The notes under the pieces are model-generated. The model was not told where the DNA came from, ran no database searches, and was given only the letters and a program-made list of their open reading frames with translations. From an uncultured Paludibacter sp. (GTDB lineage Bacteria; Bacteroidota; Bacteroidia; Bacteroidales; Paludibacteraceae), in contig LR026962.1 of the NCBI GenBank assembly GCA_900498215.1, positions 1,262,577 through 1,299,260 on the forward strand: a DNA stretch of 36,684 nucleotides, written 5' to 3'. A program made the translations under genes and the position numbers. Positions 1 to 36,684 of this stretch are shown here, in pieces; the first letter of the stretch is position 1; the number at the start of each line of letters is the position of its first letter.

Positions 1-57
1 AAATCTGGCTTTTAGACCGCTTCGCTATCAGATATCAGACTGTTATACAAAAAAAGC

Positions 58-91
58 GTCTGAAGTCTGAAAGTCTGAAATCTAAATATCT
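58..91. repeat. short degenerate TCTGAA word repeat
   Basis: Three near-identical copies of GTCTGAA/GTCTGAAA lie head to tail at 58-80 and are followed by decayed copies (TCTAAATATCT). Just upstream, 26-42 carries the words ATCAGATATCAGAC, partly complementary to the repeat; TCAGAC (35-40) can pair with GTCTGA (58-63). No gene is visible in 1-98 other than the start of the next CDS. Similar words recur at 13829-13847. The function is unknown; it may be a decayed intergenic repeat. Confidence 0.45.
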
Positions 92-98
92 ATCAAAA

Positions 99-461
99 AT
101 GAAAGAATTAACGCCCAAAGAAGAAGAAATAATGCGGCATTTCTGGAAAGAAGACGCTTTGTTTGTGAAAGATTTAGTAGAAAAATATCCCGACCCGAAA
201 CCGCACTTCAACACACTTTCTACTTATGTGCGCGCGTTGGAAGAAAAAGGATTGCTTTCGCACGAAAGTTTTGGAACCACGTATCGTTATTTTCCGTTAG
301 TTTCGGAAGCTGAATACAAAAACCGCACGCTGAAAAATGTGGTGAAAAAGTATTTTAATAACTCGTATTTGAATGTTGTTTCCAGTTTTATCCGCTCGGA
401 AAATGTATCGGTGGACGAAATCAGAAAATTGTTGGACGAAGTAGAAAAATCTGAATCTTAA
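99..461 (+). CDS. BlaI/MecI/CopY-family transcriptional repressor
   Basis: A 120-residue winged-helix repressor of the BlaI/MecI type, the usual length for the family. The N-terminal half (about residues 3-70) reads as the family's DNA-binding domain, from LTPKEEEIM through LSTYVRALEEKGLL to the wing around YRYFPLV. The acidic C-terminal part (about 75-120) fits the dimerisation helices. Known family members repress a following membrane peptidase gene until the peptidase cleaves them. The next gene, 63 nt downstream, encodes just such an M56 peptidase, so the two probably form a signal-response module. Nothing here points to a beta-lactamase target; in Bacteroidota such pairs often stand alone. 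Start chosen at the ATG preceded by an A-rich stretch. Confidence 0.88.
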   Translation: MKELTPKEEEIMRHFWKEDALFVKDLVEKYPDPKPHFNTLSTYVRALEEKGLLSHESFGTTYRYFPLVSEAEYKNRTLKNVVKKYFNNSYLNVVSSFIRSENVSVDEIRKLLDEVEKSES

Positions 462-524
462 TCTTTTGATTTGGATAATTAATCTGATTCTTACCTATAA
501 ATTAACAATTTAACCAATTACCAA

Positions 525-2537
525 ATGGAAATCATTTTATATTACATACTTCGCTCAAGCATTGCGTTGACAGTTTTATATCTTTTCTACAAGTTCGTTG
601 CAAGCAAAAATACGCTTCATCAATACAATAGAATAATGATTTTGTTCTTTTTTGTTTGTTCACTTTTGCTGCCGTTGTTTAGTTTGGATATTTCGTGGAT
701 GTTCCCGCATAAAACTGAAACCGCAACATTTGATATTTCGCAATTTAATATCAATGAGGGAATTATCATTCCTGACACTCAATCAAATATTGAAATTCCG
801 TGGATAAAAATTTTGAGCAGCGCCTATTTTACAGGAATAATTATAACATTCCTTATTTTTTCAATAAGTTTTTCTCGGATGTTTTACATTATCTTAAAAT
901 CAGAAAAAAGAAAATTGGGAAACGGAATTACACTTTACATCTATGATAAAGACGTTTCTCCTTTCAGTTGGATGAGTTTCCTGGTTATTTCACATGAAGA
1001 TTTTTTGAGCGATAGTTCATCTATTATTCTTCACGAAAAAGCTCACATTCAGCAGCATCATTCTTGGGATATGCTTTTGGCAAATATATATACTGTTTTT
1101 TATTGGTTTAATCCGTTTGCGTGGCTACTCCGAAAGGAACTGCAGACCATACACGAGTTTCAGGCAGACGAAAAGGTGATTTCTACCGGAACCGACGTAA
1201 AAGAATATCAATTATTATTAATTCGCAAATGCGTGGGCGAAAACAAGTTTATGCTGGCAAACAATTTCGAATACAGCAATTTGCACAAACGTATTAAAAT
1301 GATTATGAAAACAAATTCAGCAAAACAAAAAAAATGGATTTACGCGATTATTCCATTCTTATTTATAATTATTTCAGGAGTACTATCGGCAGAAAATCTT
1401 CACTCAAAGATTACAACATCAGACGAAAGTATTGATTTACAAAATGATTCAATAAAAAAAGAAATCAAAGTAGTGTGTATAAATGACACCACATTTGTAA
1501 CTGAAAAAGTAAACGGCGTGGTTACAACATCTAAAATTATTGGAAAAGAATCTTCTGATTCAATTAAAGGAAGAAAAATAATTGTAATTAAAAATAATGA
1601 TAAAGATGGAATAAAAACCACAAAAAAAATCATCATTGTTCGTGATTCTCTCGACAATAAAGAAAAACGGATTATTATTTTAGATGGTAAAGAAATCACA
1701 GGAGATGAAATGATAAAAATAAAACCGGAAGATATTGATAACGTTAATGTGTTAAAAAGTGAACCAGCAACCAAAGTTTACGGCGAAAAAGGGAAAAATG
1801 GAGTAGTAATAATAAAAAGAAAAGGACATTTAATTGATTCAAACTCACCTGTAGATAATTCCACTGCTCCAATTTACATAGTTGATGGTATTCCTACTGA
1901 TAAAGAAAAAGTAAGTTCTATTGATGGAAAAGAGATTGCATCTGTTTCGGTGCTTAAAGATGCATCAGCAACAGCGCTTTACGGAACTCGGGGTTTAAAT
2001 GGAGTAGTCCTCATCACGACAAAAAAAGCGAATGGAAAAAATATCTCAGAAAATATAAAAGAAACAAGCAATGCACTGTATATTATTGATGGAGTTTATA
2101 CTGATAAAAAAGTAATAGACAAAACAGATCCTTCTAATATTGCTTCTGTTTCAGTGTTAAAAGGAGATGAAGCCATAAAAATGTACGGGAAAAGAGGAAA
2201 AAATGGTGTGATAAATATAACAACAAAAAAATACTCTACCAACGCAAAAGAAAGTCCTGTGAAAGAAGATGTAATGAATTACATTGAAAAACAGAAAACT
2301 AAAAAAATGACATCTGCAAAAATTACCGGCGAAGGAAACAAAGTAATAACTAAGGGAATTAATGATAAAAATACAGCTGTTTTTATTGACGGACAACTTG
2401 CTGATGTAAAAACACTTCAAAAAATGGATTATTCAAAAATTCGGGTAATAAATTCTGATCCGCTTTCAAATTTCCCCGAATTGGCAATTAAATATAATTT
2501 GAAAAAAGAAAGAATCGTACAGGTTTTCACCAAATAA
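525..2537 (+). CDS. BlaR1-like M56 metallopeptidase with TonB-plug-like repeats
   Basis: A 670-residue membrane protein. Four hydrophobic segments (about 5-25, 37-53, 100-122, 271-288) match BlaR1/MecR1 topology. The zinc motif HEKAH is at residues 170-174, with a likely third ligand E211 in HEFQAD, so the peptidase looks active. The periplasmic C-terminal part has no penicillin-binding sensor. Instead it has repeats of about 54 residues resembling the TonB-receptor plug: 381-433, 448-501 and 516-569, each with (I)xDG, a SVSVLK-like strand, YG and NGVVxITTKK-like ends. A decayed fourth copy spans 616-670. The gene follows a BlaI-type repressor, its presumed substrate. M56 proteins with plug-like domains are known in Bacteroidota, but their signal is not established. 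The plug repeats could recognise an envelope protein or oligomerise; that part is inference. Confidence 0.85.
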
Positions 2538-2574
2538 CCTTTCTCATAAATTGACATCAGTTCTAACCTCTACC

Positions 2575-2609
2575 TAACTTTGCCAAAGTTTTCGGCTTTG
2601 GCAAAGTTA
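2575..2609 (+). terminator. strong hairpin after the M56 gene
   Basis: A 14-bp perfect stem (TAACTTTGCCAAAG at 2575-2588 with its complement at 2596-2609) around a 7-nt loop, 38 nt after the M56 stop codon. The following bases (AATTTCTCT) are only moderately T-rich, so it may be a terminator with a weak U-tract or an RNA stabiliser. The left arm begins with TAACTTTG, itself a perfect -7 promoter box, and TTGACA lies 21 nt upstream of it, so a promoter function is also possible. Confidence 0.55.
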
Positions 2610-2709
2610 ATTTCTCTATAAACAGAAAATAAAATTAGCAAAATAAATTGCAGATTATCAGCAATTTAAAAACAATCCTCAAAAAATCATAAAAATATTT
2701 TCAAATTTA

Positions 2710-2741
2710 TTTGGAGGAATAAAATATTGTTTGTTATTTTG
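2710..2741 (+). promoter_or_regulatory. promoter of the ABC transporter operon
   Basis: TTTG at 2710-2713, a 20-nt spacer, then TTATTTTG at 2734-2741, one base off the Bacteroidota -7 consensus TAnnTTTG. Transcription would begin near 2748, about 30 nt before the ATG of the ABC ATPase at 2778. Confidence 0.5.
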
Positions 2742-2777
2742 TGTCTTAGTTACATAGACCACTAAGCTATTATAACA

Positions 2778-3590
2778 ATGATTGAAATTAAAAATTTATC
2801 ATTTCATTATCAAAAGAAATCGCCGTTGTTCGATAATCTTTCATTAGATATGGAAAACGGACGCATTGTAGGATTACTTGGTAAAAACGGAGCGGGAAAA
2901 TCCACCCTTTTAAATTTGATGGCGGGACTTATTGCATCCAAAGGAGGAAGTATTTTGGTAAATCAACAAACGCCTTTTCAGAGGAATCCGATGTTTTTAA
3001 AAGACATTTATCTGGTTCCCGAAGAATTTTCTTTCCCAAGCGTTACTATTGAGACGTATGTAAAAGCATACAGTATATTTTATCCTCATTTCGATCATCA
3101 AAAATTAGATAAAATTCTGATTGAGTTTGAGTTGAAATATGATAACAATCTGAATAAACTTTCACATGGGCAACGAAAAAAATTCCTGATTGCGTTTGCC
3201 TTGGCAAGTAATTGTTCCACGCTCCTACTCGATGAGCCAACAAATGGTTTGGATATTCCTTCTAAAAGCCAATTCCGTAAAATTCTCGTTGGTTCGGTTA
3301 CCGAAGAGCAACTCGTAATTATCTCCACACATCAAGTGAAAGACATTGACACCGTGATTGATACCGTAATTGTGCTGGACAATGGAAAAGTTGTTTTCAA
3401 AGAAAATACAGACGAAATCTTACAGAAATTCCATTTTGAAACCGTTCCTTCCTTGCAAAATGTGAAAGAAGTATTTTACAGCGAACAATGTCCTTCGGGA
3501 TATAAAATTATTCAACCGGCAGGAAAAAACGAAAGTTCTGTAATAGACTTGGAGATGTTTTTCAATGCAGTCATTAGTAAGTCCTTTTAA
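2778..3590 (+). CDS. ABC transporter ATP-binding protein
   Basis: A 270-residue ATPase subunit. Visible motifs are Walker A GKNGAGKS (35-42), signature LSHGQ (128-132), Walker B LLLDEP (149-154) and the switch histidine H185. Residues from about 215 on form a non-conserved tail. The permease starts 11 nt after its stop, and a YtrA-type GntR regulator overlaps the permease. In characterised relatives (ytr-type operons) such ATPases work with membrane subunits encoded alongside. The single permease gene suggests a homodimeric permease or export/immunity-type transporter. The substrate cannot be read from the sequence. Confidence 0.93.
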   Translation: MIEIKNLSFHYQKKSPLFDNLSLDMENGRIVGLLGKNGAGKSTLLNLMAGLIASKGGSILVNQQTPFQRNPMFLKDIYLVPEEFSFPSVTIETYVKAYSIFYPHFDHQKLDKILIEFELKYDNNLNKLSHGQRKKFLIAFALASNCSTLLLDEPTNGLDIPSKSQFRKILVGSVTEEQLVIISTHQVKDIDTVIDTVIVLDNGKVVFKENTDEILQKFHFETVPSLQNVKEVFYSEQCPSGYKIIQPAGKNESSVIDLEMFFNAVISKSF

Positions 3591-3601
3591 TTTTACTCAT
3601 T

Positions 3602-4402
3602 ATGAATACAAATCAATATTTTAGCTTCACAAGGTTTATAAAGTTGATAAAAAGCGATTGGCTGATAAATTACAAAAAATACATCTTATTATTTTTGACA
3701 ATGTTGGCAATAGGATATGTATTTATTTATCTAAATCTTCCGAAACGCGCTTACGAAGGCAGTTCTGTTTTTGATGCAAACCGATATTTAAACCTATTAA
3801 ACATCTCATTATTTGCATTAATTGCATTTATCGGCACTTCTTTTCCTGCGTTCAACAGTAAAAAAACAGCCCGTATATATATGCTTACGCCTGCAAGTAC
3901 GTTCGAGAAATACAGCGCACAATTTTTAGGACGTATTGTGATAACATTTATTTTATTTCTGTTTGCATTTTGGTTAGATGCAAATTTAGCGCGTCTTACT
4001 GTTTTAGGCACAATAAAAGAAAACACGCCGAAAATTGAGGCATTTTCTTACTCCGATTTACTGCGCATATTAAAAAAAGACGAATTTTCACACATATTTA
4101 TGCCTTTTTTATTGTTGTCCACAGCTATGTTTTTCTTTGCCATCCGATTATTTTTCAATAGAAATGGAATACTAAAAACATCTTTGACATTCATATCTTT
4201 CTTATTTGGTATTTATTTATTGTTTGTTTTGTTTTCACATATTTTTTATCCTGAAACAAAAGGATTTGATGTTCATACGTCGGAGTATGAAGTGATAAGG
4301 AATTTAGAAAGCGGACAAATATTAGGAATAATCATCGTTTCCGTTTCGTGGATATTTTTGTTGGTCTTAGGTTTCTTCAAATTAAAAGAAAAAGAGGTAT
4401 GA
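3602..4402 (+). CDS. ABC transporter permease-like membrane protein
   Basis: A 266-residue integral membrane protein with six hydrophobic segments, at about residues 26-44, 67-83, 110-126, 167-185, 193-213 and 238-257. There is no recognisable signature beyond the ABC-2-like layout. It is identified as a permease mainly by position: it sits directly after the ATPase and its stop codon overlaps the ATG of the GntR regulator (ATGA at 4399-4402). Substrate unknown. A membrane protein of unrelated function is possible but less likely in this operon. Confidence 0.8.
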   Translation: MNTNQYFSFTRFIKLIKSDWLINYKKYILLFLTMLAIGYVFIYLNLPKRAYEGSSVFDANRYLNLLNISLFALIAFIGTSFPAFNSKKTARIYMLTPASTFEKYSAQFLGRIVITFILFLFAFWLDANLARLTVLGTIKENTPKIEAFSYSDLLRILKKDEFSHIFMPFLLLSTAMFFFAIRLFFNRNGILKTSLTFISFLFGIYLLFVLFSHIFYPETKGFDVHTSEYEVIRNLESGQILGIIIVSVSWIFLLVLGFFKLKEKEV

Positions 4403-4782
4403 GTATAGATTTTAAAGCCACAAAGGGAATTTTTCAGCAAATAGCGGATAATATCTCCCACCGGATATTGGAAGGGAAACTTCCTATTGGAGAACGTGTG
4501 CCTTCTGTGAGGGACTTAGCTGAAGAATTTGAAGTAAATCGCAACACGCTGCTGCGAACTTACTCCATATTGGAAGAAGGCGGAATAATTATAAACAAAC
4601 GCGGCATTGGCTTTTTTGTAGCCGAGAATGCTGTAGAACTTATCCGTCAAAATGAGAAAAAAGAATTTTTCAATCATGATTTACCGGATTTTATGCGAAA
4701 AGTACAGTTGCTAAAACTAACCGAAACCGATTTATCAGAATTAACGTCCATTATAAAAAATAACTCCAATGAAAAAAAGTAA
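4399..4782 (+). CDS. GntR-family regulator, YtrA type
   Basis: A 127-residue regulator. Residues about 10-75 form the GntR winged helix-turn-helix, with typical words VPSVRDLAEEF and VNRNTLLRTYSILEEGGII. The short C-terminal part lacks the large effector domain of other GntR families, as in the YtrA subfamily, which typically regulates an adjacent ABC transporter. The start at 4399 is chosen because it is preceded by AAAGAGG, overlaps the permease stop by 4 nt and begins the conserved domain; upstream in-frame starts would lie inside the permease gene. It probably autoregulates this operon. Confidence 0.88.
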   Translation: MSIDFKATKGIFQQIADNISHRILEGKLPIGERVPSVRDLAEEFEVNRNTLLRTYSILEEGGIIINKRGIGFFVAENAVELIRQNEKKEFFNHDLPDFMRKVQLLKLTETDLSELTSIIKNNSNEKK

Positions 4783-5449
4783 TATAATCCTTATCCTTTT
4801 GGCATCATTTATTATTGCTTCCATATTGATATTTTACATTAATGGTAAAACACATGAAGGAAAAATCGAAATGAATGCTAAAAATAATTTCAAAGTGGTC
4901 AACATTGCTGATTTCACTACGCTGGTTGCTAATGATGGCAGCGACATTCACTTCATTAAAAGTGATACCGCTAAACTAAAAATAGAATTGGATGATAAAA
5001 AATCCCTGTCAAAACAATTATTTGAAGTAAAAAATGATACGCTCTACGTATATAAAGGAGCGAGGATGTTCGCTTATGGAAATAACTTAAAATCTGTAGT
5101 TTCCAAAAAAGCATATTGGATTGGAATACACGCGTACAACACAGATTCGTTAAAAATGAACTTGCAAGATGGCGAGGTGTATATAAATTATGGAGAAGGA
5201 AGTACCTCAACATACAAATACATTGAAATACAATCTAAAGATAGTGCTAAAATCAGGATTACAGGGAATGTTTCAGTAGAAAAAATGGTTTTGAACACAA
5301 ATAGTACAAACATACAACTTTATAATGGCAGTTTTCAAACCATTGTAGGAATGCTCGAAAATCATTCCAAACTACAATGTATGTCCGTTATGAATACTAT
5401 TAATAATTTACAAATAAAAAAAGATTCTACAAGCAGAATGGGATATTAA
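4769..5449 (+). CDS. membrane-anchored DUF2807-like protein
   Basis: A 226-residue protein with one N-terminal hydrophobic segment (about 5-24), suggesting a signal anchor. The rest is rich in beta strands, alternating short hydrophobic stretches with polar turns (NFKVVNIADFTTLVANDGSD near 47-66, later VEKMVLNTNSTNIQLYNG). This pattern resembles the DUF2807 'head GIN' beta-helix proteins common in Bacteroidota. The ATG overlaps the end of the GntR gene by 14 nt, so it is translationally coupled to the ABC operon. The role is unknown; it may be a periplasmic partner of the transporter. The family assignment is by look, not by search. Confidence 0.65.
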   Translation: MKKSNIILILLASFIIASILIFYINGKTHEGKIEMNAKNNFKVVNIADFTTLVANDGSDIHFIKSDTAKLKIELDDKKSLSKQLFEVKNDTLYVYKGARMFAYGNNLKSVVSKKAYWIGIHAYNTDSLKMNLQDGEVYINYGEGSTSTYKYIEIQSKDSAKIRITGNVSVEKMVLNTNSTNIQLYNGSFQTIVGMLENHSKLQCMSVMNTINNLQIKKDSTSRMGY

Positions 5450-5542
5450 AGAATTTGTAACAAAACTAAAATTTAACAATTAAATAATCTTAAAATTCAA
5501 ATAGATTTGTCATAAATTTAACATTTCTACGTCTAATTATAG

Positions 5543-5550
5543 TACCTTCG
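5543..5550 (+). promoter_or_regulatory. possible -7 box before the TonB-plug receptor
   Basis: TACCTTCG differs in one base from the Bacteroidota -7 consensus TAnnTTTG and lies 24 nt before the ATG at 5575. No -33 TTTG is found at the right spacing, so this is only a candidate. Confidence 0.3.
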
Positions 5551-5574
5551 TCCATCAAAAATTAACCTCATTTT

Positions 5575-8025
5575 ATGATAAAAAAAATCGCCTTGCTTGT
5601 AGTGATACTCTTCACTGTAGGAAATTTTGCGCAATCTCAATCTAAACCTAATCAAGTTTACGTATTAAAAGGGTCAGTCGTTGACTCCGTTTCAAATCAA
5701 TCAGTTTCATTTTGTACTGTTTCCGCTTCCAGAGTAAAAATGCCGATGGTGTATCTAAAAAGAGTGGCAGCTGACGTTAATGGAAATTTTAGTATGGAAT
5801 TTTCAAAACCCGACACACTTTTATTAAAATTTGAATCGGTTGGAATGAAATCAACAGTAAAAACCGTTGCTCTTTCCGAAAAAACAACTGATTTGGGAAA
5901 AATTGTACTTCCTCCAAACGATAAAATACTTTCGGAAGTGACGGTAACGGCTGCAAAACCTCTTGTAAAAGTAGATTTGGATAAAATTACCTACGATATG
6001 AAATCCGATCCCGAGTCGCAATCGTCAAACGTGTTGGATATGCTTCGCAAAGTACCTTTGGTAACTATCGATGCTGATGAAAATATTCAAGTGAAAGGGA
6101 AATCCAATTTCAAAATATTTATGAACGGTAAAGCGACCAACATGATTACCAACAATCCTGCGCAAGTATTGAAAAGCATTCCCGCCAATACCATCAAAAG
6201 CGTTGAAGTAATTACGGAACCCGGAGCAAAATATGAATCGGAAGGATTATCGGGAATCATTAACATTATTACCGAAAGTGCGATGAAAGGTTATACAGCA
6301 TCGGTAAATGCGGGAGTAGATGTTTACGGTTCATTAAATGGCGGAGTTTATTTTACTACCAAAATAGGAAAATGGGGAATTACTACCAATCTTAACACAT
6401 CTCAGTTTAGAAGTCCGGAGAGTTTTTCGGATTATATACGATTAAATAAAACAGATAATTCTACACTTAAACAAAATTCATCCTTTAACAATAAAGGAAA
6501 TTTCAGGAACGGCAACTTCAGTGTAAGTTACGAAATGGATTCGCTTGATTTACTTACATTCAGCGGAAGCGGCTGGGGTGGAAATAACACATCAAACGGA
6601 GAAATGGACTCTAAAAACGATAATCCATTGCAGATTTATCATCAAAACCGTCGCACATCTAACCTTTGGGGTGGTTACGAAGCTGGATTTGATTATCAAC
6701 GCTCGTTTAAGAAACCGGACAAACTTCTTACCTTATCATACAAGTTAAGCTATTCTCCAAGCGGAGTGGAAAACGAATCGTGGTTAGACACTTTACAATC
6801 TGTACATTATTCTTCTCCGCGTCAAAAAATCAAAACAGACTCTTATGGAGACGAACATACGTTTCAGATTGATTATAACGAGCCATTCAATAAAAAACAC
6901 GTAATGGAAGTGGGTTTGAAATACATTATACGAGATAACCACAGTTTAAATACTTACCAAATATATGATGAACAGCAAAAAAAATGGAAGGGGATGAGCG
7001 ATATAATTGACGATGATTTTACACACAGGCAAGATATTCTCGGAAGCTACGGAAGTTATACATTTAAAGCAAAGAAATTCAGTACAAGAGTTGGCGTACG
7101 TTTTGAACATACACAATCAAGCATTAAATACAAAATTCAAACCGATAGGAATTTCACTCCGCCTTCATTTAACAACTTAGTTCCTTCCATTAATTTTAAT
7201 TATAAAATGACAGATATGTCAAATATAACATTGAGTTACACACAACGGTTAAGCCGTCCTGATATTTGGTATCTCAATCCATTTGTTGATAATTCAAATC
7301 CATACAATATACAAGTAGGAAATCCAAAACTTGATACGGAAATAAGCAATTCTTTTAATTTAAGTTACGGATATTTCAACTCAAAATTCAATCTGAATTC
7401 CAGTGTCTACTATTCGTTTACAAACAATGCTATTGAAGAAATCAACCAATTAAAAGGTGACACAATCATATCAACGTATGAAAATATCGGGATAAATAGA
7501 AGTACCGGACTTTCCACTTATTTCCGCTGGCAAGTTACTCCAAAAATGAATATGTTTTTCAATGGGAATACATCATACAATTATTTGGATGACGGAAAAG
7601 GAACAAAAAATGATGGTGTAAATTACAACGGCAACTTCGGAGGAGGATATAATTTCCCAAAAGATTGGGCTTTAAATTTATATACAGGAGTATTTAAACG
7701 TGGCGTTACATTGCAAGGTGGAGGTGGATTTTTTGCCTATTACGGTTTAAATATCACAAAATCGTATATGCAAAAGAAGTTGAATATTTCGCTGCGCCCG
7801 GGTATGTTTTTACAGAAATACATAAAATTCTCCAGCTACACCGAAACGGAAACTTACAGGGCTGATAATACATACAGGCGTCTCGCGCCCAATATAAGAT
7901 TAAATATCAGTTACCGTTTCGGAAAAATGAAAGAACAAATAAAAACCGCCAAAAATACCATTAAAAACGATGATGTAAAATCCGGCGGAAGTAACAACAA
8001 TTCAGGAGGTACCGGAAATTTATAA
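5575..8025 (+). CDS. TonB-plug outer-membrane beta-barrel protein
   Basis: An 816-residue outer-membrane protein. It has a Sec signal peptide (residues 1 to about 20), a carboxypeptidase-regulatory-like beta-sandwich (about 29-105, including YVLKGSVVDSVS), and a TonB plug domain (about 115-235: SEVTVTAAKPLV, SVEVITEPGAKYESEG, GIINIITES). A long beta-barrel follows, to about 780 (INLN/TLSYTQRLSRPD-type strands ending in RLNISYRFGK). The layout matches the Bacteroidota 'outer membrane protein beta-barrel family' rather than SusC, and no SusD follows. A polar Gly/Asn-rich tail follows the last strand. Substrate unknown. It stands 125 nt after the ABC operon and ends at a bidirectional terminator. 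Confidence 0.88.
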   Translation: MIKKIALLVVILFTVGNFAQSQSKPNQVYVLKGSVVDSVSNQSVSFCTVSASRVKMPMVYLKRVAADVNGNFSMEFSKPDTLLLKFESVGMKSTVKTVALSEKTTDLGKIVLPPNDKILSEVTVTAAKPLVKVDLDKITYDMKSDPESQSSNVLDMLRKVPLVTIDADENIQVKGKSNFKIFMNGKATNMITNNPAQVLKSIPANTIKSVEVITEPGAKYESEGLSGIINIITESAMKGYTASVNAGVDVYGSLNGGVYFTTKIGKWGITTNLNTSQFRSPESFSDYIRLNKTDNSTLKQNSSFNNKGNFRNGNFSVSYEMDSLDLLTFSGSGWGGNNTSNGEMDSKNDNPLQIYHQNRRTSNLWGGYEAGFDYQRSFKKPDKLLTLSYKLSYSPSGVENESWLDTLQSVHYSSPRQKIKTDSYGDEHTFQIDYNEPFNKKHVMEVGLKYIIRDNHSLNTYQIYDEQQKKWKGMSDIIDDDFTHRQDILGSYGSYTFKAKKFSTRVGVRFEHTQSSIKYKIQTDRNFTPPSFNNLVPSINFNYKMTDMSNITLSYTQRLSRPDIWYLNPFVDNSNPYNIQVGNPKLDTEISNSFNLSYGYFNSKFNLNSSVYYSFTNNAIEEINQLKGDTIISTYENIGINRSTGLSTYFRWQVTPKMNMFFNGNTSYNYLDDGKGTKNDGVNYNGNFGGGYNFPKDWALNLYTGVFKRGVTLQGGGGFFAYYGLNITKSYMQKKLNISLRPGMFLQKYIKFSSYTETETYRADNTYRRLAPNIRLNISYRFGKMKEQIKTAKNTIKNDDVKSGGSNNNSGGTGNL

Positions 8026-8030
8026 AAGAT

Positions 8031-8065
8031 AAAAAAGCGAGTGATTTTTTTTCATTCGCTTTTTT
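8031..8065. terminator. bidirectional terminator between receptor gene and smpB
   Basis: AAAAAAGCGAGTGA (8031-8044) pairs with TCATTCGCTTTTTT (8052-8065) with a single G-U pair and a 7-nt T loop. A-run and T-run flank both sides, so it can end the rightward receptor transcript and the leftward smpB transcript. Confidence 0.85.
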
Positions 8066-8069
8066 ATTT

Positions 8070-8525
8070 TTATCTTTTAAACGCTCTATCCATTTCACGC
8101 TTATCGTCTTTCTCTTTCAGCGTTTGACGTTTATCATACGATTTTTTACCGCGAGCCAATCCTATTTCGAGTTTAGCCAATCCCTTTTCATTAATAAAAA
8201 GTTTAATCGGAATAATTGTATTTCCCGTCTCTTTGGTTGCACGCACCAATTTATTTAATTCCCGTTTGGTGAGAAGTAATTTACGGTCGCGTCGCGGTTC
8301 GTGGTTATTGTATGTGCCGAAAAAATAAGTGGAAATATTCATATTTTTCACCCACAATTCATCGCTAATAAACGTACAGTAAGTTTCCGTTAAACTTGCT
8401 TTTCCATCGCGAATAGATTTTATTTCCGTACCGAAAAGTTGGATTCCTGCTGTAAAACGGTCTAAAATTTCGTAATCAAACGTAGCGCGTTTATTTTTTA
8501 TCGTTATATCGGATTTTTTTAACAT
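8070..8525 (-). CDS. smpB: SsrA-binding protein SmpB
   Basis: A 151-residue protein with the SmpB hallmarks in order: [14 protein letters not shown] near the start, [30 protein letters not shown], and the basic C-terminal tail [17 protein letters not shown] followed by RDxxRAFKR-like residues. SmpB binds tmRNA and delivers it to stalled ribosomes for trans-translation. The start at 8525 is preferred over an upstream ATG at 8558. It is preceded by GGAAGAA, it gives the usual N-terminus, and a -7 box at 8548-8555 would place the transcript start downstream of 8558. The tmRNA gene is not in this window. Confidence 0.95.
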
Positions 8526-8547
8526 TTTTCTTCCATAATTCTTCACG

Positions 8548-8555
8548 CAAAAATA
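8548..8555 (-). promoter_or_regulatory. -7 box for smpB
   Basis: On the minus strand this reads TATTTTTG, a full match to TAnnTTTG, 22 nt before the smpB ATG. No clear -33 box is seen. Confidence 0.45.
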
Positions 8556-8672
8556 CATCTTTTTTCTTAAAGAATTTCATAGAGTTTTCTATTCAGGAAA
8601 ACAGCTTGATTTTTTTCTACCTTTTTTATTCAAAAAATATACCCTCGCACACATTTTCTTGATAAAAATAAG

Positions 8673-8680
8673 TATATTTG
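8673..8680 (+). promoter_or_regulatory. -7 box for the BFN-UVR gene
   Basis: TATATTTG, a perfect TAnnTTTG box. Transcription would start near 8686, leaving about 50 nt before the ATG at 8736. This argues against translation from the in-frame TTG at 8688. The -33 region is not convincing. Confidence 0.5.
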
Positions 8681-8735
8681 TCGTCCTTTGCAGCAAAACA
8701 TTCATTTAAAAAAAATAATCTTCAAAAATCTGACA

Positions 8736-9338
8736 ATGGCTGAAGAAATTCGTATACATATTAGCGGAATGATTTATAATCAAGCAATTGGAGGCACTTA
8801 TTCTTTGGTTTTATCTGAAGATGAGGGTTTGCAACGCCGTTTTTCGGTACTTATAGGAGAATCCGAAGCGCAATCCATTGCACTCAAATTAAATAATACA
8901 CTTCCACCTCGTCCGCTTTCACACGATTTAATGGTTTCGATAGTTAAAATGCTAAATGCAAAATTGGTAAAAGTAGTCATTTACAATATGAAAAACGATA
9001 TTTTTTACTCCAATATCTATTTGATGCAAAATAATTCGGTTATTGTAATTGATGCGCGCACTTCTGATGCTGTTGCGCTTGCCGTAAGAAGCGATGCTCC
9101 TATTTACATAAATTCAGATATTTTGGATGTGGTAGGAACAGTGTTGGATGCTGAAACAATGAAAAGAACTTATCCTGAAAAGGAAACAGAGAAAAATATC
9201 AGTTTGGACAATTATTCTTCATCATTATTAGACGTTCTTACCGACGAGGAACTTCAAGAATTGTTGAATTTAGCTATTAATGAAGAAAGATATGAAATTG
9301 CCGCCGAAATTCGCGATGAAATTGAAAAACGAAAATAA
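8736..9338 (+). CDS. BFN (DUF151) bifunctional-nuclease domain protein with UVR motif
   Basis: A 200-residue protein. Residues about 5-125 match the BFN/DUF151 domain, with blocks such as GESEAQSIALKLN, RPLSHDLM and IDARTSDAVALAVRSDAPIY. The C-terminus (about 165-200) carries a UvrB/UvrC-type UVR motif (LTDEELQELLNLAINEERYE and AAEIRDEIE), a likely protein-interaction helix pair. The same BFN-UVR arrangement occurs in Bacteroidota and in plant BBD proteins. Nuclease activity is reported for some family members, but the cellular role here is unknown. The gene is followed 21 nt later by a nucleoside transporter gene, which hints at nucleic-acid turnover (inference). The ATG at 8736 is preferred to a TTG at 8688 that lies at the promoter. 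Confidence 0.87.
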   Translation: MAEEIRIHISGMIYNQAIGGTYSLVLSEDEGLQRRFSVLIGESEAQSIALKLNNTLPPRPLSHDLMVSIVKMLNAKLVKVVIYNMKNDIFYSNIYLMQNNSVIVIDARTSDAVALAVRSDAPIYINSDILDVVGTVLDAETMKRTYPEKETEKNISLDNYSSSLLDVLTDEELQELLNLAINEERYEIAAEIRDEIEKRK

Positions 9339-9359
9339 TTAACTTAACGCTATTTTACT

Positions 9360-10637
9360 ATGAATTTGAAACTTAGATTGATCATCATGAATTTTCTCCA
9401 ATTTTTTGTATGGGGAGCTTGGATGATGACCCTTGCCCATTACGGGTTTGTTGAAAAACAATGGAACGGAGCTGAATTTGGCTTGGTATTTTCTACTATG
9501 GGTTTTGCATCGCTAATAATGCCTACACTTTTTGGTATTATTGCTGACAAATGGAAAGCCAATTATGTATTTGCCATACTACATTTGCTTTTTGGCGTAA
9601 CTATGTGTTTTCTGCCTCTTATTGAAGCTCCAATTCCTTTTTTCTGGGTTCTGTTAGTGGCGATGTGTTTTTATATGCCTACAATAGGATTAAATAACTC
9701 CATTGGTTTTAACGTGTTGAAAAATGAAGGAAAAGACCCTATAACATATTTCCCTCCTATTCGCGTTTGGGGAACTATCGGGTTTATCGCCGCAATGTGG
9801 ATTACCAATATATTTACAAAAGAATGGGGCTTGGGACAAAGCATAAAAGTTTCTTTTATAATCTCGGCTGTCTTTGCCTTTATTTTATCGTTATTTTCTT
9901 TTATTTTTCTGCCTGTTGTTAAAAAGAGCGAAGAGAAATCTGCTGAAGTCAAAAAAACTTTAGTTCAAAAATTAGGATTGGAAGCATTTATTTTATTTAA
10001 AGAAAAGAAAATGGCTCTTTTCTTTATTTTCAGTTTAATGCTTGGCGGAGCGCTGCAATTGACTAATGCTTATGGCGACGGTTTTTTACAAGATGCCACC
10101 GTTTTTCCCAAAGGCGAACTCATTAATAATTTTTCTACCATTATTCTCTCTATATCGCAAATTTCAGAAACCTTATTCATTCTCGCTATTCCTTTCTTTA
10201 TGAAAAAATTCGGAATCAAGAAAGTAATGCTTTTCAGTATGATAGCTTGGGTTTTGCGTTTCGGATTATTTGGAATAGCAGAAAACAGCGTCATCGGTTT
10301 TACATTGATTATTGCTTCTTGCATTATTTACGGTATGGCTTTCGATTTTTTCAATATCTCAGGGGCTTTATTTGTAGAAAAAAATACCGATTCAAGTATA
10401 CAATCGTCGGCACAAGGAGTTTTTATGCTAATGACCAATGGTATTGGAGCAGTTCTTGGAAACATAATCGCCGGATTAGTTATTGCAAAATGGTTTGAAG
10501 ATCCGGTAACGCATGTGAAAAACTGGCAGGGAATTTGGTTTACTTTCTCAGCTTATGCATTAGTAGTGGCTGTTCTATTTATGATTTTGTTCCAATACAA
10601 GCACAATCCTGAAGAAATTGGAGAGGTTAAACATTAA
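9360..10637 (+). CDS. nucleoside:H+ symporter, NupG/XapB-type MFS protein
   Basis: A 425-residue integral membrane protein with about twelve hydrophobic segments. The first words (LRLIIMNFLQFFVWGAWMMT) and IPTLFGIIADKW-like loop after helix 2 (here MPTLFGIIADKW) are typical of the nucleoside:proton symporter branch of the major facilitator superfamily. PPIRVWGTIGFIAAMW marks the middle of the N-terminal half. It would import nucleosides across the inner membrane. It is 21 nt downstream of the BFN-UVR gene and probably cotranscribed. Exact substrate range cannot be read. Confidence 0.85.
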   Translation: MNLKLRLIIMNFLQFFVWGAWMMTLAHYGFVEKQWNGAEFGLVFSTMGFASLIMPTLFGIIADKWKANYVFAILHLLFGVTMCFLPLIEAPIPFFWVLLVAMCFYMPTIGLNNSIGFNVLKNEGKDPITYFPPIRVWGTIGFIAAMWITNIFTKEWGLGQSIKVSFIISAVFAFILSLFSFIFLPVVKKSEEKSAEVKKTLVQKLGLEAFILFKEKKMALFFIFSLMLGGALQLTNAYGDGFLQDATVFPKGELINNFSTIILSISQISETLFILAIPFFMKKFGIKKVMLFSMIAWVLRFGLFGIAENSVIGFTLIIASCIIYGMAFDFFNISGALFVEKNTDSSIQSSAQGVFMLMTNGIGAVLGNIIAGLVIAKWFEDPVTHVKNWQGIWFTFSAYALVVAVLFMILFQYKHNPEEIGEVKH

Positions 10638-10642
10638 AAAAT

Positions 10643-11080
10643 ATGCGAAACATAAAAATTCTAATTATATACGCCTTATTAGTTGTTATTTGCGGATTTA
10701 ATCAAAATAGCCATAAAAAAACCAAAATATTTGATGAAAGGTTTGTTGGATTATGGTCTGGTGCAGAAAAAGATGAACAAATAAAAGGAGTTCAAAAAAA
10801 TTGGAAAATAACCAGATTAAAAGATGGGATATATACAATAGATTTTATAACTAAATATTTTGATGATGAAAACAATTTTATATATGAGGACAAATCATCT
10901 GAAACTGGTAACTGGTGGATTATAGATAGTCTTTATTATGAAAAATCAAAATTATCTAAAAAACCAGATATTTATACTTTTGAAGTTGTGGACGAAAATC
11001 ATATTTTATTTAAAGCTAAAAAATTAAATACTAAATCTGAAAACACAAATTACAGTTTTATAGATACAAGAGTACAATAA
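10643..11080 (+). CDS. small exported protein of unknown function
   Basis: A 145-residue protein with a hydrophobic N-terminus (about 4-18) and a Cys at position 17 (VVICGFNQ). The residue before the Cys is Ile, so the lipobox is poor and lipoprotein status is uncertain. The mature part (FVGLWSGAEKDE, NWKITRLKDGIYTIDF, TGNWWIIDSLYY) has the WSG...ITRxxDGxY...W pattern of lipocalin-like beta-barrel domains, but I do not recognise a named family. It starts 5 nt after the symporter stop and ends before a bidirectional terminator. Composition is more AT-rich than its neighbours. Confidence 0.7.
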   Translation: MRNIKILIIYALLVVICGFNQNSHKKTKIFDERFVGLWSGAEKDEQIKGVQKNWKITRLKDGIYTIDFITKYFDDENNFIYEDKSSETGNWWIIDSLYYEKSKLSKKPDIYTFEVVDENHILFKAKKLNTKSENTNYSFIDTRVQ

Positions 11081-11081
11081 T

Positions 11082-11110
11082 AAAAAAGTCCTGAAATCCA
11101 GGACTTTTTT
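11082..11110. terminator. bidirectional terminator, convergent genes
   Basis: AAAAAAGTCCTG (11082-11093) and CAGGACTTTTTT (11099-11110) form a perfect 12-bp stem with loop AAATC. A/T runs serve both directions: the small exported gene from the left and dnaB from the right (stop at 11112). Confidence 0.9.
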
Positions 11111-11111
11111 A

Positions 11112-12677
11112 TTAAAACGGCGTTCCGTCTTTTGGATTTTCAAACGGCGGATTTCGTAAATAATCCGGAATATTTTCTTCCTTCGAACCGCTAACCGAAA
11201 GCGGATCAACCATCATATCATCAGTAGATAACTTTGATTTTACGGTAAGGAAATTTTGTGAGTAGAACGGATCCGCATCGTCCGCTATATTCAAGAATTT
11301 TGCAAAAATATTTTTGAATTTCAAACGTACATCACCAACGGCGCCATTACGATGTTTTGCGATAATAATTTCTGCAATTCCTTCGTACGAATTTCCTTCG
11401 GGATCTACTTTTATTCCGTAATATTCCGGACGGTGAATAAAGCAAACCATATCCGCATCCTGCTCAATTGCACCCGATTCACGTAAATCCGATAATTGCG
11501 GACGTTTTCCTTCTGAAACGGAACGTCCTTCCACACTACGATTTAACTGCGACAAAGCAATGATGGGAATATCCAATTCCTTCGCCAATCCTTTTAGTGA
11601 GCGTGAAATTAAACTTACTTCCTGTTCGCGGCTTCCAAAGGTCATTCCGCTCGCGTTCATCAATTGTAAATAATCTATAATCAAGCATTGAATATGATGT
11701 TCTTTCATCAATCTGCGGGCTTTGCTTCGTAGTTCAAAAATGGATAAACTCGGCGTATCGTCCACAAAAATGGGCGCATCGAGCAATAAATTTACATCTT
11801 TATCAAATTTTTCCCATTCGTCTGGTGTAAGGTTTCCATTCTTAATTTTTTCCCCTTCCAAACTGCACACGTTCATCAGCAAACGATTTACCAACTGAAC
11901 ATTCGACATTTCGAGCGAAAAAATTGCAACGGGAACATTCAAATCTACCGCCATATTTTTTGCCATAGAAAGGATGAAAGCTGTTTTTCCCATAGCAGGA
12001 CGCGCTGCAATAATAATCAAATCCGATCTTTGCCAGCCGGAAGTAATTTTATCCAAATCTTTGAAACCGGACGGAGTTCCGCTTGAACCTTGACGATTGG
12101 CTGCATCTTTCATCCTATTACGCGCTTCTTCAATCACCGAATTTATCTGCACAACATCCTTTTTAAGGTTTTGCTGTGTGATTTCAAACAGTTTTCCTTC
12201 CGCTTCTTGCATCAAATCGTCCACATCCATTTTTTCATCAAACGCTTTGGTCTGAATATCGCTCGAAAGACGAATAAGTTCACGAGCCAAATACTTCTGA
12301 ACAATAATTTGCGAATGGTAAATTAAATGTGCTGCCGAGGATACTCGCGAAGTTAAAAGTGTAATATAATACGGACCGCCAACTTCTTCCAAAGTCCCTT
12401 TTTTACGCAATTGTTCCGTAACCGTGTGCATATCAATAGGGTTTTGATGCAGAGCCAAATCTACAATGGCTTCAAAAATTTTTTGATGCGCTGTTTTGTA
12501 AAAATAAGTGGGTTTCAGCAAATCCGAAATCATCGAATAAGCGTCTTTTTCGAGCATCACTGCTCCTAAAACATCTTCTTCCAGTTCCAATGCTTGTGGT
12601 GGAAGTTTTCCGTATTCGTTTGCCGGAATAGGACTTGGAGTAGTTTCTTTCTTGTTGTACGTGCGTTTTTCTGCCAT
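11112..12677 (-). CDS. dnaB: replicative DNA helicase DnaB
   Basis: A 521-residue hexameric helicase that unwinds DNA at the replication fork. The N-terminal primase-interacting domain (about 25-130) begins PPQALELEEDVLGAVM, followed by a linker helix and the RecA-like ATPase. That domain has Walker A ARPAMGKTA with K231, Walker B-like CLIIDYLQLM, and the conserved LSQLNRSVE and DLRESGAIEQDADM. Length and domain order are normal, and no intein interrupts the ATPase. The N-terminal 20 residues and the C-terminal tail are lineage-specific. It is transcribed alone on the minus strand. Confidence 0.97.
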   Translation of the reverse strand: MAEKRTYNKKETTPSPIPANEYGKLPPQALELEEDVLGAVMLEKDAYSMISDLLKPTYFYKTAHQKIFEAIVDLALHQNPIDMHTVTEQLRKKGTLEEVGGPYYITLLTSRVSSAAHLIYHSQIIVQKYLARELIRLSSDIQTKAFDEKMDVDDLMQEAEGKLFEITQQNLKKDVVQINSVIEEARNRMKDAANRQGSSGTPSGFKDLDKITSGWQRSDLIIIAARPAMGKTAFILSMAKNMAVDLNVPVAIFSLEMSNVQLVNRLLMNVCSLEGEKIKNGNLTPDEWEKFDKDVNLLLDAPIFVDDTPSLSIFELRSKARRLMKEHHIQCLIIDYLQLMNASGMTFGSREQEVSLISRSLKGLAKELDIPIIALSQLNRSVEGRSVSEGKRPQLSDLRESGAIEQDADMVCFIHRPEYYGIKVDPEGNSYEGIAEIIIAKHRNGAVGDVRLKFKNIFAKFLNIADDADPFYSQNFLTVKSKLSTDDMMVDPLSVSGSKEENIPDYLRNPPFENPKDGTPF

Positions 12678-12690
12678 AATTTTACCTCAG

Positions 12691-12720
12691 CCTGACCCTC
12701 TTCTTTGGAGAGGGGAATTA
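12691..12720. repeat. REP-like palindrome upstream of dnaB
   Basis: CCTGACCCTCT at 12691-12701 and AGAGGGGAATT from 12709 form a small stem (CCCTCT 12696-12701 with AGAGGG 12709-12714, 7-nt loop). The wording resembles the 'CCCTCTCC...GGAGAGGG GAATT' short intergenic repeats seen in several bacteria. Only one copy is present here, so membership of a repeat family cannot be shown. Confidence 0.35.
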
Positions 12721-12747
12721 ATTTATTTAGTTCTTCAAAAAGGGTTT

Positions 12748-12755
12748 CAAAGTTA
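12748..12755 (-). promoter_or_regulatory. -7 box for dnaB
   Basis: On the minus strand this reads TAACTTTG, a perfect TAnnTTTG. It lies 71 nt before the dnaB ATG, so the REP-like palindrome would sit in the 5' untranslated RNA. No clear -33 box. Confidence 0.45.
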
Positions 12756-12843
12756 CGAAAAGAAAAAAGGGGAAAAAAGAATAACAAAAAGTTGTTTTCA
12801 ACAAGTTTTCAGCTTTAAATTTTATGGATTGTTTACAAAAAAA

Positions 12844-12873
12844 TTGAAAAACAAAAAATAACTTGTACCTTTG
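12844..12873 (+). promoter_or_regulatory. promoter of ispE
   Basis: TTG at 12844-12846, a 19-nt spacer, then TACCTTTG at 12866-12873. Both boxes and the spacing fit the Bacteroidota housekeeping promoter. The start would be near 12879, about 50 nt before the ispE ATG. Confidence 0.6.
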
Positions 12874-12927
12874 AAACTATAAAAACGAATATGCCAATCA
12901 ACAAATTTACTAATTAACTACCTTAGA

Positions 12928-13746
12928 ATGATCGTTTATCCAAACGCCAAAATAAATCTCGGACTAAACGTTGTCGAACGTCGTTCGGACAGTTATCACA
13001 ACATCGAAACTATTTTTTATCCCATTGGAATTCAGGATGTGTTAAGCGTGGAACCTTCCGAAACTTGCAGCGATTACAGTTTTTCATCTTCAGGAATTAC
13101 CGTTGGAGGCGATACGGAAGATAATTTGATTATCAAAGCATATCATTTGCTCCGTTCCGAATATGAATTTCCTCCGGTAGATATTTCATTGCACAAACAA
13201 ATTCCGCTTGGCGCAGGATTGGGAGGCGGTTCTGCTGATGCTGCGTTTACGTTGAAAGCGTTGAATGAACTTTTTGAATTGAGAATTACCGCTAAAAAAT
13301 TGGAAACGCTGGCTGCAAAACTCGGTGCGGATTGTCCTTTCTTTATTAAAAACAAACCGGTTTACGCTACCGGAATCGGGAATATTTTTTCGCCGGTAAA
13401 AATTTCACTAAAAGGATATTGGATGCTGCTTGTAAAACCCGATATTCACGTTTCTACCGCTGAAGCGTACGCGGGAATTACACCGACTCCATCAGAAAAA
13501 CCACTCACAGAACAGATTCAGCTTCCCATTGCGGAATGGAAAAATCATATTAAAAACGATTTTGAAAAAACAGTTTTTGCGAAACAATCGGAAATTGGAA
13601 AATTAAAAGATAAAATATATGATTTAGGCGCTTTGTATGCTTCTATGTCAGGTTCGGGTTCATCCGTTTACGGTATTTTCACCGAAAAACCAACGTTTGA
13701 AGGAATGTTTGAGGGAAGTTTTGTGGCTTGTGGAATATTGGATTAG
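12928..13746 (+). CDS. ispE: 4-diphosphocytidyl-2-C-methyl-D-erythritol kinase
   Basis: A 272-residue GHMP-family kinase of the MEP isoprenoid pathway. It phosphorylates CDP-methylerythritol at the 2-hydroxyl. Seen in the sequence: the N-terminal AKINLGLNV with K8, the ATP-binding glycine motif PLGAGLGGGSADAA (93-106), the catalytic aspartate D135 in GADCPFF, and the C-terminal GALYASMSGSGSSVYGIF. Length is normal to slightly short. It stands alone with its own promoter and is followed by a 344-nt region without a clear protein gene. Confidence 0.96.
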   Translation: MIVYPNAKINLGLNVVERRSDSYHNIETIFYPIGIQDVLSVEPSETCSDYSFSSSGITVGGDTEDNLIIKAYHLLRSEYEFPPVDISLHKQIPLGAGLGGGSADAAFTLKALNELFELRITAKKLETLAAKLGADCPFFIKNKPVYATGIGNIFSPVKISLKGYWMLLVKPDIHVSTAEAYAGITPTPSEKPLTEQIQLPIAEWKNHIKNDFEKTVFAKQSEIGKLKDKIYDLGALYASMSGSGSSVYGIFTEKPTFEGMFEGSFVACGILD

Positions 13747-13828
13747 TTTCAAGCTTGCTTGTCGCGGTAGGTTTCGTATTCCTTGTTTCGAGTTTCGCTT
13801 CTTATTTATGTTGTTAGATTTTTGGGAA

Positions 13829-13847
13829 GGTCTGATGTCTGAAATCT
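13829..13847. repeat. TCTGA word repeat, second locus
   Basis: GGTCTGATGTCTGAAATCT closely follows the wording of AGTCTGAAGTCTGAAATCT-type sequence at 58-83, in an unrelated intergenic region. Confidence 0.4.
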
Positions 13848-13863
13848 TCTATCCGGCAGTCTT

Positions 13864-13894
13864 AAAAAAAAGAAAGGTTGTCATCACGACAACC
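13864..13894 (-). terminator. minus-strand intrinsic terminator
   Basis: GGTTGTC (13876-13882), loop ATCAC, GACAACC (13888-13894); on the minus strand it is followed by a long T-run (A-run at 13864-13871). The plus strand has no T-run, so it does not terminate ispE. Confidence 0.65.
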
Positions 13895-13935
13895 CAATCT
13901 TCAATTAACCTTAAATCTAATACCATGAAAAACAC
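13864..13935 (-). ncRNA. candidate small RNA on the minus strand
   Basis: Reading the minus strand, a perfect -7 box (TATCTTTG, complement of 13940-13947) is followed about 60 nt later by an intrinsic terminator. The terminator has a 7-bp GGTTGTC/GACAACC stem (13876-13882 with 13888-13894, loop of 5) and then CTTTCTTTTTTTT (complement of 13863-13875). The implied transcript is about 70 nt, starting near 13934. It contains no obvious protein gene and faces away from any downstream minus-strand gene, so it looks like a self-contained RNA gene. I cannot tie it to a named RNA family. Confidence 0.45.
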
Positions 13936-13939
13936 GATG

Positions 13940-13947
13940 CAAAGATA
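13940..13947 (-). promoter_or_regulatory. -7 box for the candidate small RNA
   Basis: CAAAGATA on the plus strand is TATCTTTG on the minus strand, matching TAnnTTTG fully. No good -33 TTG is found at the usual distance. Confidence 0.4.
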
Positions 13948-14090
13948 TAGCTTTTTGTGTTATAAAACATATTTTCTCAGCAGAAAATGCAATTATTTAA
14001 CTTTATTTAAGTTAATCTTCTTGTTTTAAAGGATTTTAATAGTGTGAAATGTTAAATGTCTACTCAAATTAGAATTTACTACTATTTTTT

Positions 14091-14282
14091 ATGAAAAAAA
14101 TTTTGATCATAACATTTTCACTTCCTCTCAATTTTTTATTTTTTTATTTGATTTTGAATGGTAAAAATAACAGTTTCAGTTTTGATAAAAATATCTTGCT
14201 TAAAGCTGCGATATTTTCAATTATAGTCACCGCATCTACTTTTTGGGCAATAACAAAAGGCAAAGGTAAAAGTAAAACATAA
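14091..14282 (+). CDS. small two-helix membrane protein, unknown
   Basis: A 63-residue frame with two hydrophobic segments (about 3-23 and 38-55), a short polar loop between them and a basic tail (KGKGKSKT). This fits a small inner-membrane hairpin protein with both ends inside. I recognise no family. The ATG follows a T-rich stretch without a clear ribosome-binding site. The frame is plausible but could be spurious in AT-rich DNA. Confidence 0.45.
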   Translation: MKKILIITFSLPLNFLFFYLILNGKNNSFSFDKNILLKAAIFSIIVTASTFWAITKGKGKSKT

Positions 14283-14399
14283 ATAAACTTAGTGTGGATT
14301 TGATTCAAAAATCAACCATCCATAAAACTTTTCAACACTCCCCTATTTTTTAAGATTTCCTTTGCAAAATTTATCAAAAGAAATGCTTTTCTTTGTGAT

Positions 14400-15656
14400 A
14401 TGATAAGCGAAAAAACACTGGAAAAACTCAACATTCTTGCCGATGCCGCCAAATACGATGTTTCGTGTGCATCGAGCGGAACTACGCGCGGTAATCCGAA
14501 CAAAACGCTCGGAACGGCTGCAGGTTGGGGAATTTGCCACAGTTTTACGGCAGACGGAAGATGTATTGCGCTTTTCAAAATTTTGATGACCAACCATTGC
14601 ATTTACGATTGCGCTTATTGCTCCAATCGACGCACCAACGACATAAAACGGGTAGCTTTTACTCCAAAAGAATTGGCGGAACTAACCATTGAATTTTACC
14701 GCCGAAATTACATAGAAGGATTGTTTTTGAGTTCGGGCGTAATTCGTAATCCGGATTACACAATGGAACAAATGATTGGCGTAGTAAAAGAATTGCGTGA
14801 AGTTCATCGTTTCAACGGTTACATCCACATGAAAAGCATTCCCGGAGCCAGTCAGGAATATGTGAACAAAGCCGGAATGTATGTGGACAGATTAAGCGTA
14901 AACATCGAAATTCCGACCGAAGAAAGTTTGAAAAAACTTGCCCCCGAAAAAGATTATGTAAGCGTTTGGAAACCAATGAAATACATCAAACAGGGGATTT
15001 TGGAAAATTCGGAAGACAGGAAAAAATTTCGGTTTGCGCCCAAATTTGTTCCAGCCGGTCAAAGCACGCAAATGATTATTGGCGCCACTCCCGAAACCGA
15101 TAATCAAATCCTTTCGCTTGCTTCCAAACTATATAATATCGACAGTATGAAACGCGTGTATTATTCGGGCTATATCCATATCAATCAGAATGACAATCGC
15201 TTGCCAATGCTGAAACAACCGCCACTTGTACGCGAAAATCGTTTGTATCAGGCAGATTGGTTGATGCGGTTTTATAATTTTGATGTGAACGAAATTGTGG
15301 ATGAGAATAATCCAACGCTCGATTTGGAAATTGACCCGAAAGTTTCGTGGGCGCTGCGACATCCCGAATTTTTCCCGATTGATGTAAATATCGCACCATA
15401 CGAAGCAATTTTACGCATTCCGGGAATTGGAGTTTTATCCGCAAAAAAAATTATAACGGCTCGCAGATATGGAAGATTGACTTCGGAACAACTGAAAAAA
15501 ATAGGCGTAGTTATGAAACGCGCCAAATATTTTATTGTGTGTAAAGAATTACCCATAAACACTGTAAATGAAGTAAAACCGGAATATGTAAGAAAAGCGC
15601 TGACTGAAAATAAGAAGAAAGATAATGCTCAGTTGAGTTTAACGTTTGACGTTTGA
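14400..15656 (+). CDS. radical-SAM protein, putative DNA modification/repair (TIGR03916 type)
   Basis: A 418-residue radical S-adenosylmethionine enzyme. The [4Fe-4S] motif is CxxxCxxC at C67, C71 and C74 (CIYDCAYC). The C-terminal part has a helix-hairpin-helix DNA-binding motif (LRIPGIGVLSAKKI, from residue 338). This combination and the immediate DUF4130 neighbour match the family annotated as 'putative DNA modification/repair radical SAM protein', whose reaction is not known. The N-terminal SCASSGTTRGNP and CHSFTADGRCIALFK blocks are characteristic of it. It starts at the ATG at 14400 and is separated from its partner by 45 nt. Confidence 0.88.
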   Translation: MISEKTLEKLNILADAAKYDVSCASSGTTRGNPNKTLGTAAGWGICHSFTADGRCIALFKILMTNHCIYDCAYCSNRRTNDIKRVAFTPKELAELTIEFYRRNYIEGLFLSSGVIRNPDYTMEQMIGVVKELREVHRFNGYIHMKSIPGASQEYVNKAGMYVDRLSVNIEIPTEESLKKLAPEKDYVSVWKPMKYIKQGILENSEDRKKFRFAPKFVPAGQSTQMIIGATPETDNQILSLASKLYNIDSMKRVYYSGYIHINQNDNRLPMLKQPPLVRENRLYQADWLMRFYNFDVNEIVDENNPTLDLEIDPKVSWALRHPEFFPIDVNIAPYEAILRIPGIGVLSAKKIITARRYGRLTSEQLKKIGVVMKRAKYFIVCKELPINTVNEVKPEYVRKALTENKKKDNAQLSLTFDV

Positions 15657-15701
15657 GGTTTTTTAAAAATATTCCTCTTTTACAAAAGTTAAGAAACGGA
15701 T

Positions 15702-16463
15702 ATGACCGCATTTTGTTACGATAAAACCTTTGAAGGATTGCTTTGCTGTGTGTTTTTTGCATTTGAAACGAAAGAAACGCCCGATATTTTATTGGGAACA
15801 GATGAAGTTAAACCGTTGTTTTTAGAAAAATCGTTTACCGTTGTTACCGAAACCGATAAATCGAAACGAGTTTGGAAAGGACTGGAAAAGAAAATTTCCA
15901 AATCGGCGTGTCAAATGCTGTTAATCGTTTGGCTTTCAGAACTTCCCGAGATTGAAATGCTGTTATTCAGATATATCTGCAAAGCATTTAAAGCTCCAAA
16001 ATCTATCGAATTAAATTTTGGAGATACCGATGTACTTCGATGTGCGGAAATTTTCAAAAAAGTAAATACTTCCAGCTTAAAAGTGATTCAATTTGTGCGT
16101 TTTCAGAAAACAAGCGATGGAGTTTATTTTGCGCCAATCTCTCCCGATTTTAATGTCATCACACTTGTTGCCGACCATTTCAAAGAACGCTACGCCGACC
16201 AGCAATGGATAATTTACGATACAAAACGAAAATTCGGTCTGTATTACGATTTAAATAAAGTTACCGAAATTACCTTTACGGAAGAGCCGGTAAACAAATC
16301 GGGAAAATTGAAAGAAGAACAAATGGATGGGGAAGAGCAACTTTACCAGCAAATGTGGAAAAATTACTTTAAAACAATGGCGATAAAAGAACGGATAAAT
16401 CCGTGCCTTCAACGCCAACACATGCCCGTGCGATATTGGAAATACCTGACCGAAATGCAGTGA
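15702..16463 (+). CDS. DUF4130 / SAM_7_link_chp DNA-metabolism protein (TIGR03915 type)
   Basis: A 253-residue protein that begins with the family's typical FCYDKTFEGLLCCVF. It also shows RYICKAFKAPKSI and, in the middle, VNTSSLKVIQFVRFQKTSDGVYFAPISPDFNV in pieces, with HFKERYADQQWIIYDTKRKFG. It is the usual partner of the radical-SAM protein directly upstream. In some genomes this family is fused to a uracil-DNA-glycosylase-like domain. Here the protein ends after the DUF4130 part (PVRYWKYLTEM), so no glycosylase is attached and none is seen nearby. The biochemical role is unknown; the pair is inferred to act on DNA. Confidence 0.85.
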   Translation: MTAFCYDKTFEGLLCCVFFAFETKETPDILLGTDEVKPLFLEKSFTVVTETDKSKRVWKGLEKKISKSACQMLLIVWLSELPEIEMLLFRYICKAFKAPKSIELNFGDTDVLRCAEIFKKVNTSSLKVIQFVRFQKTSDGVYFAPISPDFNVITLVADHFKERYADQQWIIYDTKRKFGLYYDLNKVTEITFTEEPVNKSGKLKEEQMDGEEQLYQQMWKNYFKTMAIKERINPCLQRQHMPVRYWKYLTEMQ

Positions 16464-16495
16464 TTTTTATCGACTTTTTCAATCAGAAAACAAAT

Positions 16496-17440
16496 TTAGT
16501 TGCTATTTATCATTTTTTGTTCCATTTCTTTAAACGTTTTCATCTGCAGAAATTTATCTTTAGAAGTTACCCCTTCTCTTCCATCCAAACGTGTGAAAAC
16601 ATGTAATTTGGAATCAACCAATTCAACTTCCGTTCTTTTGCCTTCAAAAGTCCGCATTCCTTTATAAATCATCACTGCACTCACAGGATCGGCAACGTCG
16701 TCTGATTTACTTTTATAGGTTTTCATAAAGGTACCTTCGGGCAATCCAATTCCTTTTTCCAAATCCTGACGAGTTAAATCTATCAAGTCCATAAGTTGTT
16801 TTAAAGATTCCTGAGGACGGTATACATACCAATGTCCTTGTTCACCGGTGCTTAATTCTGTGGTTGTGTAACCCAAAATTGGTCCCAGAACGGAAACCAT
16901 CGTCAACATTTTATTGGACGAAACAATAATCGGATCTATCAGAAAAATTCCTTTGGGTGGAAAAGAATCTCTGAAAACCCTGTTTTTTACCATATTGATT
17001 ATTAGCGGACAACCTGTGGAAGAACCTGCCAAAAATATCTTTTTATATCCTAAACTATCCAATTTTTTATATTCACGTATAATGGAAGATTGCCAATTTT
17101 TCCAAGTGGCTTTTTTAAAATCAGCATAGGTTCTGCCGTGCCCGCCCAAAAGCACTTGTGAAATATTGAAAGTTTTGGCGCTATCGGCAAAAGTACGCAA
17201 TTCATCCCACTCAAAAGTACTGGCGCTGTAACCGTGAGCGGCAATAATAACCGGTACATTTTTCTGTTCATCGGTAGGATGAGGATAACGTACCGACATC
17301 AAGTAATTTTCGGGATGCGTAAGTGATAAATCATAAATTTGATTGCCATCAAGCATAGTGGAATTGTCAATGTCGGGAGTTTTACCGCACGAAACAGATA
17401 ATATCAGCGTAAAAAATAAAATATATTTCAGAATTTTCAT
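16496..17440 (-). CDS. alpha/beta-hydrolase lipoprotein
   Basis: A 314-residue secreted hydrolase. The N-terminus is a lipoprotein-like signal (ILSVSC, with C18 the likely lipidated residue). The alpha/beta-hydrolase fold shows VIIAAHGYSAS (oxyanion region), the nucleophile motif GSSTG with S141, an acid in KSDDVADPVSA (about 247-251) and a histidine in DSKLHVFTR (H280). The triad therefore looks intact. Esterase or lipase activity is likely; the substrate is unknown. Its ATG is 8 nt after the stop of an outer-membrane barrel gene, so the two are probably cotranscribed. Confidence 0.82.
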   Translation of the reverse strand: MKILKYILFFTLILSVSCGKTPDIDNSTMLDGNQIYDLSLTHPENYLMSVRYPHPTDEQKNVPVIIAAHGYSASTFEWDELRTFADSAKTFNISQVLLGGHGRTYADFKKATWKNWQSSIIREYKKLDSLGYKKIFLAGSSTGCPLIINMVKNRVFRDSFPPKGIFLIDPIIVSSNKMLTMVSVLGPILGYTTTELSTGEQGHWYVYRPQESLKQLMDLIDLTRQDLEKGIGLPEGTFMKTYKSKSDDVADPVSAVMIYKGMRTFEGKRTEVELVDSKLHVFTRLDGREGVTSKDKFLQMKTFKEMEQKMINSN

Positions 17441-17448
17441 TATTCAAA

Positions 17449-17985
17449 TTATTTAAATCTATAATACACTTTTAATTGATAGAAAACGGGAAAAAGTGTT
17501 CCCGGCTTGCTTACACCATCGCCATTAATGAAGTTGTATCCGAACGACAACGAAGCTGTGAACGGAGCATTAAATTTGTACATCAATCCCGACTCAAATT
17601 GAAACAGCATAGATGTATGAGGAAGCACTTTAAACATTTCCTCTTCGTAATCGGCATAAAAATATCCGGTGTTTAATCCTGTAAAAATCTGATAACGCCG
17701 AGTCGGGAAAAAATGCCAATCGGCGCCTACCGTAAAATTATCCTGTTTAATGGCATTTGTTCCTAAGGCGCTTCCCAAGCGACTTGTAACGTAAGCGGCT
17801 TTTAAATGAATTTTTTTATTGAATAAAAAATCGGATGTAAAATCACCGCCAATTCCATTTTCGAAATATAGTTTCTGAACTTTTTGAGTTAAAACGCCGA
17901 CATTCAACTCGTAATGGGCTGTAAATTGAGCATTTACAAATCCTTCGCACCAAAACAAAGTAAATAATAAAAGAATTTTCCGCAT
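17449..17985 (-). CDS. small outer-membrane beta-barrel protein
   Basis: A 178-residue protein with a Sec signal peptide (about 1-19, ending VNAQ). The rest consists of alternating hydrophobic/aromatic strands (HYELNVGVLTQKV, YQIFTGLNTGYFYADY, FTASLSFGYNFI) and ends in FYQLKVYYRFK, a typical barrel end. The size fits an eight-stranded barrel. No enzymatic residues are recognisable. It is first in a two-gene minus-strand unit with the lipoprotein hydrolase. Confidence 0.75.
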   Translation of the reverse strand: MRKILLLFTLFWCEGFVNAQFTAHYELNVGVLTQKVQKLYFENGIGGDFTSDFLFNKKIHLKAAYVTSRLGSALGTNAIKQDNFTVGADWHFFPTRRYQIFTGLNTGYFYADYEEEMFKVLPHTSMLFQFESGLMYKFNAPFTASLSFGYNFINGDGVSKPGTLFPVFYQLKVYYRFK

Positions 17986-18008
17986 ACAATCAGTTATTTT
18001 TTCGTTGA

Positions 18009-18016
18009 CAAATATA
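18009..18016 (-). promoter_or_regulatory. -7 box for the barrel-hydrolase unit
   Basis: Minus-strand TATATTTG, a full TAnnTTTG match, 24 nt before the ATG at 17985. No clear -33 box. Confidence 0.45.
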
Positions 18017-18098
18017 GTGCTATTTTTATAAAATCATTCTAAAATAAAGTATTTTTTACAGAACTTTCAATGCTGAAAAACGTTATAGTTCAACAATT

Positions 18099-18106
18099 TA
18101 ATTTTG
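18099..18106 (+). promoter_or_regulatory. possible -7 box immediately before the DoxX gene
   Basis: TAATTTTG ends 7 nt before the ATG at 18114. If used, the transcript would begin at or within 2-3 nt of the start codon, giving a leaderless mRNA. There is no -33 TTG at the right distance, so a chance match in AT-rich DNA is possible. Confidence 0.28.
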
Positions 18107-18113
18107 AAAATTT

Positions 18114-18566
18114 ATGGAATGCAAAACAGATTTTAATGGAGAAAAAAATTGTCCGGAACTGAAAGATTTCGGATTGTTGGTTTTTAGATTGATTATTGGG
18201 ATTTTTATGCTTACACATGGCTGGCAAAAATTGTCGAATTATGACACTATGTTGCAACAATTTCCTCCAATGTTAGGATTGAGTTCTCAAGTTGGATTAT
18301 CCTTAATTATTTTTGCCGAATTTTTCTGTTCAATTGCTTTGATTTTGGGATTATTTACCAGATTGGCAGTTATACCTTTGATTATTGGAATGAGCGTGGC
18401 TGCTTTTGTAGCACACAAAGGTATGCCTTTTAGCGGTAGAGAATTGCCCTTATTGTATTTAGGAATGTATGTGGTTTTATTACTAACAGGACCCGGAAGA
18501 ATCGCACTGGATAAGTTAATTTACGATAAGTTTTGTCCGAAGGCAAAACGTAAAACAGCTGTTTAA
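18114..18566 (+). CDS. DoxX-family membrane protein
   Basis: A 150-residue membrane protein. Four hydrophobic segments match the DoxX family: LVFRLIIGIFMLTHGWQKL (about 22-40), a second around 60-80 (ISLIIFAEFFCSIALILGLF-like), a third with LAVIPLIIGMSVAAFVAHKG, and a last one before LTGPGRIALDKLIY. The HGWQKL and GPGRIALD blocks are the family's best-known marks. DoxX proteins have been linked to quinol and redox membrane processes, but this one cannot be assigned a partner. A strong terminator follows. Confidence 0.87.
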   Translation: MECKTDFNGEKNCPELKDFGLLVFRLIIGIFMLTHGWQKLSNYDTMLQQFPPMLGLSSQVGLSLIIFAEFFCSIALILGLFTRLAVIPLIIGMSVAAFVAHKGMPFSGRELPLLYLGMYVVLLLTGPGRIALDKLIYDKFCPKAKRKTAV

Positions 18567-18891
18567 AATCCTTATTTGAAGGAATATTTTGCAAACTTAT
18601 CCTTTATAAAAGGACATTAAATCAACCTGAATTAGTTATAATAATTCAGGTTGATTTTTTGTTTTAGAACCCCAAATTACATGAAAAGATATTGTATTTT
18701 TTAGTTATAACTTGCTTTTTATCATTTAGTTAAAGTAATTTTATTATTAAAAAAAAGACTATTTTTTAGAAATTAATCAAAATAATATTTTTAATTTTGA
18801 AGATGGAAATATAAAATAAACACTGCAGGTTTTATCTCCTATAAATAGACATATTGAGAATATACAGACAACTAATTTAATCTTTAATCGT
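18567..18891. other. 325-nt intergenic region
   Basis: The region contains the strong DoxX terminator (18619-18660) and then very AT-rich sequence. A -7-like TAATTTTG at 18792-18799 lies about 93 nt before the beta-helix gene, without a convincing -33 box. No gene is seen. Confidence 0.6.
18619..18660 (+). terminator. terminator after DoxX gene
   Basis: AAATCAACCTGAATTA (18619-18634) and its complement (18642-18657) give a perfect 16-bp stem with a 7-nt loop and a T-run to 18660. Confidence 0.92.
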
Positions 18892-20760
18892 ATGACAAAA
18901 TCAAACATTGCACACCCAACTTTTATTTCTTGCTGCCTGTTTTTATCTTTTACATTCATTTTTTTGCAACAAATGGCAGCACAACCTTCAGGCGGTCCTT
19001 ATGGTCCTGTTTTTCAAACGTATGAACTCCCAAAAACAGCGAATACAATTTATTATGTTTCCCCGAACGGAAGTAATACTCAAACCGGAAGCACAATAGA
19101 CCAACCTACAACTCTTGAGAAAGCTATTGAAAAAGCAGTAACAGGAGACGTTATTATTTTACGCGGAGGAACATATCGTACCGGAAACCTTGTTTTAAAT
19201 CAAGGAATTACTTTACAACCTTTTGGCGCAGAACGTCCCGTGTTAAAAGGAACTTATGTGGCGCAAAACTGGAAAGACCTGAAAAATGGTTTATGGGTTA
19301 CAAAATGGGATCATTTTTTCCCCTCGAAACCTGACACGTGGTGGAACCGTTCTAAATATGCAAGAATATGCCCAATGCATCTTTTCAACAACGATATGGT
19401 ATTTGTTAACGGACAATTTCTGCAATCAGTTGGACAAGAAAAGGATGTGAATGAAAACACATATTACATCGATTATGAATCGGGATTGGTTTATATTGGC
19501 GTGAATCCCCAAGACAAATTGGTGGAAATAACCGCTTTTAATTCAGCTTTACACAGAGTAACAGGAGAATGTAACGGTAAAACTTCCGACAAAAAAGGTT
19601 TTACGCTGAAAGGAATTGATTTAACTCAGTATGCATATTGCGCCGTAGAAGTGGACGGAAAAGAACCCGAAGGAATTATGAATGAAAGTGAATTTGGTAA
19701 AGATGTGGTTGGAACCACCATTGAAGATTGCAGCATCACTTTTTGTTCGAGAGTAGCCGCTTATTTGCGGGGAGATAAACTCACGATGCGAAACTGCAAA
19801 ATAAGCGATACCAGTACAGAAGGAATTTACATTATCGCCTCAAATGATGTTTTGCTCGAAAAAAACATCTTTGCACGCAACAACATTGAAAACATTGTCG
19901 GATATTTCCCTGCGGCGGTAAAAATTTTCAATCAAACACATCGTGTTACGTGTTATGACAATTTAATAACAGATTTACCCGAGTCAAACGGCGTGTGGTA
20001 CGATGTTGGAAATGTTGACGGAAAGTTTATCAACAATTGGGTGGAAAACGTAGGAAACGGCAGTATTCAGTTTAATAAATATCAACCATGGCCCAGCCAA
20101 AATGGTTTCTTTTTTGAAATTTCTAAAAATGTAGTTTGTGCGGGAAATGTTTTCGTTAATTGCGACCATGGAATATTTGTTTTGAATAGCACAGGAGCAG
20201 AAATTTATAATAACACACTGGTAAATAGCGCCGTTACCATCGGAAGAAACGATCGTAGTCCCGCTAACGATGGCACTTTCGGCTGGCATTCAGGAACAGG
20301 ACCCGACGTTGATAAACGCACTAATCATGTTTTTGCCAATAATCTGCTTTTTGGTAACGAAAATTTGAAATATCCGCTTTTAATAGTATGGCAACCCGAT
20401 ACTTTGTATCAAAAAAACTATAAACCCCAGCTTGAGAAAATTGACAACAATGTGTTTGCAAGAACCTCGTTATGCCACATTACTCCAACCATATTTTGGA
20501 CAAGAGCTACTAACAAAGAAAGTTCGGGGGAATTTCTTCAAATCGATAATTTACGAAATTTGTATGGAGAATTTGGAGAAAATAACCATCTATACACAGA
20601 CATAACCATTTTCAAAAGTGTAGAATTGAAAAATTTTGAACCTATAAAGTCATTTGACGGAAATAAATACAGCGGTATAATTCCAGCCGATATTATGAAG
20701 ACAATGAACATTCAAAAGAAAAATATTAAATATGTTGGGGCGTATCCGCCATCGAACTAA
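18892..20760 (+). CDS. secreted right-handed parallel beta-helix protein (DUF1565-like)
   Basis: A 622-residue exported protein with a signal peptide (about 1-30, ending MAAQ). Residues from about 53 on (IYYVSPNGSNTQTG, then DQPTTLEKAIEKA and GDVIILRGGTYRTG) are the DUF1565/pectate-lyase-like entry into a right-handed parallel beta-helix. Many short coils follow with repeated N-x-(I/V/F) ladders (DNLITDL, NNWVENV, GNVFVN, NNTLVN). Such proteins usually bind or cleave polysaccharides. I see no catalytic signature that picks a lyase family, and no type IX secretion tail. It stands alone, with no polysaccharide-utilisation partners nearby, and ends with VGAYPPSN. Confidence 0.82.
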   Translation: MTKSNIAHPTFISCCLFLSFTFIFLQQMAAQPSGGPYGPVFQTYELPKTANTIYYVSPNGSNTQTGSTIDQPTTLEKAIEKAVTGDVIILRGGTYRTGNLVLNQGITLQPFGAERPVLKGTYVAQNWKDLKNGLWVTKWDHFFPSKPDTWWNRSKYARICPMHLFNNDMVFVNGQFLQSVGQEKDVNENTYYIDYESGLVYIGVNPQDKLVEITAFNSALHRVTGECNGKTSDKKGFTLKGIDLTQYAYCAVEVDGKEPEGIMNESEFGKDVVGTTIEDCSITFCSRVAAYLRGDKLTMRNCKISDTSTEGIYIIASNDVLLEKNIFARNNIENIVGYFPAAVKIFNQTHRVTCYDNLITDLPESNGVWYDVGNVDGKFINNWVENVGNGSIQFNKYQPWPSQNGFFFEISKNVVCAGNVFVNCDHGIFVLNSTGAEIYNNTLVNSAVTIGRNDRSPANDGTFGWHSGTGPDVDKRTNHVFANNLLFGNENLKYPLLIVWQPDTLYQKNYKPQLEKIDNNVFARTSLCHITPTIFWTRATNKESSGEFLQIDNLRNLYGEFGENNHLYTDITIFKSVELKNFEPIKSFDGNKYSGIIPADIMKTMNIQKKNIKYVGAYPPSN

Positions 20761-20862
20761 CCGTAATGGAATATTTTTGGCGTTTGAATAGATTCATTTA
20801 TAATAAGATTTGTCCATTCCAAAAGCAAAAAAGCATAAAATAAAAACAATTATTTTTATAAG

Positions 20863-20893
20863 AAAGAACACGTTTTGAATGTGTTCTTTTTTT
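20863..20893 (+). terminator. terminator after the beta-helix gene
   Basis: AAAGAACAC (20863-20871) pairs with GTGTTCTTT (20881-20889) around a 9-nt loop, followed by a T-run to 20893. It ends transcription about 100 nt after the stop codon. Confidence 0.8.
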
Positions 20894-20904
20894 GTTTTTA
20901 ACGC

Positions 20905-20935
20905 TTGTGCAATTCAGAAAAAAGTAGTATCTTAG
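20905..20935 (+). promoter_or_regulatory. candidate gyrA promoter
   Basis: TTG at 20905-20907, a 20-nt spacer and TATCTTAG at 20928-20935 (one base off TAnnTTTG). This predicts a leader of about 115 nt before the gyrA ATG. Confidence 0.38.
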
Positions 20936-21055
20936 TGCGTTTTTTCAGAACAATATTACAAGATCATAAAGCGTTTATTTTCAGTTTAATTATTTTTCAT
21001 AGAGAAAATTTTTTACGTACAAAAAACGCTTTTTTCGGATTATAAATTAAAACAG

Positions 21056-23629
21056 ATGATAGAGAATAACGACAGAATTATTAAAGTGAATATTGACGAC
21101 GAAATGAAGTCGTCTTACATTGATTACTCCATGTCAGTAATTGTTTCGCGTGCGCTTCCCGATGTACGTGACGGATTAAAACCTGTACACCGCCGCGTGC
21201 TTTTCGGAATGAATGAGCTTGGGAACAACTCTGACAAACCATATAAAAAAGCTGCAAGAATTGTAGGGGAAGTGATGGGTAAGTATCACCCTCACGGCGA
21301 CTCTTCCATTTATGGAACTTTAGTGCGTATGGCTCAACCCTGGTCAATGCGTTATACGCTTGTTGACGGACAAGGAAATTTCGGTTCGGTTGACGGAGAT
21401 AACGCAGCTGCAATGCGTTATACTGAAGCTCGTCTTAAGAAAATTGCCGAAGAAATGTTGGTGGATATTGAAAAAGAAACGGTTGATTTTCAGCTCAATT
21501 TCGACGACACATTAAAGGAACCTAATGTACTTCCATCTCGCATTCCTAATTTAATCATCAACGGTTCTTCCGGAATTGCAGTAGGGATGGCTACAAATAT
21601 GGCTCCGCACAATCTTTCTGAAACTATTGATGCTACTATTGCTTTCATCGATAATCATGATATTGAAATTCCGGAACTGATAAAATACATCAAAGCGCCT
21701 GATTTTCCTACAGGAGGAATAATTTACGGTTATGCCGGAGTAAAAGAAGCATTTGAAACAGGACGCGGAAGAATTGTCATCCGTTCTCGTGCCGAAATTG
21801 AAACAGACAGTTCTGGCAAAGAAAAAATCATTGTCAGCGAAATTCCGTATATGGTAAATAAATCGGAATTAATAAAAGCCATTGCGACAATGGTGAATGA
21901 AAAGAAACTGGAAGGAATTTCGAACATCAACGATGAATCAGACCGGGATGGAATGCGCATTGTAATTGATATTAAACGAGATGCAAATGCAAGCGTTGTT
22001 CTCAACAAATTATTCAAATATTCGGCAATGCAATCTTCCTTCAGCGTAAATAATATTGCATTGGTAAACGGACGTCCAAGATTGCTGAATATTAAAGACC
22101 TTATTAGATATTTTGTTGACCACCGCCACGAAGTTGTTACACGCCGCACGCAATATGAATTGGCTGAAGCTGAAAAACGCGCTCACTTATTGGAAGGGTT
22201 TATGATTATACTTGATAATTTGGATGAAGCCATTCAAATTATCCGTGATTCTAAAACTCCCGATGAAGCTCGCACACGTTTGATGGAACGTTTTGGTTTG
22301 TCTGAAATTCAATCTCGCGCCGTAGTTGAAATGCGCCTGCGTCAACTTACCGGAATGGAGCAAGACAAACTTCGCGCCGAGTATGAAGAAACACTTAAAT
22401 TAATAGAACATTTGAAAGAAATTCTTGCCAATTTAAGTTTACGTATGCAGATTATTAAAGATGAACTGCTTGACATTAAAGCCCGATATGGCGATGAACG
22501 CAAAAGCGAAATCGTTTACGCATCTGAAGAATTTAATCCGGAAGATTTCTATGCCGATGATGAAATGATTATTACTATTTCACACCTTGGTTACATTAAA
22601 CGAACTGCTTTAACCGAATTTAAAGCACAAGGACGAGGCGGTGTTGGTTCTAAAGGAAGTGATTCACGCGACGAAGATTTTATAGAATACATCTATCCTG
22701 CTTCGATGCACAATACGATGCTTTTCTTTACCCAAAAAGGAAAATGCTACTGGTTAAAAGTGTATGAAATTCCTGAAGGAACAAAAAGTTCAAAAGGTCG
22801 CGCCATACAAAATTTATTAAATATTAATTCTGATGATAAAGTAAACGCCTTCATTCGAATTAAAGGATTAGACGATGCTGAGTATATTAATTCCCATTAC
22901 TTAATTTTTGGCACGAAAAATGGTATAATAAAGAAAACGGTACTTGAAGCATACTCACGTCCACGCCAAAACGGTGTTAATGCCATTACAATCCGCGAAG
23001 ATGACCAAGTGATACAAGTTCGTCTCACAGATGGAAACTCCGAAGTAATTATGGCAAATCGTAACGGACGAGCTATTCGTTTCCCCGAAAGTAAAGTAAG
23101 ACCAATGGGACGAACAGCAACGGGCGTAATAGGAATGACATTGGACAATGATGGAATGGACGAAGTTGTTGGTATGATTTGTGTAACACCCGAAGAAAAA
23201 GAAAATATTTTAGTAGTTTCGCAACAAGGTTATGGGAAACGTTCCGACTTAGAAGATTACCGCGTAACAAACCGCGGAGGAAAAGGTGTAAAAACGATTA
23301 ACATTACCGAAAAAACAGGTAAATTAGTAACCATAAAAGCCGTAAATGACAGTAATGACTTGATGATTATTAATAAATCGGGCATCACCATCCGGACTAA
23401 AGTAGCCGATTTACGTGTAATGGGACGTGCTACACAAGGTGTGCGTATTATTAATCTTGAAAAACGAAACGACGAAATTGCTTCGGTTTGTAAAGTTCAA
23501 TCGCAAGAAGAAGAAATTTTGGAAGAAGCTATTGAAAACAACAATGAAATTGTAGAAGTAGAAATAGAAGGACAAATAGAAAAGAGTGAAGTTAATGAGA
23601 CGGAAGAAGTCCAAGAAAACGAAGAATAA
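21056..23629 (+). CDS. gyrA: DNA gyrase subunit A
   Basis: An 857-residue type IIA topoisomerase subunit that cuts and rejoins DNA to introduce negative supercoils together with GyrB. The N-terminus carries [20 protein letters not shown], the quinolone region [13 protein letters not shown] and the catalytic Y122 in [11 protein letters not shown]. The breakage-reunion domain runs to about residue 500, followed by the beta-pinwheel with the GyrA box in the Bacteroidota form QGRGGVG. The C-terminus (about 825-857) is a strongly acidic tail. S83 is the quinolone-sensitive residue type, and position 87 is Gly. A TPR gene follows 43 nt later, a neighbour commonly seen in Bacteroidota. Confidence 0.96.
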
Positions 23630-23672
23630 GTAAATTAAACAATACATTCAACTAATTAAATTTTTGACAAAC

Positions 23673-24887
23673 ATGAAAAAATTATTTTTATCATTATGTG
23701 CAATAATGGCGATTTCTTTTACATTTGCCCAAAAATCAAATGTTTCAAAAGCCGAAAATTTGATAATGCAAGAAACTCCTGATTTCAAAGGAGCTCGTGA
23801 AGCTATCAAAGCTGCTATGCAAGATGAATCTACGAAAAACGATGCCAAAACGTATTATATTGCAGGTCTTATAGGGCAAAAAGAAAACGAGGAATTTGTA
23901 AAATTGATGATGCTCAAAAAAGACGTAGACCAAATGCAAAAAGGAAAAGCTATTATGGAATCTGTAAAATATTTTATGATAGCAGACAGTTTGGATCAAT
24001 TACCTAATGCTAAAGGAAAAGTTAAACCACGCTACACAACTAAAATCAAAGAAGCGTTGAAAGATTATTATTCTCAGCAATATAATCTTATTAGTTATGG
24101 AGCCACATTGTATGACAATAAAAACTACGAAAACGCTTATAAAACTTTTAACACTTATTTGAATGTTCCTAAATTGCCTATGCTGAATAATGAACTAAAA
24201 GTAGATTCTACATATAAGATGATTAAATACTATACAGCAGCATCAGCGAGCAATTCAGGAAACCACAACGAGGCTATAAAATTATATACAGAATTAAAAT
24301 CGGATGATTATCAAACAAAAAACGTATATCAATTATTGGCTAGCGAATATCTTACTGAAAAAGATACTGTAAGCTACTTACAAACATTAAATGAAGGTTT
24401 TAATAAATTCAAAGATGAACCGTGGTTTTTACAAAATATCATCAACCACTACATATATACCAATCAAATTGAGAAAGCCTCAAAATATTTGGACGATGCT
24501 ATTGCTCAATCGCCTAATACTCCCCAATATTACTCCGTAAAAGGAAATATAGAAGACAGATTAGGAAATATGGAAGCAGCCCGCGCAGCATTTGAAAAAG
24601 CATTATCACTCGAACCTAATTCTGCTGAAGCTTATGGTGGTATCGGACGTATTATATTCAACCAGGGAGTTCAAATATTGAACAATGCTATCAATATTAA
24701 AGACAACAAATTATACCAAGCAGAAAAAGAAAAAGCAGATAACTTATTTAAAGCATCAATGCCTTATCTTAAAAAAGCGGTGGAATTAAACCCAAAAGAC
24801 AACGATTATAAATTTGCATTGAAACAACTTTACTATCGCTTGAATATGCAAAAAGAATATGATGAAATAAGTAAAGAAATGGAATAA
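23673..24887 (+). CDS. exported TPR-repeat protein
   Basis: A 404-residue protein with a signal peptide (MKKLFLSLCAIMAISFTFAQ). Tetratricopeptide-like helix pairs fill the rest. The clearest are around NYENAYKTFNTYLNVP, HNEAIKLYTELKSDDY, QIEKASKYLDDAIAQSPNTP and MEAARAAFEKALSLEPNSAE, ending with a canonical TPR in PYLKKAVELNPKD. TPR proteins are protein-binding scaffolds; the partner is unknown. The ATG at 23673 is chosen over a TTG three codons upstream because it begins the signal peptide directly. It is likely cotranscribed with gyrA and ends at a terminator. Confidence 0.85.
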   Translation: MKKLFLSLCAIMAISFTFAQKSNVSKAENLIMQETPDFKGAREAIKAAMQDESTKNDAKTYYIAGLIGQKENEEFVKLMMLKKDVDQMQKGKAIMESVKYFMIADSLDQLPNAKGKVKPRYTTKIKEALKDYYSQQYNLISYGATLYDNKNYENAYKTFNTYLNVPKLPMLNNELKVDSTYKMIKYYTAASASNSGNHNEAIKLYTELKSDDYQTKNVYQLLASEYLTEKDTVSYLQTLNEGFNKFKDEPWFLQNIINHYIYTNQIEKASKYLDDAIAQSPNTPQYYSVKGNIEDRLGNMEAARAAFEKALSLEPNSAEAYGGIGRIIFNQGVQILNNAINIKDNKLYQAEKEKADNLFKASMPYLKKAVELNPKDNDYKFALKQLYYRLNMQKEYDEISKEME

Positions 24888-24913
24888 AAAAACCAAAAAA
24901 CAAATAAAAAGTT

Positions 24914-24948
24914 AAACCACAATAGTTTATGTATACTGTTGTGGTTTT
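24914..24948 (+). terminator. terminator after the TPR gene
   Basis: AAACCACAATAGT (24914-24926) pairs with ACTGTTGTGGTTT (24935-24947) with one G-U pair; loop of 8; followed by TCTTTT. Confidence 0.85.
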
Positions 24949-25038
24949 CTTTTATCAGCCTCAAAAATATACCTTAACATAAAAACCTGTCAATTTCTTA
25001 CAAATTGATAAAAAAACATATTTTTTTCTATTAAACTA

Positions 25039-25069
25039 TTGTTTTTGTAAAACAAATAATATACCTTTG
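25039..25069 (+). promoter_or_regulatory. promoter of the ilv operon
   Basis: TTG at 25039-25041, a 20-nt spacer and TACCTTTG at 25062-25069, a perfect Bacteroidota -7 box. The start is predicted near 25075, about 10 nt before the leader-peptide ATG, which places the whole attenuator in the transcript. Confidence 0.68.
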
Positions 25070-25084
25070 CAAAAAATTAAAGCA

Positions 25085-25153
25085 ATGAAAGCGCATAACA
25101 CAGTTAACATTCTCATTATTGTCGTGTTACTTTTGGTCAGCAATCAAAGGTGA
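25085..25153 (+). CDS. branched-chain amino-acid leader peptide
   Basis: A 22-codon frame, ATG at 25085 and TGA at 25151-25153, too short for ordinary gene calling. Codons 9-18 are ILIIVVLLLV, ten consecutive isoleucine, leucine and valine codons (3 Ile, 4 Leu, 3 Val; another Val is codon 7). This is the signature of the leader peptides that sense charged tRNA in ilv and leu operons. It lies between a perfect -7 box and an intrinsic terminator just before ilvD. The peptide itself probably has no function; ribosome stalling on its codons would be the signal. Bacteroidota ribosome-binding sites are weak, and none is clear here. Confidence 0.85.
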   Translation: MKAHNTVNILIIVVLLLVSNQR

Positions 25154-25230
25154 GAATGGTTATGTGTGTAATTTATAATATGTAATAAAAGCATTGAAAC
25201 CTTTCTCACTTAACAGAGAAAGGTTTTTTT
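25106..25230 (+). promoter_or_regulatory. ilv transcription attenuator (segments 1-4)
   Basis: Four pairing segments can be read. Segment 1, AACATTCTCA (25106-25115), covers codons 8 to 11 of the leader peptide. Segment 2, GTGAGAATGGTT (25150-25161), overlaps its stop codon. Segment 3, AACCTTTCTCAC (25198-25209). Segment 4, GAGAAAGGTTT (25216-25226), followed by T's. 1:2 pairs over 10 bp with one bulged G; 2:3 pairs 11 of 12 (one T-T mismatch); 3:4 is the 11-bp terminator. Stalling on Ile/Leu/Val codons would cover segment 1, free segment 2 to hold segment 3, and let transcription continue. A ribosome reaching the stop codon would cover segment 2 and allow termination. Confidence 0.82.
25197..25230 (+). 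terminator. attenuator terminator (3:4 hairpin)
   Basis: AAACCTTTCTC (25197-25207), loop ACTTAACA, GAGAAAGGTTT (25216-25226), T-run to 25230. It lies 12 nt upstream of the ilvD ATG, so it can only serve to control ilvD, not to end an upstream gene. Confidence 0.9.
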
Positions 25231-25241
25231 ATAAAAGAAAT

Positions 25242-27065
25242 ATGAATCTACGTAGTTTATCAAGCACACAAGGAAGACGTATGGCAGGCGCACGTGCATT
25301 ATGGCGCGCTAATGGAATGACCGATAAACAAATGGGAAAACCATTGATAGCTATTGTCAATTCGTTCACACAATTTGTTCCCGGACATGTTCATTTACAT
25401 GAAATCGGACAAAAAGTGAAATCTGAAATAGAAAAACTAGGTTGTTTTGCTGCCGAATTTAACACCATTGCTATTGACGATGGTATTGCTATGGGACACG
25501 ATGGTATGCTTTATTCACTTCCATCGCGGGATTTGATTGCAGACAGTGTGGAATATATGGTAAATGCACATAAAGCAGATGCGATGATTTGCATCAGTAA
25601 CTGCGATAAAATCACACCCGGAATGCTTATGGCTGCAATGCGTTTAAATATCCCTACTGTCTTTGTATCAGGCGGACCAATGGAAGCAGGTGAATTAGAC
25701 GGAAAACATTTGGATTTGATTGATGCTATGGTACAATCTGCCGATGAGAGTGTTTCTGATGCGCAAATAAACCGTATTGAAAACGCTGCGTGCCCCACAT
25801 GTGGTTCTTGTTCCGGCATGTTTACTGCCAATTCTATGAACTGTTTAAATGAAGCTATTGGCTTAGCGCTACCGGGAAATGGAACTATTGTTGCAACACA
25901 CTCCAACCGGGAAAAATTATTTATGGATGCTGCTAAATTAATTGTAGAAAACGCTTACAAATATTATAGGGATGGAGATGAAAGCGTTTTACCAAGAAGC
26001 ATAGCTACGCGTGAAGCATTTTTGAATGCCATGACATTAGATATTGCAATGGGCGGTTCTACCAATACCGTTTTACATATCTTAGCTATTGCCAACGAAG
26101 CAGAAGTGGATTTTACAATGGACGACATAGATGCACTTTCACGTAAAACGCCTTGTTTATGCAAAGTAGCTCCAAACACACAAAAATACCATATACAAGA
26201 TGTGAATAGAGCTGGAGGAATTTTGGGAATTCTCAATGAATTGAAAAAAAGCAATTTATTAAATACATCTGTTTATAGAATTGACGGATTAAATTTAAGA
26301 GAAGCCCTCGAAAAATATGATATAACGAAAATTGAAATTGATTCCAATGCTGAAAGCATATATAAAAGCGCTCCTGCTAACAAGTTTAACCTAAAAATGG
26401 GTTCGCAAAACTCACAATATAAAACACTTGATACCGATCGTGAGAACGGTTGTATTCGCGATATGGAACACGCATACACCAAAGATGGTGGGCTTGCTAT
26501 TTTGAAAGGAAACATAGCGCAAAACGGTTGCGTTGTTAAAACAGCCGGAGTAGATGAAAATATTTGGAAATTCACCGGAAAAGCAGTAGTATTCACATCA
26601 CAAGATAGCGCGATTGAAGGAATTCTAAAAGGGGAAGTTGTTTCAGGTGATGTGGTTGTAATAACACACGAAGGACCAAAAGGAGGACCAGGAATGCAGG
26701 AAATGCTCTACCCTACCTCCTACATCAAATCTCGTCATCTGGGAAAAGAATGTGCTTTAATTACCGACGGACGTTTTTCCGGAGGAACTTCGGGGCTTTC
26801 TATAGGTCATGTTTCACCGGAAGCAGCTGCGGGAGGAAATATCGGATTAATTCAAGACGGAGATACTATTGAAATTGATATTCCAAATCGCTCAATTAAT
26901 GTAAAATTAAGTGATGAAGAATTAATTCGACGCAGAAATGCCGAATTGGCAAGAGGAAAAGAAGCTTTTACTCCAAAGGACAGAAACCGACAAGTATCTA
27001 AAGCATTGCGTGCTTATGCAAGTATAGTAAGTTCAGCAGATAAAGGAGCGATAAGAGAAATTTAA
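25242..27065 (+). CDS. ilvD: dihydroxy-acid dehydratase
   Basis: A 607-residue iron-sulphur dehydratase that converts dihydroxy acids to the 2-keto acids of valine and isoleucine. It closely follows the E. coli-type pattern: [31 protein letters not shown] with C121 (adjacent Asp/Lys metal ligands), [11 protein letters not shown] (C184, C187, C190), [20 protein letters not shown]. Length is normal. The start at 25242 is preferred to a TTG at 25194, which would lie in front of and within the attenuator stem. It is first in the ilv operon; ilvB follows after 98 nt. Confidence 0.97.
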
Positions 27066-27163
27066 TTTGTCAATATACTAATTTTCTTTGAAAATAAATT
27101 ATAAATAATAAACTTGTAAATCGCAATTTCTTGTTTAAAAGTTTACTCATCAACTAAGAAATT

Positions 27164-28858
27164 ATGAATAAAACACTAAACGGCGCACACGCACTTATGC
27201 AAGCGCTTATACACGAAGGGGTTGATACAATATTCGGATATCCTGGCGGTGCAATTATGCCTGTTTTCGATGCATTGTACGACTATCACGAAAAAATTAA
27301 TCACATTCTTACACGTCACGAACAAGGCGCAACCCACGCAGCACAAGGTTACGCACGCGTATCAGGAAAAGTGGGAGTTTGTTTGGTAACATCCGGTCCG
27401 GCTGCTACTAATGCTATAACCGGAATTGCCGATGCATTGCTTGACAGCACACCGCTTGTGGTAGTTACCGGACAAGTTGGAGCATCTTTGTTAGGCACGG
27501 ATGCTTTTCAGGAAATAGATGTGGTGGGAATTACCCAGCCAATTACCAAATGGGCTTATCAAATCCGCAAAGCGGAAGATGTTGCTTGGGCAGTAGCGCG
27601 TGCATTTTATATTGCAAGAAGTGGACGTCCCGGTCCTGTTGTACTTGATTTTGCCAAAAGCGCACAAGTGGAAACTATTGATTTCAAGTATAAATCCTGT
27701 AAATTTATCCGCAGTTATAATGCTATTCCTGAAATTCAAGAAGAACAAATCAATGTAGCAGCAGAATTAATTAATCAGTCCAAAAAACCGTATGCTCTTG
27801 TAGGACAAGGTGTTATTTTGGCAAATGCTGAAAAAGAATTAATTGAATTTCTTGAAAAAGCCGATATTCCCGCAGCCTCCACTTTGCTCGGGCTTTCTGC
27901 AATACCTACTGATTTTCGATTAAACAAAGGATTTCTTGGAATGCACGGAAATGTTGCTCCAAATATGAAAACGAATGAGTGTGATGTACTTATTGCTATC
28001 GGTATGCGCTTTGATGACCGCGTTACAGGAGATTTGAAAACATACGCAAAACAAGCAAAAATCGTTCATTTAGATATCGATCCATCTGAAATTGGCAAAA
28101 ATGTTGCAGTAGATGCTCCCGTATTAGGTTCTGCTAAAGACAGCTTAAAAGCATTAACAAAAAAAATAAATAAAGCCAAACACACCGAATGGATTGAAAG
28201 TTTTGATGAATATGACAAGAAAGAGCAAGACGCAGTTATCAATAAAGAACTTTTCCCTGCATCGGGAGAAATTACAATGGGAGAAGTAATTCATAAAATT
28301 ACAGAAGCCACAGACAACGACGCTGTTGTTGTTACTGATGTAGGACAAAACCAAATGATGGCAGCGCGTTATTTCAAATACAAACATTCTCGCAGTATAG
28401 TAACCTCAGGAGGGTTAGGAACAATGGGATTTGGACTTCCGGCAGCTATCGGCGCTAAAATGGGCGCTTCTGAACGTACTGTTTGTCTATTTACCGGCGA
28501 TGGCGGTTTTCAAATGACAATTCAGGAATTGGGAACTATTATGCAGGAAAATGTAGGTGTAAAAATGATTGTATTAGATAATCGTTTTCTTGGAATGGTT
28601 CGTCAATGGCAGGAACTTTTCTTTGATGAAAGATATTCATTTACACATATGAAAAACCCTGATTTTGTTGCTATTGCAAAAGCATATAACATTGACGGCA
28701 AACTTGTTACAAAACGTGAAGAACTGAATGATGCCATTGCCGACATGCTTAAAGATGATAAACCATATCTATTAGTGGTGGAAGTGGAACAAAAAGGAAT
28801 GGTATATCCAATGGTGCCAGCCGGAACATGTGTAACCAATATAATGTTAGGAGAATAA
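27164..28858 (+). CDS. ilvB: acetolactate synthase large subunit
   Basis: A 564-residue thiamine-diphosphate enzyme for the first common step of valine, leucine and isoleucine synthesis. The catalytic glutamate is E53 in RHEQGATHAAQGYAR. The FAD/pyrimidine part includes GFLGMHGNVAPNMKTNECDV, and the ThDP-binding motif begins at GDGG (445-448) and runs through VLDNRFLGMVRQWQ. The length is typical of AHAS catalytic subunits. The regulatory subunit gene starts 3 nt after the stop, so the two are tightly coupled. Confidence 0.97.
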   Translation: MNKTLNGAHALMQALIHEGVDTIFGYPGGAIMPVFDALYDYHEKINHILTRHEQGATHAAQGYARVSGKVGVCLVTSGPAATNAITGIADALLDSTPLVVVTGQVGASLLGTDAFQEIDVVGITQPITKWAYQIRKAEDVAWAVARAFYIARSGRPGPVVLDFAKSAQVETIDFKYKSCKFIRSYNAIPEIQEEQINVAAELINQSKKPYALVGQGVILANAEKELIEFLEKADIPAASTLLGLSAIPTDFRLNKGFLGMHGNVAPNMKTNECDVLIAIGMRFDDRVTGDLKTYAKQAKIVHLDIDPSEIGKNVAVDAPVLGSAKDSLKALTKKINKAKHTEWIESFDEYDKKEQDAVINKELFPASGEITMGEVIHKITEATDNDAVVVTDVGQNQMMAARYFKYKHSRSIVTSGGLGTMGFGLPAAIGAKMGASERTVCLFTGDGGFQMTIQELGTIMQENVGVKMIVLDNRFLGMVRQWQELFFDERYSFTHMKNPDFVAIAKAYNIDGKLVTKREELNDAIADMLKDDKPYLLVVEVEQKGMVYPMVPAGTCVTNIMLGE

Positions 28859-28861
28859 ATT

Positions 28862-29410
28862 ATGGAAACAAAATTATATACTATCACGGTTTTCTCTGAA
28901 AACACAGTCGGTATTCTAAACCAAATAACTGTAATATTTACACGCCGTGCATTAAACATTGAAACCCTTTCGGTTTCTCCATCAGCATTGGAGGGAATAC
29001 ATAAGTTTACCATTACGCTTAATTCTACTCAAGATATGGTAGAAAAAGTAGTAAAACAAATTGATAAACGTGTGGATATACTCAAAGCATATTACAATAC
29101 AGACGAAGACCTTGTGCATCAAGAACTTGCAATGTATAAATTAGCTACAGATAAGGTTTTGGAACACGGTTCTGTAGAATATTTTATAAGAAAATATAAC
29201 ATTCGCGTTTTAGAAATATCAAACGATTGTACTGTTTTTCTAAAAGCCGGACATTACGCTGAGACACAAGAACTTTTCAATGAATTAAGTAAAACTATTG
29301 GAGTTTTGCAATTTATCCGTTCAGGGCGCGTAGCTATTACCCGCTCTAAAGTAGAACGCCTCAGCGATATGCTTGATAACATGCGAAAAATTGAAGAAAA
29401 ACATCAATGA
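28862..29410 (+). CDS. ilvN: acetolactate synthase small (regulatory) subunit
   Basis: A 182-residue protein with an N-terminal ACT domain (YTITVFSENTVGILNQITV, NIETLSVSPSALEGIHKFT) that binds valine, and a C-terminal domain (about 80-165) that stimulates the large subunit (VFLKAGHYAETQELFNEL, GVLQFIRSGRVAITR). It starts 3 nt after ilvB and ends in a 4-nt ATGA overlap with the acyl-ACP thioesterase gene. The symbol ilvH would be equally valid. Confidence 0.94.
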   Translation: METKLYTITVFSENTVGILNQITVIFTRRALNIETLSVSPSALEGIHKFTITLNSTQDMVEKVVKQIDKRVDILKAYYNTDEDLVHQELAMYKLATDKVLEHGSVEYFIRKYNIRVLEISNDCTVFLKAGHYAETQELFNELSKTIGVLQFIRSGRVAITRSKVERLSDMLDNMRKIEEKHQ

Positions 29411-30153
29411 GAGGGCAAAGCAAATTTCAAATAGCTCCACAAACAGTTGATTTTCAAGGACAAATTACCATTGGTGCGTTGGTAGACTTAATTCTTACCA
29501 CTGCAGGGAACAATGCTGATGAAAATGGTTTTGGTATCAGAGATTTACAAAAACTGAATTGCACTTGGGTATTATCACGTTTGGCGGTAGAAATGGAATA
29601 TATGCCCAAACAATATGAATGGATTTACATTGACACGTGGATTGATGAAGTATATAAACTGAATACGACTCGTAATTTTCAAATTCGGAACAGTGAAAAT
29701 AAAATCATCGGACAAGCTGTTTCGCTTTGGGTAATGATCAACTTTGAAACACGCAGACCTGTAGAATTAGAAAAACTGGGAAGTATTCATCATCACGCAG
29801 AGCATATACACGTTAATATTGCTGCGCCGCTAAAACTGGATATTGTAAATAGTACTCCAAAAAAATCTTTTTCAGTATGTTACAGCGATATTGACATTAA
29901 TCAACATGTAAACACTGTAAAATATATTCAATGGATGTCCGATTGTCTTTCGCTTGATTTTTACAAACAAAACCAATTGGAACGATTTGATGTAAATTTT
30001 ATAAATGAAGTTGTTTTTGGAGATAATATTGAGGTTTATCAACAAGAAATAGAAGAAAACGATTTTCATTTTGAAATTTCAAAAGAAGAAAAAACAGCTT
30101 GTAGAGGAAGATTGAAGTTCAAAAGTTTGAGCACAAAAGAAATTAAAAATTAA
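29407..30153 (+). CDS. acyl-ACP thioesterase (FatA/FatB-like)
   Basis: A 248-residue double-hotdog thioesterase. The strongest sign is DINQHVNTVKYIQW (163-176), which closely matches the catalytic Asn/His region of plant FatA/FatB enzymes. The N-terminal hotdog carries NCTWVLSRLAVEMEYMP and the WIDEVYKLNTTRNFQIRN block. The length is normal for bacterial members. It would hydrolyse acyl-acyl carrier protein to free fatty acid. The gene overlaps ilvN by 4 nt and precedes ilvC, so it sits inside the branched-chain amino-acid operon. That fits a link to branched-chain fatty acids, whose primers come from the same keto acids (inference). Confidence 0.9.
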   Translation: MRGQSKFQIAPQTVDFQGQITIGALVDLILTTAGNNADENGFGIRDLQKLNCTWVLSRLAVEMEYMPKQYEWIYIDTWIDEVYKLNTTRNFQIRNSENKIIGQAVSLWVMINFETRRPVELEKLGSIHHHAEHIHVNIAAPLKLDIVNSTPKKSFSVCYSDIDINQHVNTVKYIQWMSDCLSLDFYKQNQLERFDVNFINEVVFGDNIEVYQQEIEENDFHFEISKEEKTACRGRLKFKSLSTKEIKN

Positions 30154-30191
30154 ATAACATAAAAAACAAGAATAAAAAAGTATTTACTCTT

Positions 30192-30199
30192 TATTTTTG
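30192..30199 (+). promoter_or_regulatory. possible internal promoter before ilvC
   Basis: TATTTTTG is a full TAnnTTTG match and ends 19 nt before the ilvC ATG. No -33 TTG is at the right distance. If active, it would let ilvC be made independently of the upstream attenuator. Confidence 0.33.
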
Positions 30200-30218
30200 T
30201 ATCTAAAAGTCTAAAAAA

Positions 30219-31265
30219 ATGGCAATAATGAATTTTGGCGGGATGGACGAAAACGTTGTTACCCGCAATGAATTTCCACTGGAAAAAGCACGTGAAGTAT
30301 TAAAAAATGAAGTAATCGCTGTAATCGGTTACGGCGTTCAAGGTCCCGGACAATCACTTAACCTGAAAGATAACGGATTTAATGTAATTGTAGGACAACG
30401 CAAAGGTGGTAAAACTTGGGACAAAGCTGTCGCTGACGGCTGGATTCCGGGTGAAAGTCTGTTTGACATTGAAGAAGCTTGCGAAAAAGCAACCATTATT
30501 CAATATTTGCTTTCAGATGCGGCACAAATTGAAGTTTGGCCCCGCATTAAACCTTATCTTACGGCAGGAAAAGCGCTTTATTTTTCACACGGTTTCGGCA
30601 TCACGTATAAAGAACGTACGGGAATTATTCCACCGGCAGATGTTGACGTAATTTTAGTTGCTCCAAAAGGTTCCGGAACTTCATTGAGAAGAATGTTTTT
30701 GCAAGGACGCGGTTTAAATTCATCCTATGCGATATTTCAAGATGCTACCGGACGTGCTAAAGAACGTGTTATTGCACTTGGTATCGGTGTGGGTTCCGGA
30801 TATTTGTTTGAAACTACTTTTAAACGTGAAGTGTACTCTGATTTAACCGGCGAACGCGGAACATTGATGGGCGCTATTCAAGGATTACTTTTGGCACAAT
30901 ATGAAGTTCTTCGCGAAAACGGACATACTCCATCGGAAGCATTCAATGAAACGGTAGAAGAACTGACTCAATCGTTGATGCCTCTTTTTGCTGAAAACGG
31001 TATGGACTGGATGTATGCAAACTGTTCCACAACGGCACAGCGAGGCGCTTTGGATTGGATGGGACCTTTCCACGATGCAACAAAACCTGTGTTTGAAAAA
31101 CTATATAAAGAAGTTGCCAGCGGAAACGAAGCTCAACGTTCCATTGATACCAATTCCAAACCTGACTATCGCGAAGGGTTGGAAAAAGAACTGAAAGAAC
31201 TCCGTGAAAGTGAAATGTGGCAAGCAGGAGCTGTTGTACGTAAACTGAGGCCGGAAAATAATTAG
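30219..31265 (+). CDS. ilvC: ketol-acid reductoisomerase
   Basis: A 348-residue class I reductoisomerase that rearranges and reduces acetolactate. The Rossmann motif GYGVQG is at 37-42, and the cofactor loop GQRKGGKTW (59-67) has basic residues suited to NADPH. APKGSGTSLRRMF, DLTGERGTLMGAIQGLL and the C-terminal ANCSTTAQRGALDW carry the metal- and substrate-binding regions. It is the last gene of the ilv group, 65 nt after the thioesterase. A hairpin follows. No leu genes are in the window. Confidence 0.96.
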   Translation: MAIMNFGGMDENVVTRNEFPLEKAREVLKNEVIAVIGYGVQGPGQSLNLKDNGFNVIVGQRKGGKTWDKAVADGWIPGESLFDIEEACEKATIIQYLLSDAAQIEVWPRIKPYLTAGKALYFSHGFGITYKERTGIIPPADVDVILVAPKGSGTSLRRMFLQGRGLNSSYAIFQDATGRAKERVIALGIGVGSGYLFETTFKREVYSDLTGERGTLMGAIQGLLLAQYEVLRENGHTPSEAFNETVEELTQSLMPLFAENGMDWMYANCSTTAQRGALDWMGPFHDATKPVFEKLYKEVASGNEAQRSIDTNSKPDYREGLEKELKELRESEMWQAGAVVRKLRPENN

Positions 31266-31328
31266 TCAGAACTTTGATTTGTTTGATTATTCTGATTATT
31301 TTATAAATATAGATTAGAAATATTTGTT

Positions 31329-31362
31329 AACCGTCAATTTGTAAAGAAACAGATTGACGGTT
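31329..31362 (+). terminator. hairpin after ilvC
   Basis: AACCGTCAATTTGT (31329-31342) pairs with ACAGATTGACGGTT (31349-31362) over 14 bp with one G-U pair, loop AAAGAA. The tail ATTATTTG is only partly T-rich, so termination may be incomplete. Confidence 0.65.
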
Positions 31363-31413
31363 ATTATTTGTGAGAAATAAACCGCTTCATTAGGAAGTTA
31401 GGCAAATAAATAA

Positions 31414-31421
31414 TAACTTTG
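31414..31421 (+). promoter_or_regulatory. -7 box for the transaldolase gene
   Basis: TAACTTTG, a perfect TAnnTTTG, 43 nt before the ATG; TTAG at 31390-31393 lies 20 nt upstream as a weak -33 element. Confidence 0.5.
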
Positions 31422-31464
31422 AAGTTGAAAACAACCTAATTTCTAATTTCTAACTTTAAGTATT

Positions 31465-32421
31465 ATGAACTTACTGGAACAATTAAAATTATACACACAA
31501 GTAGTAGCCGATACCGGCGATTTTGCTTCGATTGAAGTTTACAAACCGGTTGATGCCACGACCAATCCGTCTTTAATATACGCTGCTTCACAGGATGAAA
31601 AGTACAAGCATTTAATTGATGATGCTATCTATTATGCTAAAAAAATGTCTTCTGAAAAATCAATTCAGCTTTCAAAAGCAATGGATAAATTGGCGGTAAA
31701 TTTTGGCTTGGAAATTCTAAAAATCGTTCCAAACAGAGTTTCTACCGAAGTAGATGCACGACTTTCTTTTAACACGGAAGACACCATAAAAAAAGCAAGA
31801 GAAATAATTGCTTTGTACGAAGAACAAAATATTCCTCGTGAAAGAATTTTAATAAAAATCGCTTCCACCTGGGAAGGAATTCGTGCCGCAGAGACTCTCG
31901 AAAAAGAAGGAATTCATTGTAACCTGACATTGCTTTTTTCTAAAGCGCAAGCCATTGCGTGTGCCGAAGCCAATGTAAGACTAATTTCTCCTTTTGTGGG
32001 AAGAATTTTAGATTGGTACAAAAAGGAACGCGGAGTAAATGAAATACCGCAATCGGAAGATCCCGGAGTACTTTCTGTTACAAGCATTTATAATTATTAC
32101 AAAAAATTTGGTTATCAAACACAGGTTATGGGAGCCAGTTTCCGTAATATTGGTGAAATTATTGAACTTGCCGGATGCGATTTATTAACCATTTCACCTA
32201 AGTTATTGCAAGAACTGGAAAATACTGGAAACACGCTTATTCAGAAATTAAGCATGGAAAAAGCAACGCAATCCGAGGAAAAAAAGATTGAAATGGACGA
32301 AAAAACATTCCGTTGGATGATGAATGAAGACGCAATGGCAACAGAAAAATTGGCTGAAGGAATACGGAATTTTACTAAAGATTTACTTAAATTGGAAAAA
32401 CAAATTGCCGAAATGATTTAA
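31465..32421 (+). CDS. tal: transaldolase
   Basis: A 318-residue TalB-type transaldolase of the pentose phosphate pathway, moving a dihydroxyacetone unit between sugar phosphates. Visible marks: [10 protein letters not shown] near the N-terminus, [11 protein letters not shown], the Schiff-base lysine K131 in [29 protein letters not shown] and the phosphate-binding [11 protein letters not shown]. Full length for the classical enzyme. It stands alone between two terminator-like hairpins with its own promoter box. Confidence 0.96.
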
Positions 32422-32458
32422 TAAAAAAACACTTATAAACCATATAAAATCAACACTT

Positions 32459-32488
32459 AAAGGGAATTGGAAAAAAATTCCCTTTTTT
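32459..32488 (+). terminator. terminator after tal
   Basis: AAAGGGAATT (32459-32468), loop GGAAAAA, AATTCCCTTT (32476-32485) and a T-run to 32488. Confidence 0.88.
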
Positions 32489-32501
32489 ATTTACAAATAA
32501 T

Positions 32502-32529
32502 TAATTTTGTTATTTTTGTGTTATATTTG
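32502..32529 (+). promoter_or_regulatory. three successive -7-like boxes before the DUF3857 pair
   Basis: TAATTTTG (32502-32509), TATTTTTG (32511-32518) and TATATTTG (32522-32529) all match TAnnTTTG. At least one probably serves as the promoter, with a leader of 50-80 nt before the ATG at 32589. No clear -33 box distinguishes them. Confidence 0.4.
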
Positions 32530-32588
32530 TTGAAAATTTAAAATTATTGTAAAATACATTTACATCTATAAAACTTATAAAATTCCTG

Positions 32589-34445
32589 ATGAAAAAAGAC
32601 CTTTTCCTTCCTCTCCTGCTTGCAATAGTACCTTTATTTTCTTACTCACAAACCGATGACGACAATGTTATAATCAATTCTGCCATTGAAAATTACGATT
32701 TTAGTCAAAAAGGCAACAATGTTATAATAACAAAATACACCGATGCAGAATATATTGCCACTAAAAAAGGAGATGAAGTTCCTGTGGCTGAATTTTACGA
32801 CAAGCAATCCGAGATTGTAAAGGCTGACGTGGATGGTTCTGCAGCACGACCTTATTATGGACATTTAGATAATGATGAGGTTTTTTATAGCGATACTAAA
32901 ATATGTTATTATGCGCTCCCTTTCAAGTATAAAAACAAAAGCATAAAAGTACAATTTAAAAAAATTATTAAAGACCCACGATATTTTGGAACAGTATATT
33001 TTGCTGATCCCTATTTTATTAAATCCAAAATCGTAAAATTTAATGTACCAGAATGGCTCGAATTGGACATAATAGAAAAAAACTTTAACGGAAACATTGT
33101 AAAAGATAAAGTTCAAAATGGTAAGTTTACAGTATATAAATATATCATAACTTCTCAAAAAGCCACCAAAACAGAACCTAATATGTTAGGTCGCTCCTAC
33201 ATTTACCCTCACCTACTTGTAAGAATGAAATCTGCAAAATTGAAAGATAAAACCGAACGTTATTTTGATACGTTGGACGATCAATACGCGTGGTATAAAA
33301 TGATTATCGATTCGTTAAAAACAGATAAAGAAGCTATAAAATCCAAATCCGATGAGATTATTGCCGGAAGTAAAACAGATATGGAAAAAGTTACTAAGTT
33401 ACTTTCATGGGTACAGGATAATATTCGTTACATTGCTTTTGAAGATGGAATTGCTGCATTTAAACCCGATGAAGCACAGGAAGTTATCCGTAAAAAATAC
33501 GGTGATTGCAAAGGAATGGCAAATCTTACCAAAGAACTCCTTACTGCTCAAGGATTTGATGCACATCTTACATGGCTGGGAACAAGCCATTTAGCTTATG
33601 ACTACAGCACACCATCACTCGTGGTTGATAATCATATGATATGTACACTTTTTTATAATGGAAAAACTTATTTTCTAGACCCAACCATAGATTATTTACT
33701 ACCTGGCGAATATCCGCATACCATTCAGGGAAGGCAAGCGCTAATACAAAACGGAGACAAATATATATTGAAACGTATTCCTGAATTTCAGCCAATATTC
33801 AACAAAGACAGTTTATATTGCGAATATAAAATTGAAGACGGAAAATTAATTGGAAAAACAAATTACAACTTCTTTGGAGAGTCTAAATTCAAAATACTCA
33901 GTATTTACCACCATACTCCAAAAGATAAAAGAGAACTAATGTTAAAGTCTTTTTTCGAGAAAAATAATGTGCTTGATAAAATGGAAAACATTGATGTTTC
34001 AGGGCTTGAAAATAATGCAGAATCGGTAAACATCAAATTTGATGTTACTAATCAATCCACCATTCAACCTGTAAACAACGAAATTTATCTTGGATTGGAT
34101 ATTGACAAAGATATGAATGAACTCACGTTTGACACATTAAAACGCGTAAACGATTTTCTTTTTACATACAAACACAACATTGTGCGGCACATTGTGCTGA
34201 ATGTTCCTCAAAATTACACGGTAACATACAAACCAACCGATTTTGAAATAGACAATTCTAAATATCATTTTTCTATTCATTACACCGAAGAAAAAGGAAA
34301 AATCACCTACGATAAAAAAATAATTATCAAGGATTTACTCATAAAAAAAGACGAGTTCAAAAAATGGAACAACGATATAAAAAATCTGAACAAAGCCTTT
34401 TTGGAACAAATTGTATTAACAAAAAAGCAAATAATAAACACATGA
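32589..34445 (+). CDS. DUF3857/transglutaminase-like exported protein
   Basis: A 618-residue exported protein with a signal peptide (1-20). A DUF3857-like beta-rich region (about 30-240) precedes a transglutaminase-like domain (about 260-370). The triad appears intact: C307 in KKYGDCKGMA, H349 in VVDNHM and D364 in FLDPT. A beta-rich C-terminal part (about 400-600) follows. Such Bacteroidota proteins are periplasmic or surface-located, with unknown substrate; cross-linking or peptidase-type chemistry is possible. It overlaps the next gene by 4 nt (ATGA), a related protein without the triad. Confidence 0.85.
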   Translation: MKKDLFLPLLLAIVPLFSYSQTDDDNVIINSAIENYDFSQKGNNVIITKYTDAEYIATKKGDEVPVAEFYDKQSEIVKADVDGSAARPYYGHLDNDEVFYSDTKICYYALPFKYKNKSIKVQFKKIIKDPRYFGTVYFADPYFIKSKIVKFNVPEWLELDIIEKNFNGNIVKDKVQNGKFTVYKYIITSQKATKTEPNMLGRSYIYPHLLVRMKSAKLKDKTERYFDTLDDQYAWYKMIIDSLKTDKEAIKSKSDEIIAGSKTDMEKVTKLLSWVQDNIRYIAFEDGIAAFKPDEAQEVIRKKYGDCKGMANLTKELLTAQGFDAHLTWLGTSHLAYDYSTPSLVVDNHMICTLFYNGKTYFLDPTIDYLLPGEYPHTIQGRQALIQNGDKYILKRIPEFQPIFNKDSLYCEYKIEDGKLIGKTNYNFFGESKFKILSIYHHTPKDKRELMLKSFFEKNNVLDKMENIDVSGLENNAESVNIKFDVTNQSTIQPVNNEIYLGLDIDKDMNELTFDTLKRVNDFLFTYKHNIVRHIVLNVPQNYTVTYKPTDFEIDNSKYHFSIHYTEEKGKITYDKKIIIKDLLIKKDEFKKWNNDIKNLNKAFLEQIVLTKKQIINT

Positions 34446-36604
34446 AAAAAAGAGTCCTCATCTCCGTATCCTTACTACTAATTATCACACAAACATTTGC
34501 CAATGATTATGAATCACGCGCCAAAGCTGTGCGTGATTCTATATGGGGTTGGAATATGACTATGTTTAACAACAGAACTGTTCCGACTGAGTTTGCCAAT
34601 GAATCTGCCATTATTCTTGCCGATTATGAAGAAATAAACGCATCGGGAAAATCAAAACTACGTTTTCTGAGCAGTTTGAGCGTAAACAAAGAACTCTATT
34701 ACACTAGTACTACACGGAAAATGGTAAAAATAAACGATAAAGCTGCTCTAGAAAGATTTTCGGAGTTTAGTTTTACGGAATCTGATAAAAAAATAGGTTA
34801 CAATACCGTAAACACAATGAATACCTATTTAGGAGCGCGCATAATAAAACCTGATGGAAGCATTAAAGAAATAAATGTGAAAGAAGCTGTTACCGTTACC
34901 GAAAACAAAAAGGGAACTGATAATTATAAAAAATTAGCCATTCCCGACCTTCAAATAGGAGATATCTTAGACTATTTTATACAAGAAGATTATAAATTAG
35001 ATGCGGAAAACGTGCCTCAATCATTGTTTGTTTTTTCGGGAAGATATCCAATTTTAAATTATAAAGTACATTGTGAAATAAATAAAAATCTTACAGTAGA
35101 ATACAGATCTATTAACGGAGCGCCAGATTTCACAAAAACAGTGAATGAAGATATTACATATTTAGATGCGGAAAAAGAAAATATCCCCAAAATAGAAATA
35201 CTCTATTGGACTGCTTTTTACCGCCAACTCCCAATGATAAGAATGAATATTCTTAATAATGCCTCTAAAGTAATTTATAAACCAAAATCCGCTCGTACTA
35301 AAGGAATTTATCCCAATTTAAATCCGGATTATGTTATGACAGATTATCTAAATCTTACAAACGATATTTCAATATATTATACTGTTAACGGGAGTAGTAA
35401 AACAAAAAAACATATCAAAAACTTTAGGACAAAAAATCCAAATGCCTCAAATAAGGAGCTGGCTGATTTTATTTACAATGCCACCAAAGTAGAGTGGATG
35501 AGTTATAAGCCAATCCCTCTTTTGTTTTTTCATGTGTTAAATAACTTATTATCTGATAACAACATTCAATCAAAAATTGGTTTCATTACTAGTAATACAG
35601 GAGCACGACCTAACGAAATAATGTCGATGGATGATTTAGAACCAATTATCTCGACTGTAAACGGACAATTTTACACATTACCTACTATATTTTCTTTTGC
35701 AGGAGAGATAAGCACCGACGCTGAAAACGAAATTGCTGTAACACAACCATTTAAATCTTCAATGTTTTCAACTAAAAATATGTTCGATTTCTCAAAATCA
35801 AGCAAAGAGATAGTTCCGGCAACCATAGCTGAACAAAACAAATCAAAATATAATTCTGAAATTGGATTTATAGATATAAATTCTCAGGATGTTACACTAA
35901 AATTAACCCAGGAACACTCCGGACATATGAAATATAACGGTCAGCAACGTATTTTAAACTTTTACGATGCCGATAGAGAACTGAGAAAATCATTGGATAT
36001 AACGACAGATTATATCAGTGATTTTGGCGGCTCTGCCAAAAATAAAAACGAATTAAATATTAAACTTGAAGAAAGACGCAAAGCTCAAAAGGACTCAATA
36101 AAAAGTGATTTGGAAGATTTTCACGGTTCAAAAATAAAAGAAGTATCAAATTACAATATACTTTCGCAAGGAGTTACTAACAAAGACAGCACATTTAAAT
36201 ACGAAGCCATTTATACCATTGAAGGATTAATAAAACGAGCCGGAAATAACATTATTTTCAGTGCGGGAAAACTTATTGGTGAACAACTTAAAGTAGACGA
36301 TGAAGATAGAAATCGCACTTTAGATGTGTATATGCCTTTTGCAAGAACACTTGAGTACAATATCCTTATTTATATTCCAGAAGGATATAAAATAGAATCT
36401 GTAGATAACTTCAAAGTAAATATACAAAATGAGTATGCCGCATTTACTTCCGAGCCAGTTTTTGAGAACAATAAACTTATTATTCGGGTTAAAAAATCAT
36501 ACCTAAAATCGTTTATTCCTATTGCCGAGTGGAATAATATGCTACAAATGTTAGACGCAGCCAATGTTCTTTTCGGACAATCCATTGTATTGAAAAAAGT
36601 TTAA
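34442..36604 (+). CDS. DUF3857 protein with degenerate transglutaminase region
   Basis: A 720-residue exported protein with a signal peptide (MKKRVLISVSLLLIITQTFA). Its N-terminal half is DUF3857-like (SVNKELYYTSTTRKMV, YLGARIIKPDGSIKEINVKE, IPDLQIGDILDYFIQED). The part matching the transglutaminase domain of its upstream neighbour (about 346-415) keeps the NG...Y...LPT wording but lacks Cys, His and Asp at the expected places, so it is probably catalytically dead. The start at 34442 is chosen because it begins the signal peptide and overlaps the previous stop; an in-frame ATG at 34364 lies inside the upstream gene. It likely acts together with the enzyme encoded before it. Confidence 0.82.
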   Translation: MKKRVLISVSLLLIITQTFANDYESRAKAVRDSIWGWNMTMFNNRTVPTEFANESAIILADYEEINASGKSKLRFLSSLSVNKELYYTSTTRKMVKINDKAALERFSEFSFTESDKKIGYNTVNTMNTYLGARIIKPDGSIKEINVKEAVTVTENKKGTDNYKKLAIPDLQIGDILDYFIQEDYKLDAENVPQSLFVFSGRYPILNYKVHCEINKNLTVEYRSINGAPDFTKTVNEDITYLDAEKENIPKIEILYWTAFYRQLPMIRMNILNNASKVIYKPKSARTKGIYPNLNPDYVMTDYLNLTNDISIYYTVNGSSKTKKHIKNFRTKNPNASNKELADFIYNATKVEWMSYKPIPLLFFHVLNNLLSDNNIQSKIGFITSNTGARPNEIMSMDDLEPIISTVNGQFYTLPTIFSFAGEISTDAENEIAVTQPFKSSMFSTKNMFDFSKSSKEIVPATIAEQNKSKYNSEIGFIDINSQDVTLKLTQEHSGHMKYNGQQRILNFYDADRELRKSLDITTDYISDFGGSAKNKNELNIKLEERRKAQKDSIKSDLEDFHGSKIKEVSNYNILSQGVTNKDSTFKYEAIYTIEGLIKRAGNNIIFSAGKLIGEQLKVDDEDRNRTLDVYMPFARTLEYNILIYIPEGYKIESVDNFKVNIQNEYAAFTSEPVFENNKLIIRVKKSYLKSFIPIAEWNNMLQMLDAANVLFGQSIVLKKV

Positions 36605-36633
36605 GAATTCCTTTTCTAATACTTTTTAAAATT

Positions 36634-36663
36634 ATCCTATACAAATAAGAAACCTTGTAGGAT
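36634..36663 (+). terminator. weak hairpin after the last gene
   Basis: ATCCT-ACAA (36634-36638 and 36641-36644, two bulged bases) can pair with TTGTAGGAT (36655-36663). No clear T-run follows within the window, so this is only a possible terminator. Confidence 0.25.
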
Positions 36664-36684
36664 TAAAGTTTAATCTTTATCTAC

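Follow-up and report, generated by a model that had tools for sequence, protein, structure and literature searches.

Genes and leader of the ilvD locus

The window, i.e. the whole analysed stretch of 36,684 nucleotides, carries a series of ilv genes on its plus strand. The first structural gene is ilvD, coding for dihydroxy-acid dehydratase (25242-27065; NCBIfam NF009103, 1084.6 bits; TIGR00110, 794.6 bits). It is followed by ilvB and ilvN for the large and small subunits of acetolactate synthase (27164-28858, TIGR00118, 716.6 bits; 28862-29410, TIGR00119, 82.1 bits), by an acyl-ACP thioesterase gene (29407-30153; PF01643, PF20791), and by ilvC for ketol-acid reductoisomerase (30219-31265; TIGR00465, 329.6 bits). 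The nearest named relatives according to IlvD are Bacteroidales MAGs, including Paludibacter (84% identity).

Upstream of ilvD, an ORF of 22 codons begins with ATG at 25085, ends with TGA at 25153, and translates to MKAHNTVNILIIVVLLLVSNQR. Residues I9-V18, encoded at 25109-25138, form an unbroken run of ten control codons, three for Ile, four for Leu and three for Val. Re-reading of the ORF thus bears out the frame with ten such codons in a row described in the first-pass annotation. The window has 470 short ATG ORFs (10-45 aa, 224 on the plus and 246 on the minus strand, nested starts counted), and no other one reaches 8 Ile, Leu or Val residues (ILV) in ten codons. A short 5' ORF with codons for the products of the pathway, as in ribosome-mediated attenuators, stands before ilvD.

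The ORF is located between ilvD and a −7 motif of the Bacteroidota type. The putative promoter (25039-25069, plus strand) is composed of a −33-like TTG at 25039-25041, which is a weak call, and of the −7 motif TACCTTTG at 25062-25069, following the TAnnTTTG consensus quoted in PMC9723704. The motif ends 15 nt before the leader ATG. Given the usual start-site offset, the 5' UTR may be only about 9 nt long here.

Four segments of the leader RNA, all on the plus strand, can pair in alternative ways. Segment 1 (25105-25117) is the 5' arm of a protector helix, segment 2 (25148-25162) overlaps the leader stop codon, segment 3 (25196-25211) has the core CCTTTCTCAC, and segment 4 (25216-25227) is the 3' arm of a putative intrinsic terminator with a U-rich tail at 25226-25232. 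Helix 1:2 pairs 25105-25117 with 25149-25162 (−18.1 kcal/mol, z −2.7). Helix 2:3 joins 25148-25161 to 25198-25211 by 13 pairs with one mismatch (−19.3 kcal/mol, z −3.9), and helix 3:4, comprised of 25196-25207 and 25216-25227 (−15.4 kcal/mol, z −6.0), runs into the U-rich tract. Helix 2:3 is exclusive with both of the others. According to the energies, 2:3 would win over 3:4 whenever segment 2 is free, while 1:2 is able to sequester segment 2. The fold of the whole leader has z −3.6 against shuffled sequences, and an equally good one was obtained in 1 of 200 shuffles. The segments proposed earlier for 1:2, 2:3 and 3:4 agree with the new folds to within a few nucleotides.

An intrinsic-terminator hairpin is thus placed between the leader ORF and the first structural gene, even though a simple consensus terminator scan did not list this plus-strand hairpin. 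We explain the omission by extension of the stem into the T-run, which leaves too few T residues for the rule of the scan. Rfam, with the amino-acid leader families of its library included, gave no family at the gathering cut-off at the leader site; the best weak match was PyrR (27.1 bits, cut-off 54), and Phe_leader reached 16.7 bits (cut-off 55). Elsewhere in the window, the Bacteroidetes sRNA family BTncRNA_FopS matched 13862-13935 on the minus strand (78.7 bits).

Conservation and covariation across Bacteroidales

To find related loci, a PF00920 profile was searched through three overlapping sets of 61 genomes of relatives, 197 of the order and 118 of the phylum, with matches in 34, 84 and 89 genomes, respectively. 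The upstream regions from the phylum are a partial sample of the 30 best loci and 20 hand-chosen places, and two matches from the order (G093, G187), cut by contig ends, are not among the upstream regions. A Bacteroidales-type class of ilvD (n = 94) was defined by its N-terminal motif; three leader-bearing loci of close relatives (L014, L137, L138) fall outside it because of long N-termini. To count as a leader, an ORF had to start with ATG and to contain 7 or more ILV residues in ten codons.

Such a leader was found upstream of 71 of the 94 Bacteroidales-type genes, compared with 2 of 94 on the reverse strand, 3.0% of shuffles, and 0 or 1 of 94 for seven other amino-acid triples. The leader is not universal, since by this threshold it is missing in 23 of the 94 loci, or in 20 if GTG and TTG starts are allowed. 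In the named genomes, 77 of 80 loci have at least 200 nt upstream. With alternative starts allowed, 66 of these 77 have the leader, and 58, including that of Phocaeicola vulgatus ATCC 8482, have both leader and hairpin.

Outside this class the picture differs from one ilvD type to another. Chlorobi-type genes are preceded by an ILV-rich ORF in 13 of 26 cases if any start is accepted (none on the reverse strand) and in 6 of 26 with ATG, and only 4 of the 13 (loci among L055-L082) have a hairpin by our criterion. In ten of these 13, the ORF ends at a distance of 108-118 nt from the gene, and a clear terminator is mostly lacking. The other main type, with a MELNKYSKTITQD-like N-terminus and mostly from other orders, has such an ORF in 6 of 23 loci and a hairpin in 5 of them (2 and 0 on the reverse strand). 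We do not claim attenuation of the Bacteroidales type for either the Chlorobi-type or the MELNKYSKTITQD-like ilvD.

The hairpin goes together with the leader. Of the leader-positive loci, 70 of 74 have a T-tailed hairpin below −6 kcal/mol within the 200 nt preceding ilvD; of the leader-negative ones, 7 of 20 do, so that some of these retain the hairpin alone. For further comparison, a set of 107 loci was compiled by removing hairpins weaker than −8 kcal/mol, regions outside 60-135 nt, and near-duplicates (127 reduced to 107). The control window contains all three amino acids in 91 of them; Ile is missing in 12, Val in 4, and Leu in none. In 98 of the 107 loci, TAnnTTTG stands no more than 90 nt ahead of the start codon of the leader, at a median distance of 24 nt. 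It was seen in 5.6% of mononucleotide shuffles, and of 107 stretches taken from inside ilvD only one contains it. The most likely start of transcription is thus upstream of the leader ORF, and the putative promoter motif of the window is shared by most of the sequences compared.

Pairing between segments 2 and 3 is stronger than in shuffled sequences (mean z −3.4), with z below −2 in 56 of 69 loci. The remaining 13 do not reach this value, and three of them (L101, L114, L131) have no 2:3 duplex. When partners were swapped among loci, none of 5000 permutations was as good, and the own partner ranked among the top 10% in 32 of the 69 loci, although both the swap and the shuffle controls leave the shared ancestry of loci in place.

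Compensatory changes were examined in the alignment A1, which comprises 92 loci of the deduplicated set of 107 after exclusion of 15 by hand; all 107 were checked separately. In A1, 87.8% of cells are paired in helix 2:3 and 95.6% in helix 3:4. Both partners have changed in 10 of 11 pairs of each helix (54 and 65 cells). Control helices with partners slid by 1-3 columns did not exceed 55.8% and 23 cells for 2:3, or 70.3% and 25 cells for 3:4. In all 107 loci, the values are 86.6% and 66 cells for 2:3 (slid, at most 56.6% and 33 cells) and 94.6% and 75 cells for 3:4 (slid, at most 81.5% and 30 cells). Changes on both sides also occur in slid versions, in up to 8 of 11 pairs in A1 and 10 of 11 in the 107 loci, and the argument is thus built on cell counts and paired percentages. 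Segment 2 has the consensus GUGAGAAAGG in A1. Two mutually exclusive helices that share segment 3 are both maintained by compensatory change, and such covariation is a signature of an attenuator. The alignment proposed in the first-pass annotation supports the interpretation given there: across Bacteroidales, the run of control codons is kept, as are segments 2, 3 and 4 with compensatory changes. A qualification is that the leader, by threshold, is missing at the 23 loci mentioned above.

The protector helix 1:2, clear in the window, is only moderately supported, less so than 2:3 and 3:4. It reaches z below −2 in 42 of 106 loci, and none of 2000 permutations in the swap test was as good.

A small hydrophobic, membrane-located protein could also be encoded by the short ORF, with the hairpin marking the end of its gene and ilvD expressed by leak-through or from another promoter. 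The ten-residue hydrophobic run and the promoter motif directly upstream of the ORF are compatible with such a protein. We nevertheless consider it very improbable, because the loci keep their ILV content and RNA pairing but differ in the sequence and length of the peptide, and because the covarying antiterminator helix sits at the stop codon. In addition, a Pfam search with the peptide gave no match, and other hydrophobic residues are rare in the control windows (F 2, M 1 and A 12 of 1,070), which is partly by construction, as windows were chosen for ILV.

Another alternative is that the hairpin controls translation of ilvD instead of transcription, as might be thought from the window, where the ilvD start codon follows about 14 nt past the stem. 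Among leader-positive loci this distance extends from 15 to 155 nt, so masking of the ilvD start is not general; furthermore, the hairpins found are T-tailed, although a T-tail was required by the search. We consider translational control very improbable and read the hairpin as a putative transcription terminator.

The spacing of segments fits transcription attenuation. Geometry was assessed in 104 of the 107 loci, leaving aside one with too short a spacer and two with duplexes weaker than −10 kcal/mol. Pairing of segment 2 begins a median of 13 nt (IQR 10-15) past the last control codon, and at least 8 nt past it in 100 of the 104. Segment 2 starts at a median of 1 nt before the leader stop codon, within −10 to +12 in 85 loci and outside this range in 19. 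In the window, the control run ends at 25138, nine nt ahead of segment 2, and the stop codon (25151-25153) lies inside it, so that the position on the stop codon assigned to segment 2 at first reading holds in the window and, approximately, in most loci. A ribosome covers about ten nt beyond the codon in its A site. With this footprint, the distances indicate that a ribosome stalled on the control codons would leave segment 2 largely free, while one at the stop codon would mask it.

UGA serves as the leader stop in 64 of the 107 loci, with G or A as the next base in 57 of these. Control codons also deviate from the usage in ilvD (GTC 51% vs 15%, CTA 18% vs 4%, CTC 28% vs 13%, ATT 76% vs 42%). 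This skew fits the use of easily depleted isoacceptors, and pairing by segment 1 may contribute to it in part.

Related sites before other operons

We built a covariance model of the element from ilvD sites alone; it scores 74.8 bits at the ilvD site of the window. In the same genome it disclosed a second site before the 2-isopropylmalate synthase gene leuA (L339:1449-1587; G000:C1 near 604272; 54 bits), with the leader MNNNSLHIILLGIIILLRSQRV and the same attenuator design as at ilvD. A match before trpB (L343:1458-1594; G000:C1 near 756791) is weak (32 bits, E 0.08). Its leader MISIQNKIWWWRNLRFNKS includes Trp-Trp-Trp and is accompanied by a terminator-like hairpin, and the site is credible because of these Trp codons and not because of the model score. 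Further weak matches in this genome (L340-L342, L344-L347) look like ordinary terminators and were set aside.

In a search of 392 genomes, at least 264 had a match at E 0.1 or better. Downstream genes were checked for 29 of the best matches and for 20 chosen ones. Of the 29 best loci of the order (L348-L376), many of which belong to the training set, 27 precede ilvD and 2 leuA. The 20 matches chosen away from known ilvD sites are followed by leuA-like genes in 11 cases, ilvD in 5, ilvB in 1 and gltB-like genes in 3. Families of the downstream genes were checked by profile for ilvB, for one gltB (L397), and for two leuA outside the twenty (L339, L372); the others were named by eye. Leaders at leuA sites are rich in Ile and Leu.

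A similar core hairpin with a short ORF was observed at 6 of 30 loci of the glutamate synthase large subunit (L397, L398, L399, L400, L402, L410), where the ORFs have no control-codon run; 3 of the 30 loci were unreadable by motif. Among the matches listed, three pairs are separated by 155-207 nt (G357:C68:23769 and 23976; G421:C101:70964 and 71165; G552:C137:1541 and 1696), and they are perhaps tandem attenuators.

Leaders with His or Trp codons were not found before hisG and trpE in the genome of the window, which has the Trp leader before trpB instead. Candidate leaders with His or Trp runs are present before these genes in other Bacteroidales (L239, L242, L243, L268, L270, L275). Before the gene for the fused aspartokinase-homoserine dehydrogenase, leaders with threonine codons are mostly absent, with 2 of 20 loci reaching 6 Thr or Ile in ten codons.

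The related sites also bear on the possibility that a ligand- or protein-binding RNA switch toggles between 2:3 and 3:4, the ORF being incidental. Such a switch would account for the good conservation of both exclusive helices, and for some gltB sites at which a similar core is combined with ORFs lacking the codon run. It would leave unexplained why the ILV run is three-quarters conserved at ilvD and so rare in shuffles (71 of 94 loci against 3.0%), and why the codons match the product of the operon elsewhere, Ile and Leu at leuA and Trp at trpB. The Rfam result, with PyrR far below its cut-off, likewise argues against a switch, and we give this explanation very little credence compared with control by a translating ribosome.

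Tentatively, and with slightly less than even confidence, we suggest that one scaffold, with a segment 3 core near CC[A/T]TTCTCAC and segment 2 starting from the leader stop, could be a reusable cassette of Bacteroidales. The RNA core would be kept while control codons are swapped: Ile, Leu and Val at ilvD and ilvB, Ile and Leu at leuA, perhaps Trp at trpB, and another signal at gltB, with codons taken from the isoacceptors depleted first. If so, tight coupling of transcription and translation in Bacteroidales would follow; we know of no measurement of coupling in this order.

Proposed mechanism and comparison with known systems

Judged from sequence, the ilvD leader is very probably a classical ribosome-mediated transcription attenuator. 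Its parts are present and conserved, and the two exclusive helices covary; from this we infer that the leader is translated, that ribosomes stall and termination follows or not in coupled transcription and translation, that the operon is a single transcript, and that it responds to three amino acids. Transcription would begin a short distance before the leader ORF, with a ribosome then starting on the 22-codon peptide. A shortage of any of the three charged tRNAs (Ile, Leu or Val) would make the ribosome stall in the ten-codon run (25109-25138) and leave segment 2 uncovered to pair with segment 3. The terminator would then not form, and RNA polymerase would continue into ilvD-ilvB-ilvN-thioesterase-ilvC. 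With all three amino acids plentiful, the ribosome would reach UGA at 25151-25153 and cover segment 2, so that 3:4 forms and transcription stops near 25230. In a leader that is not translated, 1:2 would form, leading again to termination.

PMC2965389 stated in 2010 that leader-peptide systems were known only from Proteobacteria and Actinobacteria, and added Firmicutes. In B. thetaiotaomicron, sORFs reminiscent of leader peptides were noted in 5' UTRs (PMC7366714); the string "ilv" is absent from the main text of that paper. Among the papers listed in our literature search, none describes a Bacteroidales ilv leader, although Lopatovskaya 2010 (Mol Biol 44:128) may already predict one. The mechanism is a textbook one and was already suspected in the phylum; within the literature searched, an ilv element of this kind, spread over the order and supported by covariation, seems not to have been described.

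The element would carry this textbook control, backed by covariation, over to an order dominant in the gut, which has Phocaeicola vulgatus of the human gut among its species. A prediction is that ribosome and RNA polymerase are close enough in Bacteroidales for stalling to decide termination. Possible uses are a reporter of branched-chain amino-acid shortage in Bacteroides, and annotation of such leaders by the covariance model.

The classical model of leader-peptide attenuation is that of the enteric ilvGMEDA, ilvBN and leu operons. In design, the Bacteroidales element shares with them the Ile/Leu/Val leader ORF, segments able to pair as 1:2, 2:3 and 3:4, and an intrinsic terminator before the first structural gene. 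It differs in promoter class and in the start of segment 2, which coincides with the stop codon of the leader, while the operon differs in starting with ilvD and in containing an acyl-ACP thioesterase gene.

Within the phylum, Bacteroid-trp RNA (RF01692) is likewise a candidate cis-regulatory RNA of Bacteroidota, the name of which suggests trp genes (PMC2864571). The phrase "leader peptide" is absent from the main text of that source, and no Rfam match to this RNA was obtained at the ilvD site. For Flavobacterium psychrophilum, amino-acid operons were reported to be preceded by regions with strong clues of attenuation by leader peptides (PMC9723704, the main text of which does not contain the string "ilv"). 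These candidates share with our element the phylum and the position in 5' regions of amino-acid operons, but belong to another order.

The uORF attenuator of Corynebacterium ilvBNC (ilvB-II motif) is supported by experiments (PMC10272879, PMC11857589), and uORF attenuation was proposed in the former as a common mechanism for ilvB genes. Its arrangement is alike, with a BCAA-rich uORF, an antiterminator and a terminator upstream of ilv genes, whereas the Bacteroidales element is found in a different phylum and before a different first gene.
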